DNA of 64,000 bases, taken from assembly GCF_900290195.1 (NCBI RefSeq), contig NZ_OLMF01000004.1, forward strand, positions 795,501 through 859,500, in the 5' to 3' direction. A model generated the notes under the pieces. The model saw only the letters and a list, made by a program, of their open reading frames with translations. It did no database searches and was not told where the DNA came from. The DNA is from Anaerococcus marasmi (GTDB lineage: Bacteria > Bacillota > Clostridia > Tissierellales > Peptoniphilaceae). Both the position numbers and the translations under genes were made by a program. This document shows positions 1-64,000 of the stretch, piece after piece (positions within the stretch are counted from its first letter, which is position 1; the number at the start of each line of letters is the position of its first letter).

Positions 1-17
1 TCCTTATAAGTATTTTA

Positions 18-1553
18 TTAATCATAATTATTTCTATTATTTCGTCTTTCAATATAGGAATTTATTAAATTTATAAACTCTGGTATTTTAAATAAATATA
101 TTCCAACCAGATATATAACTCCAGCAACGAGTACAGAAACAAATAAGCTTATAGTGCTGTTATATGCTATTGTCATATAATCAAACAGCATTTTTGCAAT
201 ATAAGAAATAGTCACTGATAATAATAGTATTTCAATCAAAGACTTAGTTGCAGCATTATTTCTAGGCTTACCTATCTTTTTATAAAATGCCAATAATAAT
301 AATATCGAACCTATTATCGTTGAAATACTTGTTGATATCGCTAATCCATTCAATCCAATTTTTTTTGCTAAAAAGTAATTTAAAATCAAATTTAATAATT
401 GCTGTATTAAAATTACAACCAGAGGCGTTTTTGAATCACCTAGTGAATAAAATGCATTTGATATCAATTTGATAAGCGAAGAAAATATTATAAATGGTGC
501 ATAACAAACAAGTAAGGAAGCTACTATAACCGTATCTGAACCTGAAAATGCACTTCTTTCAAATGCCAAACTTATTATAGGTTGTGATAGCATCATCATT
601 CCTAAAGTAAATGGAACCACTAATAGCATGGCAAAAATAATAGCAGAGCTAGTCATTTTTCTTAAATTTATTATATCACCCTTCTGACCTGCAGAAGCTA
701 TATCTGGAAATGTTACAGTTGTTACAGATAGAGTTACTACTGACATGATAAAATTAAGCATTGTCTTTGCATAAAATATTTTCGATATACTCGATACTCC
801 AAAAAAAGCAGACGCCATAGAATTATCTACAATAATAGATATTTGATCAGCAGCTGTCGATATTATAATTGGTATTACAATTCCCATAAGCTGTTTTATA
901 TAATAGTTATTAAAATTTATCTCATTATTATATACAAATCCTAATTTTTTTGCAGCAAATGGAAACCTAATGAATTGAAAAATGAATGCAAGTAAAGCTC
1001 CAATTATTAATATATACGGATTCGAGAAAATCGCAGACAGTATTGTTGCAGTTATAATGAAAATATTTAGAATAATCCCTGATATTGCGGGATCTATAAA
1101 GTTACCTTTTATATTGAGGTACCCTCTTGTAACTGAAGCATATAGGAGTGCAAATATAGATATAATGATTATCCTAGTGTAGTTAACTGATATCCTTAAA
1201 TTATCACCATCTAAATCAGGAGATAAAACTAAATTAATAGATTTTGCAAAAATAAAAACTAATAAAAATATTATAGCTCCATAAATCATTAATATATTAA
1301 TGAGATTCGAAGTAAACTTAGACGCTTCATCGTGACCCTTGTCATTATTAATTCTATTATAAATAGGTATATATCCAGAAACAATACCAGTAGCTACAAC
1401 TCCAGTAAGCATTGTTGGAATTGTAGTAGCAGTAGTATAAATTGACTTGAGCTCCCCAGCTCCAATATAAGCAGCCATTACAGACTCTCTAACAAATCCT
1501 AATATTTTTGATAAAATTGTAATTAACATCAATACAATTGTCGTTTGTCCCAT
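18..1553 (-). CDS. murJ: MurJ/MviN-family lipid II flippase, copy 1
   Basis: A 511-residue polytopic membrane protein of the MurJ (MviN) family, which flips the lipid II peptidoglycan precursor across the cytoplasmic membrane. The N-terminus (GFVRESVMAAYIGAG) carries the conserved family signature around the first two helices, and hydrophobic segments run the whole length, consistent with the usual 14 helices. It lies 126 bp downstream of a second MurJ paralogue in the same orientation. Its coding sequence is visibly more AT-rich than that copy, so it may be a diverged or separately acquired duplicate. The ATG start has only a weak GGAAAG upstream. A role in exporting another polyprenyl-linked glycan cannot be excluded. 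Confidence 0.9.
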   Translation of the reverse strand: MGQTTIVLMLITILSKILGFVRESVMAAYIGAGELKSIYTTATTIPTMLTGVVATGIVSGYIPIYNRINNDKGHDEASKFTSNLINILMIYGAIIFLLVFIFAKSINLVLSPDLDGDNLRISVNYTRIIIISIFALLYASVTRGYLNIKGNFIDPAISGIILNIFIITATILSAIFSNPYILIIGALLAFIFQFIRFPFAAKKLGFVYNNEINFNNYYIKQLMGIVIPIIISTAADQISIIVDNSMASAFFGVSSISKIFYAKTMLNFIMSVVTLSVTTVTFPDIASAGQKGDIINLRKMTSSAIIFAMLLVVPFTLGMMMLSQPIISLAFERSAFSGSDTVIVASLLVCYAPFIIFSSLIKLISNAFYSLGDSKTPLVVILIQQLLNLILNYFLAKKIGLNGLAISTSISTIIGSILLLLAFYKKIGKPRNNAATKSLIEILLLSVTISYIAKMLFDYMTIAYNSTISLFVSVLVAGVIYLVGIYLFKIPEFINLINSYIERRNNRNNYD

Positions 1554-1678
1554 TTTCTTTCCTTATTCTTATTCTTTTCTATTTTTTTAATTATGTAGTA
1601 AAAATGTTCTAAATGTACTATACTTAGGCTATGATATTTTACAATATATTTCCTATAAAGTTTACTTACTTAAAATAA

Positions 1679-3199
1679 TTATAAATTAATTTCATATAGT
1701 GTCTGCTCGATTATATCAGAAACTGGATTAATCTTTGATTTATACAAAATAAATAAGTATATAATGACTGATAATAATATTGATACAATTAATCCTAATC
1801 CTAGACCTATATATGATTCGAAAAATCCGTAACTAATATTAGCCACAAGTCCCATAAAGATCGCTGCTAGGGTGATTTTTCCTATGGACTTCATATTTCT
1901 TACATCTTTTACTTTACCAAACTTCTTGAAATAAACAAAGATTATTAACAAGCTTCCTACGGCAGTCGACACGGAAGTTGCTATTCCTATACCGTCTAGG
2001 CCTATTTCTTTTGCAAGAATCCAGTTGAGGCTTACGTTTATAGCCTGCTGGATGAGGATTACTACAAGAGGAGACTTGGAGTCTCCTACTGCGTAGAAGC
2101 TGTTTGAGATTATTTTCATAAAGGTAATGAAGATAATGTAGGGTGCGTAGGATACTAAAAGTGATGATACGAGGGCTGCGTCATGGGCCGTGAAGGCGTT
2201 TCTCTCGTAGATTAGGCTAATAATCGGCCTTGCTAGAGTCATCATGCCGAAGGTGGCTGGGATTACTAGGGCAAGGGTTAGGATTAGGGTGCTTGCTGTC
2301 TTTTCCTTCATGGCGTCGATTTTTCCTTCATTACCAAGTTTTGCCACTTGGGGGAAGGTGATAGTGGCGATGTTGATTGTTACCACTTCTACGATAAAGT
2401 CGAGCATGTTTTCTGTGTAGAATACCTTGGCCACTGTGTCGATGCCAAGTATGCCTGAAGCCATGGACTTATCTATTAGGACAGAGATTTTGTTGGCTGC
2501 GTTGGATATGATGATTGGAATCATGATGGCAAGGAGGTACTTGATGTAGGGGTCCTTGAAGTCAAGCTTCCTCTCATAGGAAAAGCCCTTCTTCTTGCTG
2601 GCAAATGGGAATCTAATAAACTGGACGATGTTTCCTATAAGGGCTCCTATAATCAATATATATGGATTGTCAAAGACTCCCGTAAGAAGGGTTGCAGATA
2701 TGACGAAGATATTAAGAATAATCTCTGTAATAACAGGGTCGATGAAGTTATTTCTTGCGTTGAGAAATCCTCTGATGACCGCAGAGTAGAGAAAGGCAAA
2801 GATTGATACCGCCATGATCCTAGTAAAGGATGTGGCCATGTCGTGGGTTTCGCCTATAAGTTTGGGTGAGAAAATCTTAGATATGGGACCAGCAAATATT
2901 ATTATTAGAAGAAAGATAATAGCACCATAGACCATTAGGACATTGATAAGGTTGGAGGTAAAGCTATTGGCCTCAGCCTCACTCTTGTCCGTACGGATCC
3001 TGGTGTAGACTGTGATGTAGGCAGAGACAATCCCTGTTATGACGGTATACATCATGATATCAGGGATAGTGGTGGCAGTGACGTAGATGGACTTGATATC
3101 TCCTGCACCAATGACCGCTGCCATAACAGATTCACGGACAAAGCCAAATATTTTTGATAAAATTGTAATAATCATCAACAAGATTGTGGTGTGTCCCAT
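1679..3199 (-). CDS. murJ: MurJ/MviN-family lipid II flippase, copy 2
   Basis: A 506-residue MurJ-family flippase that matches the adjacent copy along its whole length (shared GFVRESVMAA start, FTSNLIN and GDSK(T/S)PLVVILIQQ blocks). Its base composition is closer to the housekeeping genes of this window, so it is the likelier ancestral lipid II flippase. Membrane segments occupy most of the chain, and there is no soluble domain. Its 3' end is followed directly by the second copy, and its 5' side opens into a 1.2-kb repeat array, so it is probably the first gene of its transcript. Confidence 0.92.
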   Translation of the reverse strand: MGHTTILLMIITILSKIFGFVRESVMAAVIGAGDIKSIYVTATTIPDIMMYTVITGIVSAYITVYTRIRTDKSEAEANSFTSNLINVLMVYGAIIFLLIIIFAGPISKIFSPKLIGETHDMATSFTRIMAVSIFAFLYSAVIRGFLNARNNFIDPVITEIILNIFVISATLLTGVFDNPYILIIGALIGNIVQFIRFPFASKKKGFSYERKLDFKDPYIKYLLAIMIPIIISNAANKISVLIDKSMASGILGIDTVAKVFYTENMLDFIVEVVTINIATITFPQVAKLGNEGKIDAMKEKTASTLILTLALVIPATFGMMTLARPIISLIYERNAFTAHDAALVSSLLVSYAPYIIFITFMKIISNSFYAVGDSKSPLVVILIQQAINVSLNWILAKEIGLDGIGIATSVSTAVGSLLIIFVYFKKFGKVKDVRNMKSIGKITLAAIFMGLVANISYGFFESYIGLGLGLIVSILLSVIIYLFILYKSKINPVSDIIEQTLYEINL

Positions 3200-3261
3200 A
3201 TCTTTTCCTTTTTTGTTTGCTTATATTGCTTGGTTAAATTCGTAATTGCTTAGATTGGTTG

Positions 3262-4465
3262 AACTTTTTTATTTGCGTGTCGTCATAGACTGTAGATCTC
3301 TCACATGTGTTCGAGATGGAGATTATGTGATTTCTACTGTATTCCGAAGTAGTAAATTAACTTTTTTTTAAAGTAACACGTGAGGTTTCTCCACTTCGGT
3401 CGAAACAAGGGAGAGGGAGAGAAAACTTTGTTTTCTTTCACCCTTATATCGAGCTTAGTCGAGATATCTCCTTGGATTTTGTAGATGAAATAGTCTTTAT
3501 TATTTACATGTCATCATAGACTGTAGATCTCTCACATGCGTTCGAGATGGCCGTAATTGTGTGAAATGCTACAATGCTAGGCCTCAAATAATTATACTTT
3601 TACTATTTCTCGAGAGGCTTCTCCACGTTGGTCGAAGCAAGGGAAGGGGTAGGAAAGCTAGCTTTCCATCTTTACCCTTATGTCGAGCGTAGTCGAGACA
3701 TCTCTTATCCTATAATATATTTTTTATTAAAATTTCCTCATTTCGCCACCTCGAACTTTTTGTGAGAGGTCTACAGAACCTTGGGGCGTGTTTGGCTGGA
3801 GATTTTGTTGTTTAGTTATTCTCGTAGATAACTTGAATTTTTATATCTACGTGTCATCATAGACTGTAGATCTCTCACATGCGTTCGAGATGGCGTAATT
3901 TCTATTTGAGATTATCTCAAGGTATATACATTGTTGTTTTGATATTGGTAAATGCGAGAGATTTCTCCACAAGGTCGAAATAAGGGAAAGGAGAGAAAAC
4001 TTTGTTTTCTTTCACCCTTATATCGAGCTTAGTCGAGATATCTCCTTGGATTTTGTAGATGAAATAGTCTTTATTATTTACATGTCATCACAGACTATAG
4101 ATCTCTCACATGCGTTCGAGATGGCGATAATTGTGTTAAATGCTACAATGCTCGGGCTCAAAGAATTATACTTCTACTATTTCTCGGGAGGCTTCTCCAC
4201 TGCGTTCGAAGCAAGGGAAGGGGTAGGAAAGATAGCTTTCCATCTTTACCCTTGTGTCGAGCCTAGTCGAGACATCTCTTTGGATTTCATAGATGAAATA
4301 ATCTTTGTTATTTACATGTCATCACAGACTGTAGATCTCTCACATGCGTTCGAGATGGCGGGTAATTGTGTGAATTGCTGTAATTCAAAGTTTTGGATTA
4401 GTTACACTTTTAATATAATACGTGAGACCTCTCCACTTCGGTCGAGGTAAGGGAAACGCATTGGT
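3262..4465. repeat. Tandem composite intergenic repeat array
   Basis: No gene is present. Two modules alternate with a period of about 235 bp. Module A contains GACTGTAGATCTCTCACATG followed by a CGTTCGAGATGG end (copies near 3280, 3515, 3860, 4095 and 4330). Module B begins with a GAG..TCTCCAC..CGAA block and ends with a TCGAGCGTAGTCGAGACATC-type block. Between its ends, module B carries either a GAAAAC..GTTTTC hairpin or the palindrome GGAAAGCTAGCTTTCC. Conceptual translation gives the VERSRDI-type peptide often annotated by mistake as small hypothetical proteins. The same modules recur in six other gaps of this window. Confidence 0.85.
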
Positions 4466-4478
4466 TGAGGCGTTTTCC

Positions 4479-5912
4479 TTACTTATTGTTTTCCTCAATA
4501 TTATTATGAATATTTTCTATGGAGTCCTTGCTTGGGACCATCATGTAGAGGCTCGCGTTTGGCATTAGGTAGGAGTCTAGGTCCATAGTTCCTTTTCCTT
4601 TTAGGGCCTCGCTTTCTATTTGCCATTCGCCTCCGTCGGCTAGTTGTTTGTTGACTAGCTCTATCATTTTCTCGTATGGCACATCTGTGTTGACTGATTC
4701 TAGGGCTATATCTGCTATTTCGTTGAAGTTTAGGAGCATTTCCGTGCTTAGCATTTTTCTTATGATTCCTGTTAGGACTCGGGTGTGGTTTTTCCCTCTG
4801 TCGAAGTCTCCTTCTTCTAGCTTGTATCTTTCTCTGGAGAAGGCAAGTGCCTTGTCCCCGTCCATTTCTATCTTTCCTTGAGGGAAGTCATAACCTCCAT
4901 GGGTTGAAGTAAAGACTGTTGGGTTATCAACAGTGATTCCTCCAAGGGCGTTTATTAGATCTACTAGAGTTGTGAAGTTGACCTTGCCATAGTAGTCGAT
5001 CTTGATATCTAGAAGTGCCTCTATGCTCTTGATTGAAGTATCTACTCCGTAGAGACCCGCATGGGTTAGCTTATCGTATTTATCCCCTTCTCCTCCTATT
5101 GATAGGTAGGTATCTCTTGGGATGGTTGTAATTAGGATTTTCTTATCTTTTGGATTGACACTTAGGACCATGTTGACATCAGACCTTGATACGTTGGATA
5201 GGCTACCTGATGTGTCGATTCCTGATAGGAAGACGTTGAAGGATTGATCTTCTGCGACTTCTTTCTTTTCTTCTTTCTTCTTCTCTACTCCTTTTACTAG
5301 AACAGACTCGAGTACACGGGTTTTCTCTGAAAATCCCTCGATTGTCTCATCTAGGATTGGCCTAAAGGATTCGTTAAGAAGCATGACCTCAGCATCTCCA
5401 TCTAGTAGGGCTGTGGCAGAAGCTTGATAATTGTCGAAGTTTCTTTCAGTTAATTCCTTCTTATAATCTTCCTTGTACTTGGCAAAGGCCTTGGAGGAAT
5501 TGTCCTTATCCATGTCTCCCGCTGTGGCGATTTCCTTATCTCCTATGTCTGCAAGGCTTTTAATTTCAGAATCCTTCAATACAACATAGCTCATCTCGTT
5601 GGTATCTTGGATAGCCTTGTTGTTAATATCAGAAACTGTCTTGATAGACTTGTTGGCATAGGATAGGAAGGTGATCTCACCTATGCTTAGGATTAGAAGG
5701 AATATAATTATGATAGCCTTCAACACGTTCGAGTTTTTCTTTCTAATAAATCCTATATACAAAAAAATACAAAGAATTATCCCAATGGTAACGGCTATGG
5801 CCAGTCTATATTTGTGAGGGAGAATCTTGTATTTGTATAGGAAATAAAAGAATATAACATTGATTATGGTAGCCAAAATGACTACAGTTTTTGTAAAAAT
5901 TGATTTCTTCAT
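4479..5912 (-). CDS. LytR-CpsA-Psr (LCP) family cell-wall polymer ligase
   Basis: A 477-residue membrane-anchored LCP protein. This family transfers undecaprenyl-linked wall polymers (teichoic acids, capsule) onto peptidoglycan outside the membrane. Three hydrophobic helices lie in roughly the first 100 residues. A linker of about 120 residues follows, and the catalytic LCP domain begins near residue 225 with NVFLSGIDTSG. The domain shows TIPRDTYL, KVNFTTLVDLINALGGI, FSRER and DFDRGKNHTR, the conserved Asp/Arg motifs that bind the polyprenyl pyrophosphate. The extracellular linker (residues 110-200) resembles nothing I recognise. Downstream of the 3' end only the repeat array is seen, so it is likely monocistronic. 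Confidence 0.93.
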   Translation of the reverse strand: MKKSIFTKTVVILATIINVIFFYFLYKYKILPHKYRLAIAVTIGIILCIFLYIGFIRKKNSNVLKAIIIIFLLILSIGEITFLSYANKSIKTVSDINNKAIQDTNEMSYVVLKDSEIKSLADIGDKEIATAGDMDKDNSSKAFAKYKEDYKKELTERNFDNYQASATALLDGDAEVMLLNESFRPILDETIEGFSEKTRVLESVLVKGVEKKKEEKKEVAEDQSFNVFLSGIDTSGSLSNVSRSDVNMVLSVNPKDKKILITTIPRDTYLSIGGEGDKYDKLTHAGLYGVDTSIKSIEALLDIKIDYYGKVNFTTLVDLINALGGITVDNPTVFTSTHGGYDFPQGKIEMDGDKALAFSRERYKLEEGDFDRGKNHTRVLTGIIRKMLSTEMLLNFNEIADIALESVNTDVPYEKMIELVNKQLADGGEWQIESEALKGKGTMDLDSYLMPNASLYMMVPSKDSIENIHNNIEENNK

Positions 5913-6157
5913 TTTCTTTCCTTATATAATATATTAAATGTTTCTCTGAACAATAGTATAACAAGCTGATGATTTTGTCAAGATTATGTATGTGAAATTT
6001 TATGAGATAAAGCTGATGATTTGTAAAATTATGAGTGATTTGATTTTGATAGCTATGTTTTTTCGTAGACAACTTGAACTTTAATATATACATGTCGTCT
6101 TAGACGTGAGACCTCTCCGGTCCTCTACTAGCCGGACGGGCTTGTCTTCGAGGTAAG

Positions 6158-6284
6158 GTTGCCCTCTTGATGGGCCACTATTTGTCTGGAAGACAAATGG
6201 TGTAGTGCTCTTCGTTTCTCAGGAACAAAGGGCAAAAGAACGCCGAATGGCGTTCTAATAATTCTAGAGAAAACTTCGTTTTCT
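6158..6284. repeat. Multi-hairpin repeat module, copy 1
   Basis: Four consecutive stem-loops in about 127 bp. The first is a long GGGCCACTA..TAGTGCTC-type stem containing TTTGTCT-GGA-AGACAAA. A CGTTTC..GGAACAAAGG stem follows, then AGAACGCC-GAAT-GGCGTTCT and AGAAAAC-TTC-GTTTTCT. It is embedded between the two ends of module B. Two further copies lie at 6608 and 21349, and their differences preserve pairing. Confidence 0.7.
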
Positions 6285-6607
6285 TTCCCCTTATGTCGAG
6301 CGTAGTCGAGACATCTCTTATTAAATATTCCACTTTCCACCTCGAAAAAAGCCCGTCCGGCTCTGAGAGGACTATGTGAGAGGTCTACAGAACCTTGGGA
6401 CATTTTAGCGCTTAAATTTTGTTAGATATATATTTTCGTAGATTACTTAATCCTTATTATTGAAATGTCATCATAGACTGGAGATCTCTCACATCCGTTC
6501 GAGATGGTATATTATTAGTTTAAGTTTGTTTTCTCAGAATATAGATAATTATTTGATAACGGTGACTGCGTGAGGCTTCTCCACTCACTGCGTTCGGTCG
6601 AAGCAAG

Positions 6608-6733
6608 GTTGCCCTCCTGGTGGGCCACTATTTGTCTGGAAGATAAATGGTGTAGTGCCCTTCGTTTCGTAGGAACAAAGGGCAAAAGAACGCCGAATGG
6701 CGTTCTAATACTTTCTAGAAAACTTCGTTTTCT
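6608..6733. repeat. Multi-hairpin repeat module, copy 2
   Basis: Second copy of the four-hairpin module, with the same order of stems. The second stem here pairs TGCCCTTCGTTTC with GGAACAAAGGGCA around a GTA loop, with one C-A mismatch and one T-G wobble. Confidence 0.7.
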
Positions 6734-7044
6734 TTCCCCTTATGTCGAGCGTAGTCGAGACATCTTCTTTGTATTTCGTAGATAACTTAATCCTTATTAT
6801 TTACATGTCATCATAGACTGGAGACCTCTCAGTCGTGCCTCCTTCGACGAGGCGGGCAATTGTGTAATTGATATAATTCAAGGTATTTAGTTATATGACC
6901 TTTTAATAAAAAGTATGAGATTTCTCCGTTCACTTCGTTCAGTCGAAATAAGGGAAAAGGGATAGAAAACTTCGTTTTCTTTCATCCTTATATCGAGCGT
7001 AGTCGAGATATCTCTTGTCTATCTTCCCTTTTTTCCGCAATTTA

Positions 7045-7200
7045 AAAGGGCTGTTGCAAAACTATGAATAATCATCGTACCATCGTTAGAAGGTTCTCTT
7101 AGGAAATTTTCAGTGGTGCCTGCCGGCTGATGGAGGCAAAATTTCCGTGGAGGTTTTCTAACGATAATGGTACGATTTATTCATTCTGCAACAGCCCTTT
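7045..7200. mobile_element. MITE-like imperfect inverted-repeat element
   Basis: A 156-bp non-coding element with perfectly inverted outer ends (AAAGGGCTGTTGCA) and a longer imperfect inverted repeat inside: ATGAATAA, ATCGTACCAT and GTTAGAA recur in inverted order on both sides. The ends resemble the GGxxCTGTTGCAAA terminal type of IS6-like elements, but no transposase is inside. It abuts the stop of the DUF1846 gene (5 bp away) and could serve as its terminator. I could not establish a target-site duplication. Confidence 0.6.
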
Positions 7201-7205
7201 GTTCA

Positions 7206-8681
7206 TTAGTATTCGTAATCGTCGTTTCCTAGGTAGGCGTCTTGGGTGAAGTTTATGCCTAGTTTTCTTAGCATGGATCTTTGGCTGTTTTCTAGGAGGA
7301 CTGTAGAGTGGGCATCTAGGCCCTTTAGTTTGCCAATTTGTTCTATAGCCATATGGCTTAGGGGATTGGTTGTGCCTGAGATTGAGAGGGCTATTAGCAT
7401 TTCGTTGGCTGATAGGGATGTTTCTTTACCTCCCAGAGACTTTGTTTTAAGATTTGAAACTGGCTCTATGATGTGTGGTGATATCAAGAGAAGGTCGTCG
7501 TCAAGTTTTCCCAGCTTCTTTAGGGCATTTAAGATAGCAGCTGATGGGGCTGATAAGAGGTCGCTTTTCTTTCCTGTAATTATCTCTCCTGATTCAAGTC
7601 TAATAGCGAAGGCTTCTCTTCCAGTCATTTTCGCCTTTTCTCTCGCCTTTACTGCGACAGCCCTATCTTCTGGGCTTATTTCAAGCTGACTCATTAGCAT
7701 TTCGATTTTTTCTACTGCATGATAGCTTTCTTTGGCATATCTAAAGTCAACTAGGGTATTGTAGTATCTTCTGATAATTTCTTCCTTGCTGGCACGCTTC
7801 GCTTCTTCCTCATCTTCTATGCAGAACCCCACCATGTTGACACCCATATCTGTTGGAGACTTGTAAGGGCAGGTGCCCATGATTTTCTCGAACATTTTCT
7901 TAAGTATAGGGAAGGCCTCTACGTCTCTGTTGTAATTTACGGCAAGCTCCCCATAGGCATCTAGATGGTAAGGGTCAATCATATTTACATCGTCGAGATT
8001 CGCTGTAGCTGCCTCGTAGGCCATATTTACAGGATGCTTGAGGGCGAGGTTCCATATTGGGAAGGTTTCAAACTTGGCGTAACCTGCGTTGATTCCAGCT
8101 TCATGGTCCAGATACATTTGGGATAGACAGGTTGCCATCTTACCTGAACCTGGTCCTGGTCCTGTGATAACCACTAGGGGCCTTGTGGTCTTTACTCGCT
8201 CGTTCTTGCCAAAACCATCCTTAGATATAATGTGGTCGATGTTGTTTGGATAACCTTTGATATCGTAGGTCTTATAACTTGCGATTCCTAGGTTGTCCAG
8301 GTATTTTTGGTACTTTATGGCCTTGGGTTGGTTATCAAATTGGGTTATGATAATTCCATTTACAAGAAAACCATAATCCTCAAAGGCTTCCTTTAGTCTT
8401 ATAGTTTCCGCATCATATGAGGTCTCGTTGTCTCCTCTGATCTTGTTGTTTTCAATATCGTTGGCATTGATGGTTATTATAATCTCACAAAGGTCCTTGA
8501 GGTTATAGAGCATCCTGAGTTTTGAGTCAGGTAGAAAACCAGGAAGCACCCTTGAAGCGTGGCTATCATCAAAGAGCTTTCCTCCAAATTCCATATAGAG
8601 CTTATCAAAATGAGAAATCCTCTCCTCAATCTTTTCCGACTGCAATTTTATATACTTATCATTATCAAAAGCTTTCTTCAC
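7206..8681 (-). CDS. DUF1846 (UPF0371) family protein
   Basis: A protein of about 491 residues that fits the DUF1846/UPF0371 family along its full length: FDNDKYIKLQSE and LYMEFGGKLFDDSHASRVLPGF near the N-terminus, then TGPGPGSGKMATCLSQMYLD and PVNMAYEAATANLDD. The GPGPGSGK loop looks like a nucleotide-binding glycine-rich loop. The cellular role of the family is not established to my knowledge. An upstream in-frame TTG would lengthen it by four residues, but the GTG at 8681 is preceded by GGAGG at good spacing, so I prefer that start. It stands alone between repeat blocks. Confidence 0.85.
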   Translation of the reverse strand: MKKAFDNDKYIKLQSEKIEERISHFDKLYMEFGGKLFDDSHASRVLPGFLPDSKLRMLYNLKDLCEIIITINANDIENNKIRGDNETSYDAETIRLKEAFEDYGFLVNGIIITQFDNQPKAIKYQKYLDNLGIASYKTYDIKGYPNNIDHIISKDGFGKNERVKTTRPLVVITGPGPGSGKMATCLSQMYLDHEAGINAGYAKFETFPIWNLALKHPVNMAYEAATANLDDVNMIDPYHLDAYGELAVNYNRDVEAFPILKKMFEKIMGTCPYKSPTDMGVNMVGFCIEDEEEAKRASKEEIIRRYYNTLVDFRYAKESYHAVEKIEMLMSQLEISPEDRAVAVKAREKAKMTGREAFAIRLESGEIITGKKSDLLSAPSAAILNALKKLGKLDDDLLLISPHIIEPVSNLKTKSLGGKETSLSANEMLIALSISGTTNPLSHMAIEQIGKLKGLDAHSTVLLENSQRSMLRKLGINFTQDAYLGNDDYEY

Positions 8682-8756
8682 GTCATCCTCCAATCATATC
8701 TAAATATTATACCAAGATTTGTGGGAGATGGAAAGATTTGGGGAATTAAATTTGTA

Positions 8757-9425
8757 CTAGAGATCACCCACCCCTTATTCCGACCATGGTGTAGAAATCT
8801 ATTCTCCCCCCCCTTACTTCGACTGTAATGGAGAAGTCTATCACGACCCTTATTTAGACCATATAGGAAAAATTTTCCACTCTCCCTTATTTCGACCATC
8901 ATGGAGAAATCTATTCCCCCCCTTACTTCGACTGGAATGGAGAAGTCTATCAATAATTATTATAAGCCTAGTTAAATTCGAGATCTCTCGACTCCGCTTC
9001 GCTTCGCTCGACGGTGGTTTGCGGACTCAGAGGCAAGCCCGTCCGGCTCTAGGAGGACTTCGCCTCGCAAAGCCTCGATTAAGGTCTGTCATCAATTCAC
9101 TATCGTTCATTGTGACCAGAACCATTAGATATAAGGGTAAACTCATATTTAAGAAATTATTTTATTATAGAGAAAATATGTTTTCCAACAATTCCCTTAC
9201 TTCGACTGGAATGGAGAAGTCTCCACCTTATTTCGACCATCTTGGAGAAATCTATTAATCATTTTTAAGCTTAGTAACCTTGAGATCTCTCGACTCCGCT
9301 TCGCTTCGCTCGAGATAAGGGTAAATGTGAAGCTTAGATAAGCTCGACATAAGGGGAAAAGTGAAGCTTAGATAAGCTAGATATAAGGGCTTATTGTGAA
9401 CCCTATATATGATTATTCAATGCTA
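8757..9425. repeat. Intergenic repeat block with CCCTTACTTCGAC modules
   Basis: About 670 bp without a credible gene. It is built of a short repeat whose core reads CTTACTTCGACTGGAATGG and its degenerate forms (near 8810, 8925, 9195), each followed by GAGAAGTCTA. Poly-C tracts of 7-8 precede the first two. One full copy of the 206-bp direct repeat lies inside. GAGATCTCTCGACTCCGCTT ends and CTTAGATAAGCTCGA units fill the right side. The open frame at 9019-9258 is repeat translation. Confidence 0.75.
9017..9222. repeat. 206-bp direct repeat, copy 1
   Basis: Begins GTTTGCGGACTCAGAGG and ends AATGGAGAAGTCT. It differs from the copy at 9849-10054 at only two positions by my comparison, so the two copies are a very recent duplication or are homogenised. 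It contains a GGCAAGCCCGTCCGGC segment also found inside other repeats of the window. Confidence 0.9.
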
Positions 9426-9432
9426 ATTAATA

Positions 9433-9723
9433 CTAGCCAACAATATCCCAGTATAAGTCTTTTCTTTCTGGATTTAGGCTATCTATTAATTTATCTTTTT
9501 TAGCCCTCGACCGTTTACTTACTTGCACTTCTCTACCTCTTGCTTCTTGGATACTTTCGTAGAATTCGTAGTAAACAAGTTTAGTCACATTGTATTTATC
9601 AGTAAAGCTTCCTTTATCAAGATGGTTCTTATGTTCATATACTCGTTTAATAATATTAGTAGTTGAACCTTTGTATAAAACATCGTTTGATTTGTTTGCT
9701 AATATGTAGAAATATCCAGACAT
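9433..9723 (-). CDS. GIY-YIG domain protein (UPF0213/YhbQ-like)
   Basis: A 96-residue protein made essentially of one GIY-YIG nuclease-type domain: YFYILANKSNDVLYKGSTTN holds the GIY (YIL) and YIG (YKG) positions, followed by R-x3-E-H (RVYEHKNH), YYE and EAxxREVQVSKRSR. The YKG in place of YIG and the compact size place it with the UPF0213/YhbQ group, whose role is unclear (possibly DNA repair). The ATG at 9723 has GGAG seven bases upstream; the longer upstream frame is repeat sequence. It is isolated between near-identical repeat blocks, which suggests that it may have moved with them. Confidence 0.85.
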   Translation of the reverse strand: MSGYFYILANKSNDVLYKGSTTNIIKRVYEHKNHLDKGSFTDKYNVTKLVYYEFYESIQEARGREVQVSKRSRAKKDKLIDSLNPERKDLYWDIVG

Positions 9724-9848
9724 GTTTAACTCCTTTTTTTTTATTTTATCATATTTTATCCATTTTGAATTTTTTATTAAGAGATCTCTCGACGGTGGGT
9801 AATTTAAATAGATCTCTCGACAAGCTCGAGATGCCACCTTCGGTGTCA

Positions 9849-10054
9849 GTTTGCGGACTCAGAGGCAAGCCCGTCCGGCTCTAGGAGGACTTCGCCTCGC
9901 AAAGCCTCGATTAAGGTCTGTCATCAATTCACTAACGTTCATTGTGGCCAGAACCATTAGATATAAGGGTAAACTCATATTTAAGAAATTATTTTATTAT
10001 AGAGAAAATATGTTTTCCAACAATTCCCTTACTTCGACTGGAATGGAGAAGTCT
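9849..10054. repeat. 206-bp direct repeat, copy 2
   Basis: Two differences from copy 1 at 9017-9222, both in the AC(T/A)ATCGTTCATTGTG(A/G)CC region. The two copies flank the GIY-YIG gene as direct repeats, so recombination between them would delete it. Confidence 0.9.
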
Positions 10055-10291
10055 ATTCGGTTATTGTTAAACTTAGTTAATTTTGAGATGTCTCGGCTAC
10101 GCTCGACATAAGGGCAAAAGCGAAGCTTAGCTAAGCTCGAGATAAGGGGTAAATGTGAAACTTAGATAAGAATAACTATAAAGGAAATTTTGCTTTCCAA
10201 CAATTCCCTTACTTCGACTGGAATGAAGAAGTCTATTAGATTATTTTTGAATTTAGCTAACTTTGAGATATCTCGACTTCGCTCGACGGTA

Positions 10292-10483
10292 GTTTGCGGA
10301 TTCGACTTCGTCTCATGCTCGCAAAGCCTCGATTAAGGGCTGCCATCAATTCACTAACGTTCATTGTGGCCAGACCCATTAGACATAAGGGTAAACTAAT
10401 ATTTAAGAAATTATTTTATTATGTTGGAAAATATATTTCCAACATTCCCTTACTTCGACCGAACGTAGTGAGTGGAGAAGTCT
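10292..10483. repeat. 206-bp repeat family, divergent copy 3
   Basis: Starts GTTTGCGGATTCGACTTCG, lacks part of the GC-rich segment, and re-joins the family at GCAAAGCCTCGATTAAGG. It runs through TTTAAGAAATTATTTTATTA to TGGAGAAGTCT. A further partial copy without the AT-rich half is at about 16755-16850. Confidence 0.75.
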
Positions 10484-10538
10484 CATCCTCCCCACACAAA
10501 AAGCCCTAATCCGCACAGGATCAGAGCTTACTTTTTCT

Positions 10539-11732
10539 TTATTTATCTTCCATTTCTTCCCAGCCTTCAGTTTTGTATTCGTTTCCTTCTGGGTCTATCC
10601 AGAAGGCTTCTACTTTGTTTTCAGCTGCTTTTTTTAGTCCTGTCTCGTGGTCTACTATGAAGAAGTAGGTTGAGAGGGTGTCTGCTAGGGCTATGCTGTC
10701 TGCTTTTACTGATACGGATTTCCATTTGTCGGATGGGTATCTTGTGGCTGGGTCTATGATGTGGTGGTAGTTTTTGCCGTCTACTGTGAAGAATCTTTGG
10801 TAGTCGCCGCTTGTTACTACTGATGTGTTCTTGACGTTTACTATTGTGGAGTATGGATTTTCTTTATCTTCTAGGAAGGGATTTTGGACTGCTATTTTCC
10901 AGTTTCCTTCGCTGTTGTTTGGGTTTTCTCCTATGATTACGTCATCACCACCTACAGATAGGATTCCTCTTTCAAATCCTGCTTCTTTTAGTTTTTCGGC
11001 CATTTTTTCTGTGGCGTAGCCTTTGCCGATTGCTCCTATGTCTAGTTGGACGTTTGGGTCGTTGATGTAGACTGTAGAGTTTTCCTTGTCTATTTCAATG
11101 GCATCTATGTTTTCGTGCTCGCTTTTTTTGATGAGCTCATCTTCTGGTGGGATTGCTGCCTTTTCAGGATTATCTATGGACATCTCCCTGTATTGGTGCC
11201 ACAAGCCTAGGAGGGATCCCATAGCTACGTTGATGTTTCCGTCTGTTAGTTTGTACATCTCTTTCGAGTATTCGATTAGCTCGATTATTTCAGTATCTAC
11301 CTTGACTGGTTCAATTCCTGCCTTTTCGTTGATTGTTCTGAAGTTGTTTACTCCTTCGAAGGAATCGTAGGAGTTGTAGAGCTTGTGGTATCTGGCTAGC
11401 TCTTCTTCTAGGACGTCACACTGTTTCTTGAAGGCCTCTTCATCATCAGAGTAAGTTAGAAGGGTAGTTACTGTGTCGAAGTAGTCGTAGTAGGTCTTGT
11501 CAAGTTTTGGCACTTCGGTGCTTTTCGCATCTTCTTGATTCTCTTCGATCTCTTTTTCATCTCCTACTTTTGCATCTTCTACTTTTGTCTCAGCTTCCGC
11601 CTCTTTTTCCTCTACTTTTTCTTCAGCTTGGCTTACTTGGTCCTTCTTATCTTCTGTTTCATTTGCTCCATTGGCACAGGCTGTTATGACAAGGGCCATG
11701 GCCAAGGGGTAAAATATTTTCTTTATTCTCAT
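10539..11732 (-). CDS. apbE: ApbE-family FAD:protein FMN transferase, lipoprotein
   Basis: A 397-residue lipoprotein that attaches FMN covalently to threonines of partner flavoproteins such as Rnf/Nqr subunits, on the outer face of the membrane. A signal peptide ends in a lipobox (ITAC, Cys about 19). An acidic, lysine-rich linker follows to about residue 75. The ApbE domain has LDIGAIGKGYATEKM, SVGGDDVIIGENP, TSGDYQRFF, YHHIIDPATRYP and ADTLST (metal-binding Asp/Thr). The start overlaps the stop of the upstream gene (ATGA), so it is the last gene of an operon with glgB and udk. No target flavoprotein is in the window. Confidence 0.93.
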   Translation of the reverse strand: MRIKKIFYPLAMALVITACANGANETEDKKDQVSQAEEKVEEKEAEAETKVEDAKVGDEKEIEENQEDAKSTEVPKLDKTYYDYFDTVTTLLTYSDDEEAFKKQCDVLEEELARYHKLYNSYDSFEGVNNFRTINEKAGIEPVKVDTEIIELIEYSKEMYKLTDGNINVAMGSLLGLWHQYREMSIDNPEKAAIPPEDELIKKSEHENIDAIEIDKENSTVYINDPNVQLDIGAIGKGYATEKMAEKLKEAGFERGILSVGGDDVIIGENPNNSEGNWKIAVQNPFLEDKENPYSTIVNVKNTSVVTSGDYQRFFTVDGKNYHHIIDPATRYPSDKWKSVSVKADSIALADTLSTYFFIVDHETGLKKAAENKVEAFWIDPEGNEYKTEGWEEMEDK

Positions 11733-12196
11733 AGTTTGTTTATGTTAATTGTCTCCATGTCTTTGTTAACTGGGATTGATTCTTCAAGAGCCCATGTTAG
11801 TAATATATCCGCTGCTGCCTTGTCTCTAAAGGAGTTCCATTGTCCTTCAAGGCCTTGTTCGTAGACTATATCAAGGAATTCCTCTCTTGGGGCGATTCCC
11901 TCGTAGTTGTCTAGGAAGTTATCCCTCTGGTGTCTGTCAAGGCTTGCAACAAAGGCTTCTCTTAGTCTCTGACTATCTAGCTCGTCTGCTGTTGGCATTA
12001 GCAAGAAGTTTTCTACGTCTGCGTCTATATCTATATAATTTTCTTCTATATCTTCTGCGGTTTGGATCTCCTTGTTGATTCTTATAAAGTCAAGGGATTC
12101 TGTATTCAACCACATATTCTTAAGATATGAATCTTCATCTATCAAGGTCCATTTTTCAACTAACCAGGATAGATTGATTGGTTTTCTTACTTTCAT
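11729..12196 (-). CDS. UPF0158-like protein
   Basis: A 155-residue soluble protein. The layout matches the uncharacterised UPF0158 family: a middle segment AFVASLDRHQRDNFLDNYEG, then a C-terminal EGQWNSFRDKAAADILLTWA resembling the family's W-x2-F...A...W block. It starts two bases after glgB stops and overlaps apbE by four bases, so it is translated in the same operon. The family function is unknown, and I do not assign one. Assignment rests on pattern similarity only. Confidence 0.6.
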   Translation of the reverse strand: MKVRKPINLSWLVEKWTLIDEDSYLKNMWLNTESLDFIRINKEIQTAEDIEENYIDIDADVENFLLMPTADELDSQRLREAFVASLDRHQRDNFLDNYEGIAPREEFLDIVYEQGLEGQWNSFRDKAAADILLTWALEESIPVNKDMETININKL

Positions 12197-12197
12197 A

Positions 12198-13997
12198 TTA
12201 TTTTACTTTTAGTACTATTGCTTCGTATTCCCAAAGCTCCAATACTAAATTGTTTCCTTTCTCTATTTTTATATTTCTCTTATCCCATCTGCTTCCGCCG
12301 TAGGTCTCAGAAAGTGAATCCAAGACTTCAACGAATTCCAACTCTTCATCGTAAGGGATCTCGAAATTAGCCTTGTAGGTGTTGGTCATGTTTAGGACTA
12401 CAAGGTATCTATCATCTCCGGCTTTTCTTTCATAGGCGAAGACAGAATTTATATTATCATCTACTACCTTCCAGGAAAATCCATCTTCTTCGTAGTCTTT
12501 TTCGAAAAAGGCAGGACTTGCTTTATAAAGGGCGTTTAGGTCCTTGACATATCGGTGGATGTCATCATGGGTTGGGAATTTTAATATATCCCAATTAATC
12601 GATTCATGCTCATTCCATTCATCAAATGTAGCAATTTCGTTGCCCATAAAGCTGAGCTTCTTGCCAGGATGGGTAATCTGGTAGGTGTAGAGGAGCTTAA
12701 GTTGTTTGAACTTCTCCTCGTAAGAGCCTGCCATTTTGTTAATCATAGCTCCCTTCATATGAACTACCTCATCGTGGCTTAGTGGTAGGATAAAACGTTC
12801 GTTGTAGAAGTAGAACATCGAAAAGTTGATATTTGCCTGGTGATCGATCCTATTTATGGAATCTGTCTTAAAATATCTTAGAGTATCGTTCATCCAGCCC
12901 AAATCCCACTTGTAGTCAAAGCCTAGTCCCCCATCTTCAACCCTGCCTGTAACTTGTGGGTAGTCTGAGGAGTCTTCTGCTATGAGCATAACATTTGGGA
13001 AGGATTCATGGATGGTTTTGTTAAGATCCTTGATAAATTCGATATTGTCCTTGTGGACTCCACGATTCTTGTTGCCATTGTAGTGGATCATGTAGCTTAC
13101 TGCGTCGATTCTTATTCCATCAAAGTGGAAGTTTTCTAGCCAGTAGCTTACAGCAGACTTCATAAAGCTTCTGACATGACCCTTGGAGTAGTCGAAGTTA
13201 TTGGATCCCCACTCGGAGTATTTGAGGTCGGGATAGATTGATTCATACATTCCAGTCCCATCAAAATGATCTAGGCCAAAGTAGTCGCTAGCAAAGTGTA
13301 CTGCTACCATGTCGAGGATTACCCCGATTCCGTTTTGGTGGAGAATATCAACGAACTTTTTGAGATCTACTGGGCTTCCAAAGCGGGAGCTTGTCGCAAA
13401 AAATCCGCTCGATTGATAACCCCAGGATGGATAGTAAGGGTATTCGGTTATAGGCATTATCTCTACATGGGTGTAGTTCATTTCCTTGACATAGGATACT
13501 AATCTATCTACTATGTCGAGGAAATTAACATTGTCATTGTATCTTAGCCAGCTTCCTATATGGATTTCGTAGATATTTAGTGGCTTATCGAAGTTCTTAT
13601 CCCTGTTTTTGATAAATTCTTCATCGGAGAAGTCGTAGGAGTCATCTGTTATGATACTTGCAAAGTCGCCTTCCTTGTCCATAGCACGGGCAAAGGGATC
13701 GGTTTTTTCCACCCAATTTCCCTCATGGACTACTACATATTTGTAGTAATCTCCAGGATTCGCATCAAGCTTAATAAAAAAATAACCGTACTTGGTGTTT
13801 TTGGTCATCTTGGTATTTTCCCAAGAAGTAAAATCTCCCTTGATGTAGACTTCGTCAGCATTTGGGGCAAGGAGTCTAAATATATACATACCGTCAGTAT
13901 CTTTGTGTGCTCCCCAAATATCAGCTCCCATAGACGAATAACCCGCGAGATAATTCTCTATATGATCATGGTTAGTTTCTGTAATATTAACTTTCAT
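12198..13997 (-). CDS. glgB: 1,4-alpha-glucan branching enzyme (GH13)
   Basis: An enzyme of about 599 residues that makes alpha-1,6 branches in glycogen. An N-terminal CBM48-type beta-sandwich occupies roughly residues 20-110 (FRLLAPNADEVYIKGDFTSW). The GH13 barrel shows the four regions: VILDMVAVHF, GIRIDAVSYM (nucleophile Asp), IAEDSSDYP (acid/base Glu) and LSHDEVVH. A C-terminal beta domain follows. I start it at the ATG at 13997, with GAGGA upstream, rather than the TTG four codons earlier. That ATG overlaps the end of udk. No other glycogen genes are nearby, so a partner locus elsewhere is expected. The first-region Asn is replaced (AVHF rather than xNH), which is unusual. Confidence 0.88.
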   Translation of the reverse strand: MKVNITETNHDHIENYLAGYSSMGADIWGAHKDTDGMYIFRLLAPNADEVYIKGDFTSWENTKMTKNTKYGYFFIKLDANPGDYYKYVVVHEGNWVEKTDPFARAMDKEGDFASIITDDSYDFSDEEFIKNRDKNFDKPLNIYEIHIGSWLRYNDNVNFLDIVDRLVSYVKEMNYTHVEIMPITEYPYYPSWGYQSSGFFATSSRFGSPVDLKKFVDILHQNGIGVILDMVAVHFASDYFGLDHFDGTGMYESIYPDLKYSEWGSNNFDYSKGHVRSFMKSAVSYWLENFHFDGIRIDAVSYMIHYNGNKNRGVHKDNIEFIKDLNKTIHESFPNVMLIAEDSSDYPQVTGRVEDGGLGFDYKWDLGWMNDTLRYFKTDSINRIDHQANINFSMFYFYNERFILPLSHDEVVHMKGAMINKMAGSYEEKFKQLKLLYTYQITHPGKKLSFMGNEIATFDEWNEHESINWDILKFPTHDDIHRYVKDLNALYKASPAFFEKDYEEDGFSWKVVDDNINSVFAYERKAGDDRYLVVLNMTNTYKANFEIPYDEELEFVEVLDSLSETYGGSRWDKRNIKIEKGNNLVLELWEYEAIVLKVK

Positions 13998-14616
13998 TTT
14001 CTTCCTCAATCAAATGTTTAATGTGTCTTTTGAGGATTTGAATTCCCTTTAGGTTCTTCGCTCCTCTTGGAATAATTATATCTGCGTATTTCTTGCTTGG
14101 CTCTATATAAGTCTCATGCATTGGCTTAACTTGGCCGATGTATTGGGTAAGTACAGACTCAAGTGATCTGCCACGCTCCTTGGTATCTCTTAAGATTCTC
14201 CTTTGTAGCCTCACATCGCTATCGGCATCAACAAAGACCTTGGTGTCTGTAATAGACCTGATTCTTTCATCATATAGAACAAGGATTCCTTCAATTAGGA
14301 TAATCTTTGTTGGCTTAATCTCAATCGTATCCTCGCTCCTAGTGTGGATATTATAATCGTAGGTCGGCATGGCTATAGTCTTACCTTCGAGCAGTTTTAA
14401 TAAGTCCTTATAAAATAAATCATTGTCGAAGGCGCCTGGGTAGTCATAATTAAGCTTAGCCCTTTGCTCAAAGGATATGTCATCATGGGCCTTGTAGTAA
14501 TTGTCGTGACCTATTACAGTCAAGTCATCCTTAAAATAATTTGCAATCTCTCTTACAATGGAGCTTTTGCCAGAGGCCGAGCCCCCAGCAATTGCTACAA
14601 TTTTTACGTCTGTCAT
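13987..14616 (-). CDS. udk: Uridine kinase
   Basis: A 209-residue P-loop kinase that phosphorylates uridine and cytidine in pyrimidine salvage. The Walker A GGSASGKSS is at residues 11-19. GHDNYYKAHDD, the substrate-side NYDYPGAFD and PTYDYNIHTR, and ILVLYDERIR follow the Udk pattern, with the lid RRILRDTKERGR. The length is normal for the family. It overlaps the dehydrogenase upstream by four bases and glgB downstream, so all are co-transcribed. Confidence 0.93.
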   Translation of the reverse strand: MTDVKIVAIAGGSASGKSSIVREIANYFKDDLTVIGHDNYYKAHDDISFEQRAKLNYDYPGAFDNDLFYKDLLKLLEGKTIAMPTYDYNIHTRSEDTIEIKPTKIILIEGILVLYDERIRSITDTKVFVDADSDVRLQRRILRDTKERGRSLESVLTQYIGQVKPMHETYIEPSKKYADIIIPRGAKNLKGIQILKRHIKHLIEEENES

Positions 14617-15560
14617 AGTTTGATCTCGTTTACGATATTTCCCTCTAGATATTGATAAAGGTTGTCGAATACAATGTCTGCCCTAATCTCCATGGCTTCC
14701 TTGGTGTAGAAGGCAACGTGGTTGGTTAGTATTACATTTTTGGCATTTCTTAATGGATAGTCTTCTGGAAGTGGTGGTTCCATATCGAATACGTCTATAC
14801 CTGCTCTTAGTTTGTCTTCATTGAGAAGCTTAGCTAGGTAGTCATTATCTACAACAGCTCCCCTAGCACAGTTTATTAGAACAGCCCCTTCCTTCATAAG
14901 GTCTAGCTCTTCTTCTCCCAAGAATCCCTTGGTCTCCTTGTTGTTTGGTATGTGAAGAGACACTATATCACTTTCCTTAAGTAGAGTATCAAGGTCGACA
15001 TATTCTACTCCCTTGGCTTTTATTTCTTCCTTTTCTGTTCTTGAGTAGGCGATTATCTTGCAGCCAAAGACACTCAAAAGATCGATTAGCTTTGATCCTA
15101 TATTTCCTGTTCCTATTACACCGAAGGTCTTGCCCTTGATAAGCTCACCTAAAAGATAGTTATTTTCTCCATCGAAGATATTTGACCTATTTTCGTTAAA
15201 CTTCCTCAAAACAGAGATAGTAAGGCCTATTACAAGCTCTGCCACAGAATCATCAGAGTAACCGCTAGCATTTAGGACCTTGATTCCCTTTTCCTTACAA
15301 GCATCGAGGTCGACGTGGTCCACTCCAGTGAATGCTACATCGATTAAGTCTAACTTTGTATTATTAATCACTTGGCTAGTAAGAGGCTTGTTGGTGATGA
15401 TGGCTATATTAGCGTCCTTTAATCTTTCGATTTTTTCCTCATCACTTCCTGCACTTTCTTCAAAATATTCAAACTCATGGCCTAAAGATTCAATTTTTTC
15501 TTTATGATTTTCAATAATTTCTCTATCAACTTCTAATGGATCAATTAGACTAATCTTCAT
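14613..15560 (-). CDS. D-isomer-specific 2-hydroxyacid dehydrogenase
   Basis: A 315-residue NAD-dependent dehydrogenase of the D-2-hydroxyacid family (D-lactate, glycerate or phosphoglycerate type). The Rossmann core has GVIGTGNIGSKLIDLL, and the catalytic Arg (INCARGAVVD), Glu (DVFDMEPPLP) and His (LTNHVAFYT) are all present. The exact substrate cannot be read from the sequence. It heads an operon with udk, glgB, the UPF0158-like gene and apbE. A promoter region of about 160 bp separates it from the divergent gene at 15722. Confidence 0.85.
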   Translation of the reverse strand: MKISLIDPLEVDREIIENHKEKIESLGHEFEYFEESAGSDEEKIERLKDANIAIITNKPLTSQVINNTKLDLIDVAFTGVDHVDLDACKEKGIKVLNASGYSDDSVAELVIGLTISVLRKFNENRSNIFDGENNYLLGELIKGKTFGVIGTGNIGSKLIDLLSVFGCKIIAYSRTEKEEIKAKGVEYVDLDTLLKESDIVSLHIPNNKETKGFLGEEELDLMKEGAVLINCARGAVVDNDYLAKLLNEDKLRAGIDVFDMEPPLPEDYPLRNAKNVILTNHVAFYTKEAMEIRADIVFDNLYQYLEGNIVNEIKL

Positions 15561-15721
15561 TGTATTCTCCTTTATTCAATATTAATATCGTTTACTTGCT
15601 ATTATTATACTCTTCTTAGGCATATTTAAATAGAAAATTCATCTTGATTAATTACTAACTATACTTGCCTAGATGATGATAATGTGATAAATTATTAGTA
15701 TAGAAATAGAAAGGAATAGGT

Positions 15722-16126
15722 ATGGCAGTTGGATTAGCTTTTACAGATGGTAAATGTTTAGAGGCTCTTCATTATTATTGCAATGTGTTTGGCCTAGAGG
15801 AACCGAAAAAAGTCATTAGATACAGTGATTTCGAGAAATACAATCACCCAAAAGAGATAAAAGATAGGATATATAATTCATATCTGGATATCTACGATAA
15901 CAGAATCTACCTCTATGATGTGACTAATGACAAGTTGATTAATAGAGGAAACAATGTAAGGGTTGTAATCGAGACGACTTCTGATAACCTCTACAGGGCC
16001 TACATGAACTTTAGAAAAGACTCCACAGTAACTATGGAGCCTCAGAAAGTGAATAAGAGAATATTTACGACTTTGATTGATAAATATGATATTTCATGGC
16101 AATTTATAGCAGAAATTACAGAATAA
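15722..16126 (+). CDS. VOC/PhnB-like small protein
   Basis: A 134-residue protein, one of the few plus-strand genes. The start (GLAFTDGKCLEALHYYCNVFG) and the SYLDIYDNRIYLYDV, VRVVIET and ISWQFIAE segments fit the alternating beta-alpha-beta layout of the vicinal oxygen chelate (PhnB/glyoxalase-like) superfamily. The metal-ligand positions are not obvious, so catalytic activity is doubtful. The start has AGGAATAG upstream. It converges on tadA with one base between the stops. Confidence 0.55.
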   Translation: MAVGLAFTDGKCLEALHYYCNVFGLEEPKKVIRYSDFEKYNHPKEIKDRIYNSYLDIYDNRIYLYDVTNDKLINRGNNVRVVIETTSDNLYRAYMNFRKDSTVTMEPQKVNKRIFTTLIDKYDISWQFIAEITE

Positions 16127-16127
16127 G

Positions 16128-16670
16128 TCATTTGTTTGATTTATTCTTTTTCTTTTGCCTTAAATACCTAAAGAAGGTTTGAATCTCAAAGAGAGCTTCT
16201 TCCTCCATTAGACCGAACTCCGCATCGACAAAGTGAAGCTGACTCCTATCGCCGCAGACATTGGTATTGGAACCGCAGGCCCCTCTCTTGTGATCCCTAA
16301 GAGCTACTACAAGCCTATCGATTCTCGAATTGATAATGGCACCCGCACACATAGAGCAGGGCTCCATAGTAACATACATGGTGCACTCCTCTAGTCTGAA
16401 ATCATCCATCCAGGCACTAGCTTCCCCTATAGCCATAAGCTCGGCATGCTTTAGGGCACTTTTCCCCTTATAGGTGAGATTGTGGCCACGGCCTATGATT
16501 TTGCCATCATACACAACTACAGCCCCTACAGGAACCTCCTCAATAAAACGAGCGACCCTGGCTTCATTGATAGCTTCAGCCATAAAGAAATAATCCTCCT
16601 TGGTAAAGGTATTTTCAGGAATTTCTTCTATTTTATCTATATTATTTTCAATATTATTATCTTTGCACAT
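16128..16670 (-). CDS. tadA: tRNA-specific adenosine deaminase TadA
   Basis: A 180-residue cytidine/deoxycytidylate deaminase-fold enzyme that converts A34 of tRNA-Arg(ACG) to inosine. The zinc site is intact: H75-A-E77 and PC-x2-C (C105, C108, TMEPCSMCAG). VPVGAVVV and the C-terminal basic helix ending QKKKNKSNK are typical. The first 25 residues are an acidic extension relative to most family members. It is probably monocistronic, preceded by repeats. Confidence 0.93.
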   Translation of the reverse strand: MCKDNNIENNIDKIEEIPENTFTKEDYFFMAEAINEARVARFIEEVPVGAVVVYDGKIIGRGHNLTYKGKSALKHAELMAIGEASAWMDDFRLEECTMYVTMEPCSMCAGAIINSRIDRLVVALRDHKRGACGSNTNVCGDRSQLHFVDAEFGLMEEEALFEIQTFFRYLRQKKKNKSNK

Positions 16671-16714
16671 GATTTCCTTCTTTGATTTTTTAGATATTTT
16701 AACTTCTTTATATG

Positions 16715-17425
16715 TCTATGTAGACTGGAGATCTCTCACATGCGTTCGACGGTAGTTTGCGGGCTTAGTTGCACTTCGCCTCGCAAAGCCTCGATTAAGG
16801 AATTTCATCAGTTCGCTATGCTCACTGTGACAAATCCATTAGAGATGGCGTAAATGTGTGAATTACAATAACTATAATCCTTAAAATAATTATACTTTTA
16901 CTATTTCTAACGAGATTTCTCCATTCACTTCGTTCAGTCGAAATAAGGGAAAATAGTTGGAAAGCGAGCTTTCCCACCCTTCCCTAGTGTCGAGCGTAGT
17001 CGAGACATCTCTTTTCATCCCCCTTATGTCGAGCGTAGTCGAGATATCTCTTATTAAATATTCCACTCTCCACCTCGAAAAAAGCCCGTCCGGCTCTGAG
17101 AGGACTACGTGAGAGGTCTACGGAAACTTGGGACGTGTTTGATTTTAGATTTCCTTATTTAGTTATTTACGTAGATAACTTTAACTTTTATATCTACATG
17201 TCCTCATCGACTGTAGATCTCTCGTCGCTCATTTCATTCGCTCTGTCGAGATGGCGTAGCTTTTGTTTGAGTTTATCTTAAAGTACATACCTTGCTGTTT
17301 TTTTATTGGTAAATGTGAGAGATTTCTCCACTCATTCCATTCGGTCGAAATAAGGGAAAATAGTAGGAAAGCTAGCTTTCCTACCTTACCCTAGTGTCGA
17401 GCGTAGTCGAGACATCTCTATAGCA
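16715..17425. repeat. Intergenic repeat block
   Basis: About 700 bp without a gene between tadA and tRNA-Arg. It holds A-type ends (GACTGGAGATCTCTCACATG, GACTGTAGATCTCTCGTCGC), a partial copy of the 206-bp repeat at 16755-16850, and B-type modules with GGAAAGCGAGCTTTCC and GGAAAGCTAGCTTTCC palindromes near 16958 and 17367. TCGAGCGTAGTCGAGACATC ends are repeated four times. Confidence 0.8.
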
Positions 17426-17458
17426 ATTTTCATTACAGAAGTAATCTTTTTTCCTCAC

Positions 17459-17483
17459 AAAAAAAGCTGTTGTTATCAACAGC
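17459..17483 (-). terminator. Rho-independent terminator of tRNA-Arg
   Basis: Minus-strand stem GCTGTTG-ATAA-CAACAGC followed by seven T residues, eight bases after the tRNA CCA end. Confidence 0.9.
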
Positions 17484-17490
17484 CGTAATT

Positions 17491-17567
17491 TGGTGTACCG
17501 AAGAGGATTCGAACCTCCGACACCCGCCTTAGGAGGGCGGTGCTCTATCCAGCTGAGCTACCAGTAC
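17491..17567 (-). tRNA. tRNA-Arg, anticodon CCU
   Basis: A 77-nt cloverleaf on the minus strand. The acceptor GTACTGG pairs with TCGGTAC, the D-arm is GCTCAGCTGGATAGAGC, the anticodon stem CCGCC/GGCGG has loop CTCCTAA (anticodon CCT), and the T-arm is GAGGTTCGAATCCTC. The CCA end is encoded. It reads AGG codons. Confidence 0.97.
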
Positions 17568-17609
17568 AAATAAAGGACAAAAATGCGTCCTCTATTATTA
17601 TATTGTTTT

Positions 17610-18821
17610 TTATCTTGCAATCAATACTTGGACCAAGAAATTTATATTATTTTCTATATTTCTTGTAATTTTAGAAAATAGGCTTGCTTCTTCGACGTCC
17701 TTTTTGGCTATAAGATCGATGGTGTGGGATTCGTTATCGTAGGATACATCTACCTTACCTAGGACTTCTCCTTCTTTGATTGGTGCCTTAATCTTATCAT
17801 TTAGGCTAATCTTTGTAGCTACTTTCTTGTCATCCTTGGATATGATGCTTAGGTTTTCTTTTGGGAAGAGCTCTATGTAGCCTTGCTTGGCGCTTACTTC
17901 ATCTATAGTCTCTAGGCTAATGTTTGTATCTAGGACTTTCTCACATGAGTAGTATCTGGATACATAATATATCAAATCGCTCATTACGCTATCTCTAGTA
18001 TCTTTTTGGTCTGCTCCCATCACCACACCTATAGTCCTAAACTCATCGTTGCCATCGAGCTCTTTCATGTCGGTAGTTGTTACCAAGCAGTAGCCTGCCT
18101 GGTCTGTTGTTCCAGTCTTTAGGCCATCTACTCCTCTTATTTCTCCCCTTAGGGGAATGGTTGAGTTTTTCTTGATACCCTTGCCTGGAATATTTACTTC
18201 ATCCATGGTCGAATATCCTAGGATATCTGGGTATTTCTTTACTATTTCAGAAGATAGTTTGAAGAGGTCTCTGGCGGAAGATTTATTTTCCTTGCCGTCA
18301 TCTGTACCTATCCCACTAGCATTGTAGTATTTTTGGCTGGTAAGTCCTAACTCTTCTGCCTTCTCATTCATCATTTGAGCAAATTTATCTTCACTTCCTG
18401 CCACAGTTTTTGCTAAAAGATGGGCGCAGTCATTTCCACTAACTGCAATGAGACCTTGGAGGAGTTCCTCTACTGAGTAGGATTTATTTTCTTTAAGTCC
18501 TAGGGCGGAGTACTCCCAGCTTGTAAGCTCTTCAGCTCTCTTATCTGCCTTGACACTTGTGTTTAGGTCAATTTTTCCCTCATCTATTGCCTCTCTTACT
18601 AAAAGAAAAGTCATAAGCTTGGTAAGAGAAGCCATAGGTAGAGCTTCATCGGCGTTTTTCTCGTAGTAGATATCGCCTGTTTCTTCATTTCCTATAAGGT
18701 AGGCTGTAACATTTTCGTCAAGTCCTACTACCCTTCCTTCTCCCGCGGCAAGGGATGTCGTTCCAGTAAGTGCTAGAATTAGGGCAAATACCAGGGCCGT
18801 TATATTTTTCTTAATCTTCAT
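17610..18821 (-). CDS. dacA: D-alanyl-D-alanine carboxypeptidase (class A low-MW PBP)
   Basis: A 403-residue secreted serine peptidase that trims the terminal D-Ala of peptidoglycan stem peptides. A signal peptide is followed by the penicillin-binding triad: S65-L-T-K68, S128-G-N130 and K235-T-G237 (GLKTGTTDQAG). A C-terminal PBP5-like beta domain follows (about residues 300-375), ending in a hydrophobic, probably amphipathic, anchoring helix. It starts three bases after the upstream gene stops, in an operon with the Nudix and adenylyltransferase-like genes. Confidence 0.94.
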   Translation of the reverse strand: MKIKKNITALVFALILALTGTTSLAAGEGRVVGLDENVTAYLIGNEETGDIYYEKNADEALPMASLTKLMTFLLVREAIDEGKIDLNTSVKADKRAEELTSWEYSALGLKENKSYSVEELLQGLIAVSGNDCAHLLAKTVAGSEDKFAQMMNEKAEELGLTSQKYYNASGIGTDDGKENKSSARDLFKLSSEIVKKYPDILGYSTMDEVNIPGKGIKKNSTIPLRGEIRGVDGLKTGTTDQAGYCLVTTTDMKELDGNDEFRTIGVVMGADQKDTRDSVMSDLIYYVSRYYSCEKVLDTNISLETIDEVSAKQGYIELFPKENLSIISKDDKKVATKISLNDKIKAPIKEGEVLGKVDVSYDNESHTIDLIAKKDVEEASLFSKITRNIENNINFLVQVLIAR

Positions 18822-18824
18822 AAT

Positions 18825-19655
18825 CTACCCCAAAAATGATTCGAGTTTTCTATAGTTCTTACGCAAAAGTTCAAGTGCCTTGACATCGGCCTTCTTGTTG
18901 TAGGCAAAACCTAAGTTTTCTGCCTCAGCCATGCCTACTTTTCTGAATAGGCCACAAGCCTTAAAGAGGCAGTTATAGATATCCAAAAGCTCGTTAGTAT
19001 TGTAGCTTAGTTCCAAATCCTCTCTGTATTCCTTACTTAGGGAATTGATAAGGCTTGATCCGTCCTTGCCCATATCTCTTAAGCCATAGAACTTATCTAT
19101 AATATGGAAGTTGAGCATTTTGATTAGCTCGTAACGCAAATCATCCATCTTGATAGAAGCTGCTATAGGATCTTTCTGGTTGACATATAGGGAAACTTCG
19201 ATAGCATTGGCGAAGAAATTATCCACACAGGATTTAAACTCATATTCCTTAGGCATGTCGAATTTAAAGTCTCTATTAGGAGAAAGTTTCTTCTCGCCTG
19301 CCCTATTGTAAATAAATTCGATATCGCTTGGAAGGTTCTTAATGAAGTCCTCTGCCAAATCTTTTGCTATAATTGACTCAGAAATCTTTATATTATCTTC
19401 CTTGTATACATCTATTATAGTATAATTTTGCTTATTCTTATCGACTTCGAAGCTATCCTTTCTCCTATTGATAAGGATAATATCATCGAAGAGATATCTG
19501 ATATCTTCTTCGAGCTTTCCAATAATAACTTCATCGACAACAGTATACAAATCAATGAACTCATCATTTGTGTTTGATTTAAGGTAAAATATAGAAACTA
19601 TGGAATCTTTGTCCTTGGCATAGTCTACAAATCTATTTTTAATTTCACTTTTCAT
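18825..19655 (-). CDS. Aminoglycoside 6-adenylyltransferase-like protein, degenerate active site
   Basis: A 276-residue protein that follows the AadK/ANT(6) layout: an N-terminal nucleotidyltransferase-like region, then a helical domain with SCVDNFFANAIEVSLYVNQK, DDLRYELIKMLNFHIIDKFY, LSKEYREDLELSYNTNEL and a LGFAYNKKAD end. The family's G-S-R/D-x-D nucleotide and metal site is not preserved (FYLKSNTNDEFIDLYTVVDE at the place), so resistance activity is unlikely. It may be a catalytically dead relative with a host role. It sits between a Nudix gene (11-base overlap) and dacA, a stable-looking operon rather than a resistance island. Confidence 0.65.
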   Translation of the reverse strand: MKSEIKNRFVDYAKDKDSIVSIFYLKSNTNDEFIDLYTVVDEVIIGKLEEDIRYLFDDIILINRRKDSFEVDKNKQNYTIIDVYKEDNIKISESIIAKDLAEDFIKNLPSDIEFIYNRAGEKKLSPNRDFKFDMPKEYEFKSCVDNFFANAIEVSLYVNQKDPIAASIKMDDLRYELIKMLNFHIIDKFYGLRDMGKDGSSLINSLSKEYREDLELSYNTNELLDIYNCLFKACGLFRKVGMAEAENLGFAYNKKADVKALELLRKNYRKLESFLG

Positions 19656-20235
19656 CTATAACCCAGCTTTCTATAAAATTCTTCAAAAGTCTCGCTGTAA
19701 GTCCCCAGATTACAGGTTCTGTATCATAAAAGTACAAGTCACTATAGCCTCTCCAGGCCCTATATTCCTGGCCATTAGGAATCTTGTCGAAGGGGAAATC
19801 CTCCGGATAGTCTACCTTGTAAGGCGACCTGTATCTGATTGGTGGATTATCTTTCAGATAGTCTATATCCACAGCAAAAACTGACTCTACTTCTTCATTA
19901 TACTTTATATCTTCAAAATTTTTCTTAATTCTGCCATAAAAACTCTTCACATGCCTGTAAGATGAATTAAGACTCATAGAAGAATATCCCATATATTCTA
20001 TATCGTTATAATCTAGACAGAGTTCCTCCATAGTCTCCCTGAGAGCTGCTTCCTTAAAGTCCTCATCTTTCTCAAGTCTCCCTCCAGGGAAAGACACCTC
20101 GCCTGGCTGACTAATATGGGCGCTTCTTACCTCCAAGAGAATATGGTCCTTACCGTCAATCTCAATTATCGGGATAAAAACCGCGAAATTTCTCAATTTA
20201 TTATAAAAATCGTCATCAACTAATAATTTTTTCAT
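19645..20235 (-). CDS. Nudix hydrolase, CoA-pyrophosphatase-like
   Basis: A 196-residue Nudix enzyme. The Nudix box is complete: GGRLEKDEDF then AALRETMEEL (G-x5-E-x7-RETxEEL). The preceding SAHISQPGEVSFPGG fits the NudL/YeaB-type CoA pyrophosphatase group, in which the UPF0035 motif lies just before the box. It probably hydrolyses CoA or related nucleoside diphosphate derivatives; the substrate is inferred only. It is the first gene of the operon with the adenylyltransferase-like gene and dacA, divergent from mscL. Confidence 0.85.
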   Translation of the reverse strand: MKKLLVDDDFYNKLRNFAVFIPIIEIDGKDHILLEVRSAHISQPGEVSFPGGRLEKDEDFKEAALRETMEELCLDYNDIEYMGYSSMSLNSSYRHVKSFYGRIKKNFEDIKYNEEVESVFAVDIDYLKDNPPIRYRSPYKVDYPEDFPFDKIPNGQEYRAWRGYSDLYFYDTEPVIWGLTARLLKNFIESWVIDEK

Positions 20236-20342
20236 AATATCTCCTATAATAAATGATATTAAATTAGGGAATCAAAGTCAAATATATAATAATAAATTTA
20301 TATTTGGGTATAATAGTAGGGAAAGTAATTTTAGGAGGAATA

Positions 20343-20753
20343 ATGTTAAAAGAATTTAAAGAATTTATAGCACGTGGTAATGTTATTGACATGGCTATAG
20401 GTATAATTATGGGATCTGCCTTCACAGCGATTGTAAAAAGCTTGGTAGATGATATCCTAATGCCAATCATATCAGGACTTACAGCTGGTATCAACTACGA
20501 GGATATAGTAGTTAATATAGCTGGAGCAAGCCTAAAAGTAGGTAACTTCATCAACGCTGTCATATCATTTTTAATTATCGCCTTTGTAATGTTTATGATC
20601 GTTAAGGCACTAAACGCAAGACACAAAGACGATGAAGAGGAAGAAGTAACAACAAAAGATTGTCCATTCTGCAAAAGCGAAATACCAGTAGAAGCAACAA
20701 GATGCCCACACTGTACATCTAAGCTTGCTGACTACAAAAACGCAAACGAATAA
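20343..20753 (+). CDS. mscL: Large-conductance mechanosensitive channel with C-terminal zinc ribbon
   Basis: A 136-residue MscL, the pentameric pore that releases solutes on hypo-osmotic shock. MLKEFKEFIARGNVIDMAIG is the typical amphipathic start and first helix, and the second membrane helix is FLIIAFVMFMIVKAL. The usual C-terminal bundle is replaced or extended by a CPFC...CPHC zinc ribbon (CPFCKSEIPVEATRCPHC). The ATG at 20343 has AGGAGG at ideal spacing; an upstream ATG 13 codons earlier has none. A strong terminator follows. Confidence 0.95.
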   Translation: MLKEFKEFIARGNVIDMAIGIIMGSAFTAIVKSLVDDILMPIISGLTAGINYEDIVVNIAGASLKVGNFINAVISFLIIAFVMFMIVKALNARHKDDEEEEVTTKDCPFCKSEIPVEATRCPHCTSKLADYKNANE

Positions 20754-20763
20754 GAAAAAAACT

Positions 20764-20786
20764 AAAGCCGCGGAAAGCGGCTTTTT
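20764..20786 (+). terminator. Rho-independent terminator of mscL
   Basis: Stem AAAGCCGC / GCGGCTTT with GGAAA loop and a T-run, 11 bases after the mscL stop. Confidence 0.9.
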
Positions 20787-20934
20787 GCTTGGGGAAATTT
20801 AATCTTTATTAGATAGGTAGTTTATAGATTAAGTACTTTCTATACTACACTGTAGATCTATAGTCTCTTCGATTTATAGGTCTTGTGTTAATTGGATTAT
20901 AAACTATAACTAAAAGTTTTAAATTATTCCACTT

Positions 20935-21545
20935 TTAATATAATATGTGAGACCTCTCCGCTGCGGTCGAGGTAAGGGAAAAGGAGAGAAAACTTTGTTT
21001 TCTTTCCCCCCCCCTTATGTCGAGCGTAGTCGAGACATCTCTTACCTTCCCCCTTGTATCGAGCGTAGTCGAGATATCTCTCTTATCAAATATTCCACTC
21101 CGCCACCTCGAACTTTATGTGAGAGGTCTACAGAACCGTGGGACATGTTTGATTTTAGATTTTGTTATTTAGGTATTTACGCAGATAATTTGAACTTTTA
21201 TATCTACATGTCATCATAGACTGTAGATCTCTCAGTCGTTCCTCCTTCGAGATGGCGATTAATAGAAATCTATACTTTAATTTAGGTTATATAATTAACT
21301 GCTCTTTAGAAGTAATGCGTGAGGCTTCTCCGCTGCGGTCGAAGCAAGGTTGCCCTCCTGATGGGCCACTGTTTGTCTGAAAGACAAATAGTGTAGTGAC
21401 TTTTGTTTCGTAGAAACAAAGGTCAAAAGAACGTCGAATGACGTTCTAATAATTCTAGAGAAAACTTTGTTTTCTTTCCCCCCCTTATGTCGAGCGTAGT
21501 CGAGACATCTCCTAGTCAGTACATCTCCTTCTCAATCATAGCCTA
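20935..21545. repeat. Intergenic repeat block
   Basis: About 600 bp without a gene between mscL and topA: B-type modules, an A-type end (GACTGTAGATCTCTCAGTCG), poly-C tracts of 9 (near 21006) and 7 (near 21478), and the third multi-hairpin module. The plus-strand frame at 20947-21219 is repeat translation (VERSRDI peptides). Confidence 0.8.
21349..21475. repeat. Multi-hairpin repeat module, copy 3
   Basis: Third copy of the four-stem module. Its third stem reads AGAACGTC-GAAT-GACGTTCT where the others have AGAACGCC/GGCGTTCT: a C-G to T-A exchange on both arms. The second stem shows TGAC/GTCA in place of TGCC/GGCA. These paired changes preserve the structure. Confidence 0.75.
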
Positions 21546-21556
21546 GACATCTCTTT

Positions 21557-23611
21557 TTATCTCTTCTTTTCCTTGACATAGTCACATGAGGAGCATTTTA
21601 TTTCGTCTGTGGACCTGTTTTTCTTGTGGATTAGGAGAGAGCCGCATTTTGGGCATTTTTCTCCTGTTGGTGGGTCCCATAGGGCGAATTCGCATTTTGG
21701 GTAGTTGTCACAGCCGTAGAATCTCTTGCCTCTCTTGCTGACTTTTTCTATTATTGTTCCGTCTTCACATTCTGGGCATTTTACTCCGGTTGATTTTACT
21801 ATAGATTTGGTAAAGTTACAGTCAGGAAAGCCGGTACATCCTATGAATTTCCCGTTTCTTCCGTGTTTGATGGCAAGGGGCTTGCCACATTTTGGGCATT
21901 TTTCGTCTAGGATTTCATCTCTTACCTTATAGTCCTTGCCGTCCTTTTTGACACCCTTCATGTCTTTTTCGAAGTCCTTGTAGAAGGACTTTAGTGTTTC
22001 TTTCCAGAATCTATCTCCTTCTGCGATATTATCCAAGGCATCTTCCATTTCCCTGGTGAACTCTACATTTATTACATCGTCGAAGTTCTCCTGGAGGAAG
22101 GTATTTACGGTTTTTCCTAGATCTGTTGGGAATATTGATCTTCCTTCAAGTTCTACGTAGTTTCTTGAGATGATTTGGTTGATGGTTGCAGAATAGGTTG
22201 AAGGTCTGCCTATGCCGAATTCTTCTAGGGTCTTTACTAGACTTGCCTCTGTGTATCTTGCTGGAGGCTTAGTGAAGTGTTGGTCCTTATCGATTGTTTC
22301 GGCACTTATTATGTCTCCTTCTTTAAGCTCTGGTAGGATATTTTCGTTTTCTTTATTTGCCCCCAATTTATTGAAACCTTCAAATAGGGTGATTTTCCCG
22401 TTTGTCTTAAATATTAGGGAATTATTGTCGAAGAGGACTTGGGTTGATAGGAATTCGTAGTCTGTCATCTGGCTTGCTACGACTCTTTCCCAAATCATCT
22501 TGTAGAGCTTATATTGTTGGTCTGTTAGGTATTCCTTAATCTCTAGCGGATTTCTCCTGATAGAGGTAGGTCTTATTGCCTCGTGGGCGTCTTGGCTGCC
22601 CTTTTTCTTGCCCCCATAGGTGTTTCCCTTGCCAGCATATTCTGGCCCGTATTTTTCCTTAATATATGAGAGGGCTTCGCCTACAATCTCCTTGGATATC
22701 CTATTTGCGTCAGTTCTCATATAGGTAATAAGACCCACACTTCCATCTCCTACATCTATACCTTCAAAGAGCTGTTGGGCTAGCTGCATGGTATATCTTG
22801 TAGAAAATCCTAATCTGTTGGAGGCGTCTTGTTGGAGGGTTGAGGTTGTGTAAGGCTTTTGAGGTTTTCTTCTCTTTTTAGTCTTGGTAATTTTTACAAC
22901 TTCAAACTTATCCTTATCGATCTTATTGAGGACCTTATCCGCTCCGTTTTCATTGCTTATTTTTATTTTCTTGTTGATTTGTCCATAGAATTCTGAGTCG
23001 AATTTCTCCCCAGCTTCCTTGTGGTGGGCTGTTATAGTCCAGTATTCTTCTGGAACAAAATCGTCGATTTCCTTTTGCTTATCTACTATAAGTTTAAGGG
23101 CAACTGATTGGACACGGCCAGCAGATAAGCCTGCCTTGACCCTCTTCCAGAGGATTGGGCTTATTTCGTAACCTACAATCCTATCCATCACTCGTCTTGC
23201 CTGTTGGGCATCAACAAGGTTTTGGTCGATTTTTCTTGGGTTTTTGATGGCGTTTTTGACATTTTCTTTGGTTATCTCGTGAAACTCTACCCTGTTTTTC
23301 GCTTCAGGGTCAAGATCTAAGAGAAATTGCAAATGCCAGCTTATGGCCTCTCCTTCCCTGTCCGGGTCTGTCGCAAGATAGACATTTTCTGCCTTTTTCG
23401 CTTCTTTTTTTAGTTCATTTATAGTTTTTGCTCGTCCCCTAACCTTGATATATTCTGGTTCAAAGTTATTTTCTATATCCACTCCAAACTTACTCTTTGG
23501 AAGATCACGGAGGTGGCCTACTGTTGCCATTACCTTGTAGTTTCTTCCGAGCATTTTTGAGATAGATCTGGCCTTGGTTGGAGACTCTACTATTACTAGG
23601 TTCTTAGCCAA
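21557..23611 (-). CDS. topA: DNA topoisomerase I (type IA)
   Basis: A 684-residue enzyme that relaxes negative supercoils by cutting one strand. The TOPRIM domain at the N-terminus has IVESPTKA and the acidic DPDREGE. The catalytic tyrosine lies in GLITYMRTDANRIS (about residue 297). Three Cys4 zinc ribbons end the protein (CPKCGKPLAIKH.., CPECEDGT.., CPKCGSLLIHKK). The start is TTG, chosen because AAGGAG lies seven bases upstream and MAKNLVIVESPTKA begins there. It is the last gene of the rbgA-rnhB-yraN-dprA-topA run, four bases after dprA. Confidence 0.96.
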   Translation of the reverse strand: MAKNLVIVESPTKARSISKMLGRNYKVMATVGHLRDLPKSKFGVDIENNFEPEYIKVRGRAKTINELKKEAKKAENVYLATDPDREGEAISWHLQFLLDLDPEAKNRVEFHEITKENVKNAIKNPRKIDQNLVDAQQARRVMDRIVGYEISPILWKRVKAGLSAGRVQSVALKLIVDKQKEIDDFVPEEYWTITAHHKEAGEKFDSEFYGQINKKIKISNENGADKVLNKIDKDKFEVVKITKTKKRRKPQKPYTTSTLQQDASNRLGFSTRYTMQLAQQLFEGIDVGDGSVGLITYMRTDANRISKEIVGEALSYIKEKYGPEYAGKGNTYGGKKKGSQDAHEAIRPTSIRRNPLEIKEYLTDQQYKLYKMIWERVVASQMTDYEFLSTQVLFDNNSLIFKTNGKITLFEGFNKLGANKENENILPELKEGDIISAETIDKDQHFTKPPARYTEASLVKTLEEFGIGRPSTYSATINQIISRNYVELEGRSIFPTDLGKTVNTFLQENFDDVINVEFTREMEDALDNIAEGDRFWKETLKSFYKDFEKDMKGVKKDGKDYKVRDEILDEKCPKCGKPLAIKHGRNGKFIGCTGFPDCNFTKSIVKSTGVKCPECEDGTIIEKVSKRGKRFYGCDNYPKCEFALWDPPTGEKCPKCGSLLIHKKNRSTDEIKCSSCDYVKEKKR

Positions 23612-23615
23612 ATAC

Positions 23616-24707
23616 TCACTCCTTTATACTAAATTCGTTATTTCCTATATTTTCTATATAATCCTTAAGCTCAAGCGATGTGAGGAGGAAATTGATTACG
23701 TCAATCTCTTCATCTAAACCACTAGCTATAGTGTCAGCGCTTGAGTTGGGGTAGTTTACAATGTATCTTACCACTTGGGCCTCTGCCTTATCAAGTTTTG
23801 AATAATCAAGACTCCTTCGACCTAGGTCCAAACCTCTCATATAGCCCAGCTCTTCTATTATATCTTCTGGAGAAAGGACGAGCTTGGCCCCGTCTTGGAT
23901 CATCTTGTTGGTCCCTTTTGAATAGATGGAGTTGATATTACCGGGCACGGCGAAGACTTCTTTCCCTTGTTCTAGGGCACACCTTACAGTAATCATGGTC
24001 CCCGATTTTTCCTTGGCTTCAATCACAACTGTACCTAGGGATATGCCTGATATTATCCTATTTCTCCTGGGGAAGTTAAAGGCAATAGGCTCTGTTCCTA
24101 GAGGAAATTCTGAAAGGATTAGTCCCGTCTCTTCGATTCTCCTGTAGAGGTCCCTGTTTTGTTTAGGATAAATCTTGTCGATCCCACAACCTATAACGCC
24201 GATTGTCCTCTTGCCCACATCAAGCGTTGCCTTGTGGCAAGTCGCATCTATCCCATAGGCAAGGCCTGACACTGTTGTAATTCCAGCCATAGCTATACTT
24301 TCTGCCAAGTTCTTACATGCCCATCTCCCGTAGTCCGTACACTTCCTCGAACCTACGAAGGCTATGGAATTTTTGTCAGCCTCTTCGTCAAACTCTCCCT
24401 TGTAATACAAGACAGCTGGCTTATCTTCTATATATAGGAGGTTTTTAGGATAAGCTTCATCGAGCATGGTGACATATTTGTAGTCCTTCTCATAAAGCAA
24501 GTCCAGATATGACCTAAAGGCGTCGATACTTTCCTTATCAAAAATCTTCCCGTAAATCTTATCTGTAAGGAAGTCATAATAGGCCCTATCCTTGTCGAAA
24601 AAGTCCACAAAGCCCGTCTTTTCGTAGAGGTCTAGGATTGTCTGATTGTTCAAATATATGTAGTTTAGGTATAAAATAATTTCGTTTTTGGTAAATTTAA
24701 AAGGCAT
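23616..24707 (-). CDS. dprA: DNA-processing protein DprA
   Basis: A 363-residue DprA/Smf protein, which loads RecA onto incoming single-stranded DNA during transformation. It has an N-terminal helical domain, then the extended Rossmann fold with FVGSRKCTDYGRWA, GLAYGIDATCHKATL, GCGIDKIYPKQN, FPRRNRIISG and GTMITVRCALEQG. A C-terminal winged-helix (DprA_WH type) starts near residue 300. It overlaps yraN by 11 bases. It is also kept in non-competent Firmicutes, so competence is not implied. Confidence 0.95.
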   Translation of the reverse strand: MPFKFTKNEIILYLNYIYLNNQTILDLYEKTGFVDFFDKDRAYYDFLTDKIYGKIFDKESIDAFRSYLDLLYEKDYKYVTMLDEAYPKNLLYIEDKPAVLYYKGEFDEEADKNSIAFVGSRKCTDYGRWACKNLAESIAMAGITTVSGLAYGIDATCHKATLDVGKRTIGVIGCGIDKIYPKQNRDLYRRIEETGLILSEFPLGTEPIAFNFPRRNRIISGISLGTVVIEAKEKSGTMITVRCALEQGKEVFAVPGNINSIYSKGTNKMIQDGAKLVLSPEDIIEELGYMRGLDLGRRSLDYSKLDKAEAQVVRYIVNYPNSSADTIASGLDEEIDVINFLLTSLELKDYIENIGNNEFSIKE

Positions 24708-25044
24708 TTTCTATATAATTAATCTCTCCCGCATCCGCTATAACTTCAGCCACATCAAATCTCATAAGCAAATCTGTCATATTGTTTTCTATAAGGAAGG
24801 CCTGGCTTGCTCGGATGATTTTCCTTTGCTTACTAGGAGTAACAGCCTCGGCAGGACTTGCAAAGTTGGCATTCTTCCTAGTTTTAACTTCTACAAAAAC
24901 TATCATATCGGAAAACTTCGCCACTATATCTATCTCACCGAAGGGCTTTCTGTAATTTCTGGCAAGGATCTCATAAGACTTTTCCTTTAGGTAGTCTTCG
25001 ACGAGATTTTCCCCATAATCTCCAAATTCTTTCTTATAGGTCAT
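24697..25044 (-). CDS. YraN family (UPF0102) putative endonuclease
   Basis: A 115-residue protein with the restriction-like core of the UPF0102/YraN family: GDYGENLVEDYLKEKSYEIL, then GEIDIVAKFSDMIVFVEVKT with the E..D..E-x-K catalytic pattern. A role in recombination or repair is presumed from the fold and its constant place between rnhB and dprA. It overlaps both neighbours by about 11 bases. Confidence 0.9.
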   Translation of the reverse strand: MTYKKEFGDYGENLVEDYLKEKSYEILARNYRKPFGEIDIVAKFSDMIVFVEVKTRKNANFASPAEAVTPSKQRKIIRASQAFLIENNMTDLLMRFDVAEVIADAGEINYIENAF

Positions 25045-25663
25045 AGATACTAAGCTGCCTTTCGTGGAACTTCCTCAAGAAAGTCTGCCTGTGGATAGGA
25101 GTTTCTCCGAACTTTTCTAGGCCCTCGTAGTGCTTTTTGGTCCCATAGCCCATATTAGTCTCGAAGGAATATCCAGGGTAGATTTTTGAGAAATTGATCA
25201 TAATATCATCACGCCTAACCTTGGCAAGAATTGATGCACAGGAGATTGCATATTCATTTAGGTCCCCCTTTACTATATTCATCTGAGGGATATCAGTATT
25301 TATCCTTTCCGCATCTATAAGGACGATTTCTGGGCGAACTTTAAGCTTGTTTAGAGCATCTTCCATGGCCTTGTGGGTGGCGTTTTTGATATTAAGCTCA
25401 TCAATCAAAGAAGGATTGGCATAGCCATAGGCAAAGTCTATGGCATCCGCTAGGATCTTCTCCTTAAGGCTTAGCATCTTCTTTCTAGTAAGCTTCTTCG
25501 AATCCGTAACATCTTTTATATGAGAATCTCTTTTCATAATCACAGCACAAGTTACTACAGGACCTGCCAGAGGTCCCCTGCCCACTTCATCAATACCAGC
25601 TATAAGCTCGTAGTCTTCATGGACCTTTTTCTTTATAGCATCATCGTATGGTGAATATCTCAT
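25034..25663 (-). CDS. rnhB: Ribonuclease HII
   Basis: A 209-residue RNase HII, which removes ribonucleotides embedded in DNA. The catalytic start motif GIDEVGRGPLAGPVV supplies the first Asp and Glu, and DSKKLTRKKM and the IDAERINTD and SCASILAKVRRDD segments supply the remaining acidic residues. The length is typical. The start codon overlaps the rbgA stop (ATGA). Confidence 0.95.
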   Translation of the reverse strand: MRYSPYDDAIKKKVHEDYELIAGIDEVGRGPLAGPVVTCAVIMKRDSHIKDVTDSKKLTRKKMLSLKEKILADAIDFAYGYANPSLIDELNIKNATHKAMEDALNKLKVRPEIVLIDAERINTDIPQMNIVKGDLNEYAISCASILAKVRRDDIMINFSKIYPGYSFETNMGYGTKKHYEGLEKFGETPIHRQTFLRKFHERQLSIYDL

Positions 25664-26502
25664 GCTTTTTCCAAAGTAATCTTGCCAAGCTTACCTGATC
25701 TAAAGTCATTTAGGATAATATTGGCAGTTCTAGTATAGTCAAAGTCTCCACCAGAAATAATTGCCCCACGCTTTTTGGCTATGGCCTCATAGATTTCTAG
25801 GGCAGGGAGGGCAGGATCAACTCCGTATCTTTCGACTAAGGCTTCTGGATTATTTTCCTTCATTTCCTCCAAGAACTTAAGGATCAAGTCCTCGATATTT
25901 AGGACCTCATCTTTTATAGCATTGGTAAAGGAAAGGTGGAGGCCGATTTTTTCTTCAAACTTAGGCCACAAGATTCCAGGAGTATCGAGAAGTTGGATAT
26001 TAGATCCAGTCTTAATCCATTGTTTGGTTTGGGTAATACCAGGACGATTACCAACCTTGGCTCCCTTTTTCTTTGAGACCTTGTTGATAAAGGTGGACTT
26101 GCCAGAATTTGGCACGCCTACGATCATCATCCTAATCATAGGATTGTCAATATTCTTCTTCTCGTTTTTCTCAAACTTATCCTTAAGGAGGGTCCTAGCT
26201 TCCTTATATATCTTATCCACTGGGACATTTTCCTTTGAGTTCATCAAAAGGGCAGGAATCCCTTCTTCCCTAAACTTCTTAACCCATTTCTTGTTTTCCT
26301 CAGGATCTGATAGGTCGGACTTATTCATTATAATCATCCTTGGCTTGTCAGCCACAATATCATCTATCATAGGATTTCTAGATGAAATTGGAATCCTCGA
26401 ATCGATAATCTCCAAGACCACATCTACTAGCTTCAAATTATTTATAATAATCTCCTTGGTCTTTTTCATATGACCAGGAAACCAGTTAATATTCATCGTC
26501 AT
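25660..26502 (-). CDS. rbgA: Ribosome biogenesis GTPase RbgA (YlqF)
   Basis: A 280-residue circularly permuted GTPase that promotes late 50S assembly. Motif order is G4 (IMNKSDL), G1 (VGVPNSGKSTFIN), then G3 (LLDTPGILWP), as expected for the permuted YlqF/YawG group. WFPGHMKKT at the N-terminus is family-specific. First gene of the operon leading to topA; GGAG lies upstream of the ATG at 26502, and a second ATG follows two codons later. Confidence 0.95.
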   Translation of the reverse strand: MTMNINWFPGHMKKTKEIIINNLKLVDVVLEIIDSRIPISSRNPMIDDIVADKPRMIIMNKSDLSDPEENKKWVKKFREEGIPALLMNSKENVPVDKIYKEARTLLKDKFEKNEKKNIDNPMIRMMIVGVPNSGKSTFINKVSKKKGAKVGNRPGITQTKQWIKTGSNIQLLDTPGILWPKFEEKIGLHLSFTNAIKDEVLNIEDLILKFLEEMKENNPEALVERYGVDPALPALEIYEAIAKKRGAIISGGDFDYTRTANIILNDFRSGKLGKITLEKA

Positions 26503-26591
26503 TATATCTCCTCCGTATTCTCTTCTATATATTATACATAAAATAGCTATACTTTTACAAGAAAAAAGACCTAGGCAACTTAAGCCCAGAT

Positions 26592-27060
26592 CTATAGACT
26601 AAAATTCTTATTATTCGTAGGGATATTTTCTTCCGGAAAGGATAAGGTTAATACTACAAATAATATAAGAAAGAGGAGATTGAGAGCTAATTTTTTCTTA
26701 GATATAATCTTTCCCTCAAAGTGAAGCTCATAGCCTATATTAAAGATAAGCATTAGAAGAAGACCAAATGGATAAGGCGGGTGGTTCACATTTGTCCCCA
26801 AAAGCCCGAAGATTATAGGAAGAGTTAATCCCCTTCCTATACTTCTTGACTAAAGATTCTAAATCATCTGCTTACTTATCTATCCTCTCACAAAGTACTC
26901 AAATAAGCCCATTAGTTATAAGGGCAAAACATATAACTAGAAATGACCTCTTCTTTTGATCAAAATCAATTCCCTTATTCTTTCTCCTTAAAAGAAAAGT
27001 CCCAAGCTCAACTAAGATAAAATATATAAGAGTCAAAAACACTAACCTAACAAATTTCAT
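26592..27060 (-). pseudogene. Decayed small membrane protein gene
   Basis: Two hydrophobic fragments lie in one orientation. The 5' part (27060 to 26899) starts at an ATG with GGAGGG upstream and encodes 53 residues beginning MKFVRLVFLTLIYFILVEL before a TGA. The 3' part (to 26592) is in another frame and encodes IIFGLLGTNVNHPPYPFG, GLLLMLIFNIGYEL and a final helix. Stops in all frames of the join show that it is broken. The original was probably a polytopic protein of about 150 residues; I do not recognise the family. The next 290 bp (to 27350) are AT-rich, and I see no gene in them. Confidence 0.6.
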
Positions 27061-27350
27061 AATCCCTCCTTCTATCTATTAAAATCCTACCCGAAATAGA
27101 TAAATAATAAACGAAAATTTTCTCTAACTATAAGCAGACTGATATAAGATATGGCCCTCTTCCAAGTATAGGAAGTTAGAGCAAATAAGACCGCTGTATA
27201 TACAATGGAAAACATTGCAACTTTTGTCCTGAGATTTAAATATGATATACTTAATTGATTATTTTACTCTCCAATATATTTTTTAGGCTTGAAGTTTGTT
27301 AATTATCCGCTTTAAATAATATCTCATGTCTTTATTATTAATACAATCAT

Positions 27351-28130
27351 CTAATAATTATTAAAAGAATCGCTTGTTCTGACCCTTTTTAATAGATATC
27401 TAAAGCATATCACTCCCAGAATTATCCATACTGTATTAGAGATCAAATAATCTACTATTAAAGAGCTTTCTATACTCTGTCCAAGATACATCTGTCTCAT
27501 TATTTTTATGCCTGCATTAAATGGGATTATGTTAAATAGTCTGCTTCTCACTTCTATCATATCTGATAAAAAAATCAACACTGATTGTAAAATAAATACT
27601 AGGCTTCCTATTTCTTTTTCTATTAGAGATATACCTCCTAATAATAGTCCAAGTCCGTACATTCCTATTAGAGCAGGGAAAGCTACTAGGTAAGATAAGA
27701 GTATGTATAATATATCTTTTGTATCTGCCTTTATATATAGAATAAATATTAGGAAAATAACGAAAAAGCTTAAAAAGCTTATTATTAAATATGTAAGCAT
27801 CTCAATAAAGAGTAGTAGTTCTGCCGAATATTTGCTCTGCATTTTTAATTCAAGAGTTCCCGATACTGACTGTCCCCTAATATTAGCTGAGCTCCAACCT
27901 AAGGCAGTTGTCGATATTTGCCAAAATATAAAACCAATGAGAACTATCATTTTCCCTGAATTAATATCTATTCCATAAGAGTCAGCAAAGGCCGAGTCAA
28001 GACCTGTTATAAATATCGAAAATAATACTATGGCAAATATTAATATATCTGTTAGGAAACTAACCCTATAACTTCTTATCTTTTTTATATCCAAACTAAG
28101 TTCAGTTTTGATTAAATTTATATAGTCCAT
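27351..28130 (-). CDS. ABC-2 type transporter permease
   Basis: A 259-residue protein with about six membrane helices in the ABC-2 permease arrangement (daunorubicin-resistance/NodJ-like): a long N-terminal cytosolic stretch, a first helix SFLTDILIFAIVLFSIFI, the conserved WxxxxxxxxxxxQxxSGTLE region (SSANIRGQSVSGTLELKMQS) and a paired C-terminal helix. It works with the ATPase immediately upstream (8-bp gap). The substrate is unknown. No dedicated regulator or biosynthetic gene is adjacent. Confidence 0.85.
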   Translation of the reverse strand: MDYINLIKTELSLDIKKIRSYRVSFLTDILIFAIVLFSIFITGLDSAFADSYGIDINSGKMIVLIGFIFWQISTTALGWSSANIRGQSVSGTLELKMQSKYSAELLLFIEMLTYLIISFLSFFVIFLIFILYIKADTKDILYILLSYLVAFPALIGMYGLGLLLGGISLIEKEIGSLVFILQSVLIFLSDMIEVRSRLFNIIPFNAGIKIMRQMYLGQSIESSLIVDYLISNTVWIILGVICFRYLLKRVRTSDSFNNY

Positions 28131-28138
28131 ACTTTCTC

Positions 28139-28855
28139 CTAAATAATTGAGTTAATTTCCCTAAACATTTCTCTTATTTCATCATTGGTCATTTGTGAAG
28201 AATATTGATATGTATTTTTGCCTTTCGATATAAACGTATAGTTGTCTGCGATATCACTTATAAAATCAAGGTCATGGGTTGAGATTATAAATTTTCTATC
28301 TGTATCTTTAGATACTTTTAGTATTATATTTTGTAAGTTGAGCTTGGCATCTATATCAAGTCCATCAGAAGGCTCATCTAGAATGATTATTTTGCTATCT
28401 GAGCACAGGCAGCACAACAAAGAAGCTTTCTTCTTCTCACCAGTAGATAGGTCTCCTACATTTCTATTTCTAAATTCTTCCATAGATAGTAGCTTGCTAT
28501 AAGTATCGTACAATTCCTTTACCCTTTTGGAATCTATTCCTTTCAATGCTCCGAAATATCTAACATTGTCATAAACCGAATTTCTAAATCTTAGACCCCT
28601 GTCTCCTGATTGCAGGAAGGATATATTATCCCTTGCCCAGATAGGATAGTCCTTAGCTTGGAAAGATGAATGTATTTCTCCGCTTTCGAAATAATAAATT
28701 CCAGATATAATTTTTAGAATAGTAGTCTTACCTGCTCCATTCGGACCAATCAAGGCTAAAATATTATTATTATCGAAATTAATCGTCCATGTAAAATTAT
28801 CTACCGCTAGTCTATTTTTATAATATCTACTTATATTATTTAATGTAATTTCCAT
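28139..28855 (-). CDS. ABC transporter ATP-binding protein
   Basis: A 238-residue nucleotide-binding domain. Walker A is LIGPNGAGKTTILK, the signature is LSTGEKKKASL (Thr in place of the usual Gly of LSGG), Walker B is SKIIILDEPSDGLD, and the switch His is in ISTHDLDF. It is the partner of the ABC-2 permease downstream. Low GC and the next-door IS element suggest a mobile or accessory context. Confidence 0.9.
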   Translation of the reverse strand: MEITLNNISRYYKNRLAVDNFTWTINFDNNNILALIGPNGAGKTTILKIISGIYYFESGEIHSSFQAKDYPIWARDNISFLQSGDRGLRFRNSVYDNVRYFGALKGIDSKRVKELYDTYSKLLSMEEFRNRNVGDLSTGEKKKASLLCCLCSDSKIIILDEPSDGLDIDAKLNLQNIILKVSKDTDRKFIISTHDLDFISDIADNYTFISKGKNTYQYSSQMTNDEIREMFREINSII

Positions 28856-28974
28856 AAGATCTCCATTTTGAAATTATTTTGATCATTTAATGTATGTGAA
28901 TGTATATATTTAAAATATAACTTATAAAAATAATACGATATTATGATAAATATTTCAAATGCATATGTGGATAG

Positions 28975-30275
28975 AGTCCGTATAATTGTGTAAAAAGAAA
29001 AGGTCATTTGAAACCTAAACTAGTACAATGCTTTTAACCAACAAAAACCAACTAGGAGGAACAAATGACCCAATTACACTTTACAATTAATCAAGAAGAA
29101 ATACAAAATTTAATTAATAAATCTGTAGATAATGAAATTGCTAGATCTATCTTAACAAAAGTTTTTAATGAACTTATGGAAAAAGAAAGAGATGAATATT
29201 TAAATAACAAAGCCTATCAAAGGGATTCTAATAGGACTAGCTATCGTAATGGCTACTATGAACGCGACTACACAACTAAAATAAAAACATTAACCTTAAG
29301 AGTGCCTAGAACAAGAGATGGTAAATTCAGGGCACAAGTCTTTTGAAAGATATCAAATAAATGAAAAAGCACTAATTCCAACCATGCTAGAAATGTATAT
29401 TCAAGGAGTATCAACAAGAAAAGTATCCAAAGTAATAGAAAATATGTGCGGCAAGACATATTCTAAATCCTTTGTATCATCCCTAACTAAAGAACTTGAC
29501 GAAGAAGTAAAACTATGGAGAAATAGCGACCTAAGTGCTACTATGTATCCCTACATAATGGTAGATGTAGTATATATAAAAGTAAGGGAAAACAATCGTG
29601 TAGTATCAAAGGCTTGTCATATTGCAATAGGAATAACTGAAAAAGGAAATAGAGAAATCATAGGCTTAGACCTAAGCTCTAGCGAGAGTGAATACTCCCG
29701 GTCAAACTTCTTTGAATATTTAAAATCTAGAGGACTATCTGGACTCAAAATGGTAATATCAGATGCTCACAAAGGGCTAGTAAAAGCAATAAAAGAAACA
29801 ATCATAAATTTAATATGGCAAAGATGTCAGGTACATTTCTTAAGAAATATCCTATCGAAAGCACCAAAGAAAAACACTGAAGAATCTAGGAATGATATCA
29901 AGACTCTGTTTAAAATCCAAGATATAAACTTGGCAAGAAAATTGAAAGATGAAATATTCTTAAAATACGAAAATGAAAAGAAATTTCAAAACTCCTTAAA
30001 CACCTTAGATGAAGGATTTGAAGATGCTTTTGCATATCTAGCTAACGATGTAATTCATAGTAGACTTAGGTCAACAAATTGCTTAGAAAGATTAAATCAA
30101 GAAGTTAGAAGACGAGAAAAAGTCGTTAGAATATTTCCTAACGAAGATTCAGCCATGCGCCTAATAGGCGCAATCCTCATTGATATCAATGAGGATTGGA
30201 TAACATCTTCTAAATTGTATGTTAGAATGAAATAGTAAATATTGTGCTAGTTTAATTTACACAATATTATGGACT
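28975..30275 (+). mobile_element. IS256-family insertion sequence
   Basis: A 1.3-kb element bounded by imperfect terminal inverted repeats: left end AGTCCGTATAATTGTGTAAA, right end (inverted) AGTCCATAATATTGTGTAAA. It contains one mutator-type transposase, interrupted by a frameshift. I found no convincing 8-9 bp target duplication, so one end may have been rearranged after insertion. Confidence 0.85.
29065..30235 (+). pseudogene. IS256-family (mutator-type) transposase, frameshifted
   Basis: About 390 codons in two frames. The first (29065-29346) ends at GKFRAQVF followed by TGA. The second continues in the +1 frame from SFERYQINEKALIPTMLEMY. The expected uninterrupted reading is ..QVFERYQ.., so one extra T in GTCTTTTGAAAG causes the break. 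The DDE elements remain: MVDVVYIKVR (first Asp), VISDAHKGL (second Asp) and NCLERLNQEVRRRE (Glu). A good ribosome site (AGGAGG) precedes the ATG. Inactive unless +1 frameshifting at TTT-TGA occurs. Confidence 0.85.
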
Positions 30276-30649
30276 TGACTTATAATTTATAATATTGTCA
30301 AGAAAATAATTTATCGAATAATTATTTATATTTTCCAATTATCTAATTCACTTAGACAGAATACAACAAATTCATAATTCTACTAACGATATTTTATAGT
30401 TCAAGGACTTTCTATGGATATTATTTCTCTTAACAAGTCATTTGAATTTTCATTCAATCTTTCTTAACTTAAACAGCAAATTCAGTAAGAATGAATTACT
30501 GCTTACCCATGAATAGGTTTATCAGATCCTGTTAGTAAATATGATTATTCGTACACTAATAGTTTCTTTAGTTCCCTAAATTTCTGACTGAATTAATCAC
30601 AGACTACCTTCTTGCTACTTAATGTTCAGTTCGTGAATACATTCATTTT
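30276..30649. other. AT-rich gap, no gene seen
   Basis: The 374 bp between the IS element and the 3' end of the RiPP operon contain no frame with a ribosome site, no clear hairpin-T terminator and none of the composite repeats found elsewhere in the window. Confidence 0.6.
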
Positions 30650-32203
30650 TTATACGTTTAAATCTATAACATGATCAAATTTATCTAACTCCCTAGAATC
30701 ATGTGTTACAACTATCCATAATTTCTCGCTGTTTTTTAGTAAATTAAAAAATACAGTTTTTGATTCATCATCTAGCGCAGAAGTCGGTTCATCAGCAATA
30801 ATAATGTCGGCATCTTTGTTCAAAGCTCTGATAATAGAAAGTTTCTGAAGCTCTCCACCTGATAGATTAGTTATAGTCTCATATTTATTAATATAATCTA
30901 TGTTGAAAGCTCGAAGACTATCTATGACATCTTCATTTATATTGTAATTGAAATTTTCTGATAAAGTCCCAGAGAACAAAAAAGATGACTGAGGTATATA
31001 TGAAACTCTATCAAATATTAATTTCTCTGAAATCTCCTTATACTCTATATCTTCTATGTTTATAGTTCCTCTATAAGTTTTGTATAGACCTGCTAAAATC
31101 TTTAACAAAGTAGATTTCCCGCTGCCGTTTTTACCTACAATAGCGTAAGATTTTCCCATTGAAAATTCCATATTGAAATTATCAATAGTAGTTTTTTTTG
31201 CTGCCTCATATGTAAAACTCAAATCATTAACAGATATTCTTTTAATTTCCCCTTTAATTGATTTTCCTTTTGGATTTTTGCTGTCCATTATAGACTTAAT
31301 TCTTTTAATAATGCTATCACATGCTTTAATCTGAGTAAATGCACCTGTAATAGAGACAATAGGCTCAAAAGAGTAACCAATTAATTCTATACTAGCTATC
31401 ATTAATCCTATGGAAAGCTGTTCCTTATATATCAACCAGGCCCCCAAAGCATAACCTATCAAATGTATTAACAAGGTTGACTTCATTATGGTTCCATTAG
31501 CTACTTGTGCTAAGTTCATTCTACTTTCTCTTGCTATTTCTTGATAATCTATTTTCATCTTCATCTTATTAATCACCATTCCACTAAGTTTAAAAAACTT
31601 CATAATCGCAAATCCATTGGCAAATTCATTTAAGCTGTCACTCATTTCTTTTACCCTTTCTAAATAAGTATTATTTGAATGTTCTATTTTCTTTGAGAAA
31701 GTTATTGTGACCAATGAACTGATTAATACTAAACCTACTAGCAAAATAATAAACAGCTTATGAATTTGAAGTAGACTTATCAAAGATAAAGTTAATAGCG
31801 ACAGATTAGTAATAATATCTAGGATTGACCTTAAATAGTCGCTTTCTATAATATCAAGATCCTTAAGAAAAAAACTATTTATACCTAGCTTCTGTTCTCT
31901 TAAAAAGTTCTCATACATTTGCTCATACCAACCAGTTACTAATTTATTTTTTATTTCTATATTCCTATTTTTAACCCATCTATTATCAACCTTTATATGG
32001 ATAAAGTAAAAAATTGCTTGTAAAATTAGAATTCCTAATGAAATAAATATGAAATGTTTAGACTGATTGAAATTCTTTTTACCAAGATTGTCTATTATAG
32101 CCGACATGGAAAGGCTAAAGCCAATGATTGAAGCAGAATGAATAAATGATACAATTATTGGCTTTAGTAATGTTTTTTTATCAATTAATTTATTTGACTT
32201 CAT
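30650..32203 (-). CDS. ABC exporter, fused membrane and ATP-binding domains
   Basis: A 517-residue half-transporter. Six membrane helices of the type-1 exporter fold occupy residues about 1-300, and the ATPase follows with Walker A IVGKNGSGKSTLLK, Q-loop SYIPQSSFLFSG, signature LSGGELQKLS, Walker B IIIADEPTSALDD and H-loop VTHDSRE. There is no N-terminal C39 peptidase. As the last gene of the radical-SAM/precursor operon, it most likely exports the modified peptide. It overlaps the upstream small membrane gene by 14 bases. Confidence 0.92.
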   Translation of the reverse strand: MKSNKLIDKKTLLKPIIVSFIHSASIIGFSLSMSAIIDNLGKKNFNQSKHFIFISLGILILQAIFYFIHIKVDNRWVKNRNIEIKNKLVTGWYEQMYENFLREQKLGINSFFLKDLDIIESDYLRSILDIITNLSLLTLSLISLLQIHKLFIILLVGLVLISSLVTITFSKKIEHSNNTYLERVKEMSDSLNEFANGFAIMKFFKLSGMVINKMKMKIDYQEIARESRMNLAQVANGTIMKSTLLIHLIGYALGAWLIYKEQLSIGLMIASIELIGYSFEPIVSITGAFTQIKACDSIIKRIKSIMDSKNPKGKSIKGEIKRISVNDLSFTYEAAKKTTIDNFNMEFSMGKSYAIVGKNGSGKSTLLKILAGLYKTYRGTINIEDIEYKEISEKLIFDRVSYIPQSSFLFSGTLSENFNYNINEDVIDSLRAFNIDYINKYETITNLSGGELQKLSIIRALNKDADIIIADEPTSALDDESKTVFFNLLKNSEKLWIVVTHDSRELDKFDHVIDLNV

Positions 32204-32603
32204 TTCTTTGACTCTTTCTACCTGATAAATAGAAAATTATTAAAGTTACGAAGAATGGTAAAAGCAAGTCTCCAATGCCCAGACCTTCAACTGTTCCGAT
32301 TGCAATGTTTTGGGAACCTAAATCTAAGCTATTCTCTACTATGGTTTTGTATCCCCCTCTTCGATAAAATAGATAACTACCAACTCCATAAACTAGAGTA
32401 TAAATGATTGTATCGAGCAAGCTGCAATGAAAATTATAAATTATTCCATCGTTCTTTCCCTTTACTATATATATAGCTCCTAGCAATATAGGCGAGATTG
32501 CTATCACTAAGTATGTAACAAAGTTTAAATTATTTGATAATAGATTCATAAAAAACATTGCTAGTAAGCTAGAAATCAATACTATAATTGATGTTTTTTT
32601 CAT
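32190..32603 (-). CDS. Small polytopic membrane protein of the RiPP operon
   Basis: A protein of about 137 residues with four hydrophobic segments (IIVLISSLLAMFFMNLL, FVTYLVIAISPILLGAIYIV, a middle one, and LLLPFFVTLIIFYLSG). I do not recognise a family. I start it at the ATG at 32603, with AAGGAG six bases upstream, rather than the ATG seven codons earlier that overlaps the previous stop. Its place between a CPBP protease and the exporter suggests an immunity or export accessory role, which is inference. Confidence 0.7.
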   Translation of the reverse strand: MKKTSIIVLISSLLAMFFMNLLSNNLNFVTYLVIAISPILLGAIYIVKGKNDGIIYNFHCSLLDTIIYTLVYGVGSYLFYRRGGYKTIVENSLDLGSQNIAIGTVEGLGIGDLLLPFFVTLIIFYLSGRKSQRNEVK

Positions 32604-32623
32604 ATTATTCTCCTTTTGTATCA

Positions 32624-33298
32624 TTAAATAAGACTACTCGCATAAATATTATATAGCCAATGTATAACGATATTATTTTTTAAGTCTCTAAATTTATAGT
32701 ATATGGCACATAGGAATGCTGTTATAGGTAATCTATAAATTATGTTTTCTAAAAAACCAGCCCCTGAATGTAATACAAATACAAATATTAATCCAGATAT
32801 AACGTGTGCTACTATACTCTTATTTACCATCTTCTCTAATATGAATGTAACTATCCCTCTATATAGAAATTCTTCAGCAATAGATACACTTATATTTTGC
32901 AATATAACAAGATTTAAGAGCTTATCGCTATCGTACCTTTTGGATAAAAGATAAAATATCACTATAGCTATAATTGATTTTAATATAAAATAAAAATCTA
33001 TTTTGATTTTTTTTATACCTAATTCATAGTAGTTAAAGCTATATTCTTTCTTTAAAATATAGATTGGAAAAATTATAAAACCAAGTAATAAAGAAAAAGC
33101 CGAAAAAATAATAACATTTGTATCACTTGCGTTTCTAGTTAAGGTCAATAATAAAACTAAGGATATACCTGTTATTGACATTGAGCCAATTACAATTGTT
33201 ATTAAATCGAAAATTTCTAATTTTTTCTTAACAAAAAAGTTTTTTATTTTTTTTGATATAGTCATATTTTTCAAATGATTTTTATTAGATGTAGTCAT
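32624..33298 (-). CDS. CPBP family intramembrane (CAAX-type) protease
   Basis: A 224-residue membrane protein with the CPBP (Abi) motifs: SIAEEFLYRGIVTFI (EExxxR, motif 1), HVISGLIFVFVLHSG (FxxxH, motif 2) and a late SAM-proximal helix with IVIHWLYNIYASS (HxxxN). About seven helices. Family members in bacteriocin loci give self-immunity or remove leader peptides. Here it lies in the operon after the ABC permease (14-base overlap), so either job on the 28-residue precursor is plausible. Confidence 0.85.
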   Translation of the reverse strand: MTTSNKNHLKNMTISKKIKNFFVKKKLEIFDLITIVIGSMSITGISLVLLLTLTRNASDTNVIIFSAFSLLLGFIIFPIYILKKEYSFNYYELGIKKIKIDFYFILKSIIAIVIFYLLSKRYDSDKLLNLVILQNISVSIAEEFLYRGIVTFILEKMVNKSIVAHVISGLIFVFVLHSGAGFLENIIYRLPITAFLCAIYYKFRDLKNNIVIHWLYNIYASSLI

Positions 33299-34061
33299 TT
33301 TTTATCTTTTTATGTCCAATATATGAAACCACTAGCAATATAATTAAACTCACTCCTATAGATGTCAGTGTAATCTTTAGTACCTGAGAATAATTTATCC
33401 AATCATTAAAGTCTAAAATATTTTGTAAATGATATTTCGGCATCAAATACTTAATTATAGGGATTGAAGATCCTAATATTTGACCATAAAACAAAGCCAC
33501 AGATATAACAATTGTTTGCAAGGTTCTGAAAAATAAGCCTAAAACCAAACTTAAATTCACAAATGCTACCAGTTCAAATACAATTGCTAGCATTGACATC
33601 GCCATGTAAAAACTATATTGGTCAAAGAATTTGCTGGTTATTATACCATCATCCTTTACGAGTAGTTTTAATATCACAATCGCAATTACAATGAATGCCA
33701 CTAAAGTTATTAACAAAGATTCAGTAACAACTCTTTGCTTTGTCCTCAACAACTTAGTTTTTGATTGTAATTTCGGAAAGTACATCATATAATATCCGCT
33801 TTCTAATTCATATGCCAAAGAGTTAGCAGCAATAACTGAATAAAATATATGAAATATACCGATACTTGAAGCCATACCTAAGCATACTGATACCATGGTA
33901 AATATCGAAATTCCTCCAGCTTTATCGTATTCCATTTGGGTAGCCATATCTGTGTAAACGATGCTATAAGCAAATATCAAAGGTACTAAAAGCGTCAAAA
34001 AGGATATGTAAAACTCGGTCCTATGATAATTTTTATATCTTTCTACTTTCAATAACCTCAT
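33285..34061 (-). CDS. ABC transporter permease of the RiPP operon
   Basis: A 258-residue membrane protein with six helices and no catalytic motif. The layout is like lantibiotic-immunity (LanE/G, EpiE-like) permeases: first helix YISFLTLLVPLIFAYSIVY, a loop with ANSLAYELESGYYMM (the typical E-x-x-x-G before helix 2) and a final helix pair. It overlaps the ATPase by four bases. It probably protects the producer or expels the mature product. Confidence 0.8.
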   Translation of the reverse strand: MRLLKVERYKNYHRTEFYISFLTLLVPLIFAYSIVYTDMATQMEYDKAGGISIFTMVSVCLGMASSIGIFHIFYSVIAANSLAYELESGYYMMYFPKLQSKTKLLRTKQRVVTESLLITLVAFIVIAIVILKLLVKDDGIITSKFFDQYSFYMAMSMLAIVFELVAFVNLSLVLGLFFRTLQTIVISVALFYGQILGSSIPIIKYLMPKYHLQNILDFNDWINYSQVLKITLTSIGVSLIILLVVSYIGHKKIKNDYI

Positions 34062-34942
34062 TTTAGCTCCTCATAAAACATATCTACCAATGATCTATCA
34101 TTTGTTTCTATCTCTATTATTTTCATATCATTGTTGATAATACATGAAAGAAAGTCATTTACCAGCTCATCTTCATCTAATAAGCATATTACATTATTAT
34201 CTTCAAATTGGATATTCTTATATCCTGAAAAAACATCTTTTTTTACTTTATCAAGAATCAGCCTAAACTCAATTCTCTTTTTCATAGGACCATCATAAGA
34301 TACAGTACCGTCTTTAATTAAAATAATATGGTCACATATTTCTGCAACATCATCTAAATCATGGCTAGAAAATATTATCGGAACCCCTTCTTTAGCCTTG
34401 TTTGAAATAGCCTTCTTTACTATATCTTTTCCTATTGGATCTAGTCCAAGAAAAGGTTCATCAAGAACGGTAAAGGTTTTTGAAGTTAATAAAGCTTGGG
34501 CAAGTCCAAGCCTCTGTTTCATACCGTATGAATAATCCTTAACTTTCTTCTTTTTAGCATCCTTTAATTCTACTATTTCTAATATTCTATCTATTTCTTC
34601 ATCAAGTTTTTCATTTTCGATTTTTTCATCCAATTGAAGCAATAATTTTAGGTTTTCATAGCCTGTCAAATAGTTTAAAAAATTACTCTCTATTAATACT
34701 CCAAAATCTTTAACAAGTTCATAATTTGACTTTAATTCTTTTCCATTGACCTCAATGGTTCCTTGCTCATAAGGGTGTATTCCAGTTATTGCCTTCAATA
34801 AAGTTGATTTACCAGCACCATTTTTACCAAGTAATCCTATTATTTCTCCTTCTTTAATTTCAAAATTCACATCAGACAATACTTTCTTGCCACAATAGAT
34901 CTTACCAAAATCTATAGCCTTTAAGAAAATAGATTTATTCAT
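34058..34942 (-). CDS. ABC transporter ATP-binding protein of the RiPP operon
   Basis: A 294-residue ATPase: Walker A GLLGKNGAGKSTLLK, signature YSYGMKQRLGLAQALL, Walker B FTVLDEPFLGLDPIG, H-loop SSHDLDD. About 70 further C-terminal residues are typical of BcrA/NatA-type immunity ATPases. It works with the overlapping permease. It is the first gene after the precursor and is separated from it by a hairpin, so it is probably expressed at a lower level than the precursor. Confidence 0.9.
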   Translation of the reverse strand: MNKSIFLKAIDFGKIYCGKKVLSDVNFEIKEGEIIGLLGKNGAGKSTLLKAITGIHPYEQGTIEVNGKELKSNYELVKDFGVLIESNFLNYLTGYENLKLLLQLDEKIENEKLDEEIDRILEIVELKDAKKKKVKDYSYGMKQRLGLAQALLTSKTFTVLDEPFLGLDPIGKDIVKKAISNKAKEGVPIIFSSHDLDDVAEICDHIILIKDGTVSYDGPMKKRIEFRLILDKVKKDVFSGYKNIQFEDNNVICLLDEDELVNDFLSCIINNDMKIIEIETNDRSLVDMFYEELK

Positions 34943-34981
34943 GTCTTTCTCCTAATTTATTTCATTTCCCTTATAAGAAAT

Positions 34982-35020
34982 CTAGGTCCACAAACACCTA
35001 AATTAATTTGTGGACCTAGT
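34982..35020 (-). terminator. Hairpin (attenuator or processing site) after the precursor gene
   Basis: A perfect 13-bp stem, CTAGGTCCACAAA with its exact complement, and a 12-base loop, 13 bases after the precursor stop. The following minus-strand sequence (ATTTCTTATAAGG) is only weakly T-rich, so partial termination or mRNA stabilisation is more likely than full termination. Such hairpins commonly raise precursor over transporter expression in RiPP operons. Confidence 0.75.
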
Positions 35021-35032
35021 ATCTTAATTTAA

Positions 35033-35119
35033 TTATACTCCGAACACTCCAACTGTTACTGGTATCCTCCAAACTTTAAATGTTCCACATCCTTTTTTAT
35101 TATTGCTTGAAAATAACAT
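35033..35119 (-). CDS. 28-residue RiPP precursor peptide (candidate)
   Basis: A 28-codon gene directly downstream of the radical-SAM gene. It has a near-perfect ribosome site (GAGGAGGTGAA, 7 bases before ATG). The peptide starts MLFSSNNKKGCG, continues TFKVW, and ends RIPVTVGVFGV. It has a single Cys (position 11), Lys15 and Trp17 close together, and a hydrophobic glycine-containing C-terminus; a separate long leader is lacking. I cannot match it to a described class: it is not a Cys-rich sactipeptide, not KxxxW streptide-like, and not YydF-like in length. The placement between a SPASM enzyme and an ABC system, the ribosome site and the following hairpin make expression very likely. Confidence 0.8.
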   Translation of the reverse strand: MLFSSNNKKGCGTFKVWRIPVTVGVFGV

Positions 35120-35154
35120 TTGGTTCACCTCCTCTTTTAATAAATTTCCGTATG

Positions 35155-36357
35155 TTAAAGGGAATTAAAAAAGCTACTAAAATAGGCTTTATAAGTCCCA
35201 CAAAGCGGATCAACGCTAGTAATGTTACCATCGGTGCAATACGCTCTATATCGGCATCCCGCACCACACAAGTAGTTATATTGGCATTCTTGGCAACTAT
35301 CTATATCATCTACAGTAAACTCTACTACAGGATTTAATTTGCTTTGATCTAATATATCTTTCAATCTATTTTCTTGAACATTTCCTAATATAAAATCTTT
35401 CTCTAAAAACATATGGCAAGGAGTTACATTTCCATCAGCATCAATACTTATAATGCTCTTTCCAGCACCACATGATTCCCTACACCCTAATTGTCCCTCG
35501 ATTGATGAATCAAGAACTCTAAAGTTTGACTCTTGTGTAATTCTAGATAACTTTTCATAATCTGACTTTTCTAATATGAAATCTGAAAACATCTCATCAT
35601 CTTTACTAACAAATAAGCTTATATTCATAGAAACATTTAAATTATCTACTATTTTCTTATATTCATCTAAGTAATCTATGTTCTTCTTATGTATGGTCAC
35701 AATAATATTAGTAGGTAAATATTTTTGAGCTTCTTTTATATTATCCATTGTTTTATTGAATATTCCTTCATCTCTTATGAAGCATAGGTCTTCTTTATAA
35801 GAATCCAAAGAAAATGATATAAAGTCAATGTAGCTACTTAGTTTCTTCCAGTCAATATTATTAATAGTTCCGTTTGTAATTAGATTTATATTCGATATAG
35901 ATAAATCTTCCTTTGCATACTTCATTATATCTAATATATCCTGTCTCAAAAACGGCTCCCCTCCAGAAATGACTAAGTTATTAACTCCAACTGACTTTAA
36001 TTCATCCAATATATGCTTCATTGATTCTGTATCTAAATCTAATAGACTATTCCTCATATCTTCAAATGAATAGCAGCCTACACAATGTAAATTACATCTG
36101 TGAGTTACATGTAAATACGCTGATTCTATTCCATTTTCTAAATCACTAAAATATCCTCCTTCAATAAGTGCTGCCGTTAATTCTGGATTTTCGAATTTAA
36201 TTTTTTCAATATCACAACCATCTTCTTCAATATTTTTAATTAAATCATATCCATTTTTATTAAGACCAATTATTGAAGACGTAGATGTGTTACCGATTAT
36301 AGGTATACCATTTATTTTCATCCATCTAATGTTATTATTAAGTTTTTCTTTGCTCAT
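35155..36357 (-). CDS. Radical SAM/SPASM peptide-modifying enzyme
   Basis: A 400-residue enzyme predicted to install a radical-chemistry crosslink or epimerisation on the adjacent precursor. Residues about 15-75 look like a PqqD-like precursor-recognition (RRE) domain. The 4Fe-4S/SAM motif is C88-x3-C92-x2-C95 (RCNLHCVGCY), with GGEP at 132-135. The C-terminal SPASM region has cysteines at 292, 296, 314, 355, 358, 364, 368, 374 and 386, enough for two auxiliary clusters. The ATG has GGAGG four bases upstream. It is the first gene of the operon, driven by the promoter at 36516-36544. Confidence 0.93.
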   Translation of the reverse strand: MSKEKLNNNIRWMKINGIPIIGNTSTSSIIGLNKNGYDLIKNIEEDGCDIEKIKFENPELTAALIEGGYFSDLENGIESAYLHVTHRCNLHCVGCYSFEDMRNSLLDLDTESMKHILDELKSVGVNNLVISGGEPFLRQDILDIMKYAKEDLSISNINLITNGTINNIDWKKLSSYIDFISFSLDSYKEDLCFIRDEGIFNKTMDNIKEAQKYLPTNIIVTIHKKNIDYLDEYKKIVDNLNVSMNISLFVSKDDEMFSDFILEKSDYEKLSRITQESNFRVLDSSIEGQLGCRESCGAGKSIISIDADGNVTPCHMFLEKDFILGNVQENRLKDILDQSKLNPVVEFTVDDIDSCQECQYNYLCGAGCRYRAYCTDGNITSVDPLCGTYKAYFSSFFNSL

Positions 36358-36515
36358 TTATCCTCCATCACAAATTGTATAATAAGTATTTATTAGTATA
36401 ATCAATATTTTCAGCATATAACTAGCGATTATGTGCTTTAATTTTTCACTTAATGTTTTATACTATGTTAAGTTCAGATATCATAGTCTATTGTATTCAC
36501 CTTTTACTTATTTTT

Positions 36516-36544
36516 ATAATATATCAAATTAGGGCAAATTTCAA
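36516..36544 (-). promoter_or_regulatory. Promoter of the radical-SAM operon
   Basis: Minus-strand TTGAAA (36539-36544), a spacer of exactly 17, and TATTAT (36516-36521). The -35 box overlaps the left arm of the palindrome at 36541-36562. The predicted leader before the enzyme gene is about 150 nt. Confidence 0.65.
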
Positions 36545-36562
36545 AGGCACATATGCCTTTGA
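36541..36562. promoter_or_regulatory. Palindromic operator candidate between divergent promoters
   Basis: Eight-base arms TCAAAGGC and GCCTTTGA around ACATAT. The left arm covers the -35 of the leftward promoter, and the right arm covers the -35 of the rightward one. This is the only strong inverted repeat in the 355-bp region between enzyme and pheromone genes. It is a natural binding site for the dimeric XRE/TPR regulator encoded next door. Confidence 0.65.
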
Positions 36563-36587
36563 CAATCAAGATATTATTAACTAAGAT
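36559..36587 (+). promoter_or_regulatory. Promoter of the pheromone-like peptide gene
   Basis: Plus-strand TTGACA (36559-36564), 17-base spacer, TAAGAT (36582-36587). The -35 overlaps the right arm of the palindrome. Transcription would start near 36594, about 118 nt before the peptide ORF. Confidence 0.65.
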
Positions 36588-36711
36588 TTATATAAGGCAA
36601 ACCATTAAATATCAAGAAATATAATTAATCTTGTTATTTGTGACTTGTCAAGGAATACTAATCTTTAGGATTAAAATTATTTACGATAAATAAATATTAG
36701 GAGGTGATTTT

Positions 36712-36852
36712 ATAAAAAAGCTTAAGAGATTCTTATTCTTTATTTCTTTATTTGCAATAACTTATATATGCTTTACTAATGTATCCTATGCTATTTATGG
36801 CAACGAAGATGATATAGATATAAAAAGCATTGAATGTTACTCACCGATTTGA
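36712..36852 (+). CDS. Secreted pheromone-like peptide, non-canonical AUA start (candidate)
   Basis: A 46-residue frame with no ATG, GTG or TTG. It is preceded by AGGAGGTGAT (36699-36708), a 10-base perfect match to the 16S anti-Shine-Dalgarno, seven bases before an ATA codon. The product (written from that codon) has a basic start KKLKR, a hydrophobic core FLFFISLFAITYICF and a signal-peptidase-like NVSYA site. The mature tail is IYGNEDDIDIKSIECYSPI. Size and layout recall PapR-type precursors of RRNPP quorum sensing, with the tail as pheromone. It has its own promoter and terminator and converges on the XRE/TPR regulator. An ATG-to-ATA inactivated gene is the alternative. Confidence 0.6.
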   Translation: MKKLKRFLFFISLFAITYICFTNVSYAIYGNEDDIDIKSIECYSPI

Positions 36853-36860
36853 CAAATAAT

Positions 36861-36904
36861 AAAGTAGCTAGTTTAAAAATGAATTTAATCTAGCTACTTT
36901 TTTT
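36861..36904 (+). terminator. Terminator of the peptide gene
   Basis: Stem AAAGTAGCTAG / CTAGCTACTTT, 18-base loop, followed by a run of seven T residues that extends into the stop region of the convergent regulator gene. Confidence 0.85.
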
Positions 36905-37787
36905 AAGGTTTGTAAATAATTTTGTTTATTTTCTCATTTATTGCCATACTAAGTTTTAAATTTTTGCTATATTTTGAAAGAATAATAGTTGAATGCAAAC
37001 TTTTTTCATAATTTTCATTTGCTCTATAAAGAGTTATAAATTTTACAAAATTAAGATAAATTAGTCCATCTATTGAAGATAACTCACTTGATAATATTAA
37101 TCCTTCATTTATTGTTTCAATTGTTTTGTTAAAATTTCCATAATGCTTATAGAAATTTGCAAGATTATTGCAAGATGCTATTTTTATCATAGAGTCCTTA
37201 TTTTGATTTTTACACTTTTCAAGTATTTCTAGTGAATCAATGTTTTTAAAAGATTTTGAACTTGTAGCTATATTTAATAAAATACGTAGTTCTATAGGAT
37301 ATAAGTCTACAGTAGAAAAATTTCCCCTCTTTATCTTTGACGAGCTTAGGTCTTCAAAATGATTTTTTAAATACTCATCGCTTACTTCAGCGTTAAGATA
37401 TCTAATAAAAAGTTCCAGTAAGTCTATCTCATATCTTTTTGCTTGGAGATCTCTACTATCTTTTATCGAGTTGATTTTATCTAATAAATTCGTTCTTGTT
37501 TCTTTGCTTAAAAATACGGCATTGATATCAAGTGATTTTTTTATATCTTCTAAAATGCACAAATTCCCATAGATATATTTCTTATATAAACTCAGAACAT
37601 CAATTCCATATGCTTTAGACAACTCTATTAAGCTATCTACAGATGCGGATTCAATCTCTCCTCTTTCAAGTCTTCCTATAGATCTTTGGCTCAAATTTGC
37701 AATTTCTGCTACATCAGATTGCCTAAGACCTTTTATTTCCCTTATTTCTATTAGTTTTTTGCCAAATTCTTTTCTTTTGTCTGTCAT
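36903..37787 (-). CDS. XRE-family regulator with TPR-like C-terminus (RRNPP type)
   Basis: A 294-residue protein. An N-terminal helix-turn-helix of the XRE/Cro type lies at residues about 8-60 (LRQSDVAEIANLSQRSIGRL). An all-helical region of about 220 residues follows, with repeating pairs such as KIASCNNLANFYKHYGNFNK and YLNFVKFITLYRANENYEKS that look like TPRs. This is the architecture of PlcR, Rgg, ComR and PrgX, which bind secreted peptides re-imported by oligopeptide permeases. Next to the candidate pheromone and the divergent promoters, it is the probable switch for the radical-SAM operon. Confidence 0.8.
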   Translation of the reverse strand: MTDKRKEFGKKLIEIREIKGLRQSDVAEIANLSQRSIGRLERGEIESASVDSLIELSKAYGIDVLSLYKKYIYGNLCILEDIKKSLDINAVFLSKETRTNLLDKINSIKDSRDLQAKRYEIDLLELFIRYLNAEVSDEYLKNHFEDLSSSKIKRGNFSTVDLYPIELRILLNIATSSKSFKNIDSLEILEKCKNQNKDSMIKIASCNNLANFYKHYGNFNKTIETINEGLILSSELSSIDGLIYLNFVKFITLYRANENYEKSLHSTIILSKYSKNLKLSMAINEKINKIIYKP

Positions 37788-37991
37788 CTTAGCCCCTATG
37801 TATCTATAATTTAATATAATAATATCATAAATCAGGCGGATAATAAATGAATAATCTCATTCTATCAGGATAATTGGTTGTATTTTGAAAAATCAGAAAA
37901 ATTTAAAATTAAAAAGGACCATTGCTTATATAACAAAAGTCCAATGTTAAATTCAGAATCTTTTTCAGAGATTTTGTAAGGAAAGTAATCT

Positions 37992-38126
37992 TTTTAGAAG
38001 CAATGCTCGTTTTCCTCGCATCACTTCTAAAAAATTACATAAGGTTTCTCATCAGTTTTTACTTCGCAATCTTTGCTTGCTCGAAAAACTGTGAGAATCG
38101 AAAAAAACATCGCTTACGATGTTTTT
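37992..38126. terminator. Cluster of hairpins including the rplS operon terminator
   Basis: Three inverted repeats in a row. TTTTAGAAG..ATGC pairs with GCAT..CTTCTAAAA (37992-38032), and TTCTCA..CAGTTTTT pairs with AAAAACTG..TGAGAA (about 38047-38098). AAAAAACATCG-CTTA-CGATGTTTTTT (38101-38126) is the strongest and ends the minus-strand rplS operon just after its stop. The gap 37788-37991 holds the upstream region of the regulator and otherwise nothing I recognise. Confidence 0.75.
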
Positions 38127-38134
38127 TTCTACCA

Positions 38135-38482
38135 TTAGTAATTTGTTTTTTCTTTAACTTTAGCTGCCTTACCTTGACGATTTCTAAGGTATTTAAGTTT
38201 AGCTCTTCTTACCTTACCACGTCTAACAACGTGAAGTTTTTCGATTCTTGGTGAATGATATTGGAATGTTCTTTCTACTCCAACTCCGTAGCTGATTCTT
38301 CTAACTGTGAAAGATTTGTTGATTCCACCTTCATTGATATAGATTACAGTTCCTTCGAAGTCTTGGAGTCTTTCCTTATCTCCCTCTTTGATTCTGTAGC
38401 TTAGTCTTATTGTATCTCCTACGTTGAAATCGAAGTTTTCTTTACGTAGGTTTTCTTGTTCAATTTTTTTGATTAATTCCAT
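38135..38482 (-). CDS. rplS: 50S ribosomal protein L19
   Basis: A 115-residue L19 at the 30S-50S interface. [46 protein letters not shown] and [20 protein letters not shown] are conserved family blocks. It overlaps trmD by 23 bases and ends the SRP/ribosome operon with a strong terminator. Confidence 0.98.
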
Positions 38483-39176
38483 CTTTGCTCTCCTCTCGTA
38501 AGAATTTCTCGTATAAGTCTGGCCTAACTCTTTTTGTTTTCTCTATTGCACTTTTCCTGTTCCACTCGGCTATCTTCTTGTGATCTCCGCTTACAAGCTC
38601 GCTTGGAACGAAGTATCCGTTGAAGTTTCTTGGCTTTGTGTATTCGTCTTGTTGCAAAAGAGTGTTGTAGTGGGAGTCTGTGGTTAGAGATTCCTTCTTT
38701 CCTACAACTCCATCTATGAATCTTGCCATTGAATCTATAAGGACCATGGCTGGGATTTCTCCGCCTGTTAGGACATAGTCTCCTATAGATATTTCGTAGT
38801 CGACATAGTGGTTGGTAATTCTCGCATCAATTCCTTCGTAGTGGCCACATATTATTATTAGATCTTTGATTTCTGCAAAGTCGATTGCTAATTTCTGATT
38901 TAATTTCTTGCCTGCTGCTGACATGAAGCAGACTTTTGATTTTGGTTTCTTTACAGACATCAAACAATCATATAGAACTTGTGGTTTGATAAGCATACCG
39001 GCTGCCCCACCGTATACTGTATCATCTACGTGATTGTGCTTGTCATTACTGAAATCTCTTATGTCTACTATATTTATTTCTAGTTTATTGTTCTCGATTG
39101 CTTTTCCTATTACTCCATAAGTCTTTAAGAAGTCAAAGCTTTCTGGAAATAGGGTAAGTATGGTAACTCTATTCAT
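38460..39176 (-). CDS. trmD: tRNA (guanine-N1)-methyltransferase
   Basis: A 238-residue SPOUT enzyme that methylates G37 of tRNAs. The deep trefoil knot segment shows [14 protein letters not shown] and [22 protein letters not shown], the SAM-binding core. The N-terminal [20 protein letters not shown] is typical. It overlaps rimM by eight bases. Confidence 0.97.
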
Positions 39177-39657
39177 AATCTCTTAGGTTATCTACTTCTA
39201 TTTTGTTATTTGCTATATCAACATTTGTGATAACAGTTTTTAAGGCTGGTAGTAATATTTCTTTATTATCCTTAGTTTCTATGACATAAACATCGTTTGG
39301 ATATACTCCAGATATAACGTCTTTGACCTTGCCCACTTTTTGCCCATTGGAGTAAGTGTCAAGTCCTATGAGCTTGTAGATGTAGAATTCATCATCCTTA
39401 AGCTCTCCTAAGTCTTCTTCTTCTATAGTTATGTCCTTGCCAACTAGTTTTAGGGAATCATTTATATCGTTATATTCGACAAATTTTATGACCTTTAGGC
39501 CCTTTTGGTCGAAGGATTCTTCTATAGTGAGAAGTTCATCTCCAATGTAGACCTTACTTCCCTTATCGAATCTTTTCTCATAATCAGAAAATGATTTTAC
39601 TTTTACATTTCCCTTGATTCCATGTGTTGTTATTACCTCAGCTACTGTTATTCTCAT
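39169..39657 (-). CDS. rimM: 16S rRNA processing protein RimM
   Basis: A 162-residue 30S maturation factor. The N-terminal beta-barrel starts VAEVITTHGIKGNVKVKSFS, and a C-terminal PRC barrel includes IYKLIGLDTYSNGQKVGKV and KEILLPALKTVITNVDI. It overlaps khpA (ATGA) and trmD. Confidence 0.95.
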   Translation of the reverse strand: MRITVAEVITTHGIKGNVKVKSFSDYEKRFDKGSKVYIGDELLTIEESFDQKGLKVIKFVEYNDINDSLKLVGKDITIEEEDLGELKDDEFYIYKLIGLDTYSNGQKVGKVKDVISGVYPNDVYVIETKDNKEILLPALKTVITNVDIANNKIEVDNLRDYE

Positions 39658-39878
39658 ATTCTTATGTTGACCTTAACATCTTCCTTGATTGCACAAGCAC
39701 GGGCTATGGCTCTTATGGAATTAATGATGTTTCCATGAACTCCTATAACTCTGCCCTTGTCGGATTCTGCAACGTGGATTAGTATATCTACTTCTCCACC
39801 ATCTCTACTTTCTTCGATAGATACAGCATCCTTATCTTCTACTAATTCTTTAACGATTAGTTCTACTAATTCTTTCAT
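39654..39878 (-). CDS. khpA: KH-domain RNA-binding protein KhpA
   Basis: A 74-residue single type II KH domain with GRVIGVHGNIINSIRA (the GxxG loop is GVHG). In Firmicutes, KhpA pairs with KhpB/EloR in RNA binding and cell elongation. It sits between rpsP and rimM, its usual place. Confidence 0.93.
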   Translation of the reverse strand: MKELVELIVKELVEDKDAVSIEESRDGGEVDILIHVAESDKGRVIGVHGNIINSIRAIARACAIKEDVKVNIRI

Positions 39879-39879
39879 C

Positions 39880-40125
39880 TTATGCTAATACGTCGTTGTC
39901 TTTGAATAGTTTTTCAACGATAGATGTTGGTTTTGCACCATTTTGAATCCATTGTTTAGCTTTTTCGTTGTCTACTCTAAACTCTTTTGGATTTGAGATT
40001 GGGTTGTATGTTCCAATTTCTTCGATGAATTTACCATTTCTTGGGCTTCTTGAATCTGCTACTACAACTCTGTAGAATGGTTTTTTCTTTTGTCCCATTC
40101 TCTTTAATCTAATTTTAACTGCCAT
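39880..40125 (-). CDS. rpsP: 30S ribosomal protein S16
   Basis: An 81-residue S16: [20 protein letters not shown], then [20 protein letters not shown]. The ATG is preceded by AGGAGG. It lies 21 bases after ffh and one base before khpA. Confidence 0.98.
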
Positions 40126-40146
40126 TGTTTCCTCCTATTGATTTAC

Positions 40147-41484
40147 TTAAAAGAAAGGCATTTTCGGTAGTTTTCTGCCTCTTTTGTTGGCTTTCATGCC
40201 TGTCATTTTCTTCATCATTTTCTTCAGTTCTTTGAACTGTTTGAGCAATTTGTTAAGTTCTTTGATGTCAACTCCTGAACCCTTGGCTATTCTTTCTTTT
40301 CTGCTCTTGCCAATGATTTCAGGTTTTTCTCTTTCTTCCTTGGTCATGGAACTTATGAGGGCTTCGATTCTAACAAATCCCCTATCGTCGATATCAACTC
40401 CCTTAAGCATCTTGGAGTTAACTCCTGGAATCATTGCAAGTAAGTCTTCCAATGGTCCCATGTTTCTTATCTGTTGAACTTGTTCCATAAAGTCATCCAA
40501 GGTGTAAGTTTGCTCACGCATCTTACGTTCTAGTTCCTTGGCGTTTTCGATAGATAGCTCTTTTTCAGCCTTCTCTATTAGAGATAAGACATCTCCCATG
40601 CCGAGGATCCTGTTTGCCATCCTATCTGGGTGGAATGGCTCAAGGTCTTCGAGCTTTTCCCCAACACCGATAAACTTGATTGGTTTTCCTACAACTTGTC
40701 TAATTGATAGGGCTGCACCACCTCTGGCATCACCGTCTAGCTTTGTGAGTACTACGCCTGTGATGTCTAGGTAATCGTCAAAGGTCTTTGCAACATTGAC
40801 CGCTTCTTGTCCTGTCATCGCATCGACAACAAGAAGTATCTCGTCAGGATTTACTGCTTCTTTAATATTTTTAAGCTCATCCATTAGGTCCGTATCAATT
40901 TGTAAACGACCAGCCGTATCGAGGATAACCACATCGTGATTGTTAAGTCTTGCATAATCTTTAGCTTCTCTTGCAGTCTTAACTGGATCTTGCTTATCCT
41001 TATCAAATACCTCTACACCAGCAGTTTTTCCTACAACCTTAAGTTGTTCTATAGCTGCAGGTCTGTAGATATCTAGGGCTGTAAGCATTGGGTTCCTGTT
41101 TTCCTTCTTTAGCTTAAGTGCAAGTTTACCCGAATGGGTTGTCTTACCAGAACCCTGTAGACCTACCATCATAACCATGTGTGGGGTAGATCCCTTAAGG
41201 TCAAGCTTGGAATTTTCCTTACCCATAAGAGCGGTTAGCTCTTCATTTACGATCTTTACTACCATCTGTCCTGGTGATAGGGAAGTCATAACATCTTGCC
41301 CAAGTGATCTTTCCTTGATTGTCTTTACAAAGTCCTTAACGACCTTGTAGTTAACATCTGCTTCTAGTAAAGAGAGTCTTATCTCTCTCATAGCGGCATC
41401 TATATCTTTTTCACTTAATTTTCCTTTGCCTGTAAGCTTTCCAAGAGTCTCCTGGAGTCTTTCCGAAAGGCCTTCAAATACCAT
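40147..41484 (-). CDS. ffh: Signal recognition particle protein Ffh
   Basis: A 445-residue SRP54 GTPase that targets signal-sequence-bearing nascent chains to the membrane. The N helix bundle precedes the G domain: VGLQGSGKTTHSGKLA (G1), LDTAGRLQ (G3) and VLTKLDGDARGGAAL (G4 region). The methionine-rich M domain runs from about residue 300 and ends MKKMTGMKANKRGRKLPKMP. It is co-transcribed with ylxM. Confidence 0.98.
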   Translation of the reverse strand: MVFEGLSERLQETLGKLTGKGKLSEKDIDAAMREIRLSLLEADVNYKVVKDFVKTIKERSLGQDVMTSLSPGQMVVKIVNEELTALMGKENSKLDLKGSTPHMVMMVGLQGSGKTTHSGKLALKLKKENRNPMLTALDIYRPAAIEQLKVVGKTAGVEVFDKDKQDPVKTAREAKDYARLNNHDVVILDTAGRLQIDTDLMDELKNIKEAVNPDEILLVVDAMTGQEAVNVAKTFDDYLDITGVVLTKLDGDARGGAALSIRQVVGKPIKFIGVGEKLEDLEPFHPDRMANRILGMGDVLSLIEKAEKELSIENAKELERKMREQTYTLDDFMEQVQQIRNMGPLEDLLAMIPGVNSKMLKGVDIDDRGFVRIEALISSMTKEEREKPEIIGKSRKERIAKGSGVDIKELNKLLKQFKELKKMMKKMTGMKANKRGRKLPKMPFF

Positions 41485-41495
41485 AGCATCCCTCT

Positions 41496-41819
41496 CTAAA
41501 TCGTGTCTATTACGTCCGTTATTTTACTAATTGCCAATTCATAATTTGAACTTTCCATCAGCTCTCTTATACTAATAAGAGCATCTTTCAGTTCCTCGCG
41601 GCTTTTCAGTAAAGAAAGCTCATCTTCAAACTCAAATAATTTATCCTCAGATCTTTTGATCATATCCGAAATAGCTTGCTTGCTCCTATCAGTATTGTCA
41701 GCAATCTCTTGTAGGGATAAATCTTCGTTATAATAACAATTAATAACATCTCTTTGTTTTTCATTAAGAAGTGCGCCGTATATGTCAAATAATTGAGCCA
41801 CTTTTACTATTTTTTCCAT
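41496..41819 (-). CDS. ylxM: YlxM/p13-like helix-turn-helix protein of the SRP operon
   Basis: A 107-residue UPF0122 protein. The sigma-70-region-4-like helix-turn-helix reads NEKQRDVINCYYNEDLSLQE and IADNTDRSKQAISDMIKRSE. It is thought to modulate SRP activity. I start it at the ATG at 41819, which has AGGTGAT upstream; the longer frame begins at a TTG in promoter-like sequence. Confidence 0.92.
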   Translation of the reverse strand: MEKIVKVAQLFDIYGALLNEKQRDVINCYYNEDLSLQEIADNTDRSKQAISDMIKRSEDKLFEFEDELSLLKSREELKDALISIRELMESSNYELAISKITDVIDTI

Positions 41820-41894
41820 AAAATCACCTGTCAAGTCTTTTACTTGACCCAAACATTATACACCCTTTATAAAGGTGAGTCAAGGAAAAATATT

Positions 41895-42215
41895 GACTAG
41901 AAAAAATTGTTTTGAGATGTCTCGACTACGCTTCGCTCCGCTCGACATAAGGGGAGCTTTCTATCATCATCCCTTACCTCAAGCGAACCCTCTTCCCCTT
42001 ATCCCGACCGAAGTGGAGGGATCTCTTTTTAGCTGTCTCGACTGCGCTTCGCTCCGCTCGACATAAGGGAGTTGATGGTTATAATAATAAATTATAAAAA
42101 ACAGGATATATGGTCCTTCCCTCCATTATCCCGCCGAACTTACTCCTCCCCCTATCCCGACCTACCCCCCTTATCCCGACCGAAGTGGAGGGATCTCTTA
42201 GACTTATTCGGCTAC
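41895..42215. repeat. Intergenic repeat block
   Basis: About 320 bp without a gene upstream of ylxM: GAGATGTCTCGACTACGCTT and GTCTCGACTGCGCTTCGCTC ends, plus a variant module with TTATCCCGACCGAAGTGGAG present twice (near 42000 and 42173). Confidence 0.75.
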
Positions 42216-42247
42216 AATCTTCACAAGACAATATAGGGGCCCAATAG

Positions 42248-42273
42248 AAAAAAGACCCGGATTCCTCCGGGCC
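42248..42273 (-). terminator. Terminator of htrA
   Basis: Minus-strand stem CCCGGA-GGAA-TCCGGG, extended by GGC..GTC, followed by TTTTTT, directly after the htrA stop. Confidence 0.85.
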
Positions 42274-42279
42274 AGCTCT

Positions 42280-43515
42280 CTATGGAAGGTTAAAGAATGG
42301 GTTGGACCAACCCCCTCTTTCTTCCTTATTATTCTCGCTTGGTTGAGCCTCATTAAACTCGTCTATGTTTGAAGAGTCTATATTAAACTCTACGTCGATT
42401 TCTTTCTTAGATCCATCTCTATAGACAGTAAGTTTCGCCTTATCTCCTACTGCATAGGATAGTAGGGCCTTTCTTAGGCTGTTCATATCCTTTACAGCCT
42501 CACCATCTATAGCGGTTATCACGTCGCCTTCTTCGATATCACTATTTTTATCAAAGCTTGATACAACATATACGCCGTAATCAGTTCCTAGCTTTTCGGT
42601 ATTAAAGTTTGGAATTTGTTTTATATAATCAACAGATTGGCCAGTAATTCCAAGATAAACTGAATTAAACTTACCAGTCTTTCTTACCTTTTCTATAACT
42701 GGTTTTACTATATTAATAGGAATAGCAAAACCAATTCCGTCGCTATTACCTGCCTTGGCAGTATTAATTCCTATAAGCTCTCCCTTGGTATTAAGTAGGG
42801 CACCACCAGAGTTTCCTGCATTTATGGCAGCATCTGTTTGCATTAAACCATCCATGCTTACTCCTGTATTAAACTTCACAGTTCTATTAAGACCTGAAAT
42901 GATACCACTAGTTACTGTTGATTGAAGCTCAAAGCCTAAAGGATTTCCGATAGCTATAGCCTTATCTCCAATACCAACCTCATCACTATCTCCTAGCTCA
43001 ATTGCTGGAAGATTATCCTTTTTAACCTTGATAATAGCAAGATCTAAAGCTGCATCATTCCACACAAGCTCAGCCTCACTAGTCTTGCCATCGGAGAAAA
43101 GAACATTGATTTGGCTCACATCGCCATTGCTTACAACGTGAGAGTTAGTGACTATATAACCATCTTCTGTAACAATTGAGCCAGAGCCGATTCCTTCAAC
43201 ATAACCAGATTGTTGGCCGAAGAAGGTATTTTGGGTAACTTCAGAAATCGTATTGATTCCTACCACAGAGTCAATTGACTTTTTAACAACAACAGATTCG
43301 ATTGAATCATCCGCATTTATATTTATATCTTTCTTTGAATTTTCCTTATTTTCCTTACTTTCTATCTGCTTTGGATTATTTTCACTTTCAGCAATGTTAT
43401 TATCATTATTAGCTGCTCCACCTAGGAGAAAATAAATAACAAAGCCACCGATAACAGCTCCCAAAAGGGCTGAAATAAAGTGTGAAAATCCTCCACCAGA
43501 CTTATTTCTTCTCAT
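42280..43515 (-). CDS. htrA: HtrA/DegP-family serine protease with PDZ domain
   Basis: A 411-residue membrane-anchored quality-control protease. An N-terminal helix (FISALLGAVIGGFVIYFLLG) is followed by an Asn/Lys/Glu-rich linker and the trypsin-like domain. The catalytic triad is His in VTNSHVVS, Asp in DAALDLAIIKV and Ser in AGNSGGALLN. One PDZ domain (about residues 295-385) starts at YLGITGQSVDY. It is monocistronic with its own terminator. Confidence 0.95.
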   Translation of the reverse strand: MRRNKSGGGFSHFISALLGAVIGGFVIYFLLGGAANNDNNIAESENNPKQIESKENKENSKKDININADDSIESVVVKKSIDSVVGINTISEVTQNTFFGQQSGYVEGIGSGSIVTEDGYIVTNSHVVSNGDVSQINVLFSDGKTSEAELVWNDAALDLAIIKVKKDNLPAIELGDSDEVGIGDKAIAIGNPLGFELQSTVTSGIISGLNRTVKFNTGVSMDGLMQTDAAINAGNSGGALLNTKGELIGINTAKAGNSDGIGFAIPINIVKPVIEKVRKTGKFNSVYLGITGQSVDYIKQIPNFNTEKLGTDYGVYVVSSFDKNSDIEEGDVITAIDGEAVKDMNSLRKALLSYAVGDKAKLTVYRDGSKKEIDVEFNIDSSNIDEFNEAQPSENNKEERGGWSNPFFNLP

Positions 43516-43718
43516 AAAACTACCTCCTGTTTACCATATCATACTAAAAATTTGTGGCGATACTTTGTCATATCTATTAAATCTGTATAAATTTTATGTC
43601 ACAATATTATAGTCCTTTATATAGTATATGGTTGGTAAGCCAATAATCAAAACATTTCTTTACTATATGACAGCATATACTCAGCAAATTAATCCATTAA
43701 CAAAACAATTTTTGAAAT

Positions 43719-43759
43719 AAAAAATCCTTTAAATTCACCAATTGGTAGACTTAAAGGAT
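43719..43759 (-). terminator. Terminator of the toxin-antitoxin operon
   Basis: Stem ATCCTTTAA / TTAAAGGAT enclosing an inner CCAATTGG palindrome, followed by TTTTTT on the minus strand. It lies ten bases after the toxin stop. The 200 bp between it and htrA are AT-rich, with nothing else recognised. Confidence 0.85.
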
Positions 43760-43768
43760 CTTATATCA

Positions 43769-44038
43769 TTATCTTCTATATATATCTTTTCTATGGCCTA
43801 CATCTATTGCTAAAACAATAAGTTCATAATCTCTAATTTCACAAATCACCCTATAAGAGCCTATCCTATATCTCCAAAGTCCTTTATATTCACCTTGCAA
43901 TGCCTTACCTATACTTCTTGGATCTTCAATATCATCCAGTTTAGACTTCATATCTCTTGCGAGCATAAGGCCAAGATGTTTATCCATTTTCTTAATCTTT
44001 TTCTTAACATCAGCGGTAATTACAAGCCTATAGGTCAT
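43769..44038 (-). CDS. RelE/ParE-family toxin
   Basis: An 89-residue RelE-superfamily protein, typically a ribosome-dependent mRNA interferase. YRLVITADVKKKIKKMDKHL, GLWRYRIGSYRVICEI and the C-terminal VLAIDVGHRKDIYRR match the RelE pattern, with basic residues and a late Tyr. It overlaps the antitoxin by 11 bases. The prophage starts just beyond this pair. Confidence 0.92.
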   Translation of the reverse strand: MTYRLVITADVKKKIKKMDKHLGLMLARDMKSKLDDIEDPRSIGKALQGEYKGLWRYRIGSYRVICEIRDYELIVLAIDVGHRKDIYRR

Positions 44039-44255
44039 TTTCCAATTCCATTATAAGATCATCAATAGAATAAGTCTTAGGATCTTTTTCAAAATCTTCT
44101 AAAGCCTTAATTCCTGTTGAATAATCAAGTTCATCTTCTATTTTCTCAGCCAGAGCACTCTTAAAAAGTTCAGATAGACTCCTTCCTGTATGCTTAGAAT
44201 AAGTTTTAAAAAGCCTCTTTTCTTCCTCATTTAATCTTAAAGATACCACACTCAT
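44028..44255 (-). CDS. RelB-type antitoxin (ribbon-helix-helix)
   Basis: A 75-residue antitoxin. SVVSLRLNEEEKRLFKTYSK forms the DNA-binding ribbon-helix-helix. The acidic tail (GIKALEDFEKDPKTYSIDDL) is the toxin-neutralising part, as in RelB/DUF6290 proteins. It precedes its toxin and presumably represses their shared promoter. Confidence 0.9.
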   Translation of the reverse strand: MSVVSLRLNEEEKRLFKTYSKHTGRSLSELFKSALAEKIEDELDYSTGIKALEDFEKDPKTYSIDDLIMELENDL

Positions 44256-44367
44256 AAAACCCTCCTTAAGTTTGTTTATATTATACTACAATGTAATACA
44301 TTGTCATACTTTAAAATTTTTTTTAAAAATAAACTAGTTTTTCTAAATACTAATTAAAATTAAGCAC

Positions 44368-44390
44368 AAAAAAACGCCGATTTCTCAGCG
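44368..44390 (-). terminator. Terminator at the prophage end
   Basis: Minus-strand stem CGCTGA-GAAA-TCGGCG (one G-T pair, GNRA loop) followed by seven T residues. It ends leftward transcription from the prophage accessory genes. Confidence 0.85.
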
Positions 44391-44532
44391 TCTATGTTTG
44401 GTGCGGGATAAAAGCGACGCTAAGATTTAAAAAATACACAATGCTAGATGATGACTTGCTAGCACTAGGTGGGGTCGGCTGGGGCTGCTTGTAGGTTGCC
44501 CACACGTTGCCCACAGAGCTATAAGAGGACAC
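44391..44532. other. Probable prophage attachment end
   Basis: A short non-coding stretch of locally higher GC than the surrounding phage genes, containing a direct repeat GTTGCCCACA(C/G) in tandem, an inverted GCTAG..CTAGC pair and GGTGCGGGA. It separates chromosome (RelBE, htrA) from phage genes that all read toward it. The integrase would lie beyond the right end of the window. The exact core cannot be fixed from one end. Confidence 0.4.
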
Positions 44533-45216
44533 TCAGTCCTCTTTTTTCTTACCCTTAACTTCTTTTCTTAATTTTTCTCTATCTTCTTTTGGAGGCAGAT
44601 ATTTATCCTCTAAAACAAGTCTGCCGTTATAGTAAGCATCTTCAGCTGTATCAAATCCCGACTTGGTATAAACTTTTCCTTTAACAGTTAATTGAGCATA
44701 ATATTTATTGTGCCTTTTATCTAACATAACACCTTTAAATCCAGATTTATTATTTTTATATGTCTTATCATTAAATCTCAATATTTGTACACCGTCTATC
44801 TGTACATCTGATACCCTAGTATTAACACCAGATTTTTGTAAATAATTTTTACGGCATTGATTGCACCTAACAACATCACCATATTTCAAACTTTTTGATG
44901 TAACATTTATAAAATTCCCACAATCACATTGGCACTCCCAATAAAAAGACCCATACTTATCTTTCTGCTGAAGCCTCCTTCTTACTGTTAATTTACCAAA
45001 TTGTTTCCCCTCTAAATTCTCTTTATCTAAGGCTCTATTTTTTGGTTTCCCATAAATATTTTCCCGATTTTTTCTAGTTTTAATTGCTTCTTCTAGAGTT
45101 TTGCAGTACTTGCTCAATATTTTCCCATTTTTTGTAAATGTTGCTCTGTACGGGGATATCTTACTATCGCTAGTGTAGCTAACCCCTCTAGGCAAGTCTT
45201 TACTACTCTTTGCCAT
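44533..45216 (-). CDS. Phage AP2-domain DNA-binding protein with zinc finger
   Basis: A 227-residue protein of the kind scattered in Firmicute phages. A zinc-finger-like segment YWECQCDCGNF..VRCNQCRK (CxCxC..CxxC) follows GKQFGKLTVRRRL. The C-terminus holds an AP2-type domain, KSGFKGVMLDKRHNKYYAQL then GFDTAEDAYYNG. The HNH nuclease domain often found between these parts is absent, so it is probably a binding protein or an eroded homing endonuclease. It overlaps the upstream small gene by 14 bases and is third in that transcript. Confidence 0.75.
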   Translation of the reverse strand: MAKSSKDLPRGVSYTSDSKISPYRATFTKNGKILSKYCKTLEEAIKTRKNRENIYGKPKNRALDKENLEGKQFGKLTVRRRLQQKDKYGSFYWECQCDCGNFINVTSKSLKYGDVVRCNQCRKNYLQKSGVNTRVSDVQIDGVQILRFNDKTYKNNKSGFKGVMLDKRHNKYYAQLTVKGKVYTKSGFDTAEDAYYNGRLVLEDKYLPPKEDREKLRKEVKGKKKED

Positions 45217-45394
45217 TAGGATTTTCCTTTTTAAAAATGTCTATCAAATCATCAATATCATTTTTAGTTGCATGATGTCTTACAAAAGTTTTGGCATTAG
45301 ACCTGTATCTGTTTATTTTTGTCTGTTCGGGATTTCTTTTTTTATAATTTTTAGAGGCTCTGCGTTGAGCCTCTGTTGTTTTTAATTTAGTCAT
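45203..45394 (-). CDS. Small basic phage protein
   Basis: A 63-residue basic protein (TEAQRRASKNYKKRNPEQTK) with helix-forming ends. I do not recognise a specific function; similar small proteins in phages are sometimes DNA-binding. Its start overlaps the stop of the acidic 84-residue gene (TAATG), and its end overlaps the AP2 gene, so the three form one unit. Confidence 0.6.
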   Translation of the reverse strand: MTKLKTTEAQRRASKNYKKRNPEQTKINRYRSNAKTFVRHHATKNDIDDLIDIFKKENPNGKE

Positions 45395-45648
45395 TATGCT
45401 CTAAAACCATTTTCTTTTGCAACTGTGATGTAATCTTCTAATTCAGTTAGTTCTACTTCATTGTATTCTACATCTTCATCTTCTAGGTATTGCATAGCAT
45501 CTGCTAATTCTTTCCACCAGTCAAACTCTTCTGCATCTTCAAAGTATTGACCTTGTTCATCTTCTGCTAAGTAGTCGCTTAAGTCTTCAAATGTTTTAAT
45601 TTGTTCTAGGTTTTCAATTTCTGCTAAATATCTTCTTGTGTCTGTCAT
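45394..45648 (-). CDS. Small acidic phage protein, accessory region
   Basis: An 84-residue, strongly acidic protein (EDLSDYLAEDEQGQYFEDAE, then EFDWWKEL and EDEDVEYNEVELTELEDYI). No family is recognised. The charge recalls DNA-mimic anti-restriction or anti-CRISPR proteins, which is only a suggestion. GGAG precedes the ATG, and a consensus promoter lies 40 bp upstream. Confidence 0.7.
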   Translation of the reverse strand: MTDTRRYLAEIENLEQIKTFEDLSDYLAEDEQGQYFEDAEEFDWWKELADAMQYLEDEDVEYNEVELTELEDYITVAKENGFRA

Positions 45649-45686
45649 TTTTAATCTCCTTTTATATTTCTTTATCTTATATTTAT

Positions 45687-45715
45687 ATTATAACACGGGG
45701 GTTATATATTGTCAA
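45687..45715 (-). promoter_or_regulatory. Accessory promoter 1 (consensus, shared operator)
   Basis: TTGACA-N17-TATAAT on the minus strand, a perfect consensus. The spacer contains ATATAACCCCCGTG, shared with two other promoters in this region. Drives the 84-residue, 63-residue and AP2 genes. Confidence 0.9.
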
Positions 45716-45758
45716 GTCTTTTATGCTAATTTTACAGATACTGTCTAATCACCATTTG

Positions 45759-45929
45759 CTAATTGTTTCTTTCGTTTCTTACCTTGTTGAACTCTTTAGG
45801 GTCACACAACAGGTTTAAAAAATCCATAAATTCCATTTCCATGTCTAAACTTTTTACATGCACTTTATTTGATTTATTTAGTTCATCATATTTATCTTTA
45901 GTTTTAGATACATCTTTGTTTCTTGTCAT
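45759..45929 (-). CDS. Small phage protein, 56 residues
   Basis: A 56-residue frame with GGAG before its ATG and a consensus promoter upstream. It begins MTRNKDVSKTKDKYDELNKS and ends CDPKEFNKVRNERNN. No family is recognised. The independent promoter and ribosome site are the evidence that it is a gene. Confidence 0.65.
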   Translation of the reverse strand: MTRNKDVSKTKDKYDELNKSNKVHVKSLDMEMEFMDFLNLLCDPKEFNKVRNERNN

Positions 45930-45973
45930 TTTTAATCTCCTTTTAAATGTTTATCTTTATCTTTGTTACTTAT

Positions 45974-46002
45974 AGTATACCACGGGGGTTATATATTGTC
46001 AA
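45974..46002 (-). promoter_or_regulatory. Accessory promoter 2
   Basis: TTGACA-N17-TATACT, with the same ATATAACCCCCGTG spacer core as promoter 1. The -35 lies inside the last codons of the upstream gene. Drives the 56-residue gene. Confidence 0.85.
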
Positions 46003-46255
46003 GTGCTTTTTTTACTTTTTTCCTATCTTCTTCATTTAATTTTACAATTTTTAATGCAGTAGCTTGCCAAGATTTATAATCATACCCTCTATTATTAACT
46101 TCTTTGCTTATAGCATTGTTTACTTTAGCAGAATTAACTCTAGCCATTCCTACTTCGTATTTATATTTATCAGTTATTTCTTTCTGGATTATTCTGTATA
46201 GTTTTTTAACCTCTTTGTAATTTTGTAACTCTTGATTTGTAAATGTTGTTTTCAT
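45989..46255 (-). CDS. Small phage protein, 88 residues
   Basis: An 88-residue lysine-rich, helical protein (TNQELQNYKEVKKLYRIIQK, then EVNNRGYDYKSWQATALKIV). No family is recognised. It has GGAG before the ATG and its own promoter. It is the first of three separately promoted units in the accessory end of the prophage. Confidence 0.65.
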   Translation of the reverse strand: MKTTFTNQELQNYKEVKKLYRIIQKEITDKYKYEVGMARVNSAKVNNAISKEVNNRGYDYKSWQATALKIVKLNEEDRKKVKKALDNI

Positions 46256-46291
46256 TTATTTCTCCTTTTGTGTATCTCTTATGTTACTTAT

Positions 46292-46319
46292 ATTATATCA
46301 CACGGGTGTTATATGTCAA
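46292..46319 (-). promoter_or_regulatory. Accessory promoter 3
   Basis: TTGACA-N16-TATAAT. The spacer core TATAACACCCGTGTGA is a variant of the other two, and here ACAC..GTGT makes the symmetry clearer. Drives the 88-residue gene. Confidence 0.85.
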
Positions 46320-46550
46320 GTTTTTTTTCATTTTTTTTTAAGATATTTTTAACTTTTTTCTAAGAGACTCTGTACCCCTTGTAATCACTAGCCTAAGCTC
46401 TATTTTGCGATATAAGCGTTTTTTATTATTTAGGCATACTATAGGTATACTAATTTTAAGTATAAATGAAGATATTTACGATATTTTCGATTATCGCGAC
46501 AAGATTTAGATTATAAATTCAAATTTTGGCACTTTTTTGGATTTACGCAC

Positions 46551-46615
46551 AAAAAAAGAGATAACCCCAGGTGCTTAGGATTCTATCCTAGCATTAATCC
46601 TTCTCAAGTTATCTC
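46551..46615 (-). ncRNA. Candidate small structured RNA or extended terminator
   Basis: On the minus strand, outer arms GAGATAAC/GTTATCTC enclose an inner stem GCTAGGAT-AGA-ATCC(T)AAGC, and the outer arm is followed directly by TTTTTTT. The nested structure is larger than a simple terminator. Promoter-like TATAGTAT about 80 bp upstream (near 46695) could make it a short independent transcript. Confidence 0.4.
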
Positions 46616-46783
46616 AAATTCAGCCTTGATAGACACTTCTATCTTTCCACTACTCACGGAGGGACTTTTCCGCTTTCCAACTAGTCTTATATACTATACT
46701 ACAAACAAAAAATCCCACCACAAGGCGGGAAAATTTGTGCCAGCTTCCGCACGGCAGTTCATCTTATTTATATTATACCATTC

Positions 46784-46814
46784 AAAAAAAGCCCCACCAA
46801 CATCAAGACGGGGC
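46784..46814 (-). terminator. Terminator downstream of the holin gene
   Basis: Minus-strand GCCCC..GGGGC stem with a purine-rich loop followed by seven T residues. Confidence 0.7.
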
Positions 46815-46914
46815 GGGCAAGAGATTTCAGAGGACTTTTTGTCCTTTCATAATTATAATGATGTTTTTTTACTTGCCTTGTTAATTGCATTATACTTTAA
46901 TCTACTAGATTATA

Positions 46915-47295
46915 CTATTTTTTATTTTTGCTCTCCCAGACTTTTGCCTCGATCGCTTCATTTAAGAACTTGTTAGAGTTTTCAAATTCCTGTTCAAGGA
47001 TTTTCTTTGTTTCATCGTCGAGCATTTCTATAACTTTGACCTTAGTAGAGTTAAAAGCTTCTTCTGCTTCCGCCTTTCCAAAGCCTCCTTTATCTTTTAG
47101 ATCCTGTACAAAGTTTTGATTTGTGATATTGACTGCAAGTGTTACTATTTCTAGGGCTTTTTCAATAGCTCCTCTTACTCTTTCGTCCTTGATTTTAGCT
47201 TTGTTTTCATTTACATATTCTGTAAGGTATTTTAATCCTACAAAAAGAGCTGCTGTTAGTACTGTTAAGATTATATTTGTTAGTATATCGTTCAT
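46915..47295 (-). CDS. Phage holin, LLH family
   Basis: A 126-residue holin with one N-terminal membrane helix (IILTVLTAALFVGLKYLTEY) followed by a long charged helical domain (KIKDERVRGAIEKALEIVTL.. KKILEQEF), as in the holin superfamily 6 (LLH). It makes the membrane lesion that lets the endolysin out. It is separated from the endolysin gene by a HicAB-like pair. AGGAGG precedes the ATG. Confidence 0.85.
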   Translation of the reverse strand: MNDILTNIILTVLTAALFVGLKYLTEYVNENKAKIKDERVRGAIEKALEIVTLAVNITNQNFVQDLKDKGGFGKAEAEEAFNSTKVKVIEMLDDETKKILEQEFENSNKFLNEAIEAKVWESKNKK

Positions 47296-47319
47296 TTTTT
47301 CCTCCTAAATTTCTGTACT

Positions 47320-47347
47320 AAAAAAGCGACTACAAACGTAATCGCTT
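47320..47347 (-). terminator. Terminator of the hicAB unit
   Basis: Minus-strand stem AAGCGATTAC / GTAGTCGCTT (one T-G pair), GTTT loop, then TTTTTT, just after the hicB stop. Confidence 0.85.
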
Positions 47348-47352
47348 AATTC

Positions 47353-47697
47353 TTATATGCTTAATTTATATAAAGCTAATTGATTTAAAGAAATCCCCTC
47401 ATCCTCTGCTTCTTCTGCTAGTTTTTTATGAAGTGATTTAGGCAATCTTAAATTAAATTTACCTGAATATGTCTTATCAACTGGTTCTGGAATTTTTTCT
47501 TTATCTTCAATCATCACTTCCAAATTGCTTGCTAGCATTTCCATTACTAAATTGTAGCATTCTTCAAGGGTATCTCCATCTGCCCTTACTTCAGGTATTT
47601 CTTGAACTTGCCCAAAGTAATAATCGCCATCCTCATCTTTAACTTTATGAATTTTGACATTCCATGGTAAAGATAAATAATAGTTTAACTCTTTCAT
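47353..47697 (-). CDS. hicB: HicB-family antitoxin
   Basis: A 114-residue HicB protein. The N-terminal RNase-H-like fold has YYFGQVQEIPEVRADGDTLE, then ECYNLVMEMLASNLEVMIED. The C-terminal DNA-binding part is ribbon-helix-helix-like (GKFNLRLPKSLHKKLAEEAE). It neutralises the HicA encoded 29 bases upstream and presumably represses their own promoter. Confidence 0.92.
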   Translation of the reverse strand: MKELNYYLSLPWNVKIHKVKDEDGDYYFGQVQEIPEVRADGDTLEECYNLVMEMLASNLEVMIEDKEKIPEPVDKTYSGKFNLRLPKSLHKKLAEEAEDEGISLNQLALYKLSI

Positions 47698-47726
47698 AAA
47701 AATGTATTTGACTAGTCTTAGGGGAG

Positions 47727-47966
47727 CTAATCCTCCCCATCTAGTATTTTCAGTAGGTCTTCAACTTGATATTTCCTTACTGGGTTTCTAGCTAAAACCA
47801 AGTTAAAAACTTTACCGTCTGACTTTCTTTTGAAAACTTGATGACTACCAGCGTTGGATTTTCTTCTTTCAAACCCTTCCCATTCTAACACTTTTTCAAT
47901 TTCGTCCGGACTAATGTTATTGGGGCTGGTCTTCATCTTCTTGATAAGCTTATCTTTTTTAGTCAA
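47727..47966 (-). CDS. hicA: HicA-family toxin
   Basis: A protein of about 79 residues with the HicA double-stranded-RNA-binding-like fold: EIEKVLEWEGFERRKSNAGS, then HQVFKRKSDGK, the GSHxxF motif carrying the catalytic His. HicA cleaves mRNA. I start it at the TTG at 47966, ten bases after GGAGG. A longer frame from 48017 uses the TTG of the -35 box itself and is not credible. Confidence 0.88.
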   Translation of the reverse strand: MTKKDKLIKKMKTSPNNISPDEIEKVLEWEGFERRKSNAGSHQVFKRKSDGKVFNLVLARNPVRKYQVEDLLKILDGED

Positions 47967-47988
47967 ATACTTTTCACCTCCTGCTATT

Positions 47989-48017
47989 ATAGTACTATAT
48001 ATGGTATCATTTGTCAA
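47989..48017 (-). promoter_or_regulatory. Promoter of hicAB inside the lysis cassette
   Basis: Minus-strand TTGACA (48012-48017), 17-base spacer, TACTAT (47989-47994). It overlaps the end of the endolysin gene, so hicAB can be expressed in the lysogen independently of the late operon. Confidence 0.75.
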
Positions 48018-48743
48018 CTAAAAAGTTAACCACGGTCTAGTGTCTCCACTAAGTCTTCTATAAGCTACATATCTTCTTTGACCGCTCCATGAGATATAGG
48101 ATATCCAACGATACCCGTCTCCTTCATATACGCTGTCGTAGTTGATTTTAGCCCCCATAGGGTAGGTTGCCACTATAGCAGAGTCAGTACTGGCATCTGC
48201 TCTGACATTTACCGCACATTGAGTCCATGCGGACCAGTGTTCTTCTTTGATGAATTTCTTACCGCCTGTATTAGCCTTAGGCTTGCTTACACTAGGTCTA
48301 GAAGTGTTAGGATATCTAGGTCTAAAATATCTCTCATTCCAGCTCCTTTGCCTATCTAGGTAGTAGTCAATAGTATCTGCATCGTTGTATGAAATGCCGT
48401 CGTTAGTGTAGTTAGAGTGGACGATTCCGTCCTTTTTGTAAAACATTCCTGTGTGCCCAGCAGCTCCTAGGCTGGTTCCCTCTCCACCTCTGATAAAGAT
48501 ATCACCAGGTCTAACATCTTTGTAGCTGTAGATCTCATCTAAATAAGTTCCCTTTAATTTAAAGAGTGTCTCTGTATTACCTATAGGTGTTCCTTTTGGC
48601 AAGACTCCACCTGCTATAAGTGCATTGTATTGACTTGATGAACAGTCATAAAAATCAGGCCCATATCTATTCACCATGTCGTAGTGGATTCCTCTTGATC
48701 TGTGATGGTTTTTATACCAGTCTAGTGCTTCTTTTACTCCCAT
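48018..48743 (-). CDS. Phage endolysin: NlpC/P60-like amidase with SH3 domain
   Basis: A 241-residue lysin. The N-terminal catalytic domain belongs to the bacteriophage Amidase_5 (NlpC/P60-like) type: RYGPDFYDCSSSQYNALIAG (catalytic Cys), DVRPGDIFIRGG and GHTGMFYKKDG (catalytic His). A proline-rich linker (about residues 145-165) leads to an SH3b wall-binding domain: WTQCAVNVRADASTDSAIVA, then WISYISWSGQRRYVAYRRL. It cleaves peptidoglycan at lysis. Confidence 0.9.
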   Translation of the reverse strand: MGVKEALDWYKNHHRSRGIHYDMVNRYGPDFYDCSSSQYNALIAGGVLPKGTPIGNTETLFKLKGTYLDEIYSYKDVRPGDIFIRGGEGTSLGAAGHTGMFYKKDGIVHSNYTNDGISYNDADTIDYYLDRQRSWNERYFRPRYPNTSRPSVSKPKANTGGKKFIKEEHWSAWTQCAVNVRADASTDSAIVATYPMGAKINYDSVYEGDGYRWISYISWSGQRRYVAYRRLSGDTRPWLTF

Positions 48744-48848
48744 AATTACCTCCTTGTGATAATGCTTGTGATTAGTTTTTCGCTAAATTTCAACATTCTT
48801 TCTTTTCCTTGTGCATATCCGTGTGCACATCAAAAGGACTAGCTTGTG

Positions 48849-49217
48849 CTAGCCCTCATTGTCCTTCTCATTATCAATTATAATATTATCAACTTTAGTA
48901 TTTAAAACAGTAACATCCTCTTGTATTTTCTTGACCCCTTGCTTAATCTCAGCAAGGGAAGCTCCAGAAGAAGTAGAGTGTACCTCTAGTTTCTCTGATA
49001 ATCCGCCTAGTTTGCTATTAGTTCCATTAGTACTTACCGCAAACTTTTCAGTAAGATCAATTAGCTTTTGGTTACTTTCTATCTGTAACTGCCTATCTTC
49101 TCTCCTCTCCTCTCTTTTCGTATTAGTATCATCTATATATGTCTTCAAGAAGATTGCTGCTATTATTACTAGCGGACCATTTTTAACTATAGCTGCTGCT
49201 AACCAATCAAGTGTCAT
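48849..49217 (-). CDS. Phage membrane/coiled-coil protein, XhlA- or BhlA-like
   Basis: A 122-residue protein with one N-terminal membrane helix (AAIVKNGPLVIIAAIFLKTY) followed by a charged coiled coil to the end (KREERREDRQLQIESNQKLI, and so on). Its place just upstream of the endolysin fits an accessory holin or spanin-like role, as for the BhlA/UviB group. The precise class is uncertain. A weak hairpin follows at 48831-48853. Confidence 0.6.
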   Translation of the reverse strand: MTLDWLAAAIVKNGPLVIIAAIFLKTYIDDTNTKREERREDRQLQIESNQKLIDLTEKFAVSTNGTNSKLGGLSEKLEVHSTSSGASLAEIKQGVKKIQEDVTVLNTKVDNIIIDNEKDNEG

Positions 49218-49251
49218 TTTATCACCTGCCTTTGTATCAGTAACCTATTAA

Positions 49252-49890
49252 TCAACCTTCAATTAAATTCCAACCGTCAGGATATCCGCTTGGACTATAG
49301 GTGTTATTGTCTATGATTGACTCGTATATAGCCCCTTCAAAGCTTACCTTGTCCCCTTTCTTGTAAGCATCATGAGCCCCTGTAGGTTGCTTAAATTCTC
49401 CCACTACCTCAGTTTCTTCTCCATCTTGATTTGTGATTTTGACATCAAGGAACTCTTTATATAGGGCTGGTGTTGATGATGGAATCCAGGTCCTTTGGCT
49501 TCTATGTTCTTGTATAACTTCATAGATTCTTCCCTCAAAGTTAAACTTGTCGCCTTCCTTGTACTCTTTATTCTCTTGGTACTCTTCGTATCTAGATAGG
49601 ATTTCTTCCTTTTGATCGTCGGACAAGTCTTTAGCAAGGGTTATGGTCTTAAGTATAGACTTTATTGATTGTTCTTGCTCTTCCTGTCTTTGGGCTAGGT
49701 CTTCAAGGGCCCTTGATGGATTAAATTCCCTAGCAAGCTTTGCGATTGCCCTTTGCTCTAGGATTTCATCGTCAACTTCCGTCATATCTCCCTTAAAAGA
49801 TACGACAAAGTCCCTATAAGGCTCTTGTAGTGTGAGTCTTACTTTAGTTTCGTCAGTTCCTGTGTAGTATGCTTTTTGTATTCTGTACAT
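49252..49890 (-). CDS. Phage tail accessory protein with two CBM5/12-like modules
   Basis: A 212-residue protein. The N-terminal half is DUF1366-like with a coiled segment (RALEDLAQRQEEQEQSIKSI). The C-terminal half has two aromatic-rich carbohydrate-binding modules: YKEGDKFNFEGRIYEVIQEH and YKKGDKVSFEGAIYESIIDN, each ending with aromatics, of the chitin-binding CBM5/12 type. It probably helps the tail or lysin bind the host wall. Confidence 0.7.
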   Translation of the reverse strand: MYRIQKAYYTGTDETKVRLTLQEPYRDFVVSFKGDMTEVDDEILEQRAIAKLAREFNPSRALEDLAQRQEEQEQSIKSILKTITLAKDLSDDQKEEILSRYEEYQENKEYKEGDKFNFEGRIYEVIQEHRSQRTWIPSSTPALYKEFLDVKITNQDGEETEVVGEFKQPTGAHDAYKKGDKVSFEGAIYESIIDNNTYSPSGYPDGWNLIEG

Positions 49891-49916
49891 ATTCGTACCT
49901 CCTTAATTTTTATATA

Positions 49917-49940
49917 TAAAAAAGAGAGTCTAAGCTCTCT
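49917..49940 (-). terminator. Terminator after the receptor-binding gene array
   Basis: Minus-strand stem AGAGAG-CTTAGA-CTCTCT followed by TTTTTTA, four bases after the stop of the 160-residue tail gene. Confidence 0.8.
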
Positions 49941-49943
49941 TAA

Positions 49944-50426
49944 TTACCTTGGTTGTATTTCTTTGTAATCTCCTTCGGGTGGGAGTAGGGGTCGTTTGTC
50001 TTTAGGTAAGTCTCCTTTAGATGATACGAAGATATCTCCTATTTCCCCTTCAAACAAACAAATGCTTTCTAGGGTAACATTAGCCCCGCTACTTGACCTT
50101 ATGTGCATAGGTCCTGTGATTTCCGAACCTTTTAATTCTATATAATTAAAATCACCTTTAGTTTGATAAGGCTTATATTGACCCTTATAGATATCTATAT
50201 TACCTTCTACACGGCCAAAAAAACCTATATAGTAGGTCTTATCATTATTTAGTGCTAGGGTGCTTTCTCTTAATTTATCTATGGTAAATCCGGCCATAGA
50301 TGTTCTTAAATCAGTTACATATACTCTATTATCCTTTAAGCTAATATTTGCCATAGTCTTGTCATATACATATTCTGGAATTTGAAGTCGTCCACCATTG
50401 AGTAGTAGGTTGTGCTTAACTAACAT
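49944..50426 (-). CDS. Phage tail/receptor-binding paralogue 4 (no G tract)
   Basis: A 160-residue member of a four-gene tandem family. It shares the family start (MLVKHNLLLNG) and a terminal motif, here PPEGDYKEIQPR, which corresponds to the GGG-x-F-x-E-V-Y-P-L end of its neighbours. The middle (GNIDIYKGQYKPYQTKGDFN, GPMHIRSSSGANVT) looks beta-rich. It lacks the poly-G tract, so its C-terminus is fixed. Its start lies within the alternative-frame end of paralogue 3. It presumably forms a baseplate tip or fiber. Confidence 0.7.
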   Translation of the reverse strand: MLVKHNLLLNGGRLQIPEYVYDKTMANISLKDNRVYVTDLRTSMAGFTIDKLRESTLALNNDKTYYIGFFGRVEGNIDIYKGQYKPYQTKGDFNYIELKGSEITGPMHIRSSSGANVTLESICLFEGEIGDIFVSSKGDLPKDKRPLLPPEGDYKEIQPR

Positions 50427-50471
50427 AAAGCACCCCCATTCTTAACTGGTCGAAATCGACTAGTTTTAAGC

Positions 50472-50972
50472 TTAGAGTGGGTACACTTCCTGGAATACCC
50501 CCCCCCCCGCTAGATAAATGGCTTGTTTACTAGGTTCTAAGTCCGTTTTGCTAGGAATGTAAAAGCTATTTCCATTACTTACTTCTAATTTACTTTGGGT
50601 TAAATAAAATGTTTTTCCTAAATCGTATTCTTTGAATCTTATAAACCAACTTAATGTTTTATATGTTTCTGGAATATTTTTTGTCACCAAAGTAAACTTA
50701 TAAAATTTAGGTTCATTTGTTCCTGCTGGATAGTGTATAGTTCCAAATTGATAATAAGGGGCATCACTATAATGGACAACAAAATTTCTATCCTTTTCTA
50801 AAGGTTCTTTAGGTGCAAACCAGAATGATAAAGTGGTATTTCCGCTTTTAAAGTTATTCCAAAATTCATCTTCTATCACAACTCTATAGTCGTATACACC
50901 AGTATTTTCCATTCGTGTTACTTCTATTGTATTTTTATTACTTTTTTTAATAAAGTTTCTATTAATAATCAC
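50472..50972 (-). CDS. Phage tail/receptor-binding paralogue 3 with 11-G tract
   Basis: A 166-residue protein with a carbohydrate-binding-like beta-sandwich middle (NTTLSFWFAPKEPLEKDRNF, TYKTLSWFIRFKEYDLGKTF). GTG start overlapping the previous stop (GTGA). Near its end is a run of 11 G (50498-50508), coding for glycines. With 11 G the protein ends GGGVFQEVYPL. With 12 G it would run on through VPTLSLKLVDFDQLRMGVLY to a stop overlapping the next start. It is the only one of the three tract genes currently in the EVYPL frame. Confidence 0.75.
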   Translation of the reverse strand: MIINRNFIKKSNKNTIEVTRMENTGVYDYRVVIEDEFWNNFKSGNTTLSFWFAPKEPLEKDRNFVVHYSDAPYYQFGTIHYPAGTNEPKFYKFTLVTKNIPETYKTLSWFIRFKEYDLGKTFYLTQSKLEVSNGNSFYIPSKTDLEPSKQAIYLAGGGVFQEVYPL

Positions 50973-51490
50973 GCTGCAACCTCCTTCCTATAAGAAGATT
51001 GCCTAGGGAACTTAAGAGATTGGGAATATCTCTTCGAACGTACCCCCCCCCCGATAAAATATTGACGTTTAGCCGTTTCTAGGGTTTTTTCACTTGGAAC
51101 AAATATGGGATTCCTGTTTTCACCTTCTACAATTTCGATTTCAGACCATTCAGCTCCCATATTATTTGTTTTTGAAGATAAAGCGGTATAGCACAATATG
51201 GAGTTCGCTTCTGCTATATAAGTAAAGGTAAAAGTTAAAAATCCATCTTCTATAGATTTTACTTGATAGGCACCGTAACTTTTGTACCTTTCATTATGAC
51301 CTTGGACAATATGGACAAAATTGTCAATTTCTCGTCCCTCTCCTGGTATTTGTTTCATTTTGCAAGAAAAAGTATAAGTCTCTCCTGCTATCAATTTAGT
51401 TAAATCACCAATATACCTTGCCATAGTCATATCTTTAGGCTCTGCAATAATTTTTCTATCACCTTCGTACAAATTAGGGTTAATTAACAT
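50969..51490 (-). CDS. Phage tail/receptor-binding paralogue 2 with 10-G tract
   Basis: A 173-residue protein, family start MLINPNLYEGD. The middle looks like a carbohydrate-binding module (LIAGETYTFSCKMKQIPGEG, FLTFTFTYIAEANSILCYTA). A run of 10 G (51043-51052) puts it in a long frame ending KFPRQSSYRKEVAA, whose stop overlaps the start of paralogue 3. One more G would give the family end GGTFEEIFPIS. Confidence 0.75.
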   Translation of the reverse strand: MLINPNLYEGDRKIIAEPKDMTMARYIGDLTKLIAGETYTFSCKMKQIPGEGREIDNFVHIVQGHNERYKSYGAYQVKSIEDGFLTFTFTYIAEANSILCYTALSSKTNNMGAEWSEIEIVEGENRNPIFVPSEKTLETAKRQYFIGGGVRSKRYSQSLKFPRQSSYRKEVAA

Positions 51491-51963
51491 AAACCAACCC
51501 CCTTGTCTCCACTATAGAGGGTAGACTTCGTGATACCCCCCCCGATTGGGAAAATGGCTTGATTCTCGGGTTTTACGTTGCTTTTATGTGGTAAGTAAGG
51601 TGTCATCTTGTCTCCTTTTTCTAGTTTTATATTGGTGTATCTAGCACTTACACCATCAGTACTGCCAGTCAACCCTGCATAACAAGCTATTCTATGTGTA
51701 GAATCTCCTTTATATACAAAAGTTAAGCCACTACGATTTTTTGTACTAAACATTGAAATTTTGCTATAGACTGTGTAAGTTTTATCAAACACAATAACTT
51801 TACCTTCACTGCCTTCGCTTAAATCTAAATTAGCTGAAAAAGTATAGGTGGCACCTTCAACTAAATTAAGACTATCTAGGAATACCGCCCCATATCGATA
51901 AGCGATATCCTTTGCTTCTAAAACTATTGATGATTGTTTGATTAAATTCTCATTAACAATCAT
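51484..51963 (-). CDS. Phage tail/receptor-binding paralogue 1 with 8-G tract
   Basis: A 159-residue protein, family start MIVNENLIKQS, middle LVEGATYTFSANLDLSEGSE and HRIACYAGLTGSTDGVSARY like a carbohydrate-binding beta-sandwich. A run of 8 G (51536-51543) gives the end GGGITKSTLYSGDKGVGLC, with the stop overlapping the next ATG. With 9 G it would end GGGYHEVYPL, the family form. Confidence 0.75.
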   Translation of the reverse strand: MIVNENLIKQSSIVLEAKDIAYRYGAVFLDSLNLVEGATYTFSANLDLSEGSEGKVIVFDKTYTVYSKISMFSTKNRSGLTFVYKGDSTHRIACYAGLTGSTDGVSARYTNIKLEKGDKMTPYLPHKSNVKPENQAIFPIGGGITKSTLYSGDKGVGLC

Positions 51964-53180
51964 AGCCCCTCCTCTCTTATAACTGACACCTTATCCTCTG
52001 GCATAGTAACAGTCGTAAAAATCATCTCCCCAGTAACCTTCTTGCCAAAATCAATTTCATAATCTTTAATTTGGGGATATACATGGATAGCATATCTTAA
52101 GTCTTCGTCGGTCATAGAGTAAAAAAGGATAACTCCTTGGCTGGTTGACTTTATTCTGAACCTATACTTGTCTGAGTCGACATTGACCCTCAAAAAGTCA
52201 TTGGCTACCAGTTTGCCTATCTCTTTAGGCTTAAATTTTACCTGTCCGTCCTCAATGTATGGGTCTAGGACATATACCATATCATCTTGGTACTTGACCT
52301 CACTATCAAAAATAAGGTCCTTAAGCTTTTGTACTTCATCATCTACCTCTGTCTTATCTGCTTTAGGCTCTAATTTTTTATCTATATCCTTATCAAGATT
52401 ATCAAGCTTAGTCTTGTACGCGTTAGTAAAGTTATTATCACTAAGTCCCTTGCCTGGCTCTTTGCTTACATAGTCTTTAAGTAGGCCCGCTACGTCCGTT
52501 TTTACTGTATCAGATATATTCTTAGCCTCAGAGTCTATATCTTTAAGGGCTTGGTCTTTCTTGCTTCCTATAAGGCTTATCGCTTCCGTGCTACTGGTTT
52601 TTATCTTATCACTTTCTGCCTTGCCAGCTTTCCTTATATCGCTTATACTTTGGCTTTTACTGGCTTCTATATTCTTTAGATACTCATCCCCTGTAGTTGA
52701 TACTTCTCTAGTTTTGGTATCGACATAAGAGGTAAATGTGTCCTTCTTATTTGTTATAATCGTGATAGTTTGCTTGAGCTTTTCATCAGCTTGCTTTTGG
52801 ACATCTGCTGTGATTTCCTCCAGGGTTTGCTTTGCTCGCTCGGCTGTTTCTTTGTCTGGTAGGTTCTTAAAGCCTTGGGTAACTCTTACAATTAGATCCC
52901 TATCACTTGGAAAGACATATCCGGCCACGCTTATATCAAGAAGATAGTCATCTACCGCAAGATTACCGGGCAATGAAAAAGAGACTTCCGCACCTTTTAC
53001 TGTAGTGGTCGTCTCCCAAAATTTACCATGATTTGTATATAAGGCTACCTGTGCCGACTGGCCATCAAGCTTTTTCTCCCTACCTTTGGCATCTTGGAGG
53101 ATAAAGGATAGGACAGAGGACCTATCAGCCTGCTTGATGACGGTACCGCCCTCAATTTGCCTTAGATTAGTAGTATCCAT
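51960..53180 (-). CDS. Phage baseplate upper protein (BppU-like)
   Basis: A 406-residue protein. The N-terminal domain (GTVIKQADRSSVLSFILQDA, DYLLDISVAGYVFPSDRDLI) matches the BppU N-terminal family that joins receptor-binding proteins to the baseplate. A long coiled coil follows (about residues 120-280), then a C-terminal beta domain (KYRFRIKSTSQGVILFYSMT). It overlaps paralogue 1 by four bases. Confidence 0.85.
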   Translation of the reverse strand: MDTTNLRQIEGGTVIKQADRSSVLSFILQDAKGREKKLDGQSAQVALYTNHGKFWETTTTVKGAEVSFSLPGNLAVDDYLLDISVAGYVFPSDRDLIVRVTQGFKNLPDKETAERAKQTLEEITADVQKQADEKLKQTITIITNKKDTFTSYVDTKTREVSTTGDEYLKNIEASKSQSISDIRKAGKAESDKIKTSSTEAISLIGSKKDQALKDIDSEAKNISDTVKTDVAGLLKDYVSKEPGKGLSDNNFTNAYKTKLDNLDKDIDKKLEPKADKTEVDDEVQKLKDLIFDSEVKYQDDMVYVLDPYIEDGQVKFKPKEIGKLVANDFLRVNVDSDKYRFRIKSTSQGVILFYSMTDEDLRYAIHVYPQIKDYEIDFGKKVTGEMIFTTVTMPEDKVSVIREEGL

Positions 53181-53366
53181 CTACTCACCTTCTTTTTCGT
53201 CTTCTTTGTCTTCTTTATTTTCTGATTTTTCTTCCTTAAGTTCTTTTAGTTCTTTTCTTAATTTGTCATTTTCTTTTTGTAATTTTGCTATTTCAACTAT
53301 GCACACAGCATTTTCATAATCTCTTGCTTTTAATTTGTCCGCATATACTTGCACAATTGGGTCCAT
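53181..53366 (-). CDS. Small phage coiled-coil protein
   Basis: A 61-residue protein, start MDPIVQVYADKLKARD, then a heptad-rich, very acidic/lysine-rich coil (LQKENDKLRKELKELKEEKS). Such small proteins sit between Tal and BppU genes in many Firmicute siphoviruses; the function is unknown. It stops directly before the BppU ATG. Confidence 0.7.
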   Translation of the reverse strand: MDPIVQVYADKLKARDYENAVCIVEIAKLQKENDKLRKELKELKEEKSENKEDKEDEKEGE

Positions 53367-53379
53367 AAATCCTCCTATA

Positions 53380-56004
53380 TTATTTAGTAGCTACTTCTCT
53401 TAAGCTTCCGCCTACGCTTACTTTTACAACTCCATCTGTATTGATGAAAATTCCATTGCCATCATAATTTTCAAGAGCTATTCCGTTGTTGTATTCCCTT
53501 AATCGCATTCTCTTAAAGTGTATGATATTTTCAAACTTTGATTCTCCCTTAAATCTCACACCCTCATTCATAATAATGGGGTGGGCCGCTCCTCCATCTC
53601 TCGTATAGTTCCATCTATCAAAAGACATATAGCGTATCCATCTTCTAGAATCATTATCATAGTAAGTAAATATCATTTGTCCTGTAGGATAATGCCCCAT
53701 ATTGAGAGAGAATTGACTGGCATCATCTGTATTAGTTGTAACATTTATTTCTCCAAATCGCTTCCCAGTCCATCTGTCGTCGCTCCACGTTACTTGGTTG
53801 TTAGCTATGTGTATACCAGGCTCCCCATAGCCATTTAAGGTTGTGAAGTCCCCTCTTACGCTAACATTACCCGTAAGGTCAATATTTCTCGCTTGTATTT
53901 TGACCGCTTCGGGGGATTGATTGATTTTGGATATGATCTCATTAGCAGAGACCTTACTTTCTAGGCCATATTTGGTTAACCTCACCTCAGTAGATAAGGA
54001 ACTTATGTCTTTTTCTACACTCCTTATTATTGCACTTATAGCATTATCTGTTTGAGTTATGGTAGTATAATTTTTGCTTACATAATCTCTTAAGCTATTG
54101 ACTTCGTTATTGGTGTGCTCTATACTAGCTCCAACCTTTGCATCTACCCCTTTTGTGATAGATTCGACACTAGAAGTGATGCGGTTGTCTGTCTGCTCTA
54201 TCTTTGACTTAGCTTGGGTTATCTCTTTGGATAGGTCTCCTATATCCTTATTGACTAAGGTCTTTAAGCTCCCTACCTCTTGACTTATTTTCTCGTCTGT
54301 CTGGGTCTTGGTGGAGTAGTTAGCATTTAGATACGTTTTTATGCTAGCTTCTGTATCCTTTCCCATCTGATTGATAGCTTGTTCTTGGGTCTTACTTGCA
54401 CTAGTGATTTCCGCTGTGATTTCTTCTCTAGCGACTTTAAAATTGCTTTTAATACCTAATATCTCTTTATCGATAATCTGATACTTATTTTCGGCGGTGG
54501 TATTAAAATCATCAAATTTATTAGACAATTCGCCTAGTTCTATATTAGCTTCACTTATGCTCTTACTTGCACTTTCAAGCTCTAGGGCTAGGAGGTCGTG
54601 CCTTTTCTTAAAGTCAACCTTAGTATAGTCTATGCTATCCCCTAACTCTTTCTTGACCTTGGCTAAGTCTTTATCTATTTTATCGTTGATATTTATATTA
54701 TTTTCGCTTATACTTGCTTTAATTCCTTCTAGACTATCAGCAAAATCTTTATTAGCTGTAAGCTGGTCCTTTAGCGAAATATTTATACCCTCTATAGTCT
54801 TGTCAATCTCTAATTGCTTATCTATTATAGGCTTGGTTTGGCCTGTCTTAGGGTCTACATAGGTTGTTGATTCTGTTATGGACTCATATATCCTGCTATC
54901 AGTTTGTTCTCTTTCAGTCTTGTAAGTCTTAAAACTATCATCGGTATATCTTTTAGCAGTAGATACAGAGCTTTTTATAGCTTCATCTGTGGTTTCAAAC
55001 CTTACCCTGGTTTCCTCCCACATTTCTTTTGTAAGTTCTATAGTCTCTTTTACATCATCAACTATGTCTACTGGTCGATTAGCCAGGGTCAACTCATTTT
55101 CAAAAGGCTTATATGGATAAAATCTCCCTCCTGTTATCCTAAATCTTTCTTTGGTCTTCCTATCTTTGTCTATAAGATATACATAGTCTCCAACCTCGTA
55201 TTTTTGAGCATAGACACCTACTGCTTCGGATAAATCTTTAACCTTAAGTTTTATTGTCATTCTAGGTCTAGATAACACTTTAAGTTTTTCCGCTGCCGCT
55301 TCTTTAAGGTTCTCGATGTTTGTATATCTTTCATCTTTCCAATGGTAGGTTATAGTCTTCCAAGAATAGGACTTGTCCTCCAGATAATCTTTGCCATTGT
55401 TTATTTGATTAATTTTAAGGCCGTTCATACCCTCAGGAATTATCCTGGTAGCAAACTCAAAAGATTCTTCCGTGATATCTTTATCATCAATATTAAAGTC
55501 ATCCATAAAGTAAGCCCCTCTGTCGGTGCCTAACTCTTTTCCCACTATGATTTCTTGTTTGCTTGAATTGATCTTGTACTCATAGTTAAACTTCTTTATA
55601 GCTTCACTAAAGACCTGCCAACTATCTTTATGGTCTGCTGTAATTGTCCTTCTCTCTTTGAGATTTCCGACAATCTTATAAGACCAACCCTGTGGTAAGA
55701 TTCCTTTTAAAATATTTTCAAAAGTCTGATGCGGAAAGTTTAAACTCTTATTAAATTTAGCTTGTAAGGTGTAGACTGCTTGCCTACATTCCACCTTATA
55801 ACCGCCATAAAAGGGCTCGATGTTCTTTATATCATATAGCTGGCCATCTTCGATTATTTGGCTTTCCACCTCAAAAAGATGTCTATATTCCTTAGGTATT
55901 TCAAAGACAGGGCTTATTAGTTCGTTTATGCCTACATCAAAATATAGATTTCTATAGTAAGAGAAAACAAACTGTTCATCTATATCGTTTTTATAAACTA
56001 GCAT
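53380..56004 (-). CDS. Phage tail tip protein (Tal, prophage tail endopeptidase type)
   Basis: An 874-residue baseplate hub. Residues about 1-330 match the Prophage_tail/gp27-like hub (ISPVFEIPKEYRHLFEVESQ, SRPRMTIKLKVKDLSEAVGV, VGDYVYLIDKD). A coiled-coil stalk of about 380 residues follows, built of repeated (T)DxxI..SxxxxT units such as YSTKTQTDEKISQEVGSLKT. The C-terminus is a beta-rich tip with VSVRGDFTTLNGYGEPGIHI and a NTDGVVKVSVGG end. I see no clear peptidase motif. It overlaps Dit by seven bases. Confidence 0.88.
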   Translation of the reverse strand: MLVYKNDIDEQFVFSYYRNLYFDVGINELISPVFEIPKEYRHLFEVESQIIEDGQLYDIKNIEPFYGGYKVECRQAVYTLQAKFNKSLNFPHQTFENILKGILPQGWSYKIVGNLKERRTITADHKDSWQVFSEAIKKFNYEYKINSSKQEIIVGKELGTDRGAYFMDDFNIDDKDITEESFEFATRIIPEGMNGLKINQINNGKDYLEDKSYSWKTITYHWKDERYTNIENLKEAAAEKLKVLSRPRMTIKLKVKDLSEAVGVYAQKYEVGDYVYLIDKDRKTKERFRITGGRFYPYKPFENELTLANRPVDIVDDVKETIELTKEMWEETRVRFETTDEAIKSSVSTAKRYTDDSFKTYKTEREQTDSRIYESITESTTYVDPKTGQTKPIIDKQLEIDKTIEGINISLKDQLTANKDFADSLEGIKASISENNININDKIDKDLAKVKKELGDSIDYTKVDFKKRHDLLALELESASKSISEANIELGELSNKFDDFNTTAENKYQIIDKEILGIKSNFKVAREEITAEITSASKTQEQAINQMGKDTEASIKTYLNANYSTKTQTDEKISQEVGSLKTLVNKDIGDLSKEITQAKSKIEQTDNRITSSVESITKGVDAKVGASIEHTNNEVNSLRDYVSKNYTTITQTDNAISAIIRSVEKDISSLSTEVRLTKYGLESKVSANEIISKINQSPEAVKIQARNIDLTGNVSVRGDFTTLNGYGEPGIHIANNQVTWSDDRWTGKRFGEINVTTNTDDASQFSLNMGHYPTGQMIFTYYDNDSRRWIRYMSFDRWNYTRDGGAAHPIIMNEGVRFKGESKFENIIHFKRMRLREYNNGIALENYDGNGIFINTDGVVKVSVGGSLREVATK

Positions 56005-56669
56005 AAGACCCTCCCTTCAAATTCTAAGAAGCACCTAAAGCCTTCTTTACCTTCTACCAATATATCGACATAATCGGTGATATATGGAAAGCTTATTATA
56101 TTAAATTGGTCTTCCATATTTGCTATATGTAGCCCCTTTTCAGAATCTATAATCGCTTCTCCATCTAATCCATGGACGCTTATATCATCATCAAATCCCT
56201 TGATTCTCACTTCATACGGCGTTTTGCCCTCTAACCTTATTCTGCAAGGAGTAGGAAGATTTCCGTTATTGTAAATCCTTACTGTTTCGCCTATAGGGAT
56301 TTCATTAACTTGCGTATTAAGCATGGCTATTGCTTGACCCTTAAAAGTAACATTTTTGTAGAAATATCTCGTTTCCACGCTCTCAGCTAAGAATCTACCT
56401 TGATAAAATATTTCATTATCAAAAGTGATTTTTGAATATTCTAAAATACTAGATACTTTATTTCTGTTTTTTCTTATTTCTTCTTTAGTTCCTTTAAATT
56501 CTATAGTAAAAGAGACAGGGGCGAAAGCTGTCCTCTTTTTACTATAAAAAACTAGACCACTATCAGTCTTAAACTCATCTCTTACGACTTCGGTATTCCC
56601 GATTTCAGGATATGCCAAAACATGAGCCTGATATGGCCTTAAATCTTTAATTAAATTAAAAGCTATCAC
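55998..56669 (-). CDS. Distal tail protein (Dit)
   Basis: A 223-residue protein of the siphovirus Dit family, the ring between the tail tube and the tip. The N-terminal domain contains PVSFTIEFKGTKEEIRKNRN and FLAESVETRYFYKNVTFKGQ, and the C-terminal galectin-like part contains ETVRIYNNGNLPTPCRIRLE, then DSEKGLHI. Typical position between tape measure and Tal, with four-base and seven-base overlaps. Confidence 0.9.
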   Translation of the reverse strand: MIAFNLIKDLRPYQAHVLAYPEIGNTEVVRDEFKTDSGLVFYSKKRTAFAPVSFTIEFKGTKEEIRKNRNKVSSILEYSKITFDNEIFYQGRFLAESVETRYFYKNVTFKGQAIAMLNTQVNEIPIGETVRIYNNGNLPTPCRIRLEGKTPYEVRIKGFDDDISVHGLDGEAIIDSEKGLHIANMEDQFNIISFPYITDYVDILVEGKEGFRCFLEFEGRVLC

Positions 56670-59600
56670 CCTCTACGCCTCTTTTCTTTACTAATTTCTT
56701 GGCTTACAATTGGAGCTACTGCTTTTCCTATTTCTCTAGAATCTAGATTAATTACACTTGTTACAGCTCCATTTGTAACTTGTACTTCTACTTCTTGTTT
56801 ATTTTGTATAGATCCACCTGCAAGGCTATAAGCTAAGTCTGTGCCTAGTTTGCTATTATTCAGTAGGACTGTTTTCTTTGCTTTATCTCTAATAGCTTCC
56901 ATGGTATTTCGTATCTTTTTAACTGCAAAGCCTTCTTCATCTTCAATACCTATTCCTAGACCTTTTGTAAGCATTCGTCCGACTTCGTCCCTCATTACTC
57001 TAGAAGGGGAGTGTATAGCTGCTGCTCTTTTAGCTGCCCATACTGCCGATTGCATAACTGAGACCGCAGCTGATATTACACCAGACCTACCGCCATATAT
57101 ACCGCCAGCAAGACCTGACATAAGATTATATCCAGCAGAAGAGAAAGAACCTCGATAGCCATTTACAGTCCCTACCATGCTAGAACACATTGAAGACACG
57201 GTTGACTTGGCTCTGCTTGCTCCTCTACTTATAGCTGATACAAGGCCATTCATCATTGAGTTAGCATTTGACTTTACTTGGCTTGATGTATTTCTCATCT
57301 TTGCGTTTATACTGTTACTCATGTTGTTAAACTGATTTTTAACCTTATTAGAGCCACTTGTAACCGCAGAGGCAAAGTTATTCATCATGCTTCTAGATTG
57401 ATTTGAAACATTAGAACTTAGGCTACTAAAGGTTGAATTTATTCTAGATTGCAAACCGCTAAAAGCACTTTGTACCCTATTAGCTCCGCTATTTACACTA
57501 GATGTTATATTGTTCATCATGGCGTTGGCACTTGCACTCGCTCGGCTAGATGTAGCATTTAGAGCTGATTGGATTTGATTACCCATAGAGTTTACATCAG
57601 CTACAACCTTGTTAGCTCCAGAGCTTATAGCAGTAGTGTAGCCATTCATAGCTGTACGTCCTGCATTTTCAAATCCAGGAACCTTACTATCTAAAGAGCT
57701 TACCGCTCCTTGTCCTACTGCTTCGGTTGAAGCATCTACTGTAGGCTTGGATAAGTCTATACCTCCCGCAAATTGATTGCCTAGCTCGTTACCTTTGGTT
57801 TGGGCTTCTTGACTACTTGCATCAAGATTATCTGTTGCAGTTTGCCCTAGCATTTGAGACCTAGTAGTTACATCCATAGTTGAGCGTCCGATACCGTCAG
57901 CAAAGTTCGTTCCAGTATTTAAACCCGATTGTTGAGCGTCATTGAATAGTAAAGACGATCTAGCCTCTAGAGGATTAGCAAAGGTAGTTTGATAAGCACT
58001 GGAAACATTAAATTCCCCACTTGATACACCTTCGCCATAGGCACTTGCGTTTTTATATCCTAATTGACTCAAAGCTTCTTGGATATTTGCTTCGCTTAGC
58101 CCCATATTTTTTAGGGCTATATAGGCTTGTTCTGCTGTTGCACGGCCTGCATCAGTACCTGCACCAAAGCCTTCCATATTTAAAAGTCCAGCTTGGTTCA
58201 TAGCTTCTACAGCTTGTAGAGATGTAAGACCTGAGTCGATTAATTGTCTGTATACTCCTAAAGCAGCTTCACTTGCTGAACCAGAACCTTGGGCAAAGGC
58301 ATCAACATTTATCTGACCTTTGCTAAACATTTCATCAAAAGCTTCTAATTCGGTAAGTCCCATATCCATCATAGTCTTATATTCACTTAGGATACTTTCT
58401 TTACCCTCGGCTGTCCCCGTTTGATAGCCTTCCATATTCTTTCGGGCTATTTCGGTAGTTTTTTCTACAGCTTCTATTTCGCTAAAGCCATCCTCCATAA
58501 ATTGTTGGAGAATTTCTCGGTATGTCTGTCCGCCTTCTTCTGTACCATTTACATATCCATCGATGTTAAGGCCAGCAATCTCAAAGAACTTTTCAGCTGC
58601 TTCCATTGTATCAAGACCAGATGTTCTTATGGCTGTGTAAGCACTTCTAACATTTTCTGAACCTTCGTATATAGCTTGGGCGTATTCTTCTACGCTTGCC
58701 TTACCTTCTTGCCTAATAATAGCTCTAGCGTCTGAGTCTGATACTCCACCTTGGATTAGGTCTTTGTAGGCTGTTGAAATGTCTGTAGTTCCGTCTTTTA
58801 GACCATCAACAACACCTTGGACCATGTTTTCTCCAGTAGGCTTAGTTTCAGCTCCATCTACTGAATCATTAACTTTTTTAGGTAGGTCTTTAGCCTTGTC
58901 GGAAACTTTATTTTCGTTTTCTTCCCAACCTTGTTTGATACCGTCTATAAAGGATTTACCTATGTCTTTAAGCTTACCTACACCAGCTTTCAGCTTACTG
59001 CCTAGTACTGATATAATCCCTTTAGAGTGAACATCTGCAAAAAAGCCTTTAGCTGCATCTATACCGTCGCCTATCTTACTAACTAAAGATTTCCCGACAT
59101 TCACGAGGGCGGAAGCTCCTTGCTTAATCTTGTTCGCTATTGATCCTACGATTTTACCTGCAGAATTAGCAATCTTTGGTATATCGAGGTTAAATCCTTT
59201 TATTATAAAGGCAACTAATATACCACCTACCGCTATAAGTCCTATAGGATTTGATAAAATTCCAGCTATTAAAGGTATTATTTTAGCTGCTAAACTAGAA
59301 ATAAGAGCAAATCCTTTAGAAACACCGCTTCCTAAAGATTTCATAAGGCCACTTCCGACCGTTGCAAGCTTACTTCCTCCAGCTTTATTAATTCCAGTCG
59401 ATAGAGTAGTAACTATATTCTTACCGATACTAGATATCTTTCCAGAGCCTGTCTTTATGCCCTCTATTAAAGGTGTTATAGTTTCAAGGCCTGCCTTTTT
59501 CATAGATGAGGCTTTTCCGGATATACCTTTAGCTATACTGTCTACAAGCTTTCCGCCTGCAGTATTTAACTTCAATCCTTTATCATTAAAAGACTGTATC

Positions 59601-61315
59601 AAATTACTAATTACACCATCTGCAGACTTACTTACCGCTACTTTCTCTCCAAGTATTCCTTTAGCTAATGACGCCATCATTTTCTTAGCTACCGCTGGGC
59701 CTTTAAAGGCTGCAAAAGCTATGGATAAAGCCATTAATATTTGTGGAACAGCTTTCACAACGACGTCAGGATTTTCTGCTATCCCTCTAGCTATGGCTTT
59801 AAGTAGGTCAAGCCCAACTTTTAAAAGTTTTACAGCATTTCTATTAAAGCTTTCGGCTAGTTTTCCTATAATTTCTATCGCTTTTGGTACTAAGATATGA
59901 GCATTTGCTGTAAGTCCTTCTGCAAGTTTAACTAAAATATCTCCGCCTACATCAAAGAGTTTTGCTCCTACTTCCATAAAGGCGGTTACTAGGGAAGTTA
60001 TAATCTCGGCTGCACTATTTGCTAGCTTATCAGAATTCTTTTGTAACCCATCAAGTAAGCTTAAGATTATAGTCTTACCTGCCTCAATAAACTTAGGAGC
60101 TTTACCAGCTATCGCCACCGCTCCTTCTGCTATCATATCACCCAAAACCTTAGGAAGTTGCCCTATATCTCTTGTAACAACCTTGTTGAGTCTATCAACC
60201 TGCTTAGTTACTGATTGGACTACCTCTCTAAAAGGATTATCGACATGCTCAAATAAAGCTATTCCTAGCCCCTCTAAGGCAGACTTTAATATAGTTAAAT
60301 CGCCCTTAAGGTTGTCGTTCATGGTCTTAGCCATTTTCTCTGCAGCACCTGTGGAGTTATTGATAGAGTTAGTGAGTTTGTTAAAGTCCTCATCTGAAGC
60401 CTTTAAGACCGCAAGCATACCTGACATTGATTCTTTACCAAACAATGTAGATGCTGCTTGTATTTTTTGTTCTTCGCTTAACCCTTTGAAAGACTCTCTC
60501 ATTTCACCCATAAGCTGATTGAAAGGCTTAATTTCTCCGTTGGAGTCAGTTATAGATATACCAAGCTTATTCATTTCATCTTGGACTTGTTTTGTTGGGC
60601 TTGCAAGTCTAGCTAGTGCGTTTTTCAAAGAAGTTCCTGCTTGTGACCCTTTGATTCCTTCGTTAGCCATTAGTCCGATAGCTACACCAACATCTTGAAC
60701 TTTGTATCCTAACGCTCCCGCTACTGGTGCCACGTACTTGAAGGTTTCACCCATTAATGATACGTTGGTATTTGAAGCGGTTGAAGTCGCTGCCAAGACG
60801 TCGACAAACTCACTTGTATCTTGTGCAGTTAGTCCAAAGGCAGTTAAGGCGTCCGTTACAATATCAGAAGTACGTCCTAAATCCTCACCAGAAGCAGCAG
60901 CAAGGTTCATAATTCCGGGCAAACCATCAATCATTTCTTGGCTCTTCCAGCCTGCCATACCCATGTATTTTAAGGCTTCGGCTGATTGGGTAGCAGAGAA
61001 CTTTGTTGTAGCTCCCATCTCTTTGGCTTTGCTTCTTAAGGCTTCTAGCTCTTTGCCTGAGGCACCTGATATAGCTTCAACTTCGCTCATAGCAGCGTCA
61101 AAGTCTGCCCCTGCTTTTACTGAGTAAGCTCCAAAACCTGCAGCTGCCACTCCAGCAGCCTTAAAGCCTGTCTTAATTCCACTTACCGCCTTATCTGTAA
61201 CACTTTTTATGCCGTTACCTGCTGCATTTGCCATAGCGGTAAGAGAAGACAAGCCACTTTTAAATCCTGAGGTGTCTAGCTTGGTATCAAATAGCAGTTT
61301 ACCATCACTCGCCAT
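56666..61315 (-). CDS. Phage tail tape measure protein
   Basis: A 1549-residue tape measure of the TP901 core type: residues about 70-330 carry FDAAMSEVEAISGASGKELE, GATTKFSATQSAEALKYMGM and the LFGKESMSGMLAVLKA block. Hydrophobic helices occur around residues 660-710 (LISSLAAKIIPLIAGILSNP). A run of about six imperfect repeats of roughly 43 residues spans about 845-1100 (YRQLIDSGLTSLQAVEAMNQ type). Helical repeats of the SGANRVQSAF..NSMMN type follow. By the usual 0.15 nm per residue, the tail would be about 230 nm. Confidence 0.95.
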   Translation of the reverse strand: MASDGKLLFDTKLDTSGFKSGLSSLTAMANAAGNGIKSVTDKAVSGIKTGFKAAGVAAAGFGAYSVKAGADFDAAMSEVEAISGASGKELEALRSKAKEMGATTKFSATQSAEALKYMGMAGWKSQEMIDGLPGIMNLAAASGEDLGRTSDIVTDALTAFGLTAQDTSEFVDVLAATSTASNTNVSLMGETFKYVAPVAGALGYKVQDVGVAIGLMANEGIKGSQAGTSLKNALARLASPTKQVQDEMNKLGISITDSNGEIKPFNQLMGEMRESFKGLSEEQKIQAASTLFGKESMSGMLAVLKASDEDFNKLTNSINNSTGAAEKMAKTMNDNLKGDLTILKSALEGLGIALFEHVDNPFREVVQSVTKQVDRLNKVVTRDIGQLPKVLGDMIAEGAVAIAGKAPKFIEAGKTIILSLLDGLQKNSDKLANSAAEIITSLVTAFMEVGAKLFDVGGDILVKLAEGLTANAHILVPKAIEIIGKLAESFNRNAVKLLKVGLDLLKAIARGIAENPDVVVKAVPQILMALSIAFAAFKGPAVAKKMMASLAKGILGEKVAVSKSADGVISNLIQSFNDKGLKLNTAGGKLVDSIAKGISGKASSMKKAGLETITPLIEGIKTGSGKISSIGKNIVTTLSTGINKAGGSKLATVGSGLMKSLGSGVSKGFALISSLAAKIIPLIAGILSNPIGLIAVGGILVAFIIKGFNLDIPKIANSAGKIVGSIANKIKQGASALVNVGKSLVSKIGDGIDAAKGFFADVHSKGIISVLGSKLKAGVGKLKDIGKSFIDGIKQGWEENENKVSDKAKDLPKKVNDSVDGAETKPTGENMVQGVVDGLKDGTTDISTAYKDLIQGGVSDSDARAIIRQEGKASVEEYAQAIYEGSENVRSAYTAIRTSGLDTMEAAEKFFEIAGLNIDGYVNGTEEGGQTYREILQQFMEDGFSEIEAVEKTTEIARKNMEGYQTGTAEGKESILSEYKTMMDMGLTELEAFDEMFSKGQINVDAFAQGSGSASEAALGVYRQLIDSGLTSLQAVEAMNQAGLLNMEGFGAGTDAGRATAEQAYIALKNMGLSEANIQEALSQLGYKNASAYGEGVSSGEFNVSSAYQTTFANPLEARSSLLFNDAQQSGLNTGTNFADGIGRSTMDVTTRSQMLGQTATDNLDASSQEAQTKGNELGNQFAGGIDLSKPTVDASTEAVGQGAVSSLDSKVPGFENAGRTAMNGYTTAISSGANKVVADVNSMGNQIQSALNATSSRASASANAMMNNITSSVNSGANRVQSAFSGLQSRINSTFSSLSSNVSNQSRSMMNNFASAVTSGSNKVKNQFNNMSNSINAKMRNTSSQVKSNANSMMNGLVSAISRGASRAKSTVSSMCSSMVGTVNGYRGSFSSAGYNLMSGLAGGIYGGRSGVISAAVSVMQSAVWAAKRAAAIHSPSRVMRDEVGRMLTKGLGIGIEDEEGFAVKKIRNTMEAIRDKAKKTVLLNNSKLGTDLAYSLAGGSIQNKQEVEVQVTNGAVTSVINLDSREIGKAVAPIVSQEISKEKRRRG

Positions 61316-61332
61316 ATTTCACCTCACTTTCT

Positions 61333-61950
61333 TTATATTTGCATGCTTGCCATCATAGACCTTGCAAAGGATCTTTCTTTTTCCTCCTCGGTTCTTTCAT
61401 CTGGCAAAGCATAAAGCTTTTTCATTTGTCTATAGTATTTCTTTTCATCCTTGCTCATCTTAGATGTAATTTTCATGGATCTAAAAGACATTATTTTTGA
61501 GAAAAGACACTCGTCATTAAGACTATTAAAAAGAGCCTTAAATTCCCACCAGTGAAGATTAGCGGTAAAAAGATTGATATTGTAGCACTCCATATAAGCT
61601 GAGTAGATATAAGACCAGTCGTGTTCATATGAATAAACCTTACTAGGGTTACTAAAGTCTGAATCATCCTCCTCGCTCTCTTTCTCTTCTTTGCTATTTT
61701 CTATCTTTTGACCTAGTCCATAAAAACTTAATAAGCCATCGAATAATTTTTCCAAATCGTCTAGACTTGTAATGGAAAAGTCATCTACTAAACAAGTATC
61801 TAAGACCTCCATAATTTGCTTATCTGCTTTCATATCTTCATCTAGCATAAGCTCTTCATACTTAATCCAAACCCTAAAGTCGGTGTTTATAGCTATCTTT
61901 CTGCCATTTACATCTATAGAGCTTGGTAGTCCTTCTATAAACTTATTCAC
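61333..61950 (-). CDS. Phage Gp15-like protein, probable tail assembly chaperone
   Basis: A 205-residue protein of the bacteriophage Gp15 type: IDVNGRKIAINTDFRVWIKY at the start, an acidic middle (SKEEKESEEDDSDFSNPSKV) and NLFTANLHWWEFKALFNSLN. Its place directly before the tape measure gene and overlap with the 134-residue gene (ATGA) fit the second tail-assembly chaperone (T) position. Confidence 0.8.
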   Translation of the reverse strand: MNKFIEGLPSSIDVNGRKIAINTDFRVWIKYEELMLDEDMKADKQIMEVLDTCLVDDFSITSLDDLEKLFDGLLSFYGLGQKIENSKEEKESEEDDSDFSNPSKVYSYEHDWSYIYSAYMECYNINLFTANLHWWEFKALFNSLNDECLFSKIMSFRSMKITSKMSKDEKKYYRQMKKLYALPDERTEEEKERSFARSMMASMQI

Positions 61951-62351
61951 TTCTCATCAACTATAATTCCGTCTACTGCTTGCGTATGCTTGGCAAAAGC
62001 AAATGATTGAGTAAGCTTTTCAAGCTCCTTATTAGCCTTATCCACTTCCTCTACCAGATAATTTCCTATAGATATATAGTCAGTTAGTAAGAGGTCATCT
62101 CCTCCAAATACCTTTTCTTGAATTTTATCCATAGCCCCAAATCCTAGGATTGTATCATAAGCCTTTCTAAGGGCTTGTTTAGCCTCGGTAGAAGACATTG
62201 TATTGAAGTCTAGATTTCCCATATCAGTAAGCTTCTTAGCTAAGTCTGTATCATGTTCAACTTCATATCTTAGCAACTGTTCATTTCCATTAAGATCTTG
62301 ATATTCGAATTCAAAGTTAATTAAGTGTCTTTTTTGTCTTTTAAATGCCAT
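61947..62351 (-). CDS. Phage tail protein, probable assembly chaperone (G position)
   Basis: A 134-residue protein (HLINFEFEYQDLNGNEQLLR, LGFGAMDKIQEKVFGGDDLL). It occupies the G-chaperone place between major tail protein and the Gp15-like gene. No motif identifies it beyond position. The two genes are linked by an ATGA overlap, not by an obvious slippery sequence. Confidence 0.65.
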   Translation of the reverse strand: MAFKRQKRHLINFEFEYQDLNGNEQLLRYEVEHDTDLAKKLTDMGNLDFNTMSSTEAKQALRKAYDTILGFGAMDKIQEKVFGGDDLLLTDYISIGNYLVEEVDKANKELEKLTQSFAFAKHTQAVDGIIVDEK

Positions 62352-62392
62352 AAAATTCTCCTTTTATATCTTTATTTGCAAATTTTGAAAAT

Positions 62393-62414
62393 AAAAAGGG
62401 AGCTTGTCGCTCCC
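62393..62414 (-). terminator. Terminator after the major tail protein gene
   Basis: Minus-strand stem GGGAGC-GACAA-GCTCCC followed by TTTTTA, eight bases after the tail protein stop. It would lower expression of the downstream tail genes relative to the abundant tube protein. Confidence 0.85.
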
Positions 62415-62421
62415 CTAAGTT

Positions 62422-62985
62422 CTACATTGTTTCTGCGTGTGCTGGCTCGCCTTCTGCCTTACCCTCAGTAAATTTAATTGTTAGCCATTCAGAATCTCCT
62501 TCTTCTAATTCGGCGTACCCTTCAATTAATGAACCATTAGCTTTAAAAGAGCCTGAATATTGGAAGGCATCTGTCCCATCTCCCTCTGAATCAGGTACTA
62601 TGGTGTGGTTTCTCTTAATAGCAAAGTATTTGCCTTCTTGACCTTCAATTGCCTTGGCAAAATTAACTACTACAATATTTACTGTGGCATCATCCGCTAG
62701 TAGCTCCTTGTCGAAAACTTCTTGAATTCTATCATGTACTGGATTGTCCTTGTATCTGTCTAGGGTGAAATCAGTTGAAGAAGTCATACTAGTTGATGAG
62801 GTTCTCTCTGATTTTTCATCAACATATTTTCTTGAATATTCTTCAGTTTCCTTAGAAGTTGGTAGGTCTGTAAAACCTTTCATTCTGTAATATTTTCCGT
62901 CTACTTCCATAAAAGAAACTACATCAGCTCTTAAAACTAGACCCTTAAATTCTTTTAAATTTTGTATTGTTTTTCCATCAGCCAT
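62422..62985 (-). CDS. Phage major tail (tube) protein
   Basis: A 187-residue protein in the tail tube position: SFMEVDGKYYRMKGFTDLPT, then EYSRKYVDEKSERTSSTSMT, and an acidic C-terminus. The layout (substrate-like beta strands with TDFTLDRYKDNPVHDRIQEV) resembles siphovirus tube proteins. The following terminator also fits a highly expressed structural gene. Confidence 0.82.
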   Translation of the reverse strand: MADGKTIQNLKEFKGLVLRADVVSFMEVDGKYYRMKGFTDLPTSKETEEYSRKYVDEKSERTSSTSMTSSTDFTLDRYKDNPVHDRIQEVFDKELLADDATVNIVVVNFAKAIEGQEGKYFAIKRNHTIVPDSEGDGTDAFQYSGSFKANGSLIEGYAELEEGDSEWLTIKFTEGKAEGEPAHAETM

Positions 62986-63409
62986 TGTTTACCTCCATAT
63001 AGACTAATCTCATTTGTATTTGATATTGACTAGAGCCCGTTTCAGCACTAGACAAGTATCCGTTTGTTACTATTTCCAGCTTGGTTGGGTATCTCTCCCC
63101 CTCTAAGTCTGGATAAATTTCTTTGTAGTTCTGTTCCTGTATCCACTCAATCAAATCATCAAAAAAAGCAGAGTTTTCTAGCTGCGTAACTAGATCTCCG
63201 CTCATGTGATTTCTTGTAGTAAAGATAAATCCAAACTGCTTAAGTTCGTCCCCATCTACATATTTTTTAATTGTTGGATTAATAGGCTCAGAGTAGATTC
63301 CGTACTCTAAGGGCTGGTCCCCTAGGAAATCTACACTAAGCCTTACATCATCTTCTAAATAAGGGCAATCTAAGAAATATTCCCTTATACTTTCTATAAT
63401 TGACTTCAT
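62978..63409 (-). CDS. Phage tail terminator / minor capsid protein
   Basis: A 143-residue protein (REYFLDCPYLEDDVRLSVDF, FGFIFTTRNHMSGDLVTQLE). In Firmicute siphoviruses this place between the Minor_capsid_2-like and tail tube genes is held by the tail terminator (Minor_capsid_3-like). It overlaps both neighbours. Confidence 0.75.
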   Translation of the reverse strand: MKSIIESIREYFLDCPYLEDDVRLSVDFLGDQPLEYGIYSEPINPTIKKYVDGDELKQFGFIFTTRNHMSGDLVTQLENSAFFDDLIEWIQEQNYKEIYPDLEGERYPTKLEIVTNGYLSSAETGSSQYQIQMRLVYMEVNNG

Positions 63410-63756
63410 TTTGCTTTAGCTCCTGCTATACTTGCTGCACCTCTAAGGATTGAGTCTTTATGACTTGACTTCATACGCTCAAACCAGCGGTTGCCCCTCA
63501 TGGGTGCCCCTTGGAAATTAGCTGGCTCATAGTACCATCTTTTCGCATAAGGCGTTTGTTGTACTATCCTTCCGCTTCCTATACTTGTTTGAGTAGTAAC
63601 TGACCCTATAAGAGTTCCCACATCTTTCGGGGTATAGGGGTCCATTCTTCTTATGCACTCGCTATCAATAAATTTCTGGACCTCTCCACCTGTTTCTAGG
63701 TCTCTTTTCTTTAGGGCTTGTACTTCGTTAAAATCAAATTTACTAAAATTAATCAT
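63406..63756 (-). CDS. Phage head-tail joining / minor capsid protein
   Basis: A 116-residue protein with RDLETGGEVQKFIDSECIRR, then YTPKDVGTLIGSVTTQTSIG and YAKRWYYEPANFQGAPMRGN. This matches the minor capsid 2/HK97-gp10-like pattern (DxxxYTPxxxGxL..; QTPYAKRxYYE). Start overlaps the stop of the upstream gene (TAATG). Confidence 0.82.
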   Translation of the reverse strand: MINFSKFDFNEVQALKKRDLETGGEVQKFIDSECIRRMDPYTPKDVGTLIGSVTTQTSIGSGRIVQQTPYAKRWYYEPANFQGAPMRGNRWFERMKSSHKDSILRGAASIAGAKAK

Positions 63757-64000
63757 TAGTTCGCTCCTATCCTGGTGTGCTGCATTTTCTTAGATCCAAA
63801 ATCATAGACGTCGGAAACAGTAACAATCTTAGCCTTATACTTAATTGCGTATTCTTTAGCGGTCTTTAACTGCTCTATTTCTCTTTCGTTATCGTTTCTG
63901 ATTAATAAATCCTCTACATCCACTTCTCTAAGAAGCTTTTCAGGTATAAAGCAAGTTATCTTGTCTATATCGTCTCTATTTCTACCTGTACGATTGGTGT
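63756..64000 (-). CDS. Phage minor capsid (head-tail connector) protein, 5' end outside window
   Basis: The last 80 codons of a gene that continues beyond the window. The tail reads CFIPEKLLREVDVEDLLIRN, then YAIKYKAKIVTVSDVYDFGS and HTRIGAN, fitting the small Minor_capsid_1-type connector usually found directly before the gp10-like gene. Only the C-terminus is visible. Confidence 0.7.
   Translation of the reverse strand, partial: TNRTGRNRDDIDKITCFIPEKLLREVDVEDLLIRNDNEREIEQLKTAKEYAIKYKAKIVTVSDVYDFGSKKMQHTRIGAN

Follow-up and report, generated by a model that had tools for sequence, protein, structure and literature searches.

Does a compact locus in the genome of Anaerococcus marasmi encode a radical SAM-modified peptide (RiPP) that is switched on by a peptide signal of its own? 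The window, i.e. the whole stretch of 64,000 nucleotides that was analysed, contains the features given below. We consider it probable that they form a quorum-controlled RiPP cassette with a peptide-sensing switch, a thioether-type product and self-protection. The gene set, the conserved precursor family and pheromone frame, the joint occurrence of operator and regulator and the differing payloads are seen in the sequences; sensing of a peptide, activation, thioether chemistry, cleavage, self-protection and activity are inferred from them. The parts that an earlier note had claimed for the locus were all found in place on the minus strand, and two other genomes (G021 and G072) have the same gene set.

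30650..37787, minus strand: whole cassette locus, regulator to exporter (window coordinates)
30650..32203, minus strand: ABC exporter (ABC_membrane and ABC_tran)
32190..32624, minus strand: small membrane protein (open reading frame)
32624..33298, minus strand: CPBP intramembrane protease, candidate leader peptidase (Pfam Rce1-like, 7.8e-12)
33285..34061, minus strand: membrane protein, candidate permease partner of the ATPase (open reading frame)
34058..34942, minus strand: ABC ATPase of the self-protection type (best NCBIfam match TIGR03740)
34982..35019, minus strand: RNA hairpin with a 14-bp stem, directly 3′ of the precursor (folding against shuffles)
35033..35119, minus strand: RiPP precursor MLFSSNNKKGCGTFKVWRIPVTVGVFGV, 28 residues (open reading frame and family conservation)
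35155..36357, minus strand: radical SAM/SPASM enzyme, 400 residues (radical SAM 4.5e-21, SPASM 2.7e-11)
36516..36544, minus strand: promoter-like site facing the cassette, TTGAAA-17-TATTAT (promoter scan)
36542..36561, no strand: palindromic operator candidate CAAAGGCACATATGCCTTTG, 20 bp (recurrence in the genus)
36559..36587, plus strand: promoter-like site facing the pheromone, TTGACA-17-TAAGAT (promoter scan)
36712..36852, plus strand: pheromone precursor, 46 residues, ATA start, signal-like N terminus (open reading frame)
36903..37787, minus strand: XRE/TPR-like (RRNPP-type) regulator, 294 residues (HTH_3, 1.1e-9)
27351..28855, minus strand: second ABC ATPase/membrane protein pair (open reading frames, domains, comparison with G022)
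28956..28969, minus strand: possible relic half-operator CACATATGCATTTG before the second ABC pair (alignment with G022)

No peptidase domain was matched in the exporter with Pfam or NCBIfam; the N-terminal segment of the precursor would be cut off by the CPBP protease, in which E142, E143, R147, H177, H213 and N217 are among the residues invariant across six relatives. The product would then be sent out by the exporter. The ATPase matches the lantibiotic-protection model TIGR03740 at 6.2e-52 (176.5 bits, the cut-off of 309.75 not being reached), and together with the adjacent membrane protein, which had no match in the Pfam search, it may protect the producer; a membrane protein likewise follows the ATPase at the L010, L011 and L024 loci. 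Proteins of 140-170 residues, candidate counterparts of the small membrane protein, lie near L010, L011, L024, L026 and L027. The hairpin behind the precursor has a minimum free energy of −24.7 (z −6.1), which none of 200 shuffles reached, and drew no terminator call. An Rfam scan of 30000-38200 had no match. A transposase split over two frames adjoins the cassette. PADLOC matches to viperin and mads were at superfamily level and were set aside.

The precursor reading frame is more than a chance one. It is preceded by a 9-nt match to a ribosome-binding site, and among short frames with a match of at least 7 nt, agreement with the family pattern was seen for 8 of 13 from six family loci and for 0 of 15 from a comparison set of 31 other sequences, the test being post hoc in that the pattern was derived from the family's own members. 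Together with a core motif that occurs only beside family enzymes (see below), these counts are the basis for taking it as real. Fourteen such peptides, with one or two Cys each, adjoin close relatives of the enzyme at seven of nine loci; the other two are contigs that stop at the enzyme. M1, C11 and G24 are invariant in all 14. Judged from these alignments, the precursor is a member of an unannotated family: the libraries searched held no model for it (10 peptides scanned), which, within these libraries, bears out the claim that it matches no class. For the suggested near-absence of a leader, a short basic stretch at the N terminus, ahead of the conserved Cys, is the better description. The class is also present on a Streptococcus plasmid; the window precursor as sole query gave no match among plasmids.

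The peptide recurs in a second bacterial family. The enzyme profile matched six genomes at 1e-51 to 1e-56 (G150, G161, G401, G612, G296 and G451), the last four of which have the core peptide; G161 has another Cys-rich peptide instead and G150 none of the core kind. In all 13 second-family genomes the end of the peptide reads C-[FI]-T-F-x-L-W-x3-[VI]-T-I-G, spaced as in CGTFKVWRIPVTVG of the window, so that both families have the core C-x-T-F-x-[VL]-W-x3-[VI]-T-[VI]-G in common. Within 94 sequences searched this core was found in the window and at four loci beside their enzymes, and nowhere else. A looser pattern gave 44 matches, family members and chance ones mixed. Lack of conservation beside homologous enzymes, which the earlier note had named as its refutation, thus did not occur. 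The second-family enzymes are 46-76% identical to one another and about 28% identical to the window enzyme, and in all three loci tested, of four, a CPBP match in Pfam follows the enzyme directly; blastp at 1e-3 found no CPBP protein in the six genomes, and a filter for strong ribosome-binding sites picked no peptide in them, the core peptide having been seen otherwise in four. The Anaerococcus switch was without evidence in this family.

What does the enzyme do to this peptide? Its profile has CteB (5wgg) as best solved relative (positions 5-380, 2e-33), ahead of an anaerobic sulfatase-maturating enzyme (4k37, 1.5e-24) and SkfB (6efn, 2.6e-22). A sulfatase-maturating enzyme, which is not a thioether synthase, thus ranks above SkfB, and this counts against the thioether reading. 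The N-terminal region aligns with that of CteB, and an RRE-like domain there would bind the short basic N terminus of the precursor; most likely the enzyme would then form a thioether between C11 and a residue further downstream, with a loss of 2 Da. Among the best 25 of 79 NCBIfam matches no curated cut-off was reached: WgkB came first (1.8e-31, 109.5 of 650 bits), and the scores were 107.2 of 625 bits with StsB and 82.4 of 340 bits with PapB. At 14 loci on viral contigs the match was limited to 82-96 residues within the common core, there was no match at 1e-20 among phage records, and a single-sequence structure model (pLDDT 41.7) was too poor to use.

If the product had, instead of a Cys-to-backbone thioether, a cross-link to the conserved Trp, either Trp-Cys or the Lys/Arg-Trp type known from streptide and tryglysin, this would agree with WgkB as the best match, with a KGDGW cassette that the same type of switch precedes in sister species and with W17, which is conserved at identical spacing in all 13 second-family peptides. 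Since these peptides are also nearly invariant, Cys is perhaps not the sole reacting residue. The K-V-W centre that had been emphasised in the window precursor holds for W in the second family but not for K, in whose place R, Q, S or P stands, and neither residue is conserved in the other 13 close-family peptides, whose Trp column is without Trp (in three by a gap). The window precursor has K-x-W, not the K-x-x-x-W of streptide, and the window genome (G000) had no match to TIGR04080 at 1e-30. We therefore regard a Trp link as quite improbable. The same holds for an epimerization within the hydrophobic VTVGVFGV end of the kind that YydG/EpeE carries out: the layout of short peptide, radical SAM enzyme, membrane protease and ABC pair is like that of yydFGHIJ/epeXEPAB, but Cys is invariant in 27 of 27 peptides (14 close-family, 13 second-family) and no YydG-type model is among the best 25 of 79 NCBIfam matches. 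A thioether at C11 remains the preferred reading.

How would the cassette be switched on? A low-confidence AF2 model of the regulator (pLDDT 53.9) had PrgX, ComR, PlcR, Rgg2 or NprR in all of its best 17 PDB rows (10 entries), none below an E value of 0.001; the HMM profile at E 0.01 matched a designed TPR chain and HTH chains, and no RRNPP chain. Rgg-type models do exist in Pfam and NCBIfam, and none is among the regulator's 7 and 9 matches, respectively. The pheromone frame, with AGGAGGTGA directly upstream and a signal-like N terminus as in RRNPP pre-pheromones, ends in ...IDIKSIECYSPI; D, E and K in this C terminus, like the lack of an Rgg model, are not of the Rgg/SHP type. The frame is under purifying selection (8 synonymous against 2 non-synonymous changes, Fisher p 2.8e-5). 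It starts with ATG in a sister metagenome-assembled genome and with ATA in the window genome, which may mean a weakened signal there, or none. Counterparts convergent to a homologous regulator are present in two other Anaerococcus genomes (L075/L077). The claim of a candidate pheromone is supported, the frame being real despite its start, and the regulator beside it is probably of the RRNPP type.

The operator palindrome lies between divergent promoter-like sites towards pheromone and cassette; these two were weighed by position and recurrence only, as promoter-like sites overall were not in excess (59 against 57.8 in shuffles). At no more than one mismatch it was found in 7 of 31 Anaerococcus genomes, the reversed pattern in none of 31. 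A second match in the window genome was rejected as a hairpin-like gene end. A regulator at least 61% identical is present in 8 of 130 genomes, window genome included: in 7/7 operator genomes as against 1/24 others (Fisher p 3e-6, the genomes being related and not independent), and the eighth has a decayed operator copy. Behind the switch are the window cassette, a streptide-like (KGDGW) cassette, exporters or an ABC pair, often with rplS adjacent. In G026 and G027 the same operator precedes AKGDGW precursors and an enzyme of the TIGR04080 type (1.2e-60, below the cut-off; for G026 205 of 500 bits), so that the streptide features are partly present. In G022 the counterpart of the second ABC pair directly follows the regulator and a decayed operator; the flanks in G022 are 98.7% and 93.9% identical to the window, the regulator 80%, a contrast that favours exchange. 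No clear contrast of this kind is seen in the more distant G009 and G014 (regulator 74-75%, flanks 77-83%).

Generic HTH and weak TPR matches, together with the ATA start, would also fit an ordinary XRE repressor that senses no peptide, next to a frame of some other role. This is improbable: the best 17 structural rows of the low-confidence model are all RRNPP proteins, the selected frame is convergent to it in two lineages, and pheromone and cassette have one operator in common. Somewhat less improbable, yet still unlikely, is that the window genome carries a decayed or unexpressed cassette. The ATA start and the adjoining split transposase would agree with that, as would the broken sister copies (internal stops in the G026 regulator, the G027 enzyme and the G033 pheromone), but the reading frames of all six cassette proteins, of the precursor and of the regulator are open. 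We read regulator, operator and pheromone as an RRNPP-type, exchangeable RiPP switch. After secretion, the pre-pheromone would be cut down to its C-terminal end, taken up again and bound by the regulator, which, acting at the palindrome, would turn on the cassette and, in a positive feedback, the gene of the pheromone itself. Peptide cassettes of different kinds would have been exchanged behind this switch among Anaerococcus species, often next to rplS.

In streptococcal Rgg/SHP systems a cytosolic peptide-sensing regulator, a pre-pheromone and a radical-SAM RiPP cassette with exporter are under a single switch, one type of which governs several cassette types (PMC13361665 and PMC12445099). 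The window would have this arrangement in common with the streptide (KxxxW) systems; it differs in a regulator without Rgg model, in an enzyme below the cut-offs (best 25 of 79 matches), in its CPBP protease and ABC pair, and in its host. In pneumococcal TprA/PhrA and TprA2/PhrA2 the strand opposite the regulator carries a small peptide gene, and ABC genes follow downstream together with a RiPP cluster (PMC5436883); TprA regulators are akin to PlcR (PMC12445099). Opposite-strand peptide gene, ABC genes and downstream RiPP cluster recur in the window, as does, probably, the PlcR-type regulator, whereas the TprA payload is a lanthipeptide. SKF has a CPBP-type protease and subtilosin A a very short leader; both resemble the window in combining a radical SAM enzyme with a small Cys peptide, but the precursor sequence differs by eye and the enzyme is closer to CteB than to SkfB. 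The CteB match spans N-terminal region and SPASM, but SCIFF peptides are Cys-rich, unlike the window family. Within the genus, plasmid pAPRE01 of A. prevotii has a radical-SAM peptide cluster with an Apre_1838 family sactipeptide (TIGR04067, 3.7e-37); its precursor has 65 residues, its enzyme shows 30% identity across 208 alignment columns, genes for a response regulator and a kinase lie upstream, and CPBP is absent from its listed features.

Newness for an anaerobic coccus therefore does not extend to radical-SAM peptides as such, sactipeptide-type genes being annotated on pAPRE01 and Rgg/SHP-controlled RaS-RiPPs well known in streptococci. It may hold for the remainder: on the sequence comparisons made here, the unannotated precursor family, the selected pheromone frame and the recurring palindrome with varied payloads in Anaerococcus appear to be new. 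A report of RRNPP regulators with Anaerococcus was not found, in literature that mostly left out subscription journals, so a prior description may exist; nor did the literature covered describe radical-SAM RiPP, CPBP protease and precursor peptide together in a Streptococcus context. One paper touches on Anaerococcus, radical SAM and RiPP together.

It is tempting to speculate, at somewhat less than even confidence, that Anaerococcus has a chromosomal peptide-sensing socket, commonly beside rplS, into which unrelated radical-SAM RiPP cassettes (the new short-leader class here, streptide-like elsewhere) and transporters are swapped between species together with the alleles of regulator and pheromone, which would change product and signal specificity jointly; in the second family the same class would be fixed, there maybe as a conserved signal or cofactor and not a weapon. 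With 28 residues and a leader of about ten, the precursor would make an economical enzyme-substrate pair, of a class unnamed in the libraries searched and nearly unchanged in every second-family genome examined. That a single palindrome and a single type of regulator precede two different cassettes in sister species gives a direct handle, by which induction, product and exchange are testable with defined peptides. Cell-density control of radical-SAM RiPPs has so far been studied mainly in streptococci; if our reading is true, the locus would represent a non-Rgg branch of such control in anaerobic cocci.

All parts named in the earlier note are present and open in the window, which lies on contig C2 of the 2.13-Mb genome: a regulator, a radical SAM/SPASM enzyme, a 28-aa peptide, an ABC ATPase with its membrane partner, a CPBP protease, a small membrane protein and an exporter, all on the minus strand. 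The pheromone-like ORF is found on the plus strand between enzyme and regulator.

Features of the proposed switch and the precursor
35033-35119, minus strand: 28-aa precursor
36542-36561: palindromic operator candidate between pheromone and cassette, CAAAGGCACATATGCCTTTG
36712-36852, plus strand: pheromone ORF, reads (ATA)KKLKRFLFFISLFAITYICFTNVSYAIYGNEDDIDIKSIECYSPI
36903-37787, minus strand: XRE/TPR-like regulator

The GC content is 0.287 in the cassette and 0.264 in the regulator, against 0.361 in the window. The MAG Anaerococcus sp. SUG34 (L005) contains a near relative of this locus. We regard it as fairly probable that the locus is a RiPP cassette under an RRNPP-type switch and that its enzyme installs a Cys thioether in a peptide whose leader is about 10 residues long. 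Support is better for the RiPP and co-regulation parts than for the thioether chemistry.

Relatives of the enzyme are scarce. At 1e-40 they were found in 5/130 genomes of the same family, the genome of the window (G000) counted; further ones are encoded in G426 and G569 of a phylum sample (n = 398), then in G648 (3/13 genomes including those two), and on a Streptococcus salivarius plasmid. The close loci number nine (G000, G025, G021, G072, G076, G426, G569, G648 and the plasmid), and seven of them have short ORFs of the same build; in G025 and G076 the contigs stop at the enzyme gene. The precursor of G021 is MLFRSKKALAPGCISVGPFGVCISYGKNW, G072 has a tandem of three readable copies like MKLLGKNAPLCVTIVFVSVGYSRKLWGGTVRV plus one masked copy, and G648 has four peptides. 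M1, C11 and G24 (numbered as in the window) occur in every one of 14 peptides aligned, and a second motif has the form [STD]-[IVY]-G, TVG in the window. NCBIfam and Pfam held no model for any of the ten members scanned. In a control with ORFs of 24-48 aa from 37 sequences (501 kb; L012, L051 and ORFs with masked bases left out), the pattern M[LIK]-x7-12-C-x2-[IVF] fitted 8/13 ORFs with a ribosome-binding site (RBS) match of at least 7 nt in six family loci and 0/15 elsewhere. With matches of 5-6 nt it fitted two background ORFs, one of which (L028) is a real relative, and without the RBS filter 32/1816 and 42/4672, respectively. The pattern was derived from the members, hence the control is support and no blind test. 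In G648 (L051 4022-7598) the four precursors are retained and the enzyme gene is interrupted by two ORFs that resemble each other; the one tested is a DDE transposase.

A similar peptide is encoded beside a more distant enzyme in another bacterial family. In G401, G612, G296 and G451 a peptide such as MYGKLGGKKIRFDLAIDGFCFTFRLWGHRITIG lies 84-319 nt 5' of the enzyme. From the Cys it reads C-F-T-F-R-L-W-G-H-R-I-T-I-G, compared with C-G-T-F-K-V-W-R-I-P-V-T-V-G in the window, so that C, T, F, W, T and G match at identical spacing. Among 94 sequences the strict core motif was found only in the window and these four loci, overlapping loci allowed for. The enzyme is present in 13/13 genomes of that family at 1e-60 and the peptide adjoins it in all 13, with I replacing F after the Cys in one. 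The enzyme is directly followed by a CPBP protease in 3/3 loci tested, then by an ABC ATPase and, where checked, an ABC-2 permease. The RBS of the 33-aa start is strong in some genomes (AGGAGGTG, six bases 5' of ATG; L096, L097) but weak in others. Whereas the close-family peptides vary, this one is near-invariant, which suggests a conserved function. Another type of peptide, MENFDVKVVDFENEKPKDCACECGIASGSGAGSGILDE, with a strong RBS, was seen in G161 (L030, about 9.8 kb), 234 nt before the radical SAM gene.

The closest solved structure to the enzyme profile is CteB (5wgg, 2e-33), and the match takes in the N-terminal region of CteB, an RRE; anaerobic sulfatase-maturating enzymes (1.5e-24) and SkfB (2.6e-22) follow. 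In the CPBP protein, E142, E143, R147, H177, H213 and N217 are kept in all six relatives. G021 has the order precursor, enzyme, ATPase, permease, CPBP, small membrane protein, exporter, as in the window except for the position of the precursor. The cassette genes are rearranged in G072; in G426 and G569 CPBP adjoins the enzyme and the remaining genes are unlike those of the window. The regulatory genes are a histidine kinase in G021, a response regulator and kinase in G072, and LytTR and GHKL on the S. salivarius plasmid. The cassette is thus a unit, and the RRNPP-type switch is a feature of the lineage of the window. On the plasmid (L024 5583-9825) the cassette relative has its enzyme gene cut in two, with an ISSag10 transposase and lnu(C) between the parts.

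Three observations underlie the putative assignment of the regulator to the RRNPP type: its HTH, the pheromone beside it and a fold model of low confidence, for which the 17 best PDB matches are all RRNPP proteins, each alone non-significant. The pheromone ORF starts with ATG in the sister MAG, from which it differs by 8 synonymous and 2 non-synonymous changes, the start codon being one (Fisher p 2.8e-5). The regulators of G026 (with an internal stop) and G027 share 62-63% identity with that of the window, and in these two genomes the pheromone position holds MKKFRFLILVSLMFIMPFLSTMNESLADDEDNIVMIKSTTYISESI, preceded by a like RBS; the version in G033 has an early stop. TTGACA overlaps the end of the palindrome towards the pheromone and TTGAAA the end towards the cassette. 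With at most one mismatch, CAAAGGCANATNTGCCTTTG was found in 7/31 genomes of the genus, that of the window counted (reversed control, 0/31); all seven have a regulator at least 61% identical. Of the eight genomes with such a regulator only G022 is without a site at this threshold, and where one would be expected it has a copy with three mismatches (Fisher p 3e-6 for co-occurrence in genomes that share ancestry). Of the nine sites, one at 1163142 of G000 was rejected as a hairpin-like gene end, and one on contig C46 of G027 (L090 5424-7208) lies beside a regulator remnant, ahead of two ABC exporter genes.

Payloads behind the proposed switch
G000, G025: window-type cassette (G025 up to the contig end)
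G026, G027: streptide-like cassette; enzyme broken in G027
G033: what looks like the exporter of the streptide-like cassette, enzyme absent
G014, G009: another exporter
G022: ABC pair only

The precursors of G026 and G027 end in AKGDGWSNTITIK and AKGDGWEKTISIM, and their enzyme is TIGR04080-type (205 bits in G026; model cut-off, 500). PMC12445099 gives streptide as AKGDGWKVM. Such KGDGW precursors with TIGR04080-type enzymes (L077 10900-14086; L075) matched in only 2/249 genomes of the order at 1e-30. Hairpins lie 3' of the KGDGW precursors (z -7.2, -5.8) as well as of the window precursor (14-bp stem, z -6.1); that of G021 is weak (z -1.4).

The regulator adjoins rplS in 6/8 genomes (G000, G025, G014, G009, G033, G022) and lies elsewhere in G026 and G027. 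Compared with G022, the window is 98.7% identical next to rplS and 93.9% identical in the opposite flank, whereas the regulator reaches 80% (414 nt aligned). The flanks of G033 are at 93.0% and 92.3% (one more stretch, 85.7%) and its regulator is at 73%. In the more distant G009 (flanks 82.0% and 77.5%, regulator 75%) and G014 (flank 82.8%, regulator 74%) the values are close, so the contrast is seen only in the two near relatives. From these comparisons we infer that regulator, pheromone and cassette may have been exchanged as a block. An ABC pair like that of G022 persists in the window at 27351-28855; beside it are what may be a decayed half operator and a transposase of the Mutator family. 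The ends of this PF00872 element (28975-30275) are alike and inverted; its transposase is in two overlapping frames (29065-29346 and 29318-30235) and is therefore probably broken.

The logic of the locus is the same as in Rgg/SHP-driven RaS-RiPPs (PMC13361665, PMC12445099) and TprA/PhrA-driven lanthipeptides (PMC5436883). Anaerococcus already has other sactipeptide-type clusters. On the A. prevotii plasmid pAPRE01 (L093 46793-48492) a 41-aa Cys-rich peptide is encoded 5' of an enzyme whose best NCBIfam match is AlbA (3.7e-29, below cut-off), a possibly subtilosin-like cluster. Within the scope of these searches three things are new: the precursor family, a regulator that is not of the Rgg type together with its palindrome, and the presence of two unrelated cassettes behind this regulator.
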